DNA of 64,000 nt from Mycobacterium sp. (GTDB lineage Bacteria; Actinomycetota; Actinomycetes; Mycobacteriales; Mycobacteriaceae), in the NCBI RefSeq assembly GCF_025965855.1, contig NZ_JAOPWB010000192.1, forward strand, positions 1 through 64,000, written 5' to 3'. A program made the translations under genes and the position numbers. The notes beneath the pieces were generated by a model that did not search any database, was not told the DNA's origin, and saw nothing but the letters and a program-made list of their open reading frames with translations. Of the stretch, positions 1 through 64,000 are shown in pieces (positions within the stretch are counted from its first letter, which is position 1; each line of letters begins with the position of its first letter).

Positions 1-56
1 GCCGACTACTGACCTGGCACAGTCCGGCACACAACACGAAATTGGAGGATCAACTG

Positions 57-782
57 ATGGTGCGACTGGCTGGCAAGGTCGCCGTGATCACCGGCGGCAA
101 CAGCGGTATCGGGTTGGCGACCGCACGGAGGTTCGTCGACGAAGGCGCCCGCGTCTTCATCATGGGCCGCCGCCGAAGCGAGCTGGATAAGGCCAAAGCG
201 ATGATCGGCGACGGCCTGAGGACCGTCGCCGGCGACGTCACCAACAGCGCCGACCTGGACAAGTTGTTCGCGACTGTCCTCGACAAAGAGGGTGGCTTGG
301 ACATCCTGGTGGCGAATTCGGCCCGGGTGGAGGCCGAAATGCTGGGCAAGATCACCGAGGAGAAGTTCGATGCCACCTTCAACCTCAACGCCCGCGCAAC
401 GCTGTTCACGGTGCAAAAGGCACTGCCGCTGATCCGCGCCGGCGGCTCGGTCATTCTGATCGGCTCGACCTCAGGCCACATGGGCGTTGCCGGTTACAGC
501 GCCTACAGCGCCACCAAGGCCGCGCTGCGGTCCTATACCCGAACCTGGACCCGCGAGTTCAACGATCGCGTCATCCGGTTCAACACGTTGAGCCCGGGCC
601 CGATCGACACTCCGATGTTGGACCGTCAGCCCGACAAGGCACAGTTCGCCGCGGCGGTACCACTCAACCGGTTGGGCCGCCCCGAAGAGATCGCAGCCGC
701 TGCACTGTTTTTGGCCTCCGATGACAGCAGCTTCGTGGCCGGCGTCGAACTGAGCGTCGATGGTGGCATGGCACAGGTCTAA
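57..782 (+). CDS. SDR family oxidoreductase
   Basis: ORF with N-terminal GKVAVITGGNSGIG Rossmann motif and YSATKAAL active site; GGAGG upstream of ATG 57, preferred over the TTG at 42. Confidence 0.92.
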   Translation: MVRLAGKVAVITGGNSGIGLATARRFVDEGARVFIMGRRRSELDKAKAMIGDGLRTVAGDVTNSADLDKLFATVLDKEGGLDILVANSARVEAEMLGKITEEKFDATFNLNARATLFTVQKALPLIRAGGSVILIGSTSGHMGVAGYSAYSATKAALRSYTRTWTREFNDRVIRFNTLSPGPIDTPMLDRQPDKAQFAAAVPLNRLGRPEEIAAAALFLASDDSSFVAGVELSVDGGMAQV

Positions 783-903
783 CCACCGCGCGAGCCTGTC
801 GACCTCGAGTACCCCTGCGGTGAAACAGCTTTCGTCCGAAACACGTCGCTCGACGATTTCCCCCGGAATCGTCGGCACAGAACAAATCTAGATAGGAGCG
901 AAT

Positions 904-2220
904 ATGGTTGCGGTTCCCGCCGGCTACGACGATCTGCTTGAACGCCCGCTGTACGGGCATTTGGCGACGACCCGGCCCGACGGTTCGGTGCAAGTGAGTC
1001 CCATGTGGTTCGACTGGGACGGCGAGCTGCTGCGGTTCGCGCATACCACCAAGCGGCAGAAGTACCGCAATGTACAACGCAACCCGCGGATTGCCATGTC
1101 GATCTCGGATCCCGACAATCCGTACCGCTATCTGGAAGTGCGCGGCGACGTCGAGCGCATCTTGCCCGATCCGGCGGCGAGCTTCTTTCGGCGTATCGCC
1201 AACCGCTACAGCGGCGACGAACCTCCGCCCGACGCCCCGCCCCGGGGCGAGGTTCCCTCCGACGCCCCGGACTGGGTGGTCACATGGTGCGCCCGACCGG
1301 GTTCAGCAAGCATTAATACGGCGAGCACACCAATGCCAACACCAAACATCGACCTTGGCCGATTCGGCGTCTTTACCTGGGACCCAGGCAGCAGTTTCCT
1401 CGACCTCGGACTGGCAGTCAGCCCCGAGCAGGCCCAGGAAATCGACCGCCTCGGCTACGGAACGCTATGGGTTACTGGATCGCCGGCCGCCGAATTGTCG
1501 TTCGCCGAGCCGCTTTTGGAGCCCACCACCGCGCTAAAGGTTGCCACCGGCATCGTCAACATCTGGACGGCGGACGCCAAAACCGTCGCCGAGTCGTTCC
1601 ACCGCATCAATACCGCCCACCCCGGCCGGTTCGTGCTCGGCATCGGGGCGGGCCATCCCGAGCACACCGAGCAATATCGCAAGCCCTACGACGCGCTGGT
1701 CGACTACCTCGACGAGCTAGACGAATATGGCGTGCCGGCCAATCAGCGTGTGCTCGCCGCGCTCGGGCCGCGCGTGCTGAGGCTGGCCGCTGGACGCACC
1801 GCCGGGGCGCACCCGTACAACACCACACCCGAACACACCGCACAGGCCCGCGAAATCATCGGGCCGGATGCGCTGCTGGCACCCGAGCACAAAGTGCTGC
1901 CGGTCGCCGACGCCGAGAAGGCTCTCGCGGTCGGCCGCAAGGTTCTGAACACGTACAACTACCTCAACCTCACGAACTACGTGAACAACTTCAAGCGGCT
2001 GGGTTTCACCGACGCCGACCTCGCCCCGCCCGGCAGCGACAAGTTCATCGAAGCCCTGGTCGCCTACGGCACCCCCGACGACATCGCCAAGCGCCTTGGC
2101 GAGCATTTCCGGGCCGGGGCCAACCACGTCGTGATGCAAGTGCTCGGCGGGCCTGACCAGCTGTTGCCGACGCTGACCGAACTGGCTGGGCCGCTTGGCC
2201 TGAAGGCGAGGCCCGCGTGA
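904..2220 (+). CDS. Apparent fusion ORF: PPOX/split-barrel F420-dependent protein (N-terminal ~125 aa) plus LLM-class F420-dependent oxidoreductase (from ATG 1333)
   Basis: N-terminal part resembles PPOX-class F420 proteins (YGHLATTRPDGSVQVSPMWFDWDG); remainder is LLM-class. The +frame ORF 1005..1316 carries a PPOX-like C-terminus MVRPTGFSKH*, implying a frameshift near 1280. Confidence 0.8.
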   Translation: MVAVPAGYDDLLERPLYGHLATTRPDGSVQVSPMWFDWDGELLRFAHTTKRQKYRNVQRNPRIAMSISDPDNPYRYLEVRGDVERILPDPAASFFRRIANRYSGDEPPPDAPPRGEVPSDAPDWVVTWCARPGSASINTASTPMPTPNIDLGRFGVFTWDPGSSFLDLGLAVSPEQAQEIDRLGYGTLWVTGSPAAELSFAEPLLEPTTALKVATGIVNIWTADAKTVAESFHRINTAHPGRFVLGIGAGHPEHTEQYRKPYDALVDYLDELDEYGVPANQRVLAALGPRVLRLAAGRTAGAHPYNTTPEHTAQAREIIGPDALLAPEHKVLPVADAEKALAVGRKVLNTYNYLNLTNYVNNFKRLGFTDADLAPPGSDKFIEALVAYGTPDDIAKRLGEHFRAGANHVVMQVLGGPDQLLPTLTELAGPLGLKARPA

Positions 2221-2770
2221 AGCGCGACGTTGACACCGTGCTGATCTACCCGGCGGTGCTGGGTTAAGTCTTTTTGGTGGCCCTTCAGGCGGGAGTTTGT
2301 CTCGGCCTCGCGGTCATAGCGGCCTGCGTCGTGGTGGTACTGGCGGCGCTGAAAAACCGAGAGATAGAAGCGAATACGTCACCCGCCGCATACCGCGTCA
2401 GCGGGGCCGAAGGGCGCGCCGATCAGTCCGTCGCGAATGGACTGAGAGCAGACGGGATTCCGACTTGACGAGGCAAGCGAGTGCTATCCAGCGACGATCA
2501 GAGAAGTCGTCGAGAGTGACCGCACTTCCGCGTCCGTCTAAGCATCGGAACGGGTTCCATATCGCCTCCAGTCCGATAGCCGAGTCACGGTTAATGGGTC
2601 CCAGCAAAGGCGTCGATCGTGTTTGTCGCGCTGACTGGCTGCGTCGATCGGTTGTTGAAGCGACCAATGACTCGCCGAACATCGTGGGTCGTCGGACAAT
2701 GACTCCCCGCGTGCGTGCACCCCACGATGGGGGAGCACAACGAGCAACCAACCAACCAAGAAAGACCACC

Positions 2771-2980
2771 ATGTCAGTGCAAAGCAAACTTCATCAAAAG
2801 GCGGCTGAACATCACGAGCACGCCGCACGGCACCATCGTGAAGCCGCCAAGTTTCAGGAGGCGAAAGATATTCTGGCGGCGGCAGATCAAGCGCATCTGG
2901 CACATGACCATCAGGGCCATGCCATCCGGTTTGCGGCGGAGGCTGCGCGAGAGTACGTGTCGGCGCGCCACAGTCGCTAG
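2771..2980 (+). CDS. Small His/Ala-rich helical protein
   Basis: 69-aa ORF MSVQSKLHQKAAEHHEHAARHHREAAKFQEAKDILAAADQAHLAHDHQGHAIRFAAEAAREYVSARHSR, amphipathic repetitive HH pattern. Confidence 0.6.
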   Translation: MSVQSKLHQKAAEHHEHAARHHREAAKFQEAKDILAAADQAHLAHDHQGHAIRFAAEAAREYVSARHSR

Positions 2981-3515
2981 CCGCATCGCTGCGAAGCGAT
3001 GACACGCGTTCGGTTGTTGCGGGCACATCGTCGACCCGTCGTGGGCGTTTACGTGGGCCACTAGCATTCCATGCCAGACAGAGAAGTGCTGTGGCAGAGG
3101 TCATTTCGTGACTTTAAGCGACGGATTCCTTGATTACAACGCGCTGCCTGGCCGCGGTGTCGGTCGGGCCTCCCGAAGGACGGCTCGGCTGACGCGGTGT
3201 GGTTCAGTCGCTGTTTCTTCACGGTCGACCAATTTTCAGACGGCCGGCGGCGTCCAGCGCTGGTTTCGCCCCGGACGTTAGGTGTCGATAAAGCAAGTGG
3301 CGTACCTGTACGGCGAAAATACTCCCTGCGCAAACCAGTCACTCTGTACAGGCAGCACATACAAGTTTCGTCCTATTTGTGGGTCGTCAAAGTGCAGTGC
3401 TCGGTGCGCGTAGTTGTGCAAACCCACGCCGGACCAGTCAACGATCATATCAGTGTCGTGCCGCCATTTGGACTGGACAACAAGCTGATTCGCCGACCGC
3501 CGATGGTCTTCGGTG

Positions 3516-3890
3516 TCACTCCGTCGTCGGCCGGATCAGCAACACCAGTCGGAATTTGCCCATCTGAATCTGGTCGCCGTTGGTCAGCACCGCCCAATCG
3601 ATCGGCTGGCGGTTGACGTAGGTGCCATTGAGACTGCCCATGTCGAAGACCTGCAATTCACTCTGTTCTAAACGGAATTCAGCGTGGCGCCGGCTGACGG
3701 TCACGTCGTCGAGGAAGATGTTGCTACGTGGATCGCGGCCCACGGTCGTGACCGCCTGATGCAGCGGGAACCGCGAACCGGCATCGGGGCCGCGGCTAAC
3801 GACGAGCATCGCGGGGCTGGTCCATTCGACGTCCACTGCGCCTTCGACGATGTTTTCTCGAAACGTCTGGTTGTCCTCGGTCTGGGTCAC
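3516..3890 (-). CDS. FHA-domain protein, GarA-like
   Basis: GSRFPLHQAVTTVGRDPRSNIFLDDVTVSRRHAEFRLE...DMGSLNGTYVNRQPI closely resembles the GarA FHA core; GTG start at 3890 preceded by GGAAGG. Confidence 0.88.
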   Translation of the reverse strand: MTQTEDNQTFRENIVEGAVDVEWTSPAMLVVSRGPDAGSRFPLHQAVTTVGRDPRSNIFLDDVTVSRRHAEFRLEQSELQVFDMGSLNGTYVNRQPIDWAVLTNGDQIQMGKFRLVLLIRPTTE

Positions 3891-3999
3891 GCGTTGTTCC
3901 TTCCGGACTGTTCTGGCGGTGTCGCTTGGATCGTGCGTTCCGCGAGTTGACGTCTCGCATCGGGCAACCACACCCGCGGCTACCACGTAAGTCCATCCT

Positions 4000-4479
4000 G
4001 ACGTCGGCGGGCGCGGCCGTCGCTATGGCGTGAGACAACGTGGCCGGGCCGCCGGTGTAGCGGCGAACACACTTGGCCAATTCGGGATCCTTCGACGGGA
4101 GGTCGTTTGTCTTCAGATCTATCGCCGAAACAATGTATTTCACATCCGCAGACCCGATTGGTTTCACCAGCGGCGCTCCGCAGATCGCCGCTGCCGCCGT
4201 GGCGTTCCCACCAAACCGGTACAACCAGGAAGACGTGGCACGCGAGCTCACCGTGTTCGCCGAACCGGGGTTCATGCGCTTCGGCCAAAGGAAGCAGTCC
4301 AACCGTCGATTGAGCGGCTCGGCAGCACGCTCGCCGTCGGGGTAATCAGACTCGAGGAATTGCACGGCGAGGGCATCAATGTCGCTGTCGACTACATTCG
4401 GCGAATTGCCCCCAACTGCCGTCATGCAGGTCCCATCTCGCTTGACGGTTCGCCGACATCGCGTATCGATGAGTTTCAC
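4000..4479 (-). pseudogene. Possible degraded small ORF upstream of the FHA gene
   Basis: Minus-strand ORF 3796..4479 begins with plausible coding text (DIDALAVQFLESDYPDGERAAEPLNRRLDCFL) then becomes low-complexity and runs into the FHA start. Confidence 0.25.
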
Positions 4480-4855
4480 GTGAGCGCCGCCGAATCCGGA
4501 ACAGGATCACCCGGTGAGGCGCAGCCCGTAACGGGTTATCGCGCCCGCTAAGTCAATCGTCGGTTTGCGGCCGCCACGCGTCATCGTCCGGCGATACACG
4601 ATCTTCGACAAGTGGCTAGTCACCAACACAACGCTGGCCGAATCGGCCTAGGGCACAGCGCGCGTCGAAGATCGCTCTTGGGCAGGGTGGCGTCGGCGTT
4701 GTGCTCCACACGTTTCCGTCGTCGCGGGAATCGTGTGCATGTCTCGGGTTTTCGGTACCGGACGTGGTCTGCCCTATCGCCCAGCCGATGCCGGGAAAAG
4801 TGCGGGTCCGTAAGGGCGTTGTCCGCGGGGACAGCGTCGCGACGTAGATGTTGTG

Positions 4856-4871
4856 TCACGACACGTCGTGA
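4856..4871. promoter_or_regulatory. Inverted repeat TCACGAC-AC-GTCGTGA upstream of hdeD-like gene
   Basis: 7-bp perfect arms, 2-nt spacer, ~87 bp upstream of the 4958 start. Confidence 0.45.
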
Positions 4872-4957
4872 TTGTTCACGGCCTAGAGCACTGTTGATTC
4901 ACAGCCGCCGTGGAGGGTTTGGCGGAGCTCTCTCAATCGAAGATATAAGGAGTTCTC

Positions 4958-5635
4958 ATGAGCGAGACCGGTCGTCAGGCCACCACGACATCCGCTGGTC
5001 CAGTGGGTGATTTCTTCCAGGACGCCGTCTCCAAGACCCGGCTATGGTGGCTGCTGTTGGTCACCGGTGCCGCCTGGATCGTGCTTTCCATCGTGATCCT
5101 GCGCTTCGACTACACCACGGTCGCGGCGGTGGCCGTGCTGTTCGGCGCGTACTGCCTGGTCGCCGCCGTCAACGAGATCATGATCGGGGCGGTGTCCTCG
5201 TCCACTGGCTGGCGCATTGCGCACGTGCTGCTCGCGGCATTGCTCATCGTGGTCGGTGTGGTGTCCTTCATGAATCTCGGCGCCACTTTCGTCACACTGG
5301 CCGCCATCATCAGCTTCTACTTCATCTTCCGCGGCTCCTTCGACATCGTCATGGCCTTCGCGGGCGGCGCGGTATCCGGGTGGTGGGTGCTCTTGATCTG
5401 CGGAGTCATTGAGCTGGCGTTGGGGTTCTGGGCGGCGGGGTCGTGGAACGTCTCCGTGGTGGTCTTGGTGGCGTGGGTCGCAGCCGGGGCGCTGGTGCAC
5501 GGCATCGGCGAGATCGCCCTAGCCTTCTCGATCCACAAAGGGCGACGCGGTGTCACAGCCGCGCAAGGGCTGGCCGATCGACTGGGGGTCACCAACAACC
5601 ACCCAGCACCCGACGCGGCCGTTCCGAGTAGCTGA
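4958..5635 (+). CDS. HdeD/DUF308 family membrane protein
   Basis: ~6 hydrophobic segments with DUF308-like pattern; AAGGAG RBS before ATG. Confidence 0.85.
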   Translation: MSETGRQATTTSAGPVGDFFQDAVSKTRLWWLLLVTGAAWIVLSIVILRFDYTTVAAVAVLFGAYCLVAAVNEIMIGAVSSSTGWRIAHVLLAALLIVVGVVSFMNLGATFVTLAAIISFYFIFRGSFDIVMAFAGGAVSGWWVLLICGVIELALGFWAAGSWNVSVVVLVAWVAAGALVHGIGEIALAFSIHKGRRGVTAAQGLADRLGVTNNHPAPDAAVPSS

Positions 5636-5656
5636 CCGGTCTGTCTCACCGAGGGA

Positions 5657-6259
5657 GTGGTCATGCCAAGCGTCGGATACGGCCACAGATGGTGGGTTCT
5701 AGGCGCATGCGGGCGCAATCCGCTAGTGCGTGGCGTCGACCGCCTCGAGCTGTTGATTATTGCGCTGGGAATCTTGGTCGCGGTGTTCAGCGCCGCCTGT
5801 GCGGGGGCGCTGGGTACGGCAGTGCATGATGCGCGCAGCCACGTATACGTCGCGGAGGCTCAGACCCGCCATGCGGTGACGGCCAGAGCCACGGACGACA
5901 GTGTGTTCGTTCCGGGCATCGACGATAACGCGGCGGCCAGGGTGAACGCCCGATGGCAAGCCAATGACACTGAACACACCGGCAGCTTCAACTGGGATCA
6001 CGCCGTCAAAACCGGTGATCCGCTGACGATTTGGGTGGACCCTAACGGCGATCGCGTCGATGCGCCTGCGCCGACGTCGCAGGCCGGCGTGGAAGCGGTC
6101 GGTGTCGCCTACGGGGCGTGGCAAACGGTGGTGTTTGTGGTGGCCGTACTGGTCTGCGCGGAACGCTCACGCCTTGACCGTCGGCGTGATTCGGCCTGGG
6201 AGCGCGACATCCGCTGCCTCATCGACGACGACGGCGGGCGGACAAACCCTAAACCATGA
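5657..6259 (+). CDS. Rv1733c-like two-TM membrane protein
   Basis: GRNPLVRGVDRLELL...GTAVHDARSHVYVAEAQTRHAVTA...W.V.NGDRVDAPAP pattern as in Rv1733c; C-terminal SAWERDI. Confidence 0.85.
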   Translation: MVMPSVGYGHRWWVLGACGRNPLVRGVDRLELLIIALGILVAVFSAACAGALGTAVHDARSHVYVAEAQTRHAVTARATDDSVFVPGIDDNAAARVNARWQANDTEHTGSFNWDHAVKTGDPLTIWVDPNGDRVDAPAPTSQAGVEAVGVAYGAWQTVVFVVAVLVCAERSRLDRRRDSAWERDIRCLIDDDGGRTNPKP

Positions 6260-6279
6260 CCGCTCGGCCAGAGCGGTCA
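6257..6279. terminator. Hairpin TGACCGCTC-GGCCA-GAGCGGTCA
   Basis: Perfect 9-bp stem, 5-nt loop, starting on the stop codon of the Rv1733c-like CDS. Confidence 0.55.
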
Positions 6280-6584
6280 GTCGCGCTTCCGTTCGCATTC
6301 CGACGGTGCAACGACGCCGTTGTATCTCAATTCCCACTGACCGGCCACCACTTCGCTCGAATTATTGGCGCACGCCGATTCCGCGGCTCACGATGCGTCA
6401 CGCGAGTTTGATGTCACAACCCAGGTCCGTCTGTCCCGGGTGTACCCACCGACATCGGCTGTGGGGCGGACTTGTTGGCGACAACATCGACAGGCGTTGC
6501 GGCCCATCGGACGATGAAGTCATCACACGCAATCGCCGGACTCCAGGCGACTGCTTCACATCGAAGGCAGACAGGATTGTAATG

Positions 6585-7115
6585 ATGGCGGCTCCACAAA
6601 TTCCAAATGCATATCCGGACCTGATCACCGTGCTGGTGTTGGTCGGTCTTCCCGCGGGTCCTGTCCACCGTGAGCTGAGCCGCCACGCGATCGACAGCTC
6701 ACCCGACGGGATCATGGTGAACGTGGTCGACGACCTTGGCCGCCTGCCCCGCTACAACGACACGTTGGAAACCCACGGGACCCCGGACGCGGTCGTGGCC
6801 TTGCGCATGGCCGCTACTGAGGCTGATGCGGTGCTCGTCGTCACGAGCTACCACGGCCGACTTCCCGCGATTGCAAATAGGGCAATCGACTGGCTGACGC
6901 GTCGGTGGCGCGGCGCTTCACTGCATGACAAGCCGCTTGCCGTCATCGGCGCAACCGCTGGGTGCTACAGCGGCGTCTGGTCGCGTCAAATCAACGACAC
7001 CCAGGGAGTTTTGGGCCCCCGGGTGATCGAGCCACTAACGGTGCCGACTTTGCGCGAAGCGGTCAAAAAGCTCGCAGACGAAGTGCACGGAGGCAGCACT
7101 GCAGCAGCGGGTTGA
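6585..7115 (+). CDS. NADPH-dependent FMN reductase-like flavoprotein
   Basis: VTSYHGRLPAIANRAIDWLTRRW...KPLAVIGATAG motif of FMN_red family. Confidence 0.75.
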   Translation: MAAPQIPNAYPDLITVLVLVGLPAGPVHRELSRHAIDSSPDGIMVNVVDDLGRLPRYNDTLETHGTPDAVVALRMAATEADAVLVVTSYHGRLPAIANRAIDWLTRRWRGASLHDKPLAVIGATAGCYSGVWSRQINDTQGVLGPRVIEPLTVPTLREAVKKLADEVHGGSTAAAG

Positions 7116-7350
7116 CCATGAGACCGCGTGACACAGTTCCTCCCCGGCAGGCCAGCACAACCGGCTCGTCGAGGGCCTTGATCTGTGCTGCGTCCGGCGC
7201 CAAGCCTGTGGGTGCGCACCGTTTCCCGTTCTGACGGTATCTGGCGACACCGTTGTGGCTGAGATGTTGTTCTCCCACACATCGGCTCGGCGGGTTTCAC
7301 GGACAAGAATCGGATCAACGAATTCCGGTATCGGCGATCGGGGACTCAGC

Positions 7351-9285
7351 ATGCTCACACAGGTCGAAAACACCTCGGCGGGTGGCGCGCGGGGCGTGAG
7401 GCAATCGGCTCGTATGGCCATCGTGGTCGGTGCGCTTGGTGTCGTGTTCGGCGACATCGGCACCAGCCCGATCTACACCGTCCAGACGATCTTCAATCCG
7501 GACGACCCCCACCCTGTGCCGATCACCACGGACAACGTCTACGGAGTCGTGTCGTTGATCTTCTGGTCGGTGATGATCATCGTGACGCTGACCTATGTCA
7601 CGCTGGTGATGCACGCCGACAACGACGGCGAGGGCGGCATCATGGCGCTCATCGCGCTCGTGCGTCGGTGGGGTGCGCGAAGCGGTCGCATCGCGGTGGT
7701 GCTGGCGACGCTGGGCGTGTTCGGTGCCGCCTTGTTCTGCGGTGACAGCATGATCACGCCGGCGATTTCGGTACTCTCCGCGGTGGAGGGCTTGAAGGTG
7801 ACCGATCCAGGGCTGCAGGGGTGGGTCATCCCGATCACCGCGATCATCATCGTTGCGTTGTTCGCGATGCAGCGCCGCGGAACCGATGCCGTGGGACGCC
7901 TTTTCGGGCCGGTGATGATCGGCTGGTTTGTCGCAATCGGCGCCTGCGGGGTCTACGGCATCCTGGACCATCCGCAGATACTGGCCGCGCTTTCCCCGGT
8001 GTACGCGGTGAAGTTCATGGTGGGCAACTTCGGTACGGCGTTCTTCTCGTTGGCCGGGGTGGTGCTTGCAGTCACCGGCGCGGAGGCGCTCTACGCCGAC
8101 ATGGGCCACTTCGGGCGCAAGGCGATCACCGGCGCCTGGCTGTTCGTGGTCCTGCCGGCAGTGGCCCTCAACTACTTCGGCCAAGGCGCGTTGGTGATTG
8201 CCAACAAGGCCACCACGAGTGCATCGTTCTTTCTGCTCACCCCTGGCTGGGCGCGACTGCCCATGGTGCTGTTGGCGACCGCCGCGACGGTCATCGCGTC
8301 GCAGGCGGTGATCACGGGGGCTTTTTCGCTAGCCTCGCAGGCCGTCGAGCTCGGTTACCTCCCGCGGCTACGGGTGGTGCACACGTCCGCGTCGAGGATC
8401 GGTCAGGTCTACATGCCATGGATCAACGGCCTGCTGATGGCGGCCGTGCTGATCCTGGTGTTCGCGTTCCGCAGCTCGGCGGCACTGGCTTATGCCTACG
8501 GAATGGCTGTGACCGGAACGATCACGATCACGACGCTGCTCTACCTCTACATCGCGCGCAAACGATGGCGGGCGCCGATGTGGCTCATCCTTGGCGGCGG
8601 CGGCGCACTATTGTCTGTTGATTTGCTGTTCTTCGCCGCGAACCTGACGAAGATCGTCCACGGTGCATGGCTGCCGCTGCTGATCGCCGTGATGGTGTTC
8701 ACGATCATGACGAGCTGGCAGATCGGCAGCACGATCGTGACCCGCAAACGTGAGACCGCAGAGGGGCCACTGCAGGCGTTCGTCGATCAATTATCAAGGC
8801 ACCGTGGGCTACTGCGCGTCCCAGGCACGGCGGTCTTCCTCAAACGCGGCGGCAAGACCGCGCCGTTGGCACTGCGCGCAAACGTCGAAAACAACCATGT
8901 TCTTCACGAGCACGTGGTGATCGTGACGATCGAAACGAGGCCAATCCCGCGGGTCAGCGATTCTGACCGCATCGATATCGACCCGCTCGGCGACCCTCAC
9001 GACGGAATCATCTACGTGACCGCACGTTTCGGGTACATGGAGACGCCTGACGTGCGCCACGCGTTACATCTGCTCGAGGCGACGAAAACCGAGGGATGGA
9101 TCGCGATCGATGACGCCTCGTTTTTCTTGTCGAAGATCGAACTGACGAATGGCAGGGAGCCGACCATGCCCGCATGGCGTAAGAATCTCTTCATCGCCAC
9201 GTCCAGGCTGAGCACCGACGCCACCGAGCACTTCCGCTTGCCCCCAGACCGGACCCTCATCGTAGGGTCACGGATCGAAGTTTGA
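7351..9285 (+). CDS. kup: KUP/HAK/KT potassium uptake transporter
   Basis: GALGVVFGDIGTSPIYTVQTIF and NDGEGGIMAL signature motifs, 12-TM N-terminal domain, long C-terminal tail. Confidence 0.95.
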   Translation: MLTQVENTSAGGARGVRQSARMAIVVGALGVVFGDIGTSPIYTVQTIFNPDDPHPVPITTDNVYGVVSLIFWSVMIIVTLTYVTLVMHADNDGEGGIMALIALVRRWGARSGRIAVVLATLGVFGAALFCGDSMITPAISVLSAVEGLKVTDPGLQGWVIPITAIIIVALFAMQRRGTDAVGRLFGPVMIGWFVAIGACGVYGILDHPQILAALSPVYAVKFMVGNFGTAFFSLAGVVLAVTGAEALYADMGHFGRKAITGAWLFVVLPAVALNYFGQGALVIANKATTSASFFLLTPGWARLPMVLLATAATVIASQAVITGAFSLASQAVELGYLPRLRVVHTSASRIGQVYMPWINGLLMAAVLILVFAFRSSAALAYAYGMAVTGTITITTLLYLYIARKRWRAPMWLILGGGGALLSVDLLFFAANLTKIVHGAWLPLLIAVMVFTIMTSWQIGSTIVTRKRETAEGPLQAFVDQLSRHRGLLRVPGTAVFLKRGGKTAPLALRANVENNHVLHEHVVIVTIETRPIPRVSDSDRIDIDPLGDPHDGIIYVTARFGYMETPDVRHALHLLEATKTEGWIAIDDASFFLSKIELTNGREPTMPAWRKNLFIATSRLSTDATEHFRLPPDRTLIVGSRIEV

Positions 9286-9622
9286 CATTACTTCGATGTC
9301 CCGAAAACCAACCAAGACATCCCGTTCGAACCCGGATCAGCTCAACCCCGCCTCACCATGGATGGTGCCGGCACGATCGGTCGGAGAAGGCTTTTACACC
9401 CACGTTCGGAACCACAGCGCCCCAAGATGGGTTCAATGGTGAGTGAAAACCGACGCGCCGCCCGCGCCGAGACGATGGCCCGCTCGACAAAGCTTGCTGC
9501 CGATCGTTGTCACCGCCCATATCGACGTGTTCGGAGACCCGCGCGAGGATGGAATGGCTTGGCGTAGAAGTCAAATAGTGCGCTCAGCTCGGAATCCGAC
9601 TGATTACTTGGAGTGAAAGCAC

Positions 9623-10558
9623 ATGGTCAGTTCACAAAAGCAGACATCGCGACATCCATCCGGCGAGACACCCATGGTGGGTCGGCTGTTCCTTCTCGAC
9701 CTCAGCGACAACCGCATCGTGACGCTCAATTCGGACGGCTCGGGGCGCAAGGTCATCGTCACCGATTGCAGACTCCCCGATGGCATCGCGGTCGATGTCG
9801 CGGCGGGACATATCTACTGGACCAACATGGGCAACCCCAAGGCGAACGACGGCTCCATCGAGCGGGCCGACCTTGATGGGCGGAATCGAACGTCGATCGT
9901 TCCCCGGGGCTGCACGTTCACGCCCAAGCAGATCCAGCTCGAAAAGAAGAGCCGAAAGCTGTACTGGTGCGACCGCGAGGGCATGCGTGTGATGCGCGCC
10001 GATCTCGACGGCTCCGACATCGAGACCCTCGTGGACACAAGCCAGGGCGACTCCCGACCGGGGCCGGACGCATCGAGGTGGTGTGTGGGCGTGGCCGTTG
10101 ATCTCGATGGCGGAAAGGTCTACTGGACGCAAAAAGGGCCGGACAACGCCGGCAAGGGTCGCCTTTGCCGCGCCGGCATCGAGGTCCCCGCAGGACAGAC
10201 GACGTCCAATCGAACAGATATCGAAGTTCTGTACGACGGGCTTCCCGAGCCGATCGATCTGGACCTCGACCTCAACAACCGGGTCATGTATTGGACCGAC
10301 CGCGGCGACCCGCCGCGCGGCACCACCGTGAATCGCGCCCCGATGGATTCGGACGCGAACGGCCGGCCCGCGCCCGAGATCGTGTTCACGCACTTGATGG
10401 AGGGAATCGGTATCGCCCTGGATCTGAAGGGCGACCGAATGTTCATCACCGATTTCGGCGGCAATGTCCTTTCGGCCAACCTCGATGGCTCGGACGAGAA
10501 GGCCCTGCTCGTCGCTCAAGGAAACCTGACCGGCATCGCCTACACCGAATCTTCGTGA
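9623..10558 (+). CDS. YWTD (LDL-receptor class B type) beta-propeller protein
   Basis: Repeated blades: IYWTNMG..IERADLDG, LYWCDREGMRVMRADLDG, VYWTQKGP, MYWTDRGD, MFITDFGGNVLSANLDGSD; GGAG RBS. Confidence 0.88.
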   Translation: MVSSQKQTSRHPSGETPMVGRLFLLDLSDNRIVTLNSDGSGRKVIVTDCRLPDGIAVDVAAGHIYWTNMGNPKANDGSIERADLDGRNRTSIVPRGCTFTPKQIQLEKKSRKLYWCDREGMRVMRADLDGSDIETLVDTSQGDSRPGPDASRWCVGVAVDLDGGKVYWTQKGPDNAGKGRLCRAGIEVPAGQTTSNRTDIEVLYDGLPEPIDLDLDLNNRVMYWTDRGDPPRGTTVNRAPMDSDANGRPAPEIVFTHLMEGIGIALDLKGDRMFITDFGGNVLSANLDGSDEKALLVAQGNLTGIAYTESS

Positions 10559-10573
10559 AAGGGAGACAACATC

Positions 10574-11548
10574 ATGTCATTCGAAAAACCAATTCGTCGT
10601 GTTGCAGTGGTCGGGACGGGAGTCATCGGTGCCAGCTGGGCGGCTCAGTATTTGGCGCGCGGGTTCGACGTCGTTGCGACCGACCCCGCTCCAAACGCCG
10701 AGGCCAACTTGCGCAAGTACGTCGACGCGGCTTGGGGACAGCTCGAAGAAATCGGCCTGTCGCCCAGCGCATCCCGCGATCGCTTGAGCTTCACCAAAGA
10801 CATGGAGCAGGCGCTTGCGAAGGCCGACTTCGTCCAGGAGAACGGTCCCGAGCGACCTGACTTCAAAATCAGGTTGTTCACGGAAATGGATGAAGCCACG
10901 CCCCTCGATTCGATCATCGCGTCGAGTTCGTCGGGGATAACGCCAAGCGTGATGCAATCGGCCTGCAAGCACCCGGAGCGGGTCATCGTTGGCCATCCGT
11001 TCAATCCGCCCCACATCGTGCCACTTGTGGAAGTAGTGGGCGGGACCAAGACATCGCCCGACGCCATCGAGCAAGCGATGCGCTTCTATGCGTCGATCGG
11101 CAAGAAGCCCATTCGTCTACGCAAGGAACTGCCCGGACACGTGGCCAACCGGCTCCAGGCCGCACTCTATCGGGAGATTCTCCACCTCGTCGAACAAGAC
11201 GTGCTGAGCGTCGAGGAAACCGACATCGCCGTTTCCTACGGACCCGGACTTCGGTGGGGTGTGATGGGCCAAAGCCTGCAATGGCATGTAGGCGGAGGGG
11301 CGGGTGGTATCAAGCACTTCATGGAGCAGCTCATGGACCCGCTTGCGGCAATGATGCAGACACTCGGAAACCCCCAGGTCACGCCCGAACTCAAGCAGAC
11401 CATCGTTGACGGTGTCATGCGCGAAGCCGACGGGCGCCCCGTCGAAGAGCTCGCTCGAGAAGAGAACGAGGTGATAATCGGGCTGCTTCGGCTGCGAGCG
11501 AACGGCGTGAGCGCCACCCTGGCGGCGACGAAATCCGTTGGCGCATAG
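10574..11548 (+). CDS. 3-hydroxyacyl-CoA dehydrogenase (NAD-binding) / L-carnitine dehydrogenase-like
   Basis: VAVVGTGVIGASWAAQYLARG; GHPFNPPHIVPLVEVVGG motif. Confidence 0.9.
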   Translation: MSFEKPIRRVAVVGTGVIGASWAAQYLARGFDVVATDPAPNAEANLRKYVDAAWGQLEEIGLSPSASRDRLSFTKDMEQALAKADFVQENGPERPDFKIRLFTEMDEATPLDSIIASSSSGITPSVMQSACKHPERVIVGHPFNPPHIVPLVEVVGGTKTSPDAIEQAMRFYASIGKKPIRLRKELPGHVANRLQAALYREILHLVEQDVLSVEETDIAVSYGPGLRWGVMGQSLQWHVGGGAGGIKHFMEQLMDPLAAMMQTLGNPQVTPELKQTIVDGVMREADGRPVEELAREENEVIIGLLRLRANGVSATLAATKSVGA

Positions 11549-11601
11549 GGGAACGGTCTAAGCAAGCGCATCACGCAATCGCGAGTCGAAATGGAAGAGG
11601 C

Positions 11602-13146
11602 ATGACTACCGTAATCAAACCTGACCTTAGTCAAGAGGGGTGCGGAAATTCTCAGTTGACCGCGGCGCTCGAATCGGCACTCAACAATCCGGCACAGTCA
11701 GCCGGCTACGATCTGCTGGCGAACACAAACGATGTACTGGGCGACATCGGACTGACTGCCGCGGACTGCGGAGGACGCCTGTCGTTCTACGGGCAGGACC
11801 CGATCCTTCCCAGCCCCCATCGGTTTGGTGCAATGGCCGCGATCGGCCTGGCCGCGAAGTCTGTCGCCGCGGCAGCCCTATGGCGGGAGAGAACCGGAGA
11901 AGCACAGGACATCCACGGTGACGTCCGCAAAGCGCTTCGACGGTTCTGCGGTTTCTTTGACGGGAAATGGGAAACAATGAACGGACGCCCGCCCGCGATG
12001 GGCGGATTCGCGGGCAACCCGTTCCTCGAGATCCCGCTCTTCCGCAAGACACGAGATGGGCGCTACGTGGTCGCGTTGGATTTCTATCCCCGATCGAAGA
12101 CGGACACGCTCAAGTTCCTCAGGTGCACCGATAGCCTCGCGTCCATCGAGAATGCCATATTGCAATGGCGCGCCGACGATTTGGAGGCGGCGGCGGCAGA
12201 AGAAGGTCTCGTGCTCGCGATGGTGCGAACCACCGAAGAGTTTCTCACTGAGCCGCAATACACCGAAATCCTCTCCACAATGCCCTTGATCACGGTGGAA
12301 AAGATCGGCGACTGCGAGCCCATGCCGTTCAACACCGACGGACAGAATCCGTTGGACGGCATTCGCGCGCTCGGCATGGGGCATGTGATTGCGGGAGGCG
12401 CGATGGGACGCGATCTCGCCATGTACGGCGCGGACGTCCTTAACATCTGGCGGCCCAACGCCACCGAGCTCGAGGCCTTCGCCTGGGATGTGCAGGTGGG
12501 GATGCGCTCGACCATCCTGGATGGCTCCGAGGCAGATCGCGCCAAGTTCGACGACCTGCTCAGGAACGCCGACGTCTTCTTCGCCAACAAGCGCCCCGGT
12601 TATTTGGAGCGAAACGGTCTTTCTGCCGAAGAGTTGTGCGCGAAGAAACCCGGACTTATCCACGCCAAGGTGATCCTGCATGGCGACACAGGGCCATGGT
12701 CGAACCGCCCCGGCTTCGACGAGATCGGCGCAGCCGTATCGGGTGTCTTCTGTATCGAAGGGACACCTACTTTCCCCAAATCGCCTGCGATTGTCCCCAT
12801 TTGCGACAACGTGGTGGGTTGGCTCGGGACCGTCGGCGTACTCGAAGCGTTGCGCAGGCGCGCGACGGAGGGCGGCAGCTATCGGGTCGTGGTGTCTTTG
12901 ACCCGAACCGTGCTGTGGCTGCTTTCTCTTGGCATCTTCGGCAAGGAATACGCCGCGGCGAGGGCTGGATCGAGCGACGAGCACATGTATGTCGCGCCCG
13001 ATTTGTTTACCGCAGAAACTCCGCTCGGTACCTACCAGGGAATGACCGACCAGGTGGTCATGTCGCGCACGAAAGAGTCATACCGAACGGTGTTGGTGCC
13101 GCACGGGTCATCGAAGCCGCAATGGCTGGGATCTGACAGGAGTTGA
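11602..13146 (+). CDS. CaiB/BaiF family III CoA-transferase
   Basis: Family III-type segments DLLRNADVFFANKRPGYLERNGLSAEEL and PGLIHAKVILHGDTGPWSNRPGFDEIG. Confidence 0.85.
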   Translation: MTTVIKPDLSQEGCGNSQLTAALESALNNPAQSAGYDLLANTNDVLGDIGLTAADCGGRLSFYGQDPILPSPHRFGAMAAIGLAAKSVAAAALWRERTGEAQDIHGDVRKALRRFCGFFDGKWETMNGRPPAMGGFAGNPFLEIPLFRKTRDGRYVVALDFYPRSKTDTLKFLRCTDSLASIENAILQWRADDLEAAAAEEGLVLAMVRTTEEFLTEPQYTEILSTMPLITVEKIGDCEPMPFNTDGQNPLDGIRALGMGHVIAGGAMGRDLAMYGADVLNIWRPNATELEAFAWDVQVGMRSTILDGSEADRAKFDDLLRNADVFFANKRPGYLERNGLSAEELCAKKPGLIHAKVILHGDTGPWSNRPGFDEIGAAVSGVFCIEGTPTFPKSPAIVPICDNVVGWLGTVGVLEALRRRATEGGSYRVVVSLTRTVLWLLSLGIFGKEYAAARAGSSDEHMYVAPDLFTAETPLGTYQGMTDQVVMSRTKESYRTVLVPHGSSKPQWLGSDRS

Positions 13147-13148
13147 TC

Positions 13149-14153
13149 GTGCCCGCTGTGACGGCCGACTATTTGCGGTTACCCCGGCTTGATGCGCCGC
13201 CGCTGGACGCTCTTGAGCGTCCCGTGCTGAGCGTGACCACCGCGCCGATCGGCCTTGAAGGCGAAGGCTTTCCCGTCCACAGGGCATTTGCCGGGGTATC
13301 ACGTGCGCTGCTTGATCCGTTCGTGCACATGGACCAGATGGGCGCGGTGCAGTACGCGCCCGGTGAACCCAAAGGCACGCCTTGGCATCCACATCGGGGG
13401 TTCGAAACCGTGACCTACATGATCGACGGTCGCTTTCAGCACCAGGACTCCCATGGGGGCGGTGGGATGATCGAGGACGGGGCCACCCAATGGATGACGG
13501 CCGGCTCGGGGATCTTGCACATCGAGACGCCGCCGGAGGAGCTGGTGATGTCGGGCGGCCTGTTCCATGGTGTGCAGCTGTGGGTGAATCTGCCCGCGAA
13601 AAAGAAGATGATTGCGCCGGCCTACCAGGGCATCGACGCCTCCGCTGTCCAGCTGGCGGTATCTGCCGATGCGGGCGCGCTCGCTCGGATCATCGCCGGC
13701 GAGGTCGGCGGCCACAGAGGCCCGGGGTCGACACATACTCCGATCAGACTGATCCATGCGACCGTATTGCCTGGCGCCCGACTGCAATTGCCGTGGGAAC
13801 GGTCCTTTAACGCGCTCACCTACGTCCTCGCGGGCGCCGGGCGCGTGGGTACCGAGGGGCGACCGATACAGGCCGGTCAGCTGGCGGTGTTCGGCCGCGG
13901 CGACTGGTTCGAGGTCCGCGGCAATGACCATCAAGACTCGCAAAGTCCGGCATTGGAGCTGCTCATCTTGGGTGGCCAGCCCATCGGCGAACCGGTCGCG
14001 GCGTATGGGCCCTTTGTGATGAACACCGCGGCCGAACTGGGTCAGGCACTGGAGGACTTCGAGGCCGGATTGTTCGGTCAGATCCCAACTGATGCGCTGA
14101 TGCCTCACGTCCCCGACCCGGCCCCGATGCGCGCCGAGCAAACCGGGATCTAA
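13149..14153 (+). CDS. Pirin family protein
   Basis: PHRGFETVTYMIDGRFQHQDSHGGGGMIEDGATQWMTAGSGILHIE; GTG start behind AGGAG, immediately after the CoA-transferase stop. Confidence 0.93.
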   Translation: MPAVTADYLRLPRLDAPPLDALERPVLSVTTAPIGLEGEGFPVHRAFAGVSRALLDPFVHMDQMGAVQYAPGEPKGTPWHPHRGFETVTYMIDGRFQHQDSHGGGGMIEDGATQWMTAGSGILHIETPPEELVMSGGLFHGVQLWVNLPAKKKMIAPAYQGIDASAVQLAVSADAGALARIIAGEVGGHRGPGSTHTPIRLIHATVLPGARLQLPWERSFNALTYVLAGAGRVGTEGRPIQAGQLAVFGRGDWFEVRGNDHQDSQSPALELLILGGQPIGEPVAAYGPFVMNTAAELGQALEDFEAGLFGQIPTDALMPHVPDPAPMRAEQTGI

Positions 14154-14607
14154 GGCCTCAACGGCCCCGCGTTGTCGGTTCGGATCATCGACCGCAGGCA
14201 AGAATCACTCCACTGCCGACCATCCCCAATCCACGGTGAGACACGGAGAAGCGACGTCTGCGCGGGCCCCACGAGCCATGAAGGCGGCACGCCTCACCGG
14301 GGTCTCGCCGACCACCGCGAATCGACCGCCGGGCAGTGATCCCCGATCGTTGCCGGCGTGGGTCGTTCGCTAACGGCGGGGCATTGACCGCAGCAGCGGT
14401 GATACGTGAATAACCATGGAGCTACACCCTGATTCGGGCACGACAGGGCATCCCTGACTGGGTCACATGTGTGCGCCTCATACTGTCGGTTGTCGACCGG
14501 CACCACGAAACGGTATCGGCGTTGTGTACGTCGACCTCGACGAGGGACGGGACTTCCAGGATGCTCAAGTTAACCGAATCGAGCGGAGTGGAAGTGGTGC
14601 AAAACGT

Positions 14608-15276
14608 ATGAGCGACTATAGCGTTGGCTACATTGTCGGTAGCCTTTCAACCGAGTCAATCAATCGCACGCTGGCGAAGGCGCTCGTTCTATTGTCGCCC
14701 ACACATCTGAAGTTCGTGGAGATTCCGATTGGGGATCTTCCGTTGTACAACCGCGACTTTGACGCCGATTACCCGCCGGCGGGCCGAGCGCTCAAGGATG
14801 CGATCGCGGCGGTCGACGCGCTGCTCTTCGTTACGCCGGAGTACAACCGCGGCATGCCGGGCGTCCTGAAGAACGCCATCGACTGGGCCAGCCGCCCGCA
14901 TGGAACCAACTCTTTCGCGCATAAGCCGTCGGCGGTGATCGGCGCCTCCCCGGGCAAGATCGGAACGGCTGTCGGCCAACAGAGTCTGCGCAGCGCGCTG
15001 AGCTTCTGCGATTCACCACAGATGACAGCGCCCGAGGCTTACATCCAAGCCACTCCTGGCTTGATCACCCAACTGGGGGAGCTGACGGACAAAGGGACCG
15101 AGCAGTTCTTGCGCGATTTCATGGAAGCTTTCGGTGTATTCGTCACCCGTGTCCTCACCGCGCTACCTCACGGGGCTGACAAGAGCGGCGGAACCCATGA
15201 CTGGAACGACATGAACGGTCCCGCGCGGACCTACAGATCGTCGGCGAAATCCGCATGGTTCACATCCCGCTGGTGA
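14608..15276 (+). CDS. NADPH-dependent FMN reductase
   Basis: GSLSTESINRTLAKAL...FVTPEYNRGMPGVLKNAIDWASRP. Confidence 0.9.
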   Translation: MSDYSVGYIVGSLSTESINRTLAKALVLLSPTHLKFVEIPIGDLPLYNRDFDADYPPAGRALKDAIAAVDALLFVTPEYNRGMPGVLKNAIDWASRPHGTNSFAHKPSAVIGASPGKIGTAVGQQSLRSALSFCDSPQMTAPEAYIQATPGLITQLGELTDKGTEQFLRDFMEAFGVFVTRVLTALPHGADKSGGTHDWNDMNGPARTYRSSAKSAWFTSRW

Positions 15277-15382
15277 ACCACTGGTGGCAAGTGGTGGCAT
15301 TGTGCCCAGCACCATCGACCAGCCCGATGACTCGCTCGATGATGAAGTTGTCCAGAATCATCTCCTGGGCAGAAAGACTGCG

Positions 15383-15967
15383 ATGACTGCTATTACCGAC
15401 TTCGACCCCAACGCGTTCCTGATCGTCCCGGCCAGGACGTTCGAGGACCTTCGCATCGGCGAAGTCTTCAGGGGCCCCAGCCGCACCCTGACGGACGCCC
15501 ATGCCGCGGCCTTCCAGACGGTCTCTATGGGCAATCACCCGGTGCACTACGACGCCGAGTGGGCGCGCAAGCACGGACATGTCGCGCCGGTTGTCCACGG
15601 CCTCCAGGTGCTGGCTTTCACCGCCCCGGGAGCCACCTTGTTCCCGCACTTCATCGGCGAGGTGTTCATCAGCTTTCTTGAACTGTCCTGCACCTTCCTG
15701 GCCGAGGTGCACTCCGGGGACACCTTGTACCGGGCGCTGACGATCACCGGCCTGGAGCCGAAGGGCAACGACGGCATCGTGGTCACGGCGGTCACCGTTC
15801 ACAACCAGAGTGGGCAACTCGTGCTGTCGGGTCAGCACAAGTACCTGCTTCGGCGTGCTCAAAGATTAGCTACCGACGAAACCCGACATCGGCAACGGTA
15901 TCCGCGTACTTGCGAACCAACGAGACCGCGGCGTTCTCCCGCATCTCGTCGGCTCAGGCCGGCCTGA
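15383..15967 (+). CDS. MaoC-like (R)-hydratase/dehydratase family protein
   Basis: [59 protein letters not shown] hotdog-fold pattern. Confidence 0.85.
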
Positions 15968-16002
15968 CAGCTCCCGCGCTTCAAACCTACGGAAGGATAA
16001 CG

Positions 16003-16641
16003 ATGACCGCGACCCAGTCTCACCCGAGGAAGAACCTGGCCCGCGAGCCTGTTCCGAGAGCGGTCGATGCCGAATTGAGTGCGCGGTTCGGGCGTGAGGT
16101 CATTCCGCTGCGCGGTCTGCTCTACCGGCACGCGCTTCGCATGAGCCGAAATCACGCGGACGCTGATGACCTGGTGCAAGAGACCGTCATGAAGGCGTAC
16201 GTCCATTTCGATTCATTCCGGTCGGGCTCAAACCTGAATGCATGGCTGTTCCGGATTCTGACCAACACCTACATCAACGGCTACCGCCGAAAGAGACGTC
16301 AACCGGTGCCCTACTCCACGGAGCAGCTCACCGATCCGTACCTGACCGAGGCCAGCGCACGCTCGACGGCATCGGCAATGCGCTCCGCCGAGGATCACGC
16401 ACTGGATCTTCTGCCGGACAACGACATCAAAGCCGCGATGCAAGCACTGCCCGGGCAGTTTCGCGAAGTCGTGTACTACGCCGACGTCGAGGGGCTGGCG
16501 TACAAGGAAATCGCGATTCTGACAAATGCCCCGCACGGAACCGTGGTTTCGCGGCTTCATCGGGGTCGGCGACGACTGCGCGAGCTGCTCGGTGGCGTCG
16601 CCGGCCAAGGTAGCCCCCAGACACTTCCCGCTACCGCGTGA
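16003..16641 (+). CDS. ECF RNA polymerase sigma factor, SigH-like
   Basis: [51 protein letters not shown] and [27 protein letters not shown] before ATG 16003. Confidence 0.93.
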
Positions 16642-16793
16642 TCTCGACCCTCGGCACTGATCAGGGTCCGCTGCCAGCACACGGACACCCCGCGTAACGC
16701 GGCCGATGAAGAATCGCTGCAGTTCTAGCAGCATTTCTGCAGGAAACTACAGGGGTTCGAGCACCCTTAGCTCCACTCGAGGGACGATACGGA

Positions 16794-17075
16794 TTACCGC
16801 CAGCTGGCCGGCAGGTCGGTGATGTGACTGGGGCACAAGTCCTGGGCCCCCAAGGACATCGCATTCCGCGCGTCCTCGGCAGACATCTTGGCGCGCAGCA
16901 TCATGAAGGCGTATTCGGCTGGCGCGTAACCCGATTCGGGGCCGGCCGGGTCGTCCATCAGCTGGCACGCCTCTTTTTCTTTTTGCTGGCTGGTATCGGC
17001 GTGGGCGACACCCGAGCCGAACAGCGACGCCACGCCGACGAGCCCGCCGGCCGCGATTTTCGTCAGGATTCTCAC
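16794..17075 (-). CDS. Secreted DUF732 protein
   Basis: GTG start at 17075; signal peptide (...GLVGVASLFGSGVAHAD) and short Cys-containing domain typical of DUF732. Confidence 0.8.
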   Translation of the reverse strand: MRILTKIAAGGLVGVASLFGSGVAHADTSQQKEKEACQLMDDPAGPESGYAPAEYAFMMLRAKMSAEDARNAMSLGAQDLCPSHITDLPASWR

Positions 17076-17176
17076 CGGTTTTTCACCTTCAGTCGCTCTT
17101 CCGCCGGCCCAGTGTAAAGCTCGGCGTTGGCAGGAATTCGTCAAAGAGGTCTCGGCCCTCGCCGTCGTTGACCAGA

Positions 17177-18676
17177 ATGGTCTGGGTGCAGATTGTTCCC
17201 CAGGGACTGGCGTCGGCGGCGGAGGACGTCGGCAAGCTCGGCGCCGCGCTCGAAGAGGCCAACGCATTCGCGGCGCTGCGGACGGGCGGCATCCTGCCCG
17301 CCGGGGCCGATGAGGTGAGCGCGGCGATCACGCCGCTGTTCATCGATCAATCGAGGATCTATCGGGAGCTGGCGGCCCAGGGCCAGGCGTTCGAGCAGCG
17401 GTTCATGCAACTGTTGGGTGAGGCGGGCGTGGCCTACACCGAGACCGAGCAGGCCGCGCAGCAGGCGCTGCGCGACGAGATCGGCGAGCTGGAATCGCCC
17501 CTTACCTCCTTCTTGGCGCAGGCCGAAGGCGTCGCCGCTCCCGCCAGCATTCCGCCGCTGATCGTGCCGCCGAGCGGGTCGGTGGCGCTCATCGTCGGCG
17601 GCACCACGTTCCCCCTGCCGAACGCTCAGTACGTCAGCTCCATCATGACCAACTTCCTGGACAATCCGACGCTGTCGCCACTCACCGGGGCGCCGGGGCA
17701 GTCGATCTTCACACCGGAGCAGTTCTGGCCGTTCACCCCGCAACTCGGGAACCTGACGCTGGGCCAGTCGGTGGCGCAGGGCGTGCAGTTGCTCAACACC
17801 GCCATCAACACCGAACTCTCGGCGGGCAACAAGGTGATCGTCTACGGCACCTCACAAAGTTCCCTTGTGGCCACCGACGAGATCCGCAACCTCATGGCCG
17901 TGGCCAATCCGCCCGATCCAAGCAAACTCTCGTTCTTTTTGACCGGTGACCCCGGCAACCCCAACGGTGGGTTCTTCGAACGTTTCCCCGGCCTGTACAT
18001 CCCTTTGTTCGACGTACTGTTCAACGGCGCGACGCCCCCCAACTCGCCGTTCCCCACGGTGATCTTCACCAACCAGTACGACATGGTGACCAACTTGCCG
18101 CAGTATGTGCTCAACCCGGTCAGCGACCTGAACGCGTTCATGGGGTTCGCGCTCTTCCACGGGACGCACGACTACGTCGACCTGACACCGGGGCAGATCG
18201 CCAACGCGATCCAACTGCCGACCTCACCCGGCTACGCCGGTGCCACCACCTACTACGAGTTGCTGACGCAGAACCTGCCGCTCGTAGCACCGCTGCGCTT
18301 GTACCTGCCGCCGCCATACGGCAACGCCCTGGCCGATCTGCTGCAGCCGGATCTGCGGGTGATCGTCGACATGGGCTACGGGTCGGGGGAGTACGCCAAC
18401 ATCCCCACCCCGGCCAGCCTGTTCGAACTGCCGGACCCGTTCACCATCGTCCCGGATTTGGTTCACGGCGGGGTGCAGGGGCCGCAGGCGGCGCTGGTGG
18501 ATCTCGGGTTCCTGCCGCAGTCGATGATGCCCACCGGCTACCCGTTCAACCCGGCGCTCGACCCCGGCCTGAACTTCCCGCTGCCGCAGTCGTCGGTCAC
18601 CGGCGTCTCGCTGCTCACCGGGTACGAGGGCCAGTTGATGCGCGCGTTGGGTCTGATCCCGAGTTGGGATAGCTGA
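17177..18676 (+). CDS. PE-family protein with C-terminal PE-PPE serine hydrolase domain
   Basis: PE-like N-terminus (PQGLASAAEDVGKLGAALEEANAFAALRTGGILPAGADEVSAAI) then alpha/beta-hydrolase region with nucleophile elbow YGTSQSS. Confidence 0.9.
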   Translation: MVWVQIVPQGLASAAEDVGKLGAALEEANAFAALRTGGILPAGADEVSAAITPLFIDQSRIYRELAAQGQAFEQRFMQLLGEAGVAYTETEQAAQQALRDEIGELESPLTSFLAQAEGVAAPASIPPLIVPPSGSVALIVGGTTFPLPNAQYVSSIMTNFLDNPTLSPLTGAPGQSIFTPEQFWPFTPQLGNLTLGQSVAQGVQLLNTAINTELSAGNKVIVYGTSQSSLVATDEIRNLMAVANPPDPSKLSFFLTGDPGNPNGGFFERFPGLYIPLFDVLFNGATPPNSPFPTVIFTNQYDMVTNLPQYVLNPVSDLNAFMGFALFHGTHDYVDLTPGQIANAIQLPTSPGYAGATTYYELLTQNLPLVAPLRLYLPPPYGNALADLLQPDLRVIVDMGYGSGEYANIPTPASLFELPDPFTIVPDLVHGGVQGPQAALVDLGFLPQSMMPTGYPFNPALDPGLNFPLPQSSVTGVSLLTGYEGQLMRALGLIPSWDS

Positions 18677-18683
18677 GGCGAAC

Positions 18684-19492
18684 ATGGATGTGACCACCCG
18701 CCGCAGCCCCTTCCGGGCGGACCTCCTGCAGGGAAAGGTGGCATTGGTCACCGGCGGTGCAACCGGGCTCGGCCTGGAGATTGCCCGCGTTCTGGGCGGC
18801 CACGGCGCCCGCGTCGCCATCTGCAGCCGCAAGGAACCCAATCTTCGGGCGGCGGTTGCGGCGTTGCGGCAGGAGGGGATCGACGCGGCATACGGCGTCT
18901 GTGACGTCCGCCGTGACGATGAGGTCACGGCCGTCGTCGAGGAGGTGCTGCGGACGTTCGGCCGGCTCGACGTCGTCGTCAACAATGCCGCCGGCAACTT
19001 CCCCGCGCCGATAAGCGGGCTGAGCCCAAACGGATTCAAGGCCGTCGTCGACATCGACCTACTGGGGACCTTCAACCTATCGAAGGCGGCGTACGACCTT
19101 TGGCTGCGTGATCACGGCGGCGCGGTGGTGAACATCAGCGCCGCGATCCAATACCGCGGCATGGCCCTGCAAGCGCACGTCGTTTCGGCCAAGGCCGGCG
19201 TCGACGCGCTGAGCCGCGCCTGTGCGATCGAATGGGGCCCCGATGGGGTTCGGGTGAATGTCGTTGCTCCCGGGGCGATGTCAGGAACCGAGGGCGTGAA
19301 GAGGATCGCCGGCGATAACCAGCACCGCATCACCCAGAACCCGCTGCGGCGTCCCGGTTCGACCACCGAGGTGGCCGAAACCGTGCTGTTCCTGGCCAGC
19401 GACGCGGCGTCCTACGTGACGGGAGCCGTCCTGGTCGTCGACGGCGGCGGTTGGTTGACCGCCAGTGGAGTGCCGGATCTGCCCGGCTACCA

Positions 19493-19496
<4 letters not shown>
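18684..19496 (+). CDS. SDR family oxidoreductase (2,4-dienoyl-CoA reductase-like)
   Basis: GKVALVTGGATGLGLEIARVLG, NNAAGNF; stop overlaps the glgP stop in a CTAG palindrome. Confidence 0.9.
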
Positions 19497-22012
<2,516 letters not shown>

Positions 22013-22168
22013 CCTGGGTCCTACTCCCTATCGACAGTGGTAGCGCCTGGCCGCGCGCCGGCCGTCAGTCTGGCAGCGGTGTTTGCACATCAGGCGCGCA
22101 ATTGACGTCCGCGAAGTGAACGCCAGCCCACGCGGCGGCGACGAAACGGCGTTCCGGTGGGCAGCCGG

Positions 22169-22408
22169 TTATGCGATGTATCCGCGGGGCAATACGGAGA
22201 AGTCGACGCACGCCGCGGCCAGCATGTCGCCCAGCTGAGGAGCGACCGGCGCGCGGAGTTCGAGCATCGCGCCGGCTGACGGTGCTTTCAGCGTGGCGAT
22301 GTTCTGGTCGGACAGGACGTCGCCCTCGTCACTCGCGCGGCGACGACCGTCGCGTTTCCAAGAATCGGCATGCCGAGATCCTAGGGCCTTAGCGCCCATC
22401 CGTTGCAC
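22169..22408 (-). CDS. Hypothetical small protein (low confidence)
   Basis: ORF only; possible internal GTG start (VLSDQNIATLKAPSAGAMLELRAPVAPQLGDML...). Confidence 0.25.
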   Translation of the reverse strand: MQRMGAKALGSRHADSWKRDGRRRASDEGDVLSDQNIATLKAPSAGAMLELRAPVAPQLGDMLAAACVDFSVLPRGYIA

Positions 22409-22419
22409 AATCGTTAGCC

Positions 22420-23919
22420 GTGGGGCAAGCCAGGAGCGGTGAACCCGTTGAGCCGGGCCAACTGCCGTTGGCGTCGGCCCGGGCGCGCTGGCTGATCGCC
22501 GCGGCCGTCCTCGGTTCGGGCATTGCGCTGCTCGATGGCACCGTCGTCAACGTCGCGCTGCCGACCATCGGGCGCGACCTGGGTGGGGGTCTGACCGGTC
22601 AACAATGGGTGCTCGACGGTTACCTCCTGACGCTGAGTGCGTTGCTGCTCGCCGGAGGCGCCGCGGGCGACCGCTATGGCCGCCGACGGGTCTTCATCGC
22701 CGGGCTGGTCGTCTTCACCGCAGCTTCTGTCGTCTGCGGTTTTTCGCCGACCATCGGATGGCTGGTCGGCGCCCGGTTGGTGCAGGGTGTCGGCGCGGCG
22801 GCGCTGGTTCCCGGCAGCCTCGCCTTGATCGACGCAGGCATCACCGATGACGACCGGGGCCGGGCCGTCGGGATCTGGGCAGGCATGTCCGGTGTCACGA
22901 CGGCGCTGGGTCCGCTCATTGGCGGCTGGCTTGTCGATGCGGCGTCGTGGCGTTGGGTGTTCTTTTTGAACCTTCCGCTGGCCGTGGCGGTGGTGTGGAT
23001 CGCCGCCCGGCAGATCCCCGAATCGCGCGATCCAACCGCGGCGGGGGGCCGCCCGGATATCCTGGGGACCGCGGCTGTCACGGTCGGGCTGTCCGGGGTG
23101 ATCTACGCGCTCATCGAGGCTCCTTCGCGCGGTTGGACATTCGTCACGGCGACCGCCGCCATTATCGGCACGGCCGCGCTGGTTGCTTTTCCGGCGATCG
23201 AACGGCGCGCGCAATCGCCACTTCTGCCCCTGAAGCTGTTGCGATCCCGGCAATTCACCGGCGCCAACCTGACGACCCTGGCCGTCTACGCCGCCATTGG
23301 CGGCGCGTTGTTCCTCTTGGCCCTGCAGCTGCAACAAAGCCTGCACTACTCCGCGCTCGCGGCGGGGCTGGCGATGCTGCCGACGACGATCATCATGCTG
23401 ATCGGTTCGCCGTGGGCCGGCGCGCTCGGGCAGCGGGCCGGGCCGCGGCTGCCCATGACGGTCGGCCCGCTGATCGCCGCGGCGGGTTTGGCGTTGATGG
23501 CGCGGATCGTGCCCGGGGTGACGTATCTCGGCGCGGTGCTGCCCGCCGTGGTCGTGTTCGGCGTCGGCCTGGCGATCACCGTGGCGCCGTTGACCGCGGC
23601 CGTTCTCTCCGCCGTCCCCGACACCTACGCCGGCACCGCCTCCGGCGTCAACAACGCCATTGCCCGCCTTGCCGGGCTACTGGCCATCGCCGTGCTGCCC
23701 GTCGCGGCCGGCATCCGCGCCGGCCCCGGGCAGCCGCTCGGCCCCGGCTTCTCCGTGGCGATGATCATCACCGCAGCGGTTTGCCTGGTCGGCGCATTCA
23801 TTGCGGCGCTGACGGTGCGCACCGGCGCGGACTTCGCCCACCAGGTGCTGCCCGGAATCAACCACGCGTGCCAAGACCCGTGCACCCGGCAGCCCGGAAG
23901 CGCCCGGGACGCCGCGTAG
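22420..23919 (+). CDS. MFS transporter, DHA2 (EmrB/QacA) family
   Basis: LDGTVVNVALPTIGRDLGGGLTGQQWVLDGYLL; GDRYGRRRVF; ~14 TM. Confidence 0.93.
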   Translation: MGQARSGEPVEPGQLPLASARARWLIAAAVLGSGIALLDGTVVNVALPTIGRDLGGGLTGQQWVLDGYLLTLSALLLAGGAAGDRYGRRRVFIAGLVVFTAASVVCGFSPTIGWLVGARLVQGVGAAALVPGSLALIDAGITDDDRGRAVGIWAGMSGVTTALGPLIGGWLVDAASWRWVFFLNLPLAVAVVWIAARQIPESRDPTAAGGRPDILGTAAVTVGLSGVIYALIEAPSRGWTFVTATAAIIGTAALVAFPAIERRAQSPLLPLKLLRSRQFTGANLTTLAVYAAIGGALFLLALQLQQSLHYSALAAGLAMLPTTIIMLIGSPWAGALGQRAGPRLPMTVGPLIAAAGLALMARIVPGVTYLGAVLPAVVVFGVGLAITVAPLTAAVLSAVPDTYAGTASGVNNAIARLAGLLAIAVLPVAAGIRAGPGQPLGPGFSVAMIITAAVCLVGAFIAALTVRTGADFAHQVLPGINHACQDPCTRQPGSARDAA

Positions 23920-24093
23920 TGGGTCCCCAACGGCGGTGCCTCCTATCGACCGCCACCCGCCTCGAAGCGCGGGCCAGCGCGCGGTGATTTTCCAATAGAT
24001 TCCGGGGTGATGGCAACGACGATGTGGGATGTCGACGGAGCCCCCGCGAGGTTACCGACGCGCTGGTAAGCCTGCTGAATGTGGCTCCCGTCC

Positions 24094-24807
24094 CTAACTG
24101 GTGACGGTCATCTGGTCGTCGCTGCTCGCCCATGACCGTGCGAAGACGTCGATCGGCACCTGCTCGTCCCGGCCCTCCTGTATGCCGCTGTCGTTGAGGT
24201 GCACGACGCCGGCCGCGGTGTCGACACCAGTGACCACCACGGCGTGGTTGGCTTCGGGTTGGCCGTCCGGGGTCTTGTCCTCGACGGGCTCGCGCCAGAT
24301 GAGTTCGGAGTTGACGCCGACGATCACCTTGCCGCCCTTGGCCAGATCCTGCTCGAGCGCCGTCATCCCGGTGGGCACACCGGACTTTGCCGCGCTTTCC
24401 CTGTCGGTTGACCCGGCGCGGACGCCGTAGTGCGCGAGCAGCGCCAGCTCGTCGTCGAACGAGGTGCCGCTGCCGGGCTGGCGCTCCTTCGGCTCGGTGT
24501 AGATCGGTCCGGAGTGCACGGTGCTGGCGGTGGATTGGGCCAGCGTGACGATGGCCTGCTCGGAGGGCTGCTGACCGGTCAGCTCACCGACCACGTCGGA
24601 GACCGCCATTTCCACGCAGTCGTCGTCATATCCCTGGTAGCGCCAGAACGGGGCGGCGGCCCAAGGGTTGCCGTAAACCGTGCCCTCGCCGCGAGGCGGG
24701 CCCGGTGTGGCATGCGCGGTGCCCACCGCGAGGCCCAGCGCGGCCGCACCGGCCAGCATGGCGACGCCGGCGGCGCGGGCCGCGGCCGCAGTGCGGGTGC
24801 CAATCAT
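24094..24807 (-). CDS. Secreted C39-like cysteine peptidase family protein
   Basis: Signal peptide (AAALGLAVGTAHATPG); DDDCVEMAVSDVVGELTG..., NHAVVVTGVD, LNDSG. Confidence 0.8.
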   Translation of the reverse strand: MIGTRTAAAARAAGVAMLAGAAALGLAVGTAHATPGPPRGEGTVYGNPWAAAPFWRYQGYDDDCVEMAVSDVVGELTGQQPSEQAIVTLAQSTASTVHSGPIYTEPKERQPGSGTSFDDELALLAHYGVRAGSTDRESAAKSGVPTGMTALEQDLAKGGKVIVGVNSELIWREPVEDKTPDGQPEANHAVVVTGVDTAAGVVHLNDSGIQEGRDEQVPIDVFARSWASSDDQMTVTS

Positions 24808-24886
24808 GCCGTGTCCATCTCAAGTCCATTTCGAGAGCGCCTGGTGATTCCTTGAATGTCTGAAAGGAGCGGCGCGGCGTTACTTT

Positions 24887-25093
24887 TTGAAGTCCAGCCA
24901 GGTCAAAGCGCTACCCCGGCGATGGGCTGTCGCCGGCGGGGTCGCCGAGCACGCCGCACAGATCGACGTTCCGGTGCTCGTCGGCTATGGCGTCGTCGAC
25001 GTCTCACCGGACCCGCGCGCGGAGGCCGGCCTGTATCGCCGCAGCCCCGACATCGCCTCTGGCGACGCCTACTCGATGGGGCTGCGATCGTAA
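24887..25093 (+). pseudogene. Remnant of an alpha/beta hydrolase C-terminus
   Basis: AAQIDVPVLVGYGVVDVSPDPRAEAGLYRRSPDI matches the post-core region of hydrolases, with no N-terminal domain upstream. Confidence 0.5.
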
Positions 25094-25103
25094 GGTGTGG
25101 ATC

Positions 25104-25568
25104 GTGACCAAGACTCTCGACCGACGTCTCGCCCACTTTGCGCCGGCCGTGCTGAGCGTTTTTCGGTTGGTCTACGGTTTGCTCTTCGCCGCCGAGGGCT
25201 CGATGCTGCTCTTCGGCTGGCCCGTCCGTCCGGCATGGCCCGTCGATGTCGGAGCGTGGCCCGGGTGGTACGCCGGCGTGATCGAGTTTGTCCCGGGGCT
25301 CCTGATCGCAGCCGGATTGTTCACCCGCGCCGCCGCTTTCGTCGCGTCGGGGGAAATGGCGGTCGCCTATTTCTGGATGCATCAACCGAAAGCGCTCTGG
25401 CCCATCGGGGATCCACCGGCCGGCAACGGTGGACTTCTGGCGATACTTTTCTGCTTCGGTTTCTTTCTGCTGGTCTTCACCGGCGGGGGGAGCTGTTCGG
25501 TCGACGCCCTACGCGGGGGGCGCCCTACATCTCGCAGTGGCGGTGCGGTTCCGGGTCAAAACACGTGA
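25104..25568 (+). CDS. DoxX family membrane protein
   Basis: RLVYGLLFAAEGSMLLFGWP...GVIEFVPGLLIAAGLFTRAAAFVASGEMAVAYF. Confidence 0.88.
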   Translation: MTKTLDRRLAHFAPAVLSVFRLVYGLLFAAEGSMLLFGWPVRPAWPVDVGAWPGWYAGVIEFVPGLLIAAGLFTRAAAFVASGEMAVAYFWMHQPKALWPIGDPPAGNGGLLAILFCFGFFLLVFTGGGSCSVDALRGGRPTSRSGGAVPGQNT

Positions 25569-25770
25569 CGGTTCCGTAGGGGCACCAGGGCAGGTAGACA
25601 CCGCCGCCTCTCCGCCAGCCCTTCCCGACCAGCTTTCTGGCCAGGTATCGCGCCGCCGTCAACGCTTTCGCTTTCTCCGGCGCCGGGTAAATGCGCGGAT
25701 TGTTGTAAGCGTCGTAGACGTCTTCGGCGAGTGCGTCGATAAGTTCGATGACCTCTCGGGGCGTGGCCAT
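25525..25770 (-). CDS. Conserved small hypothetical protein (81 aa)
   Basis: Well-formed ORF MATPREVIELIDALAEDVYDAYNNPRIYPAPEKAKALTAARYLARKLVGKGWRRGG...; 3' end overlaps doxX. Confidence 0.55.
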   Translation of the reverse strand: MATPREVIELIDALAEDVYDAYNNPRIYPAPEKAKALTAARYLARKLVGKGWRRGGGVYLPWCPYGTVTCFDPEPHRHCEM

Positions 25771-26129
25771 GCTTCATGAGGTTCCCGTTCGCGTGACCAG
25801 GGAATCTTGTCATTGGCAGGTCGTCTGAGCTGGCCGATGATCTCCTCCGATCGCCACCGATACCCTTTCCTGAACGGCGAAGCTATTCTCGCCACGCGTG
25901 CCGGAGGCCGGCCGCGCGCCCACAATCCCATGTGTCACATGAGCCCCAGAGTTGTCGCTGCGAGGCGGGCACCAAGAGTGGTGCTCCCGGCGGCCCGACG
26001 AGTGTGGCGGATGTGGTAGCGAAGCGGAACACGTTGGATCGCAACCTGATTCACGTAGCAGACGCGTCGACGGTGGCCGACATTCGAACGACGGTGCATA
26101 AGCCACCGCCCAGCGGGTAGCCCGCCGGC

Positions 26130-27086
26130 ATGACGAAGATCGGATATTTCCTGTCCTGTGAGCAGTTCGGCCCCAAGGAATTGGTCGACCAGGCCAAGCG
26201 TGCGGAGGCAGCCGGATTCGACGCGCTGTGGATCTCCGACCACTTTCATCCGTGGAACGACGAGCAGGGCCAGAGCCCGTTCGTGTGGGGAGTGATCGGC
26301 GCGCTGTCGGAGGCGACGTCGCTGCCCGTCAGCACAGCCGTCACCTGCCCGACCGTGCGGACGCACCCGGCGATCATCGCGCACGCGTCGGCCACCGCGG
26401 CCGTGCAGCTCGATGGCCGCTTCGTGCTCGGGGTCGGCAGCGGTGAGGCGCTCAACGAGCACATCCTCGGCGATAGGTGGCCGTCCGTCGGCGTGCGCCA
26501 GGAAATGCTGGAGGAGGCGGTCGAGGTCATCCGGTTGCTGCACCGCGGCCACGAGGTGAGCCATCACGGCAAGCACTACGAGGTGCAAGAAGCGCGCATC
26601 TACACCCGCCCGGAGCAGCCGGTGCCGATCTACGTCTCCGGGTTCGGCCCGCAGGGCGCCGAGTTGGCCGGGCGGATCGGCGACGGATTCGCGCTCGCCA
26701 TGCCCGAGGCGGAGCTGGTCAAGGTGTTCCGGGAGTCCGGGGGCGGTGACAAGCCGGTGCAGGCCGGTACCAAGGTCAGCTGGGACGCGGATCCCGACGC
26801 CGCGCTGAAGGTGGCGCATCGATTGTGGGCCAACGAGGGGCTCCCGGGTCAGACCTCGCAGATCCTGCCGCGTCCCAAGGACTTCGCCGCGCTCATGTCG
26901 TTGGTACCCCCGGACAAGGTCGCCGAGAGCGTCGCGTGCGGGCCGGATCCGGACAAGCACGCCGCGCAGGTGCGCAAGTACATCGACGCCGACATCGACG
27001 AGGTATACGTGCAGCAGATCGGCCCGGACATGGACGGGTTCTTCGCGGCGTGGGAACGCGACGTGCTGCCGCAGGTGCGCGGCTGA
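26130..27086 (+). CDS. LLM-class F420-dependent oxidoreductase (F420-G6PDH-like family)
   Basis: SDHFHPWNDEQGQSPFVWGVIGALSEAT; AVTCPTVRTHPAIIAHASATAA; GVGSGEALNEH. Confidence 0.93.
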   Translation: MTKIGYFLSCEQFGPKELVDQAKRAEAAGFDALWISDHFHPWNDEQGQSPFVWGVIGALSEATSLPVSTAVTCPTVRTHPAIIAHASATAAVQLDGRFVLGVGSGEALNEHILGDRWPSVGVRQEMLEEAVEVIRLLHRGHEVSHHGKHYEVQEARIYTRPEQPVPIYVSGFGPQGAELAGRIGDGFALAMPEAELVKVFRESGGGDKPVQAGTKVSWDADPDAALKVAHRLWANEGLPGQTSQILPRPKDFAALMSLVPPDKVAESVACGPDPDKHAAQVRKYIDADIDEVYVQQIGPDMDGFFAAWERDVLPQVRG

Positions 27087-27089
27087 GGC

Positions 27090-27917
27090 TCAGTCGAAAT
27101 TGGTGCCGCTCGTCAGCTCTTCCCATTTCGCGATCTCGGCCGCGCGGGCGTCCGCGACATAGCGGTAAATGGCCAGGGCGTCGGGGCCGAGCAGCAGGAA
27201 CGCGGGCGGCTCGTCCGATTCGACAGCGGCGATGATCGCGGCGGCGGCCTTGGCGGGATCGCCGGCCTGGTTGCCGTGCATGGTGTCGTTTTCCTTGCGG
27301 CGCTGCCCGGCGGTGCCCGCGTAGTCGTCGATGACCGTGGGCGACTGGGTGAGCGAGCGACCGGCGAAGTCGGTGCGAAACGCGCCCGGCTCGACGACCG
27401 TCACCGAGATGCCCAGCGGCGCGAGCTCACCGCGCAGCGCCCCGCTCATCCCTTCGATGGCGGCCTTGGCCGCCGCGTAGTACCCGGATCCCACCGGGGT
27501 CACCGTCGCGCCGATCGAGGAGATGTTGACGATCGCGCCGCCGCGGCGCGCCCGCATCCCGGGCAGGACAGCCTTGATCATCGCGACGCCGCCGAAGAAG
27601 TGCGTCTCGAACAACTCGCGAACGTCGGCGTCGTCGCCTTCTTCGATGGCGCCGCGATAGCCGTAGCCCGCGTTGTTGACCAGCACGTCCACGCCGCCGA
27701 ACCGCTCGTCGGCCTGGCGCACGGCCGCGGTGACCTGCGCGGGGTTGGTGACGTCGAGCGCGACGGCGAGCACCCGCTCGGGCGCGGCGCCGGCGAGGTC
27801 AGCGACCTTTGCGGGGTCGCGGGCGGTGACGACGGCGTTATGCCCGGCCCCGATGACGGCTTCGGCGAGCGCGCGGCCGAGCCCCGTCGAGCAGCCGGTG
27901 ATGAGCCAGGTCGACAT
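27090..27917 (-). CDS. SDR family oxidoreductase
   Basis: MSTWLITGCSTGLGRALAEAV; NNAGYGYRG; YYAAAKAAIEGMS. Confidence 0.92.
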   Translation of the reverse strand: MSTWLITGCSTGLGRALAEAVIGAGHNAVVTARDPAKVADLAGAAPERVLAVALDVTNPAQVTAAVRQADERFGGVDVLVNNAGYGYRGAIEEGDDADVRELFETHFFGGVAMIKAVLPGMRARRGGAIVNISSIGATVTPVGSGYYAAAKAAIEGMSGALRGELAPLGISVTVVEPGAFRTDFAGRSLTQSPTVIDDYAGTAGQRRKENDTMHGNQAGDPAKAAAAIIAAVESDEPPAFLLLGPDALAIYRYVADARAAEIAKWEELTSGTNFD

Positions 27918-27936
27918 GACTCCCCTTTCTGCACCC

Positions 27937-27988
27937 AACGTCGAGTTATTGGGCTATCAGACGCATTCCAGCGCAACAACTCGACGTT
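27937..27988. repeat. Intergenic palindrome AACGTCGAGTT...AACTCGACGTT
   Basis: 15-bp arms with one mismatch (27937-27951 / 27974-27988), 22-nt loop. Confidence 0.6.
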
Positions 27989-27999
27989 CGGTTCGCAAC

Positions 28000-28878
28000 T
28001 CAGTCGGTCAGGGCGCGGCCCACGATCTGAGGGTCCGGCTCGCCCACCAGCTCATGATCCTTGTCGTCGTAGTCGGATTTGGCGAGGACGTAGCGCATGG
28101 CGTTGATCCGGGCCCGCTTCTTGTCGTTGCTCCTGACCACGATCCACGGCGCGTCGTCGGTATCGGTTGCTTCGAACATCGCCTCCTTCGCCGCGGTGTA
28201 GTCGTCCCACCTTTTCACCGACTCGATGTCCATCGGCGAAAACTTCCACTGCCGCACCGGGTCGACCAGGCGGATCGCGAACCGGGTGCGCTGCTCGGCG
28301 GGCGACACAGAGAACCAGAACTTGGTCAGGCTTATCCCGTCTACGACCAGCATCTGTTCGAAACGAGGCGCCTGGTCCATGAATTCGGCGTACTGGTCGG
28401 GCGTGCAGAAGCCCATCACCTTCTCCACGCCCGCGCGGTTGTACCACGAGCGGTCGAACAACACGATCTCGCCGCCGGCCGGCAGGTGGGTGATGTAGCG
28501 CTGGAAATACCACTGCGTTCGTTCGCGTTCGGACGGCTTCTCCAGCGCCACCACCCGCGCGCTGCGCGGATTGAGGTGCTCCATGAATCGCCGAATGGTC
28601 CCACCCTTGCCGGCGGCGTCGCGTCCCTCGAACACGATCACGTGCCGGGCGCCGATGCGCTTGCTGTGGTTCTGCAGCTTCAGCAGCTCAATCTGCAGGC
28701 GGCGCTTCAGGCGCTCGTATTCGTCGCGCGGCATCCGGTGGTCGTACGGGTATCGCTCGCGCCACGTCTCGACGTGGTTGCCCTCCCGATCGAGCAGGAC
28801 GGGATCGTCGTCGTCTTGGTCGTTCACGGTGTAGCCGTGGTCGGGCGTCGAAAGGTCGTCCAGATCTATCTCGGCCAT
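28000..28878 (-). CDS. ppk2: Polyphosphate kinase 2
   Basis: VIVFEGRDAAGKGGTIRRFMEHLNPRSARVVAL; GEIVLFDRSWYNRAGVEKVMGFC. Confidence 0.96.
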   Translation of the reverse strand: MAEIDLDDLSTPDHGYTVNDQDDDDPVLLDREGNHVETWRERYPYDHRMPRDEYERLKRRLQIELLKLQNHSKRIGARHVIVFEGRDAAGKGGTIRRFMEHLNPRSARVVALEKPSERERTQWYFQRYITHLPAGGEIVLFDRSWYNRAGVEKVMGFCTPDQYAEFMDQAPRFEQMLVVDGISLTKFWFSVSPAEQRTRFAIRLVDPVRQWKFSPMDIESVKRWDDYTAAKEAMFEATDTDDAPWIVVRSNDKKRARINAMRYVLAKSDYDDKDHELVGEPDPQIVGRALTD

Positions 28879-28908
28879 ACTTCGAGCTATAGCCCGTGCG
28901 GCATCCGC

Positions 28909-30438
28909 TCACACACTCGCGGCGGCACACCGCTCCAGCCGGAAGGTGCGCTTGAAGCCGGCCGGCTGCGTCGTCAGCGTCACTTCCACCGCGCCGCTGG
29001 GCGCGACCACGTAGCGCTCCTCGACGTCCGGGCCCTCACTCCAGCGGCCGACCGGCTGGCGCCCGAGGTCGTCCCGGTCGCGCAGGGCCGGATCGAACGG
29101 GAAGAGCACCGGATCGTAGGGCGTGACGTCGCCGTCGGGCCGCCCGTCGACCAGGCGGCTGCACTCCACGAACCGGAAGTGCCCGATGTTGTGCGCCGCC
29201 CGGTACATCCGCCTGACGACCAGCGGCGTGCGCCCGTCCGCCGGGAGCGACGCGTCCTTGGGCACGATCGGGTCGAAGACCACGTCGGTGCCGGCCTGCG
29301 CCTCGCGGAAGACCCCGAAGTGCCGCGAAAAGCGTTCGGACAGCGCGAAACCCGCCTCCTTGTCGAGGAATACCGCCAGGCCGATGGCCGTCGCCGCAAA
29401 CGGGTGCGGCGAGCGCTTCACCCGCTTCTCACCGCAGGCCGTGCGCAGCATCCGGGCAACCAGCGGGAAGCCCCCGGCCCCGCCCACCACGTAGATGCCC
29501 GCCACCTCCGACCAGGCCACGTCCTTGCCGCCCGGCGCCGGATCGTGCAGAACGCGGTGCAGCAGGTCGGTCGTCTTGTTGACGAGCGGCGCACACGCCG
29601 CGTAGACGTCGTCGATACCGCAGGAGAACGGGGGCCGGTCGGCCGCGTCAATCCCCGTGAGGTCCACCAGGAAACGGCGCGTCTGCGGCCCGACGGCTTC
29701 CTTGCGGGCGGCGCACTCCTCCTTGAGCAGCTCGCGCGTGGGCGGATCCACCCCGTGCAGGTTCAGCCTGCCGAGGACGAGGTCCACGATCGCCTCGTCG
29801 AAGTCGTCACCGCCGAGACGCTGGATGCCTTCGCTGACGACGACTTCGTTCTCGTGCCCGGTCATCCGCAGCAGTGACGCGTCGAAGGTGCCCCCGCCGA
29901 GGTCGTAGATGAGGACGTGCTCCCGTTTGGCGGTGATGGTGGAGCGGTACCGGTGCGCATACTCGAGGCTGGCGGCCGACGGCTCGTTCAGCAGCGCGAC
30001 AACGTGGAAACCCGCCGCGACGAAGGCGTCCAGCGTCAGGAGGCGTTGGGCGCTGGAGGCGTTCGCCGGCACGCTGATCGCGGCCTCGATGGTCTCGCCG
30101 CGCGCGAGGGTGGCGTTCGAGTGCCGCTGCAGGTCGCTTTTCAGCTGAGCCAGAAAACCGGTGAGCAGGTCGGCCAGCCGATGGTCGCGGCCGGCCAGGG
30201 TCACCTCAGTCTGCGGTCCGGCCTCGTTGAGCAGGCGTTTGAACGATCGCAGCACCGACCACCCGGGCTCGTGGCGGACGGCGGCGGCGTCCACCCCGAA
30301 TCGCAGCTGCCCGTCGGCGTCGGCGGCGATGAGCGAGGGCCAGGCGTCCACCCCGTCGAACGAGACGACCGGGTAGTTGCCCCGGTCGACTGCCGCGACG
30401 ACGGTGTGGGTGGTGCCGAAGTCGATACCGACTCTCAT
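28909..30438 (-). CDS. Hsp70-like protein (actin-fold ATPase, DnaK-related)
   Basis: MRVGIDFGTTHTVVAAVDRG; IYDLGGGTFDASLL; VGGAGGFPLV. Confidence 0.92.
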   Translation of the reverse strand: MRVGIDFGTTHTVVAAVDRGNYPVVSFDGVDAWPSLIAADADGQLRFGVDAAAVRHEPGWSVLRSFKRLLNEAGPQTEVTLAGRDHRLADLLTGFLAQLKSDLQRHSNATLARGETIEAAISVPANASSAQRLLTLDAFVAAGFHVVALLNEPSAASLEYAHRYRSTITAKREHVLIYDLGGGTFDASLLRMTGHENEVVVSEGIQRLGGDDFDEAIVDLVLGRLNLHGVDPPTRELLKEECAARKEAVGPQTRRFLVDLTGIDAADRPPFSCGIDDVYAACAPLVNKTTDLLHRVLHDPAPGGKDVAWSEVAGIYVVGGAGGFPLVARMLRTACGEKRVKRSPHPFAATAIGLAVFLDKEAGFALSERFSRHFGVFREAQAGTDVVFDPIVPKDASLPADGRTPLVVRRMYRAAHNIGHFRFVECSRLVDGRPDGDVTPYDPVLFPFDPALRDRDDLGRQPVGRWSEGPDVEERYVVAPSGAVEVTLTTQPAGFKRTFRLERCAAASV

Positions 30439-30554
30439 CTCGCAATGTTAGGACCGCGCAGCACACTTCGGCGCAATGTTTCCGCCCGGCGCGCCGCTGT
30501 GATGGCGGCGTCCGGCGAGCCGATGGAGCCTTGACCGGTCGCAGGGGTGGGCGG

Positions 30555-30671
30555 TCAATCCTCGAAATGACGGTTGTAGTCGCTACGCTCAAGCCACCAC
30601 TGCAGGTTGTAGATTCCCGTCGCGACGATCATCATCAGCGCAGCGCAAGCTGCAGCGACGACGACGCTCAT
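30555..30671 (-). CDS. 38-aa single-TM microprotein
   Basis: Translation MSVVVAAACAALMMIVATGIYNLQWWLERSDYNRHFED*; ATG overlaps upstream stop as ATGA; below the ORF-track length cutoff. Confidence 0.7.
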   Translation of the reverse strand: MSVVVAAACAALMMIVATGIYNLQWWLERSDYNRHFED

Positions 30672-30967
30672 AATCTGTCCATCTCGCGTGCCATGAGGGC
30701 CTGCTCGAGGAATGCGTAATGCTTCGGGTGGTGCCTTCGCTGCGGGCTTGCTTCATCCGTTGACGTCATGACCATTCGCCGCATGATGGCGACGAATCGG
30801 GCGCCGATGCTCTCGCGGCGCACCCCCGCGGTGGCCGCGGTGCCGAAGACCACTTGCTGTGTGCTGATCAGAACCTCGGTGGACGACGCCTCAACCGATG
30901 GGGCTTGACTTATGGGCTCCTCGACGGGATCGGCTGTGCCAGCGAGTCCCGTTGCTGATACCGACAT
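30668..30967 (-). CDS. Conserved hypothetical protein (99 aa)
   Basis: MSVSATGLAG...STQQVVFGTAATAGVRRESIG...RRHHPKHYAFLEQALMAREMDRL; GAGG RBS. Confidence 0.7.
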   Translation of the reverse strand: MSVSATGLAGTADPVEEPISQAPSVEASSTEVLISTQQVVFGTAATAGVRRESIGARFVAIMRRMVMTSTDEASPQRRHHPKHYAFLEQALMAREMDRL

Positions 30968-31101
30968 TGGTGTACCTCGTTTCCGGTACGGCATCGATGA
31001 CGGGGTGAGTCGGTCGATGGTGCAACTACCGTACGGTCGACGAGCACCTCTGGTCGTGAGTAGTTGACTACCTCTTTCGCGGGAACTGAGCGGGCGGCGC
31101 T

Positions 31102-31121
31102 GCGCTCAAGCTCCTGAGCGC
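31102..31121. terminator. Hairpin GCGCTCA-AGCTCC-TGAGCGC downstream of cstA
   Basis: Perfect 7-bp stem, 6-nt loop, 26 bp past the cstA stop. Confidence 0.4.
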
Positions 31122-31146
31122 CAACCGACGCAGGTCTGGACGCCGG

Positions 31147-33399
31147 TTAGTGCGGATCGCCCGGCTCGCCCCTGCCGGCGCCCCACTGCCGTTGCAGCTC
31201 GCGCTCCGCGGCGGTGGGAATCAGGCCGGACGGCGCGAACCGCTTCGACGGCACCGGGTCTTCCTCGGTCAGCGGCCTGCCGCCACCGCGAATTGCGCTG
31301 AGCGCGACGGCAACTCCGGCGATGAACACGACGACCACAACCAGCGCGAAGAGGATCGACAGCGTGCCCTGGATGGACGTGTTCCTGATGACCTCGTCGA
31401 GCTGATGCGGGTTCTTCGCCGCACCGAAGGCGGTCTTCCCCGCGTTCCTTGCGGCTAAGTACTGCGAGTGCTGGGTCCAGTAGCCGACCGCCGGATCCCC
31501 GGAGAAGATCTTTTGCCACGACGCGGTCAGCGTGACCACCAGGTCCCACAGCAGCGGAATCGCGGGGATCCAGGCCCACTTCAGCAGGCCCTTCTTGATG
31601 ACCACCACGGTGATGACGGTCAGTGAAATCCCTGCGAGCAGCTGGTTGGCGATCCCGAACAGCGGGAACAGCGTGTTGATGCCACCCAGCGGATCGGTCA
31701 CGCCCATCAGGAGGGTGGTGCCCCAGGCGGCGACGACGGCGAGGCTGCAGATCCATACGCCGGGGCGCCAGCTTGGGTTTCGCAGTTTGGCCAGCGGACC
31801 ACCGAAGTTTCCCAGCGTGTCGGAAAGCATGAAGCGGTTAACCCGGGTGCCCGCGTCGAGGGTGGTCAGGATGAACAGCGCCTCGAACATGATCGCGAAG
31901 TGGTACCAGAAGGACTTGAGACCGGCGCCGCCGAACACGCGTTGCAGCACTTCGGACATTCCCCAGGCCAGCGTCGGTGCTCCGCCGGTGCGCGACACGA
32001 TCGACTTCTCGCCCACGCTGGCGGCGGCCTGACCGATTTGGTCGGCTGTGGCCGGGGCGCCCGACAGGCCGAGTTTGTTGACATACTCCGCGGCGGTGGC
32101 CGCGGTGCCGCCGGTCTGCGCGGCGGGCGCGTTGATGGTGAAGTACAGGTGCTGGTTGATGATTGACGCGGTGATCAGCGCCATGACGGCGACGAACGAT
32201 TCGGTGATCATGCCGCCGTAGCCGATCAGCCGCATCTGGCTTTCCTTCTCCAGCAGCTTCGGCGTCGTCCCGGATGAGATCAGCGCGTGAAACCCGGACA
32301 GGGCGCCGCACGCGATGGTGATGAACAGGAACGGGAACAGCGAGCCGGCGAACACCGGACCGTTGCCCCTGGTGGCGAACTGCGAGATCGCGGGCGCCTG
32401 CATCTCCGGCCGCGCGATGCAGATGCCGAGCGCGAGCAGCGCGATGGCGCCGACCTTCATGAACGTCGACAGGTAGTCGCGCGGCGCGAGCAGCAACCAC
32501 ACCGGCAGCACCGACGCGGCGAAGCCATAGATGATCAGACACCAGCACAGCGTGAGCGGGGACAGGGTGAACCACGATGCGCCCCAGGATGTTTCGGCGA
32601 CCCAGTTGCCGGACGCCACGGCGGTCAGCAGCAGCGCGAAGCCGATCACGGATACTTCGGCGACCCGCCCGGGACGCAGGAACCGCAGGTAGCAGCCCAT
32701 GAACAAGGCGATGGGGATGGTCATGGCGATGGAGAACACGCCCCACGGGCTCTGAGCCAGTGCCTTCACCACGATCAGCGCCAGCACCGCGATCAGGATC
32801 ACCATGATGACGAGAACCCCGAGCAGGGCGGCCGCCCCGCCCGCGGCGCCCAGCTCGTCGCGGGCCATCTGGCCCAGGGAACGGCCCCGGCGCCGGGTGG
32901 ATATCCAGAGCACCAGGTAGTCCTGCACGCAGCCACCGAACACCGCGCCGACGATGATCCAGATGCTGCCCGGCAAGTAGCCCATCTGGGTGGCGAGCAC
33001 CGGACCGACGAGCGGTCCCGCGCCGGCGATGGCGGCGAAATGATGGCCGAACAGCACGCGCCGGTCGGTGGGCACGTAGTCGGTGCCGTCGTCGAGGACC
33101 TCGGCCGGCGTGGCGCGGTCGTCGCGCGGCCGAACGATCTTCATCTCGATCAACCGGGCATAGAACCGGTAGCCAATGATGTAGGTGCAGATCGCTGCGA
33201 CCACGAACCAGACGGCGTTCACCGTCTCGCCGCGAGCGAACGCGATGATCGCCCAGGCGATGGCACCGAGGACCGCGATCACCCCGAAGACGAGTTTGTG
33301 CCGGATGGTGATGGGGGAGCGGTCGACGATCGCGACGGGCGGGAGATCTTCGTCGGTGTGGATAAAGCTGACGCCTTTGTCGTGCTCTTTGACTGCCAC
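31147..33399 (-). CDS. cstA: Carbon starvation protein CstA (peptide/pyruvate transporter family)
   Basis: GHHFAAIAGAGPLVGPVLATQMGYLPGSIWIIVGAVFGGCVQDYLVL; SSGTTPK; many TMs. Confidence 0.97.
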   Translation of the reverse strand: MAVKEHDKGVSFIHTDEDLPPVAIVDRSPITIRHKLVFGVIAVLGAIAWAIIAFARGETVNAVWFVVAAICTYIIGYRFYARLIEMKIVRPRDDRATPAEVLDDGTDYVPTDRRVLFGHHFAAIAGAGPLVGPVLATQMGYLPGSIWIIVGAVFGGCVQDYLVLWISTRRRGRSLGQMARDELGAAGGAAALLGVLVIMVILIAVLALIVVKALAQSPWGVFSIAMTIPIALFMGCYLRFLRPGRVAEVSVIGFALLLTAVASGNWVAETSWGASWFTLSPLTLCWCLIIYGFAASVLPVWLLLAPRDYLSTFMKVGAIALLALGICIARPEMQAPAISQFATRGNGPVFAGSLFPFLFITIACGALSGFHALISSGTTPKLLEKESQMRLIGYGGMITESFVAVMALITASIINQHLYFTINAPAAQTGGTAATAAEYVNKLGLSGAPATADQIGQAAASVGEKSIVSRTGGAPTLAWGMSEVLQRVFGGAGLKSFWYHFAIMFEALFILTTLDAGTRVNRFMLSDTLGNFGGPLAKLRNPSWRPGVWICSLAVVAAWGTTLLMGVTDPLGGINTLFPLFGIANQLLAGISLTVITVVVIKKGLLKWAWIPAIPLLWDLVVTLTASWQKIFSGDPAVGYWTQHSQYLAARNAGKTAFGAAKNPHQLDEVIRNTSIQGTLSILFALVVVVVFIAGVAVALSAIRGGGRPLTEEDPVPSKRFAPSGLIPTAAERELQRQWGAGRGEPGDPH

Positions 33400-33438
33400 G
33401 GCGAAAACCCTACGCGCGCAAGGTTGACAACGTGTGTT

Positions 33439-34977
33439 TTAGTACAGCGCGCGCACCGCGTCGATGGTGTCGGCTTCGGCGGGTCCTTTGTCGTTGCGGT
33501 AGCGCACTACCCGCGCGAACCGCAGCGCCAGGCCGCCGGGGTAGCGCGACGATTTCTGGACACCGTCCAGGGCTACCTCGACCACCTGCTCGGGGCGCAG
33601 CTCCACGACATAACCTTCTCTACCGCTTATGGCGAGTTCGCTGAACCGGGCCGTCTGCCAGTCGAGCATGGCGTCGGTCATGCCCTTGAAAGTCTTTCCC
33701 ACCATGATGAATTCGCCGGTGGCCGGGTCACGCGCGCCCAGGTGGATGTTGGAGAGTTTTCCGCGGCGGCGCCCCGATCCCCACTCGACGGCGAGCACCA
33801 CCAGATCCAGGGTGTGCACCGGCTTGACCTTCAGCCAGCCCGCGCCGCGGCGCCCCGCGAGGTACGGCGCGTCCGGCGCCTTGGCCATCACCCCTTCGTG
33901 GCCGGCGGCCAGGGTGGCGTCCAGGAAGGCGGCGGCCTGCGCCGGGTCCGACGTCATCAGCCGATCGACCCGGTGCACGGGAGGCACCAGGGCGTCCAGG
34001 GCGGCCAGCCGGTCGGCGGTCGGCGCGTCCAGCAGGTCCAGGCCGTCGCAGTGCAGGATGTCGAAAAAGAACACCGAAAGGCGTTCGGCCTCTTGGGCGG
34101 CAAGGGCCGCCGCCACATCGACGGATCGGCCGAACCGCGAGGCGGTGACCTGGAAGCGGTGCGGCCGGTTGTCCGGCCGCAGCGCGATCGCCTCGCCGTC
34201 GGCGATCAGGTCGGTTGCCGGCAGTGCCAGCGTGGCCTCGACGACCTCGGGGAGCCGGGCGGTGACGTCGTCAAGGCTTCGGGTGTACACCGTGACTTCA
34301 TCGCCGGAGCGGTGGATCTGCACTCGCGCGCCGTCCAGCTTCGCCTCGAAAATGGTTGTGCCGCCGTGACGTTGGAGTGCGTCGGCGACGCCGGTCGCGG
34401 TCTGCGCCAGCATCGGGCTGACCGGCCGGCCCACGCGCAGGGTGAACGCGTCCAGTGCCTCCGCCCCACCGGAAAGACCGGCGGCCGCGACCGCCGGCAA
34501 ATCCCCGCCCAGCATCGTGGCGCGCTGCACCGCGGCGACCGGGATCCCGGTGGCCTTGGCCACCGCGTCGGCCATGATCCCCGCCAACGCACCCTGGCGC
34601 AGCTCGCCGCCGAGCAACCGCACCAGGAAGGCCTGCTCGGTTTCGGTTGCGGCGGCGAACAGACCCGCGACGAGTTCGGCGCGCCTGGCCTGCGCGCCCT
34701 TGCCCGATACGGACCCGATCTCGGAGAAGGTGGCGTCGACACCGAGGACGGTCAGCGTTGGGTGCGGCGCCGGCGGCGGACGGTAGCGCAACGACGCCCA
34801 GCCGACGCCGATCTGGCGTTGGCGCAGCTCACCGGAGAGCCACGACACGATGATCCCGACCGCACCGGGGTCGGCGACGGCACGGCGCAGCAGATCGTCG
34901 ATGTGGGCGACCTTGGTCAACCGCGACGACGTCCCGCCGACATCAAGCGACGTGGTTGCGACGTCGAGAAGGAGCAC
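33439..34977 (-). CDS. ligB: ATP-dependent DNA ligase LigB
   Basis: [14 protein letters not shown] nucleotidyltransferase motif [33 protein letters not shown]; start GTG 34977 ([14 protein letters not shown]). Confidence 0.95.
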
Positions 34978-35087
34978 GCGACTCAGCTTGGCATGGCTCG
35001 CCGACAACCCTGCCGGACGGACACGCTAGCGTGCCTACCTAACGTTACAAATTTCAAGGATTCTGACAAGCCTAAAAGGAGGTCCGG

Positions 35088-35855
35088 ATGGAGATCAACG
35101 GGAAGAAGGTCGTCGTCATCGGCGGCGCATCGGGGATGGGTCGCGCCAGCGCCGAGTTGCTGGCCGAACGCGGGGCGGAGGTCGCGATCTTCGACCGCGA
35201 GGGCTCCGACGGCAAAGAGGTAGCCGAAGGCCTCCGTGGTGGGGGTGGCGCGTTCTACCCGGTCGATGTCACCGACTTCGCCGGAACCGAGGAGACGTTG
35301 CAGACCGCGGTCGACAAGCTCGGCGGCCTGCACGTCATCGTGACCACCGCCGGCGGCGGCATCGCCAAGCGGACGATGACCAAGTCCGGTCCCCATGACC
35401 TCGAATCCTTCCAGTCCGTGGTCGACCTCAACCTCGTCGCGACCTTCAACATCAGCCGGCTGGCCGCCGCGCACATGGCCAAGAACGAGCCCGAGGACGA
35501 CGAGCGCGGCGTCATCATCAATACGGCATCGATCGCGGCCTTCGAGGGCCAGATCGGGCAGGTCGCCTACACCGCCGCCAAGGCCGGGATCGCCGGCATG
35601 TGCCTGACCATGGCGCGTGACCTGGGTTCCCTGGGCATCCGGGTGCTGGCGATCGCGCCGAGCCTTTTCGCCACGGGGTTGACCCAGGGCATACCGGATG
35701 AATTCGCGGCGGCGCTCACCAAGGACGCGGCCTTCCCCAAGCGCCTCGGTCGGCCCATCGAGTACGCGAAGCTGGTGGCGGCCATCGTCGACAACCCGAT
35801 GCTCAACGGCCAGTGCCTGCGGCTGGACGCCGGACAGCGCTTCGCGCCCAAGTAA
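35088..35855 (+). CDS. SDR family 3-hydroxyacyl-CoA dehydrogenase-like
   Basis: GKKVVVIGGASGMGRASAELLAERGA; YTAAKAGIAGMCLTMARDLGSLGIRV; AAAAGGAG RBS. Confidence 0.93.
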   Translation: MEINGKKVVVIGGASGMGRASAELLAERGAEVAIFDREGSDGKEVAEGLRGGGGAFYPVDVTDFAGTEETLQTAVDKLGGLHVIVTTAGGGIAKRTMTKSGPHDLESFQSVVDLNLVATFNISRLAAAHMAKNEPEDDERGVIINTASIAAFEGQIGQVAYTAAKAGIAGMCLTMARDLGSLGIRVLAIAPSLFATGLTQGIPDEFAAALTKDAAFPKRLGRPIEYAKLVAAIVDNPMLNGQCLRLDAGQRFAPK

Positions 35856-35964
35856 CCACCCCCGGCGGAGGCCCTTCCCGGGAATGAGTACACTCTTTAC
35901 CCAGCCGCCCCGCTCCCCCTCGGAGCGGGGCAGGCAGTCAGCCCGGTAGCGAGGAGGCCCCCTC

Positions 35965-38130
35965 ATGGGTATCGCCCTGACCGACGACCATCGCGAACTC
36001 GCCGGGGTGGCCCGCGCGTTCCTGACGTCACAGAAGGCGCGCTGGGCGGCGCGATCCCTGCTCGACGCGCCCGACGAGGGCCGGCCCGGCTTCTGGCAGA
36101 ACCTGGTGGAGCTCGGCTGGCTCGGTCTGCACGTCGACGAAGAGCACGGCGGCACCGGCTACGGCTTGCCCGAGCTCGTCGTGGTCGTGGAGGAACTCGG
36201 CCGCGCGGTGGCACCGGGACCGTTCGTGCCGACGGTGATCGCGTCGGCGGTGATCGCCAAAGAGGGCAGCGCAGAGCAGAAGTCGCGGCTGCTGCCCGGG
36301 CTGACCGATGGAACCGTCACCGCGGGGATCGGCCTACAGAGCGAGGTCCGGGTCAAGGACGGCGTGGCGGACGGCGACGCCGGGATCGTGCTGGGTGCCG
36401 GGCTCGCCGACCTGCTGGTGGTCGCCGCCGGTGATGACGTGCTGCTGCTGGACCGGGCGCGCGACGGCGTGTCGGTGGACGTGCCGGGCAACCTCGATCC
36501 GACCCGGCGCTCCGGACGCGTGCGCCTGCAAGGCGTGAGCGTCACCACCGACGACATCTTGGCGGGCGCGCGGCTATCGGCCCTGGCCCGGGCGCGGACG
36601 CTGCTGGCCGCGGAGGCCGTGGGCGGGTCGTCGGACTGCGTCGAGGCCGCCGTCGCCTATGCCAAGGTGCGCCAGCAATTCGGGCGGACCATCGCAACCT
36701 TTCAAGCGGTCAAGCATCACTGCGCGAACATGTTGGTGGCCGCCGAGTCGGCGACCGCCGCGGTATGGGACGCCTCGCGCGCGGCGGGGGAGGATGAGGA
36801 GCAATTCCGCCTGGTCGCCGCGGCGGCGGCGGCGCTGGCGTTTCCGGCCTACACGCGCAATGCCGAACTCAACATCCAAGTCCACGGCGGCATCGGCTTC
36901 ACCTGGGAGCACGACGCGCACCTGCACCTGCGCCGCGCGCTCGTGACGGCGGCCCTGTTCGGCGGGGACGCACCGGCGCGGGACGTCTTCGAGCGCACCG
37001 CGGCCGGCGCCGTCCGGGACAACAGCCTGGACCTGCCGCCGGAGGCGGAAGAGCTGCGCACCCGGATCCATGCCGACGCCGCCGAGATCGCCGCCCTGGA
37101 CACGAAGGCGCAGCGCGACAAATTGATCGAGACGGGTTACGTGATGCCGCACTGGCCCAGGCCCTGGGGTCGCGCGGCCGACGCGGTGGAGCAGCTCGTG
37201 ATCGAGGAAGAGTTCCGGGCCGCGGGCATCAAGCGCCCCGACTACTCGATCACCGGATGGGTGATCCTGACCCTGATTCAGCACGGAACCCCTTGGCAGA
37301 TCGAAAGATTCGTGGAGAAGGCGCTGCGTCAAGACGAGGTCTGGTGCCAGCTGTTCTCCGAACCCGAAGCCGGGTCGGATGCGGCGTCCGTCAGGACCCG
37401 CGCCACCCGGGTCGACGGCGGCTGGAAGATCAACGGGCAGAAGGTGTGGACGAGCGGGGCGCAGTACTGCGCCAGGGGCCTGGCCACCGTGCGCACCGAC
37501 CCGGACGCTCCCAAGCACGCCGGCATCACCACCGTGATCATCGACATGAAGGCCCCCGAGGTCGAGGTGCGGCCGCTGCGTCAGATCACCGGAGGCTCGG
37601 AATTCAACGAGGTGTTCTTCAACGACGTGTTCGTGCCCGACGATGACGTCGTCGGGGCGCCGAATTCCGGGTGGACCGTCGCGCGGGCGACGCTGGGCAA
37701 CGAGCGGGTCAGCATCGGCGGCAGCGGCTCGTTCTACGAGGGCCTGGCGGCGAAACTCGTCGAACTGGCGCAGAAGCATGCGGATCGGTTGGCGGGCGCC
37801 GAAGTTCGGGTCGGCTACTACCTCGCCGAGGATCATGCGCTGCGGCTGCTGAATCTGCGTCGCGCCGCCCGCAGCGTCGAGGGAGCGGGTCCCGGTCCAG
37901 AGGGCAACGTCACCAAGCTGAAGCTGGCAGAGCACATGGTCGAGGGCGGCGCGATCTCGGCGACGCTGCTGGGGCCCGAGGTCGCGCTGCTCGACGGGCC
38001 CGGCGCGGTGGTCGGCCGGATGATCATGGGCTCGCGCGGCATGACGATCGCGGGCGGCACCTCCGAGGTGACCCGCAATCAGATCGCCGAGCGCATCCTC
38101 GGGATGCCGCGCGATCCGCTGATCAACTAG
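35965..38130 (+). CDS. fadE22: Double-domain acyl-CoA dehydrogenase, FadE22-like
   Basis: 721 aa with two ACAD units; C-terminal unit has CQLFSEPEAGSDAASVRTRATRVDGGWKINGQKVWTSGA; synteny with ligB/CYP136/GntR. Confidence 0.9.
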   Translation: MGIALTDDHRELAGVARAFLTSQKARWAARSLLDAPDEGRPGFWQNLVELGWLGLHVDEEHGGTGYGLPELVVVVEELGRAVAPGPFVPTVIASAVIAKEGSAEQKSRLLPGLTDGTVTAGIGLQSEVRVKDGVADGDAGIVLGAGLADLLVVAAGDDVLLLDRARDGVSVDVPGNLDPTRRSGRVRLQGVSVTTDDILAGARLSALARARTLLAAEAVGGSSDCVEAAVAYAKVRQQFGRTIATFQAVKHHCANMLVAAESATAAVWDASRAAGEDEEQFRLVAAAAAALAFPAYTRNAELNIQVHGGIGFTWEHDAHLHLRRALVTAALFGGDAPARDVFERTAAGAVRDNSLDLPPEAEELRTRIHADAAEIAALDTKAQRDKLIETGYVMPHWPRPWGRAADAVEQLVIEEEFRAAGIKRPDYSITGWVILTLIQHGTPWQIERFVEKALRQDEVWCQLFSEPEAGSDAASVRTRATRVDGGWKINGQKVWTSGAQYCARGLATVRTDPDAPKHAGITTVIIDMKAPEVEVRPLRQITGGSEFNEVFFNDVFVPDDDVVGAPNSGWTVARATLGNERVSIGGSGSFYEGLAAKLVELAQKHADRLAGAEVRVGYYLAEDHALRLLNLRRAARSVEGAGPGPEGNVTKLKLAEHMVEGGAISATLLGPEVALLDGPGAVVGRMIMGSRGMTIAGGTSEVTRNQIAERILGMPRDPLIN

Positions 38131-38140
38131 GCCCGGTTCT

Positions 38141-38211
38141 CCCCGCGAGCGTGCGTGTCTGTACAAAGACACGCCGCGCAACGCGGCATTCTGCGCACGC
38201 TCGTCGCGGGG
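38141..38211. repeat. Branched intergenic palindrome between convergent fadE22 and OB-fold gene
   Basis: Outer arms CCCCGCGAGCGTGCG / CGCACGCTCG(TCG)CGGGG enclosing hairpins CGTGTCT-gtacaa-AGACACG and GCCGCG-caa-CGCGGC. Confidence 0.7.
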
Positions 38212-38214
38212 GAA

Positions 38215-38553
38215 TCACGCGGGAGCGAATAGCGGCGCGCCCCCGCTGCCCTTCTCGGGCCGGATAGCCACGGGCATGCCGCACGTCACCGAATCCGGTT
38301 CGCAGCCAACGATGTTGGCGGCCACCCGCAGCCCGCTCTGTTCGGCGAGCTCGACGATGGCGATCACGTAGGGCGTCGGGATGTCCGGGTTATACGGGTG
38401 ATGATTCACCGTGTAGGTGAACACGGTGCCGCGTCCGGATACCGGCCGCGCCACCAGCGGGCCGCCGCAGTCGCGGCATTCCCCGGCGGACGGGTGCACC
38501 CAGCGCGCGCACTCATCGCAGTGTTCGATGAGCAACTCGCCGGGCACGGCCAA
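38215..38553 (-). CDS. Zn-ribbon OB-fold protein (DUF35 / acyl-CoA-associated)
   Basis: CDECARWVHPSAGECRDCGGPLVARPVSGRGTVFTYTVNHHPY; start TTG 38553 or GTG 38547. Confidence 0.88.
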   Translation of the reverse strand: MAVPGELLIEHCDECARWVHPSAGECRDCGGPLVARPVSGRGTVFTYTVNHHPYNPDIPTPYVIAIVELAEQSGLRVAANIVGCEPDSVTCGMPVAIRPEKGSGGAPLFAPA

Positions 38554-38611
38554 TACAGTACACTCTATTGATTCGGACCTGGGCGGCGGATTGCTTGGAC
38601 GGGCGGTGCAT

Positions 38612-39805
38612 ATGACCTATTTCGAAAAAGACGCGATCTTGTCCGGCCTCGGCATCTCGCGCATCGGCCGTCGCACCGGCATCCCCGGCCTGGAGCTGAC
38701 CATGGAGGCGGTGCGCGCCGCCATCGAGGATGCCGGCCTGGCGCCGGCCGACATCGACGGGATCGCCACCCTCGGCGACACGCCAGCCGGGGACGTCAAC
38801 GCCGAACTGCGGATCGAGGCGGCCGACTGCGGAGCGGGCTTCGGCACCGGCGGCCTGCTGAGCCCGGTGATGTCGGCGTGCCGCGCGGTCGCCGAGCGAC
38901 GCGCGCACCATGTGGTGGTCTACCGGACGATACAAATGCTCGGCGGAACAGTCCCGGTCAAGCGGGACGAAAATGCGCCCGCGCCGGCACTTGCGCGGAT
39001 GTTCGATAGCCCCGAAGGCGCGCTGCGGCCGGCCGTCGGCGCGATGGACGACGTCAACGATTTGGTTGCGGCCCAGGCATATTCCGCCGCGAACTGGCTG
39101 GCGCTGAACTGCCGTCGGCACATGGAGTTGTACGGGACCACCAAGGAACAGCTGGGCTGGGTGGCACTCAACGGCAGGCGCAACGCCGCGCTGAATCCCC
39201 TTGCGGTCTACCGCGGGCCGATGACCATGGCCGACTACCTGGGCGCCCGCCCGGTTTCGACCCCGTTCGGGCTGTTGGACTGCGACGTCCCCATCGACGG
39301 CTCGATCGCGGTGGTGGTGTCGAACGCGGAGTACGCCCGCGACTGTCCGCACCGCGCGGTGGCGGTGGAGGCGATCGGCGGATCCGACGGTGCCGGTGGC
39401 TGGTTCCACCGCGACGACTACCCGAAGATGGCGATGTCGGACGCGACCGCGCAGATGTGGTCGCGCACGCAGTTGACGCCCGCCGACCTCGATCTGGCCG
39501 AGTTGTACGACGGTTTCACATTTCTCAGCCTCGCGTGGCTGGAGGCCCTGGGGGTATGCGGCGACGGCGAGTCCGGGCCGTTCGTCGAGGGCGGCGCGCG
39601 GATCGCCCGCGACGGCCAACTGCCTCTGAACACCTACGGCGGCCAGCTCTCGGCCGGGCGCATGCACGGCTATTGGGCGCTCCACGAAGGGTGCCTACAG
39701 CTGCGCGGCGAGGCGGGGGAGCGCCAGGTGTCGAAACGTCCCGAGGTCGGCGTGGTGTCCGTGGGCGGCGGGCCCGTCGCGGGATGCATGTTGCTGACAT
39801 GCTGA
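38612..39805 (+). CDS. Thiolase-like lipid-transfer protein (Ltp/SCP2-thiolase family)
   Basis: ISRIGRRTGIPGLELTMEAVRAAIEDAGLAPADIDGIAT; DLDLAELYDGFTFLSLAWLEALG; NTYGGQLSAGRMHG. Confidence 0.92.
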   Translation: MTYFEKDAILSGLGISRIGRRTGIPGLELTMEAVRAAIEDAGLAPADIDGIATLGDTPAGDVNAELRIEAADCGAGFGTGGLLSPVMSACRAVAERRAHHVVVYRTIQMLGGTVPVKRDENAPAPALARMFDSPEGALRPAVGAMDDVNDLVAAQAYSAANWLALNCRRHMELYGTTKEQLGWVALNGRRNAALNPLAVYRGPMTMADYLGARPVSTPFGLLDCDVPIDGSIAVVVSNAEYARDCPHRAVAVEAIGGSDGAGGWFHRDDYPKMAMSDATAQMWSRTQLTPADLDLAELYDGFTFLSLAWLEALGVCGDGESGPFVEGGARIARDGQLPLNTYGGQLSAGRMHGYWALHEGCLQLRGEAGERQVSKRPEVGVVSVGGGPVAGCMLLTC

Positions 39806-39826
39806 AATAACCTGCGGGAGAGTGCA

Positions 39827-41272
39827 ATTGAGCCTCAACTGAGTCTCGAGCCGGACGCCGGCCGGGCGAACAAACTGGCTTCGAAGGTTGCCCGCCACAT
39901 CGAGGCGGATATCGTTCGCCGCGGCTGGACCATCGGCGAATCGCTCGGCTCCGAACAGGCTCTGCAACAACGCTTTCGCGTGAGTCGATCGGTACTGCGG
40001 GAGGCCGTTCGCCTCGTCGAACACCACCAGGTCGCCCGGATGCGCCGCGGACCGGGCGGCGGCTTGCTGATCTGCGAGCCGGATGCCGGCCCCGCGACCC
40101 GTGCCGTGGTGATCTACCTCGAGTATCTGGGCACGACGCTGGTCGACCTGTTGAACGCGCGCCTGGTGCTCGAGCCCCTAGCGGCGTCCCTGGCGGCGGA
40201 ACGGATCGACGAAGCCGGCATCGACCGGTTGCGGGCGGTGTTGCGGGCGCAGGAGCACTGGCGGCCGGGTATGCCGGCGCCGCGCGACGAGTTCCACATC
40301 GCGCTCGCGGAGCAGTCGAAAAGCCCGGTCCTGCAGCTGTTCATCGACATCCTGATGCGGCTCACCACGCGATACGCCCTGCAGTCGCGGGCCGACTCGG
40401 CGACCGAGGCCATCGAGGCGATCGATCACATGCACCACGACCACTCCGGGATCGTCGCCGCCGTCACCGCCGGCGACGCGGCGCGGGCCAGGACGCTCAG
40501 CGAACGACACGTGGAAGCGGTGACCGCCTGGCTGCAGCGGCATTACCCCGGCGGGGGGAGCCGGGCGCGCGGGCCGCGCCGGCTCGACGCTGACGTACCC
40601 CACGGCAAACTGGCCGAGATGCTGGCGGCCACCATCGGCGACGAGATCGCCGCCGACGGCTGGCAGGTCGGCTCGGTCTTCGGAACGGAGACGGCGCTGC
40701 TGGAGCGCTACCGCGTGAGTCGCGCCGTGTTCCGGGAATCAGTGCGGCTGCTCGAATATCACTCGGTCGCGCAAATGCGTCGCGGGCCCGGCGGTGGGCT
40801 GATCGTCACCAAACCCCACGCCGATGCCAGCATCGACACCATCGCCCTGTACCTGCAGTACCGCAAGCCGACGCGGGAAGACTTGCGCTGCGTCCGCGAC
40901 GCCATCGAGATCGACAACGTCGCCAGAGTCGTCAAGCGGCGAACCGAGTCGCAGGTGGCGGCGTTCCTGGCAACCCATCCCGGCACGCAGGAGGGCGACG
41001 TGCGCAAGGCCGTCGCCGAGGAGGTCCGGTTCCACCTCGGCTTGGCGCAACTGGCCGGCAACGCGCTGCTGGACCTTTTCCTGCGGATCATCATCGAGCT
41101 GTTTCGCCGGCACTGGTCCAGCACCGCGCAAACCGAGCCGACCTGGGCCGACGCCGTCGCCGTGGAGCACGCACACCTGCGGATTCTGCAGGCGATCGAG
41201 GCCGGCGACGACAGCCTCGCCCGCTACCGCATCCGTCGGCACCTGGACGCCGCGGCCTCCTGGTGGCTGTAG
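39827..41272 (+). CDS. Tandem FadR/GntR-type regulator (two wHTH-FCD units), probable non-canonical ATT start
   Basis: Two homologous units: FRVSRSVLREAVRLVEHHQVARMRRGPGGGLLI and YRVSRAVFRESVRLLEYHSVAQMRRGPGGGLIV. Frame open from the thiolase stop at 39805; no ATG/GTG/TTG until GTG 39980, which is inside the first wHTH. Confidence 0.82.
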   Translation: MEPQLSLEPDAGRANKLASKVARHIEADIVRRGWTIGESLGSEQALQQRFRVSRSVLREAVRLVEHHQVARMRRGPGGGLLICEPDAGPATRAVVIYLEYLGTTLVDLLNARLVLEPLAASLAAERIDEAGIDRLRAVLRAQEHWRPGMPAPRDEFHIALAEQSKSPVLQLFIDILMRLTTRYALQSRADSATEAIEAIDHMHHDHSGIVAAVTAGDAARARTLSERHVEAVTAWLQRHYPGGGSRARGPRRLDADVPHGKLAEMLAATIGDEIAADGWQVGSVFGTETALLERYRVSRAVFRESVRLLEYHSVAQMRRGPGGGLIVTKPHADASIDTIALYLQYRKPTREDLRCVRDAIEIDNVARVVKRRTESQVAAFLATHPGTQEGDVRKAVAEEVRFHLGLAQLAGNALLDLFLRIIIELFRRHWSSTAQTEPTWADAVAVEHAHLRILQAIEAGDDSLARYRIRRHLDAAASWWL

Positions 41273-41379
41273 GGCCCCGGGCCCGCCTCGATGTGATGCG
41301 TTCGTGCGCATACCAAAGGCCCTTCGGGGGTATGGGGAGGGGGACAACGGATGGCCGGTCCAGCAGGGGGTTGGCACTT

Positions 41380-42384
41380 GTGATCGAAAGCGAGAGCGCG
41401 AGGGTGACGGGGGGTTTGGGGGGGACGGGAACCGGCCAATCGGGTTTCGTTCATTCCGCGCTGCTCTACCGGTCGCGGTGGGAGTACCTGGACTTCGTGG
41501 TTCGCTTCGTCGTCGACGGGTTGACGCGGGGCGAGGCGGTTCTGGTGGCGGTCCCGGGCGACAAGCTGGCCTTGCTGCGTGACGCGTTGCCCGGCTCCGG
41601 CGGCGGATTCCCGGCGGAGCTGCGGATGGCCGACATCGCCGAGATCGGCCGCAACCCGAGCCGGTTCATGGCCATGGAGGGTTCCTTCGTCGACGAGCAC
41701 CCGGGTCGGCGGGTGCGCATCGTGAGCCAGCTCGCCTGGCCGGGACGCACCGACGATGAAATCGTCGCCTGCGTCGAACACGAGGCGCTGGTCAACGGGG
41801 CCCTCGACGGATACCCCGCAACCGCGTTGTGCCTTTACGACGCGAGCCTGCTGGACGACGACGTGCTGGCGGATGCCCGTGCGACGCACCCCCTGCTGTG
41901 GAGCTGCGGTGCGCTGCACCGCAGCGCCGAATATGCGCCCGACGACGTCCTGGACCGCTGCAACCGACCGCTCGCCCCCAAACCCGGGGCCGTCACGTAC
42001 ATGGTCAGGAAGTCCGCGGACCTTCGCCCCGCCCGTTCGTTCGCCGTCAACTACGCCGGCTGGGTGGGAATGTCCCAGGATGGCATCGAGGATCTGCAAC
42101 TGATCGCAACCGAGCTCGCCACCAACAGCTTGATGTATACCGACGGAGCTTGCCGACTGGCCTTCTGGCGGCAAGACGAGCATCTGGTCTGTGAGGCGCG
42201 CGACAGCGGGCGGCTGGCCGACCCGCTGGTGGGACGCCTGGACCCGGGCCCGAGCGGCCCCGCCAGTCGCGGGCTGTTCCTGGTCAACGCCATATCGGAC
42301 TTGGTGCGCACACACACCACGCCGGCCGGGACGACGATCCAGGCCTACCTGCGGGTTGACGCGTCGGCTGGCCCGAACGGATAG
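41380..42384 (+). CDS. MEDS-domain anti-sigma/RsbA-like regulatory protein with HATPase domain
   Basis: N-terminal MEDS-like (HSALLYRSRWEYLDFVVRFVVDGLTRGEAVLVAVP); C-terminal GHKL-like (LQLIATELATNSLMYTDG...EARDSGRLADPL...RGLFLVNAISD). Confidence 0.8.
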   Translation: MIESESARVTGGLGGTGTGQSGFVHSALLYRSRWEYLDFVVRFVVDGLTRGEAVLVAVPGDKLALLRDALPGSGGGFPAELRMADIAEIGRNPSRFMAMEGSFVDEHPGRRVRIVSQLAWPGRTDDEIVACVEHEALVNGALDGYPATALCLYDASLLDDDVLADARATHPLLWSCGALHRSAEYAPDDVLDRCNRPLAPKPGAVTYMVRKSADLRPARSFAVNYAGWVGMSQDGIEDLQLIATELATNSLMYTDGACRLAFWRQDEHLVCEARDSGRLADPLVGRLDPGPSGPASRGLFLVNAISDLVRTHTTPAGTTIQAYLRVDASAGPNG

Positions 42385-42531
42385 GGGAAATCGCGCCGGA
42401 TCGGTGGCCGCGAAGTCGTCGGGCGTTGCTTCGCACCGGATGCTTGTCGGCATCGACCACGAAAGCATCTGTCCGGCAAGGCTTTACCGTTCCGCGTGAA
42501 ATGGATTTGCATTGCCCGCGCGCGGCGTCTA

Positions 42532-42591
42532 ATGTTGGCGCTCGTGCGTCTTCTTCAGCGTGCCGTAGCCAGCACCCGCAGCGGGGTCTGA
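42532..42591 (+). CDS. Putative leucine leader peptide MLALVRLLQRAVASTRSGV
   Basis: 19-aa ORF with tandem rare CTT CTT Leu codons; stop lies inside the first of several competing hairpins before the LeuA-domain gene; alternative GTG start at 42544. Confidence 0.55.
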   Translation: MLALVRLLQRAVASTRSGV

Positions 42592-42664
42592 TCCCAGACC
42601 GACCCCCCGCTGTGGGTCGGACGCTACTACCGTCGGTCGCTCCTGCTGATCAGAGAAGACCGAC
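42579..42664 (+). promoter_or_regulatory. Candidate attenuator: mutually exclusive hairpins
   Basis: CAGCGGGG(42579-86)/CCCCGCTG(42605-12) with nested GGTCTG/CAGACC; competing CCGACCC(42599-605)/GGGTCGG(42614-20); GTCGGTC(42632-38)/GACCGAC(42658-64) enclosing the SD-like AGAGAAG. Confidence 0.55.
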
Positions 42665-42667
42665 ACC

Positions 42668-43195
42668 GTGCCTCTTTCCAAATCACTTTCCATCTCTCTT
42701 TCCGGGCCTGCCTCGTCATTGGCGCGCGAGTGCCCCGCGGCCTCCTGGTTCGGCCACCACTTCGGCGCCTTGTTGCCGCGCGGTCTGCGGGAGGAGGCCG
42801 ACGCCATGTCGTGGGAGGGTTTCGTCGCCACCTATGGCCACGCGGCCGGCCCGCTGCGGCTGGGGCACTGGGCCTGCACCGACACCGAGCGGCCCGCCGG
42901 GCGGCTCGGTCCGCAGGCCCGTAACTTTCGGGCCATGATCGCCGTCGGCGATCACATCGGCACGTCGACCGCCGCCGCCAGCGGTCCGATCGCCGCTCTC
43001 ACCGCGATGCTGCACGAGCGCGGGATAACGGTGGAGACATTGCGGTTTCACCAGGTGCGCTCGGGCGCGGTGACGGTCACGTTTATCCGCGGCAGCGACG
43101 GGGTTCGCGCCGAGTGGGCGATGGGCCTCTCGGAGGATCCGACCCAGTCGGCGCTGCGCGCGGTGATCTCGTGCGCCAACCGGCTGGTGGCCTGA
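42668..43195 (+). CDS. Stand-alone LeuA allosteric (dimerisation) domain protein
   Basis: RNFRAMIAVGDHIGTSTAAASGPIAALTAMLHERGITVETLRFHQVRSGAVTVTFI resembles the 2-isopropylmalate synthase C-terminal regulatory domain; no catalytic barrel. Confidence 0.75.
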   Translation: MPLSKSLSISLSGPASSLARECPAASWFGHHFGALLPRGLREEADAMSWEGFVATYGHAAGPLRLGHWACTDTERPAGRLGPQARNFRAMIAVGDHIGTSTAAASGPIAALTAMLHERGITVETLRFHQVRSGAVTVTFIRGSDGVRAEWAMGLSEDPTQSALRAVISCANRLVA

Positions 43196-43201
43196 AAGGC
43201 G

Positions 43202-44683
43202 TCAGAGCGGGCGCAGCACGATCGGCATCCCGTCCTTGGGCACCGGCATGCCGCCGTAGTCCCACTCCGCCTTGTATCCCGGGCGGGGCAGCTCGAGCCG
43301 ATAGCCGCGCAGCAGGCGGTGCAGGATCGTCTTGATCTCCAACTGCCCGAACACCATTCCGATGCACTTGTGCGCGCCGCCGCCGAACGGCGTGAACGCG
43401 TAGCGATGACGCTTGTGCTCGTTGCGCGGCTCGGTGAACCGGTCCGGGTCGAATTTCAGCGGGTCCGTCCAGAGTTCCGGCAGCCGGTGATTCATCCCCG
43501 GATAGGCGATGACGTTGGTGCCCTTGGGGATGTAGTAGCCCAGCAGGTCCGTGTCGCGCACGGTCTGACGCATGGCCCACTGCACCGGTGACACCAGCCG
43601 AATCGACTCGTTCATCACCAGGTCCAGCGACTCCAGCTTTTCCAGGGAGTCGATGTCGAGCGGACCGTCACCGAGGCGGTCCGATTCGTCGCGGCACCGC
43701 TCCTGCCACTCCGGGTGGGCGGCCAGTTGGTAGACCATCGTGGTGGCCGTCGACGTCGACGTGTCATGCGCGGCCATCATCAAAAAGATCATGTGATTGA
43801 CGATGTCCTCGTCGGAGAACTTGTTGCCGTCCTCGTCCTCGGTTTGGCACAACACCGACAGCAGGTCGTTGCCGTTCTTCCCGCGTTGTTCCCTGACGCG
43901 ATCGCGGAAGTAGTTCTCCAGCAGTTCGCGCGCCTTCAGGCCGCGCCACCAGGTGAACGGCGGGACGCCGGTGCGAATGATCGCGTTGCCGGCGCGGGTG
44001 GTGACGGCGAACGCCTTGTTCACCTTGGTCACCAGCTCGCGGTCGGCGCCCGGCTCGTGCCCCATGAACACCATCGAGGCGATGTCGAGGGTCAACTCCT
44101 TCATCGCCGGATAGAGGAGGAAGCGGGCATCGTTGACCACCCAGTCGTTGGCGACCGTCTGAGACACGACCTTGTCCATCTGCTCGACATAGGAAACCAG
44201 CCGGGACCGGACGAACGCCTCCTGCATGATCCGCCGGTGAAACATGTGCTCTTCGAAGTCGAGCAGCATCAGCCCGCGGCGGAAGAACGGCCCGATCACC
44301 GGCACCCAGCCCTGCTGCGAGTAGTCCTTGTTGCGGTTGGAGTAGATGACCTGCGCCGCGTCGGGGCCCAGCGCCGCGACGCCCGGCAGGACCGGAGAGT
44401 CACCGAAGACGACCGGGCCCTTGGTCTGGTAGAGGAACATCAGGTAATCCGGTCCGCCGCGCAGCATCTCGATGATGTGCCCGATGACCGGCAGCCCCGC
44501 ATCACCGAGCACCGGCTTGAGCCCGCTTCCCGGCGGCGGATCGGCGAGCTTGTGCTCCGGAAACTCGGTGTTCAGCAACCTGCGTTCGACGAGGCCCATG
44601 CCGGGGAAGTTGTTGATCGACGGGGTCAATCGGCGCCGCGCCTGATCAAGCAGGTAGTGCGGGGTGCTGATGGTGGCGGGCAT
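43202..44683 (-). CDS. Cytochrome P450, CYP136-like
   Basis: FTPFGGGAHKCIGMVFGQLEIK heme-binding loop; AAHDTSTST I-helix; ATG 44683 behind duplicated AAAGGAG. Confidence 0.95.
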   Translation of the reverse strand: MPATISTPHYLLDQARRRLTPSINNFPGMGLVERRLLNTEFPEHKLADPPPGSGLKPVLGDAGLPVIGHIIEMLRGGPDYLMFLYQTKGPVVFGDSPVLPGVAALGPDAAQVIYSNRNKDYSQQGWVPVIGPFFRRGLMLLDFEEHMFHRRIMQEAFVRSRLVSYVEQMDKVVSQTVANDWVVNDARFLLYPAMKELTLDIASMVFMGHEPGADRELVTKVNKAFAVTTRAGNAIIRTGVPPFTWWRGLKARELLENYFRDRVREQRGKNGNDLLSVLCQTEDEDGNKFSDEDIVNHMIFLMMAAHDTSTSTATTMVYQLAAHPEWQERCRDESDRLGDGPLDIDSLEKLESLDLVMNESIRLVSPVQWAMRQTVRDTDLLGYYIPKGTNVIAYPGMNHRLPELWTDPLKFDPDRFTEPRNEHKRHRYAFTPFGGGAHKCIGMVFGQLEIKTILHRLLRGYRLELPRPGYKAEWDYGGMPVPKDGMPIVLRPL

Positions 44684-44753
44684 TGAGGCTCCTTTGCGCT
44701 CCTTTGCGGGCCCGGGGCGGGTGACAGCGGTCACTGATCAACATCCTTCGGGA

Positions 44754-44777
44754 CAAACTTGACGGCTGTCAAGTTTG
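44754..44777. promoter_or_regulatory. TetR-type operator CAAACTTGAC-ggct-GTCAAGTTTG
   Basis: Perfect 10-bp arms in the divergent P450/TetR intergenic region. Confidence 0.75.
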
Positions 44778-44809
44778 CTTTTGCGGCGGCGTGGTGCAAG
44801 GTCGAGGGC

Positions 44810-45466
44810 GTGAGCAGCCACCCCGCCAACTCGGAGCCGGGCGAACCGGCCCTTCGCCGGCGGGGCGACAAACACCGGCAGGCGATCATGCAGGCGGTGC
44901 GCGATCTGCTCGAGGAAAAGCCGTTCGCGGAGCTGTCGGTGAGCACCATCAGCCTGCGAGCCGGGGTGGCCCGATCCGGCTTCTACTTCTACTTCGACTC
45001 CAAATACGCGGTGCTCGCCCAGATCATGGCCGAGGCCGCCGAGGAACTCGAAGAGCTCACGCAGTACTTTGCTCCGCGCCAGCCCGGCGAGTCGCCGGAG
45101 CAGTTCGCCAAGCGGATGGTCCGCAGCGCCGCCGCGGTCTACGCGCACAACGACCCGGTGATGGCGGCCTGCAACGTGGCCCGCCACACCGACATGCAGA
45201 TTCGCGACATCCTGGAGGGGCAGTTCGAGGTGGTGCTGCGCCAGATCACCGCGATCGTCGAGGCGGAGATGACGGCGGGGACCGCGAATCCGATCAGCGA
45301 CGACGTTCCGACGCTGGTGCGCACCCTGGCGGGCGCCACCGCCCTGACGCTGAGCGGCGACCCGCTCCTCGCCGGGCGCGAAGGTCATCAAGGCGACGTG
45401 GAGCGCCGGGTGCGGGTGCTCGAGCAGCTGTGGCTGAATTCGCTCTGGGGTGGCGGCCCGAAGTAA
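44810..45466 (+). CDS. TetR/AcrR family regulator
   Basis: KHRQAIMQAVRDLLEEKPFAELSVSTISLRAGVARSGFYFYFDSKYAVL; GTG start 44810 with GAGGG. Confidence 0.93.
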   Translation: MSSHPANSEPGEPALRRRGDKHRQAIMQAVRDLLEEKPFAELSVSTISLRAGVARSGFYFYFDSKYAVLAQIMAEAAEELEELTQYFAPRQPGESPEQFAKRMVRSAAAVYAHNDPVMAACNVARHTDMQIRDILEGQFEVVLRQITAIVEAEMTAGTANPISDDVPTLVRTLAGATALTLSGDPLLAGREGHQGDVERRVRVLEQLWLNSLWGGGPK

Positions 45467-45472
45467 CGCGGT

Positions 45473-46399
45473 ATGGTCACGGCCATGGCACCAAGGCTTC
45501 CGCGGGCGGCCGGGCGGTATTTCGCGGGAAAGCGGTGTCTTGTCACCGGCGCGGCCAGCGGCATTGGGCGTGCGACCGCCCTGCGGTTGGCCGCGCAGGG
45601 CGCCGAACTTTATCTGACCGACCGCAACCCGGAGGGTCTGGAACTGACCGTGGCCGACGCCCGCGCGCTCGGCGCGCGGGTGCCCGCCCACCGCACGCTC
45701 GACATCGCCGACTACGACCAGGTGGTGGCGTTCGCCGCCGACATCCACGCCGAGCACTCGAGCATGGACGTCGTGCTGAACATCGCCGGCGTGTCGGCGT
45801 GGGGCACCGTCGACCGGCTGACCCACGACCAGTGGCGCAAGATGATCGCGATCAACCTGATGGGTCCGATCCACGTCATCGAGACGTTCGTTCCTGCAAT
45901 GGTGGCGGCCGGCCGGGGTGGCCATGTGGTCAACGTGTCGTCGGCGGCCGGGCTGGTGGCGCTGCCGTGGCACGCCGCCTACAGCGCGAGCAAGTTCGGG
46001 TTGCGCGGCCTTTCCGAGGTGCTGCGCTTCGACCTGGCGCGGCACCGCATCGGGGTGTCGGTGGTGGTGCCGGGCGCGGTGAAGACCCCGTTGGTCGACA
46101 CGGTCGAGATCGCGGGCGTCGACCGCGAGGACCCCCGGGTCGCCCGCTGGGTGGACCGCTTCAGTGGTCACGCCGTGTCGCCGGAAAGGGCGGCCGAGAA
46201 GATCCTGGCCGGCGTCGCAAAGAACCGATACCTGATCTACACGTCGCCGGATATCCGCGCGCTGTATGCGTTCAAGCGGCTGGCGTGGTGGCCCTACAGC
46301 CTGGCGATGCGCCAGGTCAACGTGATCTTCACGCGTGCGCTGCGGCCCAGCCCGGCGCCGCTACCGCGGCATGGCCAGCTCGAGTCGCACGCCGAGTAA
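45473..46399 (+). CDS. SDR family oxidoreductase
   Basis: GKRCLVTGAASGIGRATALRLAAQGAELYLTDRN; YSASKFGLRGLSEVLRFDL. Confidence 0.93.
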   Translation: MVTAMAPRLPRAAGRYFAGKRCLVTGAASGIGRATALRLAAQGAELYLTDRNPEGLELTVADARALGARVPAHRTLDIADYDQVVAFAADIHAEHSSMDVVLNIAGVSAWGTVDRLTHDQWRKMIAINLMGPIHVIETFVPAMVAAGRGGHVVNVSSAAGLVALPWHAAYSASKFGLRGLSEVLRFDLARHRIGVSVVVPGAVKTPLVDTVEIAGVDREDPRVARWVDRFSGHAVSPERAAEKILAGVAKNRYLIYTSPDIRALYAFKRLAWWPYSLAMRQVNVIFTRALRPSPAPLPRHGQLESHAE

Positions 46400-47398
46400 G
46401 CGAACCGGGCGGTCCAGCTCGAAGAGGTCCAGGACGCGCAGGGCCGCGTCGGTGATGGTGTCGGCGTCGGTGGTCGGCTCGGGCAGCTTGCGAATTTTGG
46501 TCCGGGTGTAAAACGTCGCGGTCCGCACGGTGACGGCGACGCGGGTGACGATCCGTCCCGCGACCAGCACGTCGTCCAATGCGTGGCGCGCCAATCGCGT
46601 TACCGCCGTATCCATTTCGGCCCGATCGGTGAGGTCGCGCGGGAAGGTGACGACGTGGCTGCGGGAGCGCGGTATCCACGGTTCGGCGCTGACGTCGGTG
46701 TCGCCGCCCCCCTTGGCCAGCAGCAGCAGCCACAGGCCGGTGCTCGGGCCGAACGTGGAGATCAGCGGCTCCGCGTCGGCGTTCGCAAGCTCCCGCACTG
46801 TGGTGATATCAAGGGCCGCAAGCTTTTTCGCCGTCTTGGGACCCACCCCCCACAGCGCATCGACGGCACGGTCCGCCATCACCGTCATCCAGTTCGCGTC
46901 GGTGAGCGCAAAGATCCCGGCCGGTTTGGCGAAGCCGGTGGCGACCTTGGCCCGCTGTTTGTTGTCGCTGATGCCGACCGAGCAGGACAGCCCGGTTTCC
47001 GACGAGACGACCGTCCGGATCTGTTCCGCCACCTCGGTCGGATCCCCACCCTTGACGCCGACGTAGGCCTCGTCCCAGCCCCACACCTCGACCGGGTGTC
47101 CCAGGTCGCGCAGCAAGCCCATCACCTGGTCGGAGGCCGCGTCGTAGGCGGCCGGATCCGACGGCAGGACCGTGGCCCCCGAGTTTGGGGGGCAGCGGCG
47201 GGCGGCGGTGCGCAACGGCATGCCGGCGTGCACTCCGAATTCGCGGGCCTCATACGAGGCGCACGTGACGACCTTGCGCGGTTCGGTCGGATCACCGCTG
47301 CCGCCGACGATGACCGGCAGCCCGGCCAGTTCGGGGTGGCGGCGCAGCTCGACCGACGCCAGAAATTGGTCGAGGTCCACGTGCAGGACCCAGCTCAT
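46361..47398 (-). CDS. dinB: DNA polymerase IV / Y-family polymerase (DinB type)
   Basis: WVLHVDLDQFLASVELRRHPELAGLPVIVGG; CASYEAREFGVHAGMPLRTA; WGWDEAYVG; SVGISDNKQRAKVATGFAKPAG. Confidence 0.95.
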   Translation of the reverse strand: MSWVLHVDLDQFLASVELRRHPELAGLPVIVGGSGDPTEPRKVVTCASYEAREFGVHAGMPLRTAARRCPPNSGATVLPSDPAAYDAASDQVMGLLRDLGHPVEVWGWDEAYVGVKGGDPTEVAEQIRTVVSSETGLSCSVGISDNKQRAKVATGFAKPAGIFALTDANWMTVMADRAVDALWGVGPKTAKKLAALDITTVRELANADAEPLISTFGPSTGLWLLLLAKGGGDTDVSAEPWIPRSRSHVVTFPRDLTDRAEMDTAVTRLARHALDDVLVAGRIVTRVAVTVRTATFYTRTKIRKLPEPTTDADTITDAALRVLDLFELDRPVRLLGVRLELAMPR

Positions 47399-47405
47399 GC
47401 GGCCC

Positions 47406-48008
47406 TCACCGCCCACAGAGCTTGCGCGCCAGGCTTTCCCAGGCGTCGCCGAGCGTTTCCAGGGTGTGGCCGCCGTCGCTCAGCCGATGCTGCACGTAAT
47501 CGGCGTCGAGCAGGGCCAGCAGGGCGTCGGCCTGGGCATCGAGGTCGCCGGTCGTTCGCGCCGACTGCAAGAGCACCCGCACGTGGGTGCGCTGCACCGC
47601 GACCGCCGCGGCGTGGCGCAGCTGCGGATCGCGGTTGGTTTCCGACAGCAGCTCGTGGTGGGCGTGGACGAAGCGAATCCGCTCCCGGCCAAAGGCGACC
47701 AGCCGATCCAGTGGTGGGGCATCGGGTCCCAGCGGCGGCGGGCCGAACAGAAAAGCCTGCTGGCTGGCCCGCTCGTCCTGGTCGAGCAGCACCATCATCA
47801 GGCCGGCGCGGCTGCCGAAGCGGCGGAACAGCGTGCCCTTGCCGACGCCCGCCGCGGCGGCGACGTCGTCCATGGTGACCGCGTCCGCGCCGCGCTCGGC
47901 GACCAGGCCGCGGGCGGCCTCCAGCAGGAGCGCGCGATTGCGCGCCGCGTCGCCCCGTTCCTGAGGAATGGATACGGGTAACTCGCGCGACCGCTCGACA
48001 CTGCTCAC
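47406..48008 (-). CDS. TetR/AcrR family regulator
   Basis: RNRALLLEAARGLVAERGADAVTMDDVAAAAGVGKGTLFRRFGSRAGL. Confidence 0.94.
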   Translation of the reverse strand: MSSVERSRELPVSIPQERGDAARNRALLLEAARGLVAERGADAVTMDDVAAAAGVGKGTLFRRFGSRAGLMMVLLDQDERASQQAFLFGPPPLGPDAPPLDRLVAFGRERIRFVHAHHELLSETNRDPQLRHAAAVAVQRTHVRVLLQSARTTGDLDAQADALLALLDADYVQHRLSDGGHTLETLGDAWESLARKLCGR

Positions 48009-48034
48009 ACCTGCACTTTAGCGCCGCCGGAATA

Positions 48035-48054
48035 AACCGGACTATAGTCCGGTT
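48035..48054. promoter_or_regulatory. Operator AACCGGACTATAGTCCGGTT
   Basis: Perfect 20-bp palindrome containing TATAGT, between divergent TetR and FMN reductase genes. Confidence 0.8.
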
Positions 48055-48098
48055 CGTGCGTGGGAGGATGTAGACCAACAACCGAAGGGAACCGTTCA

Positions 48099-48665
48099 GT
48101 GGAAGAGAACTCCGACATCAAGGTCCTGGCGTTAGTGGGCAGTCTGCGCGCGGCGTCGATCAATCGCCAGATCGCCGAGCTGGCGGCGGCGGTCGCTCCA
48201 GCGGGTGTCACCGTCACGGTGTTTGAGGGCCTGGGGGAGCTGCCCTTCTACAACGAGGACATCGACGACGCAATGAGCACCGACGCCCCGCCGGTGGCTC
48301 CGGTGGCCGCCCTGCGCGCCGCCGCGGCTGGCGCGGACGCCGCCCTGGTGGTGACCCCGGAATACAACGGCAGCTTTCCGGCGGTCGTCAAGAACGCGAT
48401 CGACTGGCTGTCCCGGCCGTTCGGCGACGGCGCGCTGAAGGGCAAGCCGTTGGCGGTCATCGGGGGCTCCTTCGGTCAGTACGGCGGGGTCTGGGCGCAC
48501 GACGCGACCCGCAAGTCGTTCGGAATCGCCGGTGCCCGCGTGATCGAGACGATCAAACTGTCCGTGCCCTTCAAAACCCTGGAAGGCAAGGCGCCCGCGC
48601 AAGATGCCGAGCTCTCGGCGAATGTGCGTGACGCCGTCGGCAAGCTCGCCGCCGAAGTCAACTGA
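48099..48665 (+). CDS. NADPH-dependent FMN reductase
   Basis: LVGSLRAASINRQIAELAAA; VTPEYNGSFPAVVKNAIDWLSRPFG; GTG start behind GAAGGGA. Confidence 0.93.
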   Translation: MEENSDIKVLALVGSLRAASINRQIAELAAAVAPAGVTVTVFEGLGELPFYNEDIDDAMSTDAPPVAPVAALRAAAAGADAALVVTPEYNGSFPAVVKNAIDWLSRPFGDGALKGKPLAVIGGSFGQYGGVWAHDATRKSFGIAGARVIETIKLSVPFKTLEGKAPAQDAELSANVRDAVGKLAAEVN

Positions 48666-48731
48666 ATACATTTAGGGATAGTCAACAACCCGCTTCGCCG
48701 GTGACCAGCATCGTTTCGATAGCCGGATAGA

Positions 48732-48761
48732 CAAAGCCGCCAGCTGAAGCTGGCGGCTTTG
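48732..48761. terminator. Strong intrinsic hairpin CAAAGCCGCCAGC-tgaa-GCTGGCGGCTTTG
   Basis: Perfect 13-bp stem with TGAA tetraloop downstream of the FMN reductase gene. Confidence 0.85.
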
Positions 48762-48915
48762 CTGGTGCCGTGCTCGGCGGCAATCGCGCCCCGGCGTTGT
48801 CGGTAGCCGGTGATATACCAATCCGCATGGACGTCATCGACCCCGTTGTGATTTGCGACACGCCGAGCGCGTGTCGGTCTCAACGCTTACGACCAGGGAA
48901 TTTCAGAATTGTTAT

Positions 48916-48963
48916 TCAGAACATCTTGTATCTGCAGATCTTGTCAGCCACTAGGTGTAGTGT
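48916..48963 (+). promoter_or_regulatory. Paired NrdR-like boxes upstream of nrdHIE
   Basis: TCAGAACATCTTGTAT (48916-48931) and CCACTAGGTGTAGTGT (48948-48963), 32-bp register; 11/16 and 12/16 to acaCwAtATaTwGtgt by eye. Confidence 0.65.
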
Positions 48964-48983
48964 CTCGAGCACCGGCAGATCCC

Positions 48984-49016
48984 AGGTTCACCAGGCCGGC
49001 CGGGCCTAGTGAACCT
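48984..49016 (+). other. 5' UTR hairpin upstream of nrdH
   Basis: AGGTTCAC ... GTGAACCT perfect 8-bp arms with inner AGGCC/GGCCT. Confidence 0.5.
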
Positions 49017-49175
49017 CCCAAAATCGGCTCGTCAGGTCCTTCGACCACGACAGCCGCAGGACGGGAATCTGGGAGCCTGACGGGCCGCTGAACACAGCGA
49101 AGACCGAGTTTTTGCAGTAACCAAGTAGTTGCCAGTCCGTGACACGTTCCCACCTTCCGCAAAGGAGCGGCATCC

Positions 49176-49415
49176 ATGAGCATCACCGTGTACACCAAGC
49201 CGGCGTGCGTGCAGTGCAGCGCGACCTTCAAGGCCTTGGACAAGCAGGGCATTGCTTACCAGAAGGTCGACATCACGCTGGACGCCGAGTCGCGGGACTA
49301 CGTGATGGCGCTGGGTTATCTGCAGGCTCCCGTGGTGGTGGCGGAAAACGACCACTGGTCGGGTTTCCGGCCCGATCGCATCAAGGCGCTCGCGGGGTCG
49401 GCGCTCAGCGCCTGA
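49176..49415 (+). CDS. nrdH: Glutaredoxin-like NrdH
   Basis: MSITVYTKPACVQCSATFKALDKQGIAYQKVDIT. Confidence 0.97.
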   Translation: MSITVYTKPACVQCSATFKALDKQGIAYQKVDITLDAESRDYVMALGYLQAPVVVAENDHWSGFRPDRIKALAGSALSA

Positions 49416-49456
49416 GCAGTTAGCGGCAGGCATTAGGTCAGGAAGGTTGCGGTGCC

Positions 49457-49909
49457 ATGGACATCCCCGGGCGCAACCTGGTCTATTTCTCTTCGGTGTC
49501 GGAGAACACCCATCGCTTCGTGCAGAAGCTGGGTGTTGCCGCCACGCGGATACCGCTGCACGGGCGCATCGAGGTCGACGAGCCGTACGTGTTGGTACTG
49601 CCTACCTACGGTGGCGGCCGGGCCACGCCGGACCTCAACGACGGTGGCTACGTCCCTAAACAGGTCATCGCCTTTTTGAACAACGAGCACAACCGGTCGT
49701 TGATCCGCGGCGTCATCGCCGCGGGCAACAACAACTTCGGGGCCGAATTCGCCTATGCGGGCAACGTCATCTCCCGCAAGTGCGACGTTCCCTACCTCTA
49801 CCGCTTCGAACTGATGGGGACCCCGGACGACGTGGATGCCGTCCGCGCCGGTCTCGCCGACTTCTGGAAGGAACAGACGTGCCACCAACCGTCACTGCAG
49901 AGCCTGTAG
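49457..49909 (+). CDS. nrdI: Class Ib RNR accessory flavodoxin NrdI
   Basis: [48 protein letters not shown]. Confidence 0.96.
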
Positions 49910-52044
49910 CCGCCGGCACGCATGTGTCGCCCGAAGAGACGGACTACCACGCTCTGAACGCGATGCTGAACCTGTACGACAAGGACGGCAGGATTCAGTT
50001 CGACAAGGACGTGCTCGCGGCGCGCCAGTACTTCCTGGAGCACGTCAACCAGAACACGGTCTTCTTCCACAATCAGGACGAGAAGCTGGACTACCTGATT
50101 CGCGAGAACTACTACGAGCGTGAGGTTCTCGACCGGTACTCGCGCAACTTCGTCAAGGAGTTGCTGGACCGTGCCTACGCCAAGAAGTTCCGCTTCCCAA
50201 CGTTTCTGGGCGCGTTCAAGTACTACACCTCGTACACACTGAAGACGTTCGACGGCAAGCGGTACCTCGAGCGCTTCGAGGACCGGGTCGTCATGGTCGC
50301 GCTGACGTTGGCGTCCGGTGACACCGGGCTGGCCGAGAAGCTGGTCGACGAGATCATCGACGGGCGTTTCCAGCCGGCCACCCCGACGTTCTTGAACTCC
50401 GGCAAGGCGCAGCGCGGCGAGCCAGTGAGTTGCTTCCTCTTGCGCATCGAGGACAACATGGAGTCGATCGGGCGATCCATCAACTCCGCCCTGCAGCTGT
50501 CCAAGCGCGGCGGGGGAGTTGCGTTGCTGCTGAGTAACATTCGCGAGCACGGCGCACCGATCAAGAACATCGAGAACCAGAGCTCGGGTGTCATCCCGAT
50601 CATGAAGCTGCTGGAGGACTCGTTCTCCTACGCCAATCAGCTGGGGGCGCGCCAGGGCGCCGGCGCGGTGTATCTGAACGCTCACCACCCCGACATCTAC
50701 CGCTTCCTGGACACCAAGCGGGAGAACGCCGACGAGAAGATCCGGATCAAGACGCTGAGCCTGGGGGTGGTGATCCCCGACATCACCTTCGAGCTGGCCA
50801 AGAAGAACGAGGACATGTACCTGTTCTCGCCGTACGACGTCGAACGCGTCTACGGCGTGCCGTTCGCCGACATCTCGGTGACCGAGAAGTACTACGAGAT
50901 GGTCGACGACGCGCGCATCCGCAAGACCAAGATCAAGGCGCGGGAGTTCTTCCAGACGCTGGCCGAGCTGCAGTTCGAGTCCGGCTATCCGTACATCATG
51001 TACGAGGACACCGTGAACCGGGCCAACCCCATCGAGGGCAAGATCACGCACTCGAACCTGTGCTCGGAGATCCTGCAGGTGTCCACGCCGTCGTTGTTCA
51101 ACGATGACTTGTCGTATGCCAAGGTGGGCAAGGACATTTCGTGCAACCTGGGGTCACTGAACATCGCCAAGGCGATGGACTCACCGGACTTCGCCCAGAC
51201 GATCGAGGTGGCCATCCGCGCGCTCACCGCGGTCAGCGACCAGACGCACATCACGTCGGTGCCCTCAATCGAGCAGGGCAACAACGATTCTCACGCGATC
51301 GGGCTCGGGCAGATGAACCTGCACGGTTACCTGGCGCGTGAGGGCATCTTCTACGGCTCCGAGGAAGGCATCGACTTCACCAACATCTACTTCTACACGG
51401 TGCTGTATCACGCTTTGCGGGCCTCGAACCGCATCGCGATCGAACGAGGCACGCACTTCAAGGGTTTCGAGCGGTCCAAGTACGCGTCGGGGGAGTTCTT
51501 CGACAAGTACACCGAGCAGGTGTGGGAGCCGGCGACCGACAAGGTGCGCCAGCTCTTTGCCGATGCGGACATTCGCATCCCCACTCAGGACGACTGGAAG
51601 CGGCTGAAGGAGTCGGTGGCCGCACACGGCATCTACAACCAGAACCTGCAGGCGGTGCCGCCGACCGGGTCGATCTCCTACATCAACCACTCCACATCGT
51701 CGATCCACCCCATCGTGTCGAAGGTCGAGATCCGCAAGGAGGGCAAGATCGGGCGGGTCTACTACCCGGCGCCCTACATGACCAACGAGAACCTGGAGTA
51801 CTACCAGGACGCCTACGAGATCGGTTACGAGAAGATCATCGACACCTACGCCGCGGCCACCCAGCACGTGGACCAGGGGCTCTCGCTGACGCTGTTCTTC
51901 AAGGACACCGCCACCACCCGCGACGTGAACAAGGCGCAGATCTACGCCTGGCGCAAGGGGATCAAGACGCTGTACTACATCCGGCTGCGGCAGATGGCGC
52001 TGGAGGGCACCGAGGTCGAGGGCTGCGTCTCCTGCATGCTGTGA
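49879..52044 (+). CDS. nrdE: Class Ib ribonucleotide reductase alpha subunit NrdE
   Basis: Full-length RNR large subunit ending [11 protein letters not shown] 49879, 31-bp overlap with nrdI. Confidence 0.97.
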
Positions 52045-52133
52045 CGCCGCGCCGGCACGGCGGTGCCCACAAGCCAATTAGTCGTCGGCAAGCGCCGCGT
52101 TATCGCGGGCTGACGCGACCGCCCCGTGCCGAG

Positions 52134-52178
52134 TGTGAATCTGGCGACGGCTCGGCGTGTCGCGTCGTGAGATTCACA
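52134..52178. repeat. Intergenic palindrome after nrdE
   Basis: TGTGAATCTggCGACG ... CGTCGtgAGATTCACA (52134-52149 / 52163-52178). Confidence 0.65.
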
Positions 52179-52230
52179 ATCGCGAGCCGCGGAACGCCCG
52201 GTCTGCCCAGGTCAGCGACTCCTGCGCGGT

Positions 52231-52980
52231 ATGGTGCTTGATGTGGTGAGAATTCCCCGACCCTCTCGACCCCATCCGAGCGTGAAGCCCGGGGTGAAGG
52301 TCGACGCGCGCAGCGAACGCTGGCGCGAGCACCGCAAGAAGGTGCGCGGCGAAATAGTCGACGCGGCGTTCCGGGCCATCGACCGGCTGGGTCCTGAGCT
52401 GAGCGTGCGGGAGATCGCCGAAGAGGCCGGCACCGCCAAACCGAAGATCTACCGGCATTTCCACGACAAGTCCGACCTGTTTCAGGCCATCGGCGAACGT
52501 CTGCGCGACATGTTGTGGGCGGCGATCTTCCCGTCGATCGACCTGAGGACGGATTCGGCCCGCGAGGTGACCCGGCGCAGCGTCGAGGAGTACGTCAACC
52601 TCGTCGACCAGCACCCCAACGTGCTGCGTGTCTTCATCCAGGGCCGCTCCGCAGCGAGCCCCCAGATCCTCGACGAGGGCCGCGGGATCACCCTGGCCAT
52701 AGCCGACATGTTCGACAACGAGCTGCGGGAGATGGAGCTGGACCACGCGGCGATCGAACTGGCCGGCCACGCGGCCTTCGGATCGGCCGCGTCGGCCACC
52801 GAATGGTGGTTAGGCCCCGACGCCAACAGCCCGCGACGCATGCCGCGCGAGCAATTCGTCGCGCACCTGACGACCATCATGATGGGGGTCATCGTCGGCA
52901 CCGCCGAGGCGCTGGGCATCTCCTTGGATCCCGACCGGCCGATTCACAGCGTGGTGCCCAGCAACCCCGCCGCCAGCTGA
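52231..52980 (+). CDS. TetR/AcrR family regulator
   Basis: KVRGEIVDAAFRAIDRLGPELSVREIAEEAGTAKPKIYRHFHDKSDLFQAIGERL. Confidence 0.93.
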   Translation: MVLDVVRIPRPSRPHPSVKPGVKVDARSERWREHRKKVRGEIVDAAFRAIDRLGPELSVREIAEEAGTAKPKIYRHFHDKSDLFQAIGERLRDMLWAAIFPSIDLRTDSAREVTRRSVEEYVNLVDQHPNVLRVFIQGRSAASPQILDEGRGITLAIADMFDNELREMELDHAAIELAGHAAFGSAASATEWWLGPDANSPRRMPREQFVAHLTTIMMGVIVGTAEALGISLDPDRPIHSVVPSNPAAS

Positions 52981-53031
52981 CACCCGCGGCGTTGACATCG
53001 CCGCGGCCGTCGATAACACTCGCCTTATCCG

Positions 53032-53051
53032 ATACCCTGGGTACTGGGTAT
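53032..53051. promoter_or_regulatory. Inverted repeat ATACCC-TGGGTACT-GGGTAT upstream of FAD monooxygenase
   Basis: Perfect 6-bp arms just before the GTG start at 53056. Confidence 0.45.
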
Positions 53052-53055
53052 TTGC

Positions 53056-54648
53056 GTGAGCCAACAGGAAGACCGATCCACCGTGACCGATGCCATCACA
53101 CAAGCCGAGGCCTATCCTCTGTCGGGGCATGAGGCCCCGACGCCGGTTCATACCCGCGCCCTCATCATCGGGACCGGGTTCTCCGGTCTGGGCATGGGGA
53201 TCAGGCTGCAACAACAGGGCGTGGACTTCGTCATCCTGGAGAAGGCCGACGACGTCGGCGGCACGTGGCGCGACAACAGCTATCCCGGCTGCGCCTGCGA
53301 CATCCCCTCGCACCTGTACTCCTTCTCGTTCGAGCCCAAGCCCGACTGGAAGAACCCGTTCTCGTATCAGCCCGAGATCTGGGACTACCTCAAGGGGGTC
53401 ACCGAGAAATACGGGCTGCGCCGCTACATCGTGTTCAACTCGCTGGTCGACCGGGGCCACTGGGACGACGACGAGAACCGCTGGCACGTGTTCACCACCG
53501 ACGGACGGGAGTACGTCGCGCAGTTCCTGATCTCCGGGGCCGGCGCGTTGCACGTTCCGTCGTTCCCCGACATCGAGGGCCGCGACGAATTTGCCGGTCC
53601 CGCTTTCCATTCCGCGGAATGGGACAACAGCGTCGACCTGACCGGCAAGCGGGTGGCCGTGATCGGCACGGGCGCCAGCGCGATCCAGATCGTGCCCGAG
53701 ATCGTCGGGCAGGTCGCCGAACTTCAGCTCTACCAACGCACCCCGCCGTGGGTGGTGCCGCGGTCCAATCCCGAGCTCCCCGCGGCGCTGCGCCGGGCCA
53801 TGGCGAACGTTCCCGGGCTGCGTGCAGCGGTGCGTCTCGCGCTCTACTGGGCGCAGGAGGCGCTGGCCTTCGGCATGACGAAGCGACCGAACACGCTGAA
53901 GTTCATCGAGGCCTACGCGAAATACAACATCCGGCGCTCGGTGAAGGATCGCGAGCTGCGCCGCAAGCTGACCCCGCTCTACCGCATCGGTTGCAAGCGA
54001 ATCCTGAACTCCTCCACGTATTACGGTGCGGTGGCCGACCCGAAGACCGAACTTGTCACCGACGGCATCAGCCGGATCACGCCCGACGGGATCGTCACGG
54101 CGGACGGCAGGGAGCGCAAGGCGGACGTGATCGTCTACGGCACCGGCTTTCACGTCACCGACTCCTATACCTACGTCCAGATCAAGGGGCGCAACGGCGA
54201 GGACCTGGTCGACCGCTGGAACCGCGAGGGCATCGGCGCGCATCGGGGTATCACCGTCGCCGACGTGCCGAACCTGTTCTTCCTGCTGGGCCCCAACACC
54301 GGGCTCGGCCACAACTCCGTGGTGTTCATGATCGAATCCCAGATCCACTACGTGGCCGATGCGATCAAGACCTGCGACAAACTCGGCGCCCAGGCGCTGG
54401 CCCCGACGCGCGCCGCGCAGGACAAGTTCAACGACGAGTTGCAGCAACAGCTGAAGGGCTCGGTGTGGAACAGCGGCGGCTGCAGCAGCTGGTACCTCGA
54501 CGAGCACGGCAAGAACACCGTCCTGTGGGGCGGCTACACCTGGCAGTACTGGCGGGCGACCCGATCGGTCAAACGCAGCGAGTACCGGTTCTTCGGCGTG
54601 CGGACAGGATCCCGCGCCAAGCACTCAGCGGTGGCCGCTCAAGGCTGA
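53056..54648 (+). CDS. FAD-dependent monooxygenase (Baeyer-Villiger/FMO family)
   Basis: IIGTGFSGLGMGIRLQQQGVDFVILEKADDVGGTWRDNSYPGCACDIPSHLYSFSFEP; VIGTGASAIQIVPEI. Confidence 0.96.
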   Translation: MSQQEDRSTVTDAITQAEAYPLSGHEAPTPVHTRALIIGTGFSGLGMGIRLQQQGVDFVILEKADDVGGTWRDNSYPGCACDIPSHLYSFSFEPKPDWKNPFSYQPEIWDYLKGVTEKYGLRRYIVFNSLVDRGHWDDDENRWHVFTTDGREYVAQFLISGAGALHVPSFPDIEGRDEFAGPAFHSAEWDNSVDLTGKRVAVIGTGASAIQIVPEIVGQVAELQLYQRTPPWVVPRSNPELPAALRRAMANVPGLRAAVRLALYWAQEALAFGMTKRPNTLKFIEAYAKYNIRRSVKDRELRRKLTPLYRIGCKRILNSSTYYGAVADPKTELVTDGISRITPDGIVTADGRERKADVIVYGTGFHVTDSYTYVQIKGRNGEDLVDRWNREGIGAHRGITVADVPNLFFLLGPNTGLGHNSVVFMIESQIHYVADAIKTCDKLGAQALAPTRAAQDKFNDELQQQLKGSVWNSGGCSSWYLDEHGKNTVLWGGYTWQYWRATRSVKRSEYRFFGVRTGSRAKHSAVAAQG

Positions 54649-54706
54649 GGCCCCGCCGGTTAGGCATAACCCCAGTTCAGGACTGTTAAAGGGAAACCAC
54701 TCAGTA

Positions 54707-54726
54707 ATGGGGGACTGAAGGCCGCG
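54707..54726 (+). promoter_or_regulatory. DosR-like box ATGGGGGACTGAAGGCCGCG
   Basis: ~14/20 by eye to TTSGGGACTWWAGTCCCSAA, ~80 bp upstream of the USP gene. Confidence 0.35.
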
Positions 54727-54804
54727 GCGGCTCGGGGCTATTCACCGATTCGTTCTTCTTCGTCTGGCGGTTGAACCGTTGTCGGGCTTTACACTGGGAG
54801 GGAA

Positions 54805-55263
54805 ATGAGCGCCTATCAGACCGTCGTGGTCGGCACCGATGGCTCGGATTCGTCGCTGCGTGCGGTCGACCGCGCAGCCGCGATCGCTGCGGACCACGGC
54901 GCGAAATTGATCGTTGCGACGGCGCATCCCCCCGTCCCCGAGGAACGCGGTCGCTACGCCATCCCGCCGGGGAGCGACCACGGTCAGGACTACCGGACGG
55001 TGGGCGAGGCCCCCTTCTACGCGATCCTGCAGAACGCCAGGGAGCGCGCGCACCGAGTCGGGGCCAAGAACGTGCAGGAGAGGCCGATCGTCGGTGCCCC
55101 CATCAATGCGCTGGTGCAGCTCGCCGAGGAGGTCCATGCCGACCTGCTGGTCGTCGGCAACGTTGGGCTCAGCAGCGTCGCCGGCCGGCTGCTGGGGTCA
55201 GTCCCGTCCGAAGTCTCCCGCAGGGCCAAGACCGACGTCCTGATCGTCCACACCGCCGACTGA
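54805..55263 (+). CDS. Universal stress protein
   Basis: VVVGTDGSDSSLRAVDRAAAIA; ATP-binding GNVGLSSVAGRLLGSVPS; GGGAGGG RBS. Confidence 0.95.
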   Translation: MSAYQTVVVGTDGSDSSLRAVDRAAAIAADHGAKLIVATAHPPVPEERGRYAIPPGSDHGQDYRTVGEAPFYAILQNARERAHRVGAKNVQERPIVGAPINALVQLAEEVHADLLVVGNVGLSSVAGRLLGSVPSEVSRRAKTDVLIVHTAD

Positions 55264-55373
55264 AGCATGTTCGGCCTCATTGAGGTCGATAAGCGTCACC
55301 GCCTCATGATCAGCGAACCCGAACGTCTAGCAGGTCCTCGTTTAAAGTTGTCAGTTGTACCCGGGCTAATCGC

Positions 55374-56309
55374 CTAGACGTCGGCTGAAGTTACCTGCGC
55401 GCCGTGCCGTTCCGTTGACTCCGAGCCTTTTGCAAAGGACCGAAGGTTCAGGCGCACGATGCGGTCCAGGACCCGGTCGGACACCACGCGGGCGATCCGC
55501 ACGAGGATCGCGGCGTCGCGTCCGACGGTGTAGCGAGTCCGGGGACGAGATGCGGTCGCGGCCTTGGCGATCACCATTGCGGCGTGTTCGGCCGAAACGC
55601 CGATGTCGTTGAACGACCGGGCTTGTGCGGTGACGGCTGCGATGAGATCGCCGTAGCGTGCGAGTTGCGTCGCGGTCATGTTTGCCTTCAGTCCCTCCGC
55701 GGCGGCGATGCCGCGCTCGGCCATCTCGGTCTTGACTGCGCCCGGTTCGACGACGACGACCTTGATCCCGGCATGGCCGAGCTCGCGGCGCAGCGCGTCA
55801 CTGACCGCCTCGAGCGCGAACTTCGAACCGGCGTATGCGCCATAAGTCGGCAAGACCACCTTCCCGCCAACGGAACTGATGTTCACGACGGTGCCCGAGC
55901 TACTGAGTAGGGCCGGCAACAATGCCTGGGTCATCGCGATGTGACCGAACAGATTGACCTCGAACTGGCGGCGCCACTCGGCCGGCTGCAGCGTTTCGAC
56001 TGGCGCATTGATCGCGATCCCGGCGTTGTTGATCAGCGCGCGAAGGGGACGATGGAGCGGATCTCGCGCGACGCGGTCTGCGATCGCGGCCACGTCCGAT
56101 TCAACGGTGATGTCGAGGATTTGCGGCTCGATGCCTCCGATGCCCTCAATGCTCAAGCCGCGCAGCGCGTCGGCGTCGGCCTCGCGGCGTACACCGGCGA
56201 GCACGTGAAAACCCTTGCGGGCCAATTCTTTAGCTGTGGCTGCGCCTATACCGGTCGAGGCGCCGGTGACGACGACCAGCTCACGACGGCCGGCGCGATT
56301 CGAGGCATT
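55374..56309 (-). CDS. SDR family oxidoreductase
   Basis: RRELVVVTGASTGIGAATAKELARKGFHVLAGVRRE; YGAYAGSKFALEAVSDALRREL. Confidence 0.94.
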   Translation of the reverse strand, partial: NASNRAGRRELVVVTGASTGIGAATAKELARKGFHVLAGVRREADADALRGLSIEGIGGIEPQILDITVESDVAAIADRVARDPLHRPLRALINNAGIAINAPVETLQPAEWRRQFEVNLFGHIAMTQALLPALLSSSGTVVNISSVGGKVVLPTYGAYAGSKFALEAVSDALRRELGHAGIKVVVVEPGAVKTEMAERGIAAAEGLKANMTATQLARYGDLIAAVTAQARSFNDIGVSAEHAAMVIAKAATASRPRTRYTVGRDAAILVRIARVVSDRVLDRIVRLNLRSFAKGSESTERHGAQVTSADV

Positions 56310-56337
56310 CATGGCGGTCTCCATCCGATGGTGGGCG

Positions 56338-56392
56338 TTTGAGTTGACGCTGTCATCTCAAACTAGCAGTTGAGTTGACGTTGTCAACTCAA
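56338..56392. promoter_or_regulatory. Tandem TetR operators, 31-bp centre-to-centre
   Basis: TTGAGTTGAC-gct-GTCATCTCAA (56339-56361) and perfect TTGAGTTGAC-gtt-GTCAACTCAA (56370-56392). Confidence 0.8.
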
Positions 56393-56413
56393 GCGGCGGC
56401 TTATGCTCGGCGA

Positions 56414-56986
56414 GTGACGACACGATCGGAGAGTGCTGCGGCCACACGCCGTTCGTTGCTCGAGGCGGCGGGGGTCCTCCTCGACCTCGGCGGGGTCGAG
56501 GCTGTGACGCTGCGCGAGGTGGGTGCTCGCAGTGGCGTGTCACGCTCGGCGGCATATCGCCACTTCGCGGACAAGGAATCGCTGCTCACAGTTCTGGCCA
56601 CCAATGCCTTGAGCGAACTGGGCGATGCGCTCGAGGTGTTGGTCAGCAGCGGCGACTCCCCCGAGGAATCCTTGCGATCCGCTCTGCTTTCGCTGGTCAC
56701 CCTCGGCCGCACCCGGCCCCACCTGTACCGCCTGATGTTCACCACGCCGGCGGGTGATCCGGCCGCAGCGGTCCAGGCAGCCGAACGCGCTCAGGACCTG
56801 TTTCTCGACATCGTGGGTCGCATCACCGGTCCCCGGCGGGCGAGACGCTATGGAGCGCTGGTTTTGACCAGCGCCCACGGCATCACGGGTTTGGACTTGA
56901 GCGGCCACATGGATTTGGATAAGTGGCACACCAGCGCCGAGGAACTCATCGACACTCTGATCTCGGTGTTGCCAAAAGCTCGATGA
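56414..56986 (+). CDS. TetR/AcrR family regulator
   Basis: ATRRSLLEAAGVLLDLGGVEAVTLREVGARSGVSRSAAYRHFADKESLL. Confidence 0.93.
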   Translation: MTTRSESAAATRRSLLEAAGVLLDLGGVEAVTLREVGARSGVSRSAAYRHFADKESLLTVLATNALSELGDALEVLVSSGDSPEESLRSALLSLVTLGRTRPHLYRLMFTTPAGDPAAAVQAAERAQDLFLDIVGRITGPRRARRYGALVLTSAHGITGLDLSGHMDLDKWHTSAEELIDTLISVLPKAR

Positions 56987-57503
56987 ACGCCCGCGCGGCA
57001 GCGTCCACGCCGGCATCGTCATCGGTGGCCACCAGATCCAGCAGCAGGCCACGAGTGACGGCCAGCCCGAGCCTTGCCATCGCGCCGTCGTAGGGAACGT
57101 CGGCGGTGGCCTCGACCTCGCGCAGCCAGCCGTCGACGGCGCCGGGAATCATTCGCGTGAACGGCTTTTCGCCCTGGGCGGCGCGCGAATAGCACTCGAA
57201 GAAGAGGCGTTCCAATTGGCGCAATTCGGGGCGACGGAGGTCGGCCCACATCACGGCGAAGCCGTCGGCCGGATTCACCGGCAAATCGGGGACGAGGGCC
57301 ATCTGGCGGCGCTCGGCCTCCTCGACGATCGCAATCAACAGGCCTTCTCGAGAACCGAAGTGGTGCAAGAGCATCCGGTGACTGGTACCGACCTTGGCGG
57401 CGACATCGCGCAGAGAGCGGTCGCCGATGCCGTTCGCGGCGAACTCGTCGAATAGCGCATGCAGTAGTTCCCGGCGCCGTTCCAGGTCAGGCGTGCGGGC
57501 CAT
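56946..57503 (-). CDS. TetR/AcrR family regulator
   Basis: RRELLHALFDEFAANGIGDRSLRDVAAKVGTSHRMLLHHFGSREGLL. Confidence 0.92.
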   Translation of the reverse strand: MARTPDLERRRELLHALFDEFAANGIGDRSLRDVAAKVGTSHRMLLHHFGSREGLLIAIVEEAERRQMALVPDLPVNPADGFAVMWADLRRPELRQLERLFFECYSRAAQGEKPFTRMIPGAVDGWLREVEATADVPYDGAMARLGLAVTRGLLLDLVATDDDAGVDAAARAFIELLATPRSECR

Positions 57504-57933
57504 TGGCGCGGCTGGCCTGCTCGGACCGGGCCTTGAGGCCCCTGGCCTCCATGGCGAGGAAGCGCTTGGTGCGCTTGACCGTCAACTGCCCGACCAGCGC
57601 GCCGAGGACACCCCGCTGATCGAGCTCTTGGCGCACGAGGGTGCGGCCGCCAGGTAGGGCGGTGACGTAGTGGCGGGCGGTCACCAGCACGCCGGGGGAG
57701 CGGTGCACCCACGTCCAGGATGTGCCGGGTTCGATCTCGGCGACCTTCCAGACCAGCTTCTGCAGGCCGGGTTGCTTGATCGCGAACCGTTTGCCGACGG
57801 CGAGGGCGGATCCGTCCTGTCCGGTCAGGGAAGTCACCGACGCGGTCCACTCGGGCCAGCGCTCGACGTCGCTGAAGACATCCCATACGACCTGCGGCCG
57901 TGCATCTATCTCGATGCTGCCTTGGGTAAACAT
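57487..57933 (-). CDS. SRPBCC/polyketide cyclase-like protein
   Basis: MFTQGSIEIDARPQVVWDVFSDVERWPEWTASVTSLTGQDGSALAVGKRFAIKQPG. Confidence 0.88.
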   Translation of the reverse strand: MFTQGSIEIDARPQVVWDVFSDVERWPEWTASVTSLTGQDGSALAVGKRFAIKQPGLQKLVWKVAEIEPGTSWTWVHRSPGVLVTARHYVTALPGGRTLVRQELDQRGVLGALVGQLTVKRTKRFLAMEARGLKARSEQASRANGPHA

Positions 57934-57949
57934 GTACCAAATGGTACAT
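57932..57949 (-). promoter_or_regulatory. Operator ATGTACCA-AA-TGGTACAT overlapping the SRPBCC start codon
   Basis: Perfect 8-bp arms; on the minus strand TACCAT lies 7 nt before ATG (leaderless-type -10). Confidence 0.65.
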
Positions 57950-57974
57950 CCACATTGGGGTCTTGCATATGCCC

Positions 57975-59549
57975 TTACGCGACGCGTGCGTTGAGGTGCT
58001 TGAGGGCCGCCTCGGCACCGTTCCATCCGGGGATGCCGGTCACCCCGGGACCCGGGTGGGTGCACTGGCCGCACAGGAAGAGCCCTTCGACCGGAGTGGC
58101 GAACTTGTCGGCGCCCTCGACGACGCGGCCGGTCCACAGCTGGTTGGGCTGCAGCAGGCCATGCGAGTAGTCGCCGGCGTGTGCGCTGAAGGTACTGCCG
58201 AAGTAGCGGTTGGAGAACACGACGCGGTTGGTGACGGAGTCGGCGAACCCGGGCGCGAAGTTGTCGAAGATGCGCACGCAGGTGTCGGCGTATTGCTCCT
58301 TCCAGCTACGGTTTTCGTCGGCGTCCAGCCCCGTCGGGAAGTACGGGGTGAAGATGGTCGCGCTGTGCCTGCCTTCCGGCGCCAACGACGAGTCGACCAT
58401 GCTGGGGATGTACAGGTAGGTAGGCGGCGCGTCGGGAAGCTGCCCCTTGCGGTATTGCTCCCATGCGTCGCTGATGTACTCCGGCGACGGGGCGTAGGCG
58501 ACGGTGGGGCACCATTGGCCGTTGTCGTGCATGTAGGGCTGCAACCGCTCGATCCATTGGGGGGCTTGGTCGATGGTCAGGTGGGCCTGTATGTATCCCA
58601 GGTTGAAGTTGATCTCCTTGATCTTCCGGATGTAGTCGGGCGGAAAGTTCTGCGCGCCAGCCAGATTCACAAAGGTCGTGTACGGGTCGAGCGAGGAGAG
58701 CACGGCGTCGGCCGAAATCGTTGTGCCGTCGCGCAATTCGACCCCGGTGGCGCGTCCGTCGGTGACCAGGACCTGCTTGACGTGCTGTTTCATCTGCACC
58801 TCGGCGCCCAGCGATTCGGCGCGGCGGCACAGCGCCGTGCTCAGCGAGCCGATGCCCCCGCGCGGCATGATGTATTCGACGTTGCCGCCGCCAATCAGGT
58901 AGTGGTACAGCGTCGACGCGTTCGAACCGGGGGTCCAGGGGCCGCCGTCGAACGCGTCGATGGACATCGCCGCCAGCGAGCCCTGGATGCAGCGGGCCTG
59001 GTCGGGCGCCAGGAAGCGCCGGACGGTGTCCATCGTGCTGCCGTACCACATCTGGGCGAAATCGTGGCGGTCTGCGGGCGTGGGCTGGGAGGCGATCACC
59101 TCGATGATGTCGGGCGGGGGACCGAACGCCGAGTCGACGAAATACGGTGCGAACCGCCCGATGTGGGCAAACAGAGAGCCCAGGGCCGCCGCGGTGTCGG
59201 CTCCGTGATCGTCGAGCAGGTGGCGCGCCATGCGCTCGAGGTCGTTGTACATCACGAAGGGGGCGTCCTGCGCATCGCCGAACGTGCACGTCGACGTCCA
59301 CTGATCCATCAGCTCGAAGCCCCACTTGGTGAGCTCGAGCCGTTCGGTCATCTCCTGCCGCCAGATCAGCACGGCCCAGGCGCCCACGCTGTGCTTGTAT
59401 CCATCGAAGAGTTCGCGGGTCGCGGCCATCCCGCCGAGGAAGTGCGCCCGTTCGGCGACAAGCACTTTCGCGCCGCCCTTCGCCAGCACGTTCGCGGCGA
59501 CCAGACCGTTGTGACCGGCCCCGATGATGATCGCGTCATAGTCCGCCAT
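57975..59549 (-). CDS. Phytoene desaturase-like NAD(P)/FAD-dependent oxidoreductase
   Basis: DAIIIGAGHNGLVAANVLAKGGAKVLVAERAHFLGGMAATRE; LFLCGQCTHPGPGVTGIPGWNGAEAAL. Confidence 0.95.
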   Translation of the reverse strand: MADYDAIIIGAGHNGLVAANVLAKGGAKVLVAERAHFLGGMAATRELFDGYKHSVGAWAVLIWRQEMTERLELTKWGFELMDQWTSTCTFGDAQDAPFVMYNDLERMARHLLDDHGADTAAALGSLFAHIGRFAPYFVDSAFGPPPDIIEVIASQPTPADRHDFAQMWYGSTMDTVRRFLAPDQARCIQGSLAAMSIDAFDGGPWTPGSNASTLYHYLIGGGNVEYIMPRGGIGSLSTALCRRAESLGAEVQMKQHVKQVLVTDGRATGVELRDGTTISADAVLSSLDPYTTFVNLAGAQNFPPDYIRKIKEINFNLGYIQAHLTIDQAPQWIERLQPYMHDNGQWCPTVAYAPSPEYISDAWEQYRKGQLPDAPPTYLYIPSMVDSSLAPEGRHSATIFTPYFPTGLDADENRSWKEQYADTCVRIFDNFAPGFADSVTNRVVFSNRYFGSTFSAHAGDYSHGLLQPNQLWTGRVVEGADKFATPVEGLFLCGQCTHPGPGVTGIPGWNGAEAALKHLNARVA

Positions 59550-59587
59550 GCTGACTCCTCCGGTGATGATCCCTCGACAGAAGGCAC

Positions 59588-59625
59588 AATGTCACATCTG
59601 ACATATTTGCGTCAATGGTGACATT
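59588..59625. promoter_or_regulatory. Overlapping inverted repeats in the oxidoreductase/TetR divergent promoter
   Basis: ATGTCA-catc-TGACAT (59589-59604) and GTCA-atgg-TGAC (59611-59622), plus outer AATGTCAC...GTGACATT (59588-59595/59618-59625). Confidence 0.65.
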
Positions 59626-59642
59626 TGGTGTCTGCTTACACC

Positions 59643-60245
59643 GTGGAATCTCGTAGCCGGCGCACGCATCAGGCGCTGCAACAGGCGGCAATGAAGCGCT
59701 TCGTCGCCGACGGCGTGCACCAAACCAGCGTTTCCGATATCGCCGCCGATGTCGGGGTCACAGAGCGAACCTTCTATCGGCACTTCCCGTCTAAGCACGC
59801 GGTGATCTTTGCCGACTACGACATTGGCTTCGAGTGGTTCGCCCGCGCGCTGGCGTTGCGCCCGCACGGGGAGCCCATCACCGCGTCGGTGCGAAAAGCC
59901 GTGGACGCCTTCCCCTTTGATTTCGCGATGGTCCGCGAAGCGGCCACCATCCGGTCGCGCGACCTCGACCAGGACATCATCACCAGCCACATTCGACGGA
60001 TGCGCGATCAGGTCGCCGACGAGATCGGCCGCTTCATCCATGAGCGTTCCAGACCCACCGCCGACGGAGCGATGATCGCCGACATCGCGGCGCACAGCCT
60101 GGCGACCGCGGTGTTCGTCTCGCTGGAAGCGTGGATGAGCAAAGGCGGGGACGACATCGACGAACTGAGCCGCCTCACCGATATTGCGTTGAGCGCACTG
60201 GAAGACGGCCTGACGCATACCTTGCGGGACGTGGGACTGGACTAG
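59643..60245 (+). CDS. TetR/AcrR family regulator
   Basis: RRTHQALQQAAMKRFVADGVHQTSVSDIAADVGVTERTFYRHFPSKHAV. Confidence 0.93.
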   Translation: MESRSRRTHQALQQAAMKRFVADGVHQTSVSDIAADVGVTERTFYRHFPSKHAVIFADYDIGFEWFARALALRPHGEPITASVRKAVDAFPFDFAMVREAATIRSRDLDQDIITSHIRRMRDQVADEIGRFIHERSRPTADGAMIADIAAHSLATAVFVSLEAWMSKGGDDIDELSRLTDIALSALEDGLTHTLRDVGLD

Positions 60246-60255
60246 TAACGCCAAG

Positions 60256-60317
60256 CGCCGAGCGTGCACTCGCTGCGAAATTCCGCCCGGTTTTTCGCAC
60301 TGAGTGCACGATCGGCG
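60256..60317. repeat. Intergenic palindrome upstream of nrdF
   Basis: 16-bp arms with one mismatch (CGCCGAGCGTGCACTC / GAGTGCACGATCGGCG) enclosing TGCGAAA/TTTCGCA. Confidence 0.7.
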
Positions 60318-60340
60318 AAACGGAAAACCGCGACACGCAA

Positions 60341-60388
60341 ACACAACTGCTTGTGCTGCGCCGCCTTGTCGGACCCCAGGGGTAGTGT
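60341..60388 (+). promoter_or_regulatory. Paired NrdR-like boxes upstream of nrdF
   Basis: ACACAACTGCTTGTGC (60341-60356) and ACCCCAGGGGTAGTGT (60373-60388), 32-bp register. Confidence 0.65.
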
Positions 60389-60425
60389 TTGTGGCCTAGA
60401 TAACTGCAAGCAAACCAGCAGGTGA

Positions 60426-61412
<987 letters not shown>

Positions 61413-61486
61413 TCGGATCGTGAACGCCGCATGAATTGTCGGGGCGCTGCAACCCCGCGCAAGCGCCGCGCCGTGAGACTTATGAC

Positions 61487-61888
61487 GTGACTTCAACCCA
61501 CGCTAACCACAAGCACGCCAAGTTTCTCCGGTCAGTGATCCGTTGGCTGGACGTCGGGTACCCCCAGGGCGTCCCGGGGCCGGACCAGGTGGCGTTGTTC
61601 GCCCTGCTCAAGAGCACGCCGCTGACCCAGGATCAGCTTGAAGAGGTGGTGCACAAGATCACCAAGGGGTCTGACGGCGAAAACCCGATCAACCGCGAAG
61701 AGATCGCCGAGTTCATCTCCGAGACGACCCACAAGGACCCCGGGCGCGAGGACATCATTCGGGTGGCCGCGAGGCTGGCCGCCGCTGGTTGGCCGTTGGC
61801 CGGCATCGATGTCAGCGAGGTTATTCCCGGTGATGAGGACGGGGAAGCAGCCGAAGAGATTGCGGCACGCGATTCGTCACAAGCTTGA
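61487..61888 (+). CDS. DUF3349 protein (Rv3046c-like)
   Basis: [44 protein letters not shown]. Confidence 0.85.
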
Positions 61889-62917
61889 GATATCAATCAC
61901 GAAGCGGTAGCGCACGTCGCTGGCGAGCACGCGCTCGTAGGCCTCATTGATGTAGTCGGGCTCGATGAGCTCGATCTCGGGCGTGACATCGTGCTCGGCG
62001 CAGAAGGCCAGCATCTCCTGCGTCTCGGCGATCCCGCCTATATTCGACCCGGACAGGCTGCGCCGCGCCAGGGCCAGCGGGAACGCCGGCACCTCCATGG
62101 GGTGCTCCGGGATGCCCAGCTCGACCAGCGTCCCGTCGACGTCCAGCAGGTTGAGGTAGTCGCCGAGGTTCAGGTTGGCCGACACGGTGTTGAGGATCAG
62201 GTCGAAGCTGCCGCGCAACTTGACGAAGGTGTCGGGATCGGCCGTCGCGTAATAGTGGCTCGCGCCCAGGCGCAGTCCGTCTTCCATCTTCTTCAGCGAC
62301 TGCGACAGCACCGTCACCTCGGCGCCCATCGCCGCGCCCAGCTTGACGCCCATGTGGCCCAGCCCGCCCAGGCCTATGATCGCCAGGCGGATGTTCTCGC
62401 CGGCTTTCCAGTGCCGCAGCGGCGAGAACAGCGTGATGCCGGCGCACAGCAACGGCGCCGCCTTGTCCAGCGGCAACGAGTCGGGGATGCGCACGGCGAA
62501 GTTCTCGTCGACGACGACCGCCTGGCTGTAGCCGCCCTGTGTCGGCGTGCCGTCTTTGTCGATGGAGTTGTAGGTGAAGGTCGCGCCCGGCTTGCAGTAC
62601 TGCTCGAGCCCGGCCTTACAGCTGCTGCACTGGCCGCAGGAGTTCACCATGCAGCCCACGCCGACGTGGTCGCCCACCTTGTGCTTGGTGACGTCGGAGC
62701 CGACCGCGGTGACCACACCGGCGATCTCGTGGCCCGGGACCACGGGGTAATTCGGTTGACCCCATTCGCCTTTGACGGTGTGGATGTCCGAGTGGCAGAT
62801 CCCGGCGTACTTGATGTCGATGGCGACGTCGTGCGGGCCGGGGTCGCGACGGTCGATGGTGGTCTTGGTCAGCGGTTCAGTCGCCGAGGTGGCGGCGTAC
62901 GCCGAAACTGTGCTCAT
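61877..62917 (-). CDS. adhC: NADP-dependent zinc alcohol dehydrogenase AdhC
   Basis: [58 protein letters not shown]. Confidence 0.95.
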
Positions 62918-63046
62918 GAATATCCCTCTTTGATTTCGATGCGTCATCAAGAAGTTTAGCTAAGGTAATGTTCTCGGGCCACTGGGCCGGGTGGCACACC
63001 CGAATGCCAGCTTATGACGATGCGTGCCCGGCGGCCGCGCGGGCGG

Positions 63047-64000
63047 CTAGTTGATCGCGGCGTTGACCAGGCGCAGGTCGTCGACGATGCCACGGGCGGC
63101 GATCAGGCCCTCGCCGGTTTGCCACACCTCGTCGTTGACGACGTAGACCCGGTTGTCGTGATTGGCGGACAGCTTGCGCCACGGGTCGCTGTCCAGGACG
63201 GCGGCGGCCCGATCCGCGGCGGCCGGCGTGGCGCACGACACGTAGACGACGTCGGCGTCGGCGGCTGAAAGATCCGGATTCTTCGCGAGGTCGGCGTCGG
63301 TGGCGCCGATCTCGATGTAGGCCTTGTCGGTGAACCGCTGGGCGGCCGGCCGGTCCACCCCGACCGCGCCGAGCACACTGGCGGGGAAGTTGTTGGCCCC
63401 GTACACCCGGATCGTGGTGGTGGTCAGCTGCACGATCGACGCCTGGAAGTGGGACGCGTCATGCGTCGCCCCGATCTGGGTGGCCCGCTGCGTGAAGCCG
63501 TTGATCAGCGCGTCGACGGCGGCGGCGCGCGCCGTGGCGGCGCCGACACCACGCAGGTTGTCCTGCCAGGCCGCGCCGGGCGCGGCCGTGAACACGGTCG
63601 GGGCGATCGCGGCGAGGCGCGGGTACAGCCTGGGGGTCAGGCCTTGCGACCCCAGGATCAGGTCGGGGTGGGCCGCGGCGATGCCGGCCAGGTCGGGGTT
63701 AGTGCGGGTGCCGACGCCGGGCAGGCCGTGCACCGCGTTGCCCAGATACGAGGGCTGGCTCGACGAGCCGTCCGGCAGCGCGGCGGCGACCACCCGCGAT
63801 TGCAGGCCAAGCGCGCACAGGGCGTCGAGCTGGTCACCGGAGAGCACCACGATGCGCCGTGCGTCGGCAGGGACCGCGACCGTGTCGGGGGTGACGCCCG
63901 CGGCGTTGCGGGCCTGTCGTGTCGGCGACCCCGGATCGGCCGCCGCGGCATCACGCGCGCACGACTCGTCGGGCTTGCGATCGTTGCCCAGCACCCCGGC
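63047..64000 (-). CDS. fecB: FecB-like siderophore/iron substrate-binding lipoprotein, 5' end cut by the window edge
   Basis: RRIVVLSGDQLDALCALGLQSRVVAAAL; periplasmic-binding fold; synteny with adhC; open to the window end. Confidence 0.85.
   Translation of the reverse strand, partial: AGVLGNDRKPDESCARDAAAADPGSPTRQARNAAGVTPDTVAVPADARRIVVLSGDQLDALCALGLQSRVVAAALPDGSSSQPSYLGNAVHGLPGVGTRTNPDLAGIAAAHPDLILGSQGLTPRLYPRLAAIAPTVFTAAPGAAWQDNLRGVGAATARAAAVDALINGFTQRATQIGATHDASHFQASIVQLTTTTIRVYGANNFPASVLGAVGVDRPAAQRFTDKAYIEIGATDADLAKNPDLSAADADVVYVSCATPAAADRAAAVLDSDPWRKLSANHDNRVYVVNDEVWQTGEGLIAARGIVDDLRLVNAAIN

Follow-up and report, generated by a model that had tools for sequence, protein, structure and literature searches.

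The window analysed here, a stretch of 64,000 nucleotides of a mycobacterial contig, contains a locus at which a promoter, a short leader ORF and a structured RNA leader precede a gene encoding a protein of 175 aa (42668..43195; this gene and all the features described below lie on the forward strand). On profile searches and structure modelling, the protein corresponds to the regulatory (dimerisation) domain of LeuA, diverged and standing alone, as had been proposed from the sequence. Taken singly, it stays sub-threshold against PF08502 (E = 6e-4, 20.2 bits versus a gathering cut-off of 24.9), and 38 of 62 orthologues match this family at E <= 0.01, the best of them at 2.3e-6; likewise, a PDB search with the single 175-aa sequence returned no LeuA match, and profile search alone recovered LeuA. 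A profile comparison with LeuA by hhalign gave 97.0% at E 8.9e-11. The AlphaFold2 model, built from the 62 orthologues (pLDDT 90.1, pTM 0.85), gave unambiguous Foldseek results, with Mycobacterium tuberculosis LeuA as the top matches (3fig/1sr9, E 1e-9) and the LeuA regulatory-domain fold recognized in 3fig_B at E 1.1e-9 and a TMq of 0.69; the next match was the isoleucine-binding domain of LiCMS.

The modelled protein has the same fold as the M. tuberculosis LeuA regulatory domain (PDB 3FIG, 1SR9; PF08502), together with a remnant of the preceding W-F-Y subdomain, and keeps the GP helix start and the T-x-S-LRAV helix start. Unlike M. tuberculosis LeuA, it has no catalytic barrel, and the lid loop (HAMSAGDDAQ in LeuA, where it closes over leucine) is 4 residues shorter in the profile comparison. 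In M. abscessus LeuA the substitution A555V, located in this loop, relieves feedback and raises leucine (PMC11057210); with the loop that harbors the feedback-relieving substitution being the one shortened, the sequence suggests an orphan domain that may sense leucine poorly. The original prediction of a leucine sensor separated from its enzyme is therefore borne out as regards the separate domain, while the sensing of leucine becomes uncertain. Ligand choice does vary within the fold, since the regulatory domain of the citramalate synthase LiCMS (PDB 3F6G/3F6H), which, unlike the stand-alone domain, belongs to a full enzyme, binds isoleucine. A protein that acts as an independent ligand-binding domain, with no contact with LeuA, is a serious possibility, somewhat short of an even chance: identity to LeuA over the fold match is low (20-22%), the lid loop is shortened and the family has invariant residues of its own (E123, F127, Q129, C169), but LeuA regulatory domains are dimeric in solved structures and the control element described below is common to leuA. 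The apparent M. abscessus orthologue is annotated as 2-isopropylmalate synthase or as hypothetical, despite the absent catalytic domain.

The stand-alone gene was found, by matches at E < 1e-30, in 129 of the 149 mycobacterial genomes searched, the remaining matches being LeuA itself or a broken copy, and it occurs also in sister genera. Among the 118 loci collected, 108 are distinct, and the leader is present and near-invariant in 107 of these 108 orthologous upstream regions, so that the leader ORF and hairpins expected to be conserved in orthologues are indeed conserved; the sole orthologue without the leader (L096, genome G061) has instead a coding frame that apparently runs up to the gene. 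In the 31 loci with longer flanks the neighbours are P450 and TetR genes (29), an SDR gene (27) and the upstream neighbour (21), a gene order that we take to match M. tuberculosis Rv3056-Rv3061c (dinP, SDR, TetR, cyp136, GntR, fadE22) and that serves as a lead only. The upstream neighbour in the window (41263-42384) appears by eye to be a MEDS plus ATPase anti-sigma-type protein. In one genome (G106), whose LeuA carries an insertion like that of the M. tuberculosis complex, the stand-alone gene is lost; the promoter/leader remnant (L236:1429-1468) bears an internal deletion fusing the first bases of the leader to the switch strand (see below) and the Shine-Dalgarno (SD) sequence, adjoining the P450 gene. 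LeuA regulatory domains with insertions are found in several species (genomes G023, G029, G065, G106, G119), and a tie between such insertions and loss of the orphan gene was rejected, since G023 and G119 have both insertion and gene. A mobile-element origin was also rejected, there being no phage match; one copy of the orphan domain, broken and unannotated, resides on an M. intracellulare plasmid (NZ_CP012886.2 319705-320099; L239:1501-1895).

The leader peptide ORF (42544..42591) runs from GTG to TGA and encodes MRLLQRAVASTRSGV. It had been read as starting at ATG 42532 and ending at the TGA at 42591, with a tandem CTT CTT at 42550-42555; the stop and the tandem codons are there, but ATG 42532 is not conserved and falls inside the -10 element TAATGT (42530..42535), and the conserved start is that at the position of GTG 42544, which is GTG in 95 loci and ATG in 7. 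In 102 of 107 loci (2.4% of shuffles) the in-frame leader start has a TANNNT motif 7-9 nt on its 5' side, the hexamer TAATGT itself being common to only 15 of the 102. The -35 element is TTGCAT (42507..42512); a TTGCR-type -35, with at least four of the five positions of TTG[CA][AG], is separated from the -10 by 17 or 18 nt in 102/102 loci, compared with 19% of shuffles in a control in which spacings of 15-19 were allowed. The leaders have eight lengths, of 42-63 nt, all multiples of three; in the length count this holds by construction, and it was confirmed by a frame-blind search, in which the promoter was fixed first and start and stop then proved to share one frame in 102/102 loci. Spacing between the leader stop and the gene is not frame-bound. 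Transcription is predicted to start at or next to GTG 42544, which would make the uORF leaderless; with the start so predicted, none of the outcomes named at the outset as refuting the original proposal was encountered. An RTG where transcription begins is an accepted mark of leaderless mycobacterial ORFs (PMC4633059), and ribosome profiling of M. abscessus has revealed a ribosome-protected uORF upstream of MAB_3424c (PMC4974804), which we infer below to be the orthologue of the stand-alone gene.

The codons of the leader are strongly biased. A GUA valine codon is present in 105/105 leaders, tandem leucines in 45 and a single leucine in 51; GTA accounts for 206 of 224 leader valine codons versus 1.9% of valine codons in genes, and CTT for 49% of leader leucine codons versus 4.6% in genes, seven genes of the source genome serving as the reference for codon usage. 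The emphasis originally put on the tandem CTT thus needs shifting: CTT CTT is present and CTT is rare, but two adjacent leucines are confined to 45 of the 105 leaders and the invariant codon is GUA. The first GUA, which lies in an RNA stem (stem A, below), is unchanged even where the 3' partner strand is unable to pair with it in full (35 loci), suggesting selection on the codon itself. Leucine codons are sparse in the rapid growers (MPRRLVVATRSGV), the leaders of sister genera carry LVV or LLV, and the leader of leuA in the same genus, whose core is homologous, encodes MQRVLLLGRRDGV.

Four nucleotides upstream of the -35 element lies an AT-rich block of the WhiB7 type, AAAT (42499..42502). 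In the 102 loci the A/T content is 69-89% at positions -8 to -5 from the -35 and mostly 20-50% around the block, and AA[AT] is found at the block in 71% of loci versus 10% further upstream. The published WhiB7 promoter motif is AT-rich and located 3 bp upstream of the -35 (PMC10727445); the block that marks this regulon is present here, with a gap of 4 nt as the -35 is scored versus the 3 bp published. In M. abscessus, a WhiB7 ChIP peak lies upstream of MAB_3424c, a gene annotated as 2-isopropylmalate synthase, whose expression is about 2-fold WhiB7-dependent (PMC10727445), and the matching gene of M. chelonae, BB28_RS17050, is up 3.2-fold in a lysogen with high whiB7 (PMC8191103). We infer that MAB_3424c is the M. 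abscessus orthologue of the stand-alone gene because the ChIP peak, at 3,470,985, is close to the position of the stand-alone gene in a related genome (G093, 3.473 Mb), and the full leuA is elsewhere, at 0.32 Mb in the latter and as MAB_0337c in M. abscessus (PMC11057210). From the sequence, the promoter of the stand-alone gene looks to be under the control of WhiB7, hence of antibiotic stress. The ChIP peak, the WhiB7-dependent expression of MAB_3424c and the induction in M. chelonae, together with the genus-wide AT block and the lack of conservation of the leader leucine codons, would also suit a general sensor of translation stress, in which the rare-codon leader reports any slowing of the ribosome, by antibiotics or starvation, in step with WhiB7 and with no specificity for leucine or valine. 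We consider such a sensor not very likely, as the variable part of the leader keeps branched-chain codons throughout, those of the sister genera included, and the RNA element also occurs at leuA, which has LLL in its leader.

The leader transcript is predicted to fold with -58.4 kcal/mol (z = -3.63), a stability reached by none of 200 shuffles. Its elements, from 5' to 3', are the 5' strand of a base stem (42544..42560), where CTT CTT is located and whose partner is the SD region (42639-42666); the 5' strand of stem A, GUAGC (42565..42569; GUAGUAGC in most relatives), which holds the GUA at 42565-42567 and pairs with GCUAC at 42623..42627; the 5' strand of stem B (42574..42586), forming 13 bp with the 3' strand at 42605..42617; strand 2 of a pseudoknot, GACCGAC (42597..42603); the switch strand, or strand 5, GUCGGUC (42632..42638), which can pair either with strand 2, giving the pseudoknot, or with 42658-42664, giving hairpin R; and, at 42652..42664, the SD-like AGAGAAG with the 3' strand GACCGAC of hairpin R. 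The hairpin strings of the original prediction are all at their positions, namely CAGCGGGG/CCCCGCTG with the stop in the loop, CCGACCC/GGGTCGG and, around the SD, GTCGGTC/GACCGAC, the last being hairpin R. The stop-containing hairpin is real and extends beyond the strings quoted, to the 13 bp of stem B (ACCCGCAGCGGGG/CCCCGCUGUGGGU). Mutually exclusive helices are likewise upheld as alternative structures, but the conserved competitor is GACCGAC/GUCGGUC and not CCGACCC/GGGTCGG, which has no covariation and whose outer pair is broken in 31 of 44 sequences.

Across 63 orthologues the paired cells amount to 97.8% for stem A, 99.4% for stem B, 99.1% for the crossing helix and 94.8% for hairpin R; the switch strand is invariant in 63/63 and hairpin R has no double changes. 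RNAalifold by itself detected no covariation, as the core varies too little. When the orphan leaders were aligned with their leuA paralogues (alignment A3), stem B was paired in 92.8% and the crossing helix in 100% of cells; two adjacent stem B pairs are fixed compensatory differences between the orphan and leuA groups, double changes affect a further stem B pair in two sequences, and the crossing helix has one compensatory pair (A-U to G-C). The covariation score, 0.230 against 0.151 in shuffles, was reached by 0/500 shuffles and depends on a few fixed differences between the paralogues, since the core helices are near-invariant within the orphan family. The base stem, in which CTTCTT stands opposite AGAGAAG (duplexfold about -18 kcal/mol in the source species), is paired in 78% of cells and its covariation score was reached by 4/500 shuffles, a weaker support than that of stem B and the crossing helix; by inspection, rapid growers use another base pairing, GUGCCG/CGGCAC. 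Cognate and non-cognate pairings of 5' ends with SD regions did not differ within clades, and between clades only the combination of rapid-grower 5' end and slow-grower 3' end was weaker in pairing, which is weak evidence. The energies of hairpin R (-13.9 kcal/mol) and of the pseudoknot helix (-10.8 kcal/mol) are comparable, that of stems A and B together being -36.5 kcal/mol; nested minimum free energy folding retains hairpin R in every ribosome state modelled, which counts against a switch.

A search of the window against Rfam at gathering thresholds returned no match, so no catalogued RNA family is recognized at that threshold. The relevant relative is instead the LEU element described upstream of leuA in Actinobacteria by Seliverstov et al. 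in 2005, in a study covering leuA and one transposase sequence only (PMC1262725). The two share a uORF with leucine codons, a pseudoknot of two crossing helices, a base stem that joins leader codons to the SD, and the core GGGGTCTGAYCMAGACCG, and one covariance model (R1) finds both, scoring 80.5 bits at the orphan locus and 78.2 at leuA of the same genome; both source-genome elements belong to the R1 seed alignment, and the real test is therefore given by the compensatory pairs and the independent matches. R1 detects a single element for each copy of leuA and another for each stand-alone gene, usually two in genomes with the gene, and in 20 of the 20 genomes without it there are no elements beyond the leuA copies. 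Exceptions noticed among gene-bearing genomes were G049, with a truncated match in a fragmented assembly, G053 (leuA absent from the assembly) and G061, mentioned above for its missing leader. Sister-genus genomes outside the seed also have the element ahead of the orphan gene. A genome of another family of the same order (G161) contains two LEU-type elements (C54:14989-15055 and C219:2586-2649).

On these comparisons, the leader RNA is a diverged second copy, a paralogue, of the actinobacterial LEU element, and the resemblance to leuA regulation in Actinobacteria that had been noted at the outset acquires a concrete basis, with a conserved leader peptide and alternative RNA structures preceding a gene for the LeuA regulatory domain only. 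As the element precedes this domain and not leuA, which is located elsewhere with an element of its own, we class it as a relative of the LEU element whose target is new. It differs from the copy at leuA also by the extra, GUA-holding stem A, the extra SD hairpin R, the WhiB7-type promoter and a leucine run often down to one codon. In a full-text search of open-licence papers a second LEU element was not described, the matches being the 2005 article and one on other RNAs. Its authors favoured a protein as the regulator and named ML1624 (PMC1262725), and core bases near-invariant beyond the needs of pairing would fit an RNA that mainly binds a protein or other trans factor, with the ORF secondary; this we judge quite improbable given the strict upkeep of the frame, the register between start codon and promoter, the ribosome-protected uORF ahead of MAB_3424c and the strong rare-codon bias.

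Two other mycobacterial leaders invite comparison. The whiB7 attenuator belongs to the same stress network and also has a uORF with ribosome stalling as the signal; it uses a terminator and antiterminator, and by description its sequence is unrelated to that of the orphan-gene leader. The attenuator of M. tuberculosis ilvB1NC is alike in having a branched-chain uORF with LVV-type regulatory codons (LVVI, including GUA), but differs by a U-tract-bearing intrinsic terminator (PMC13236596), for which the orphan-gene leader has no counterpart. Transcription attenuation, intrinsic or Rho-dependent, in place of control of translation initiation would follow the mode of the ilvB1 uORF (PMC13236596) and could make use of the long GC hairpin after the leader, yet direct reading found no U-run after any hairpin of the leader region, i.e., no classical attenuator terminator, and the SD and start region is paired both by hairpin R, the conserved 3' helix, and by the base stem; attenuation of this kind seems hardly probable here.

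We favor, with moderate confidence that extends to the mechanism, a reading in which a WhiB7-type sigma-A promoter and a switch formed by the LEU-element paralogue control the stand-alone LeuA-domain gene. The mechanism that suits the data best would be a switch between pseudoknot and SD hairpin set by a stalled ribosome, and its logic, effector amino acid and protein partner would be as follows. With transcription predicted to begin at or beside GTG 42544, ribosomes would load straight onto the leader ORF. When charged leucine or valine tRNA is plentiful, the ribosome would arrive at the UGA in hairpin B and cover strand 2, leaving strand 5 to pair with the SD-adjacent GACCGAC, and translation of the gene would be poor. 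A stall on the leucine (CUU/CUC) or rare valine (GUA) codons would keep both the base stem and stem A from closing, so that hairpin B and the pseudoknot between strands 2 and 5 could form co-transcriptionally, trapping strand 5 and freeing the SD. Geometry probably makes stem A incompatible with the pseudoknot, since strand 5 starts a few bases past the end of stem A, and this would explain why regulatory codons lie in stem A. Against this reading stand the sparse leucine codons of rapid growers, the genome that has the gene without the leader (G061) and, for leuA itself, leader-codon mutations that were inconsistent with classical attenuation according to the Streptomyces coelicolor work as cited in PMC1262725. 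As a partner with a poor response to leucine, the product would most likely associate with LeuA regulatory domains, or it would bind another branched-chain ligand; in either case it would serve to adjust leucine synthesis during translation stress.

These observations extend the LEU element, an unsolved leader RNA known for leuA, to a second target, and the comparison of the orphan and leuA paralogues supports the LEU pseudoknot. They also single out a protein that apparently belongs to the WhiB7 antibiotic-stress response as a possible determinant of leucine feedback. How the LEU element works and why the WhiB7 regulon includes amino-acid genes both become testable with simple reporters. An unlikely extension is that the free, leucine-blind LeuA domain is a decoy that joins LeuA and lifts its leucine feedback. 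WhiB7 and the duplicated LEU pseudoknot, the latter reading the charging of valine and leucine tRNA, would together switch it on; if so, translation stress would be wired directly to the output of branched-chain amino acids.
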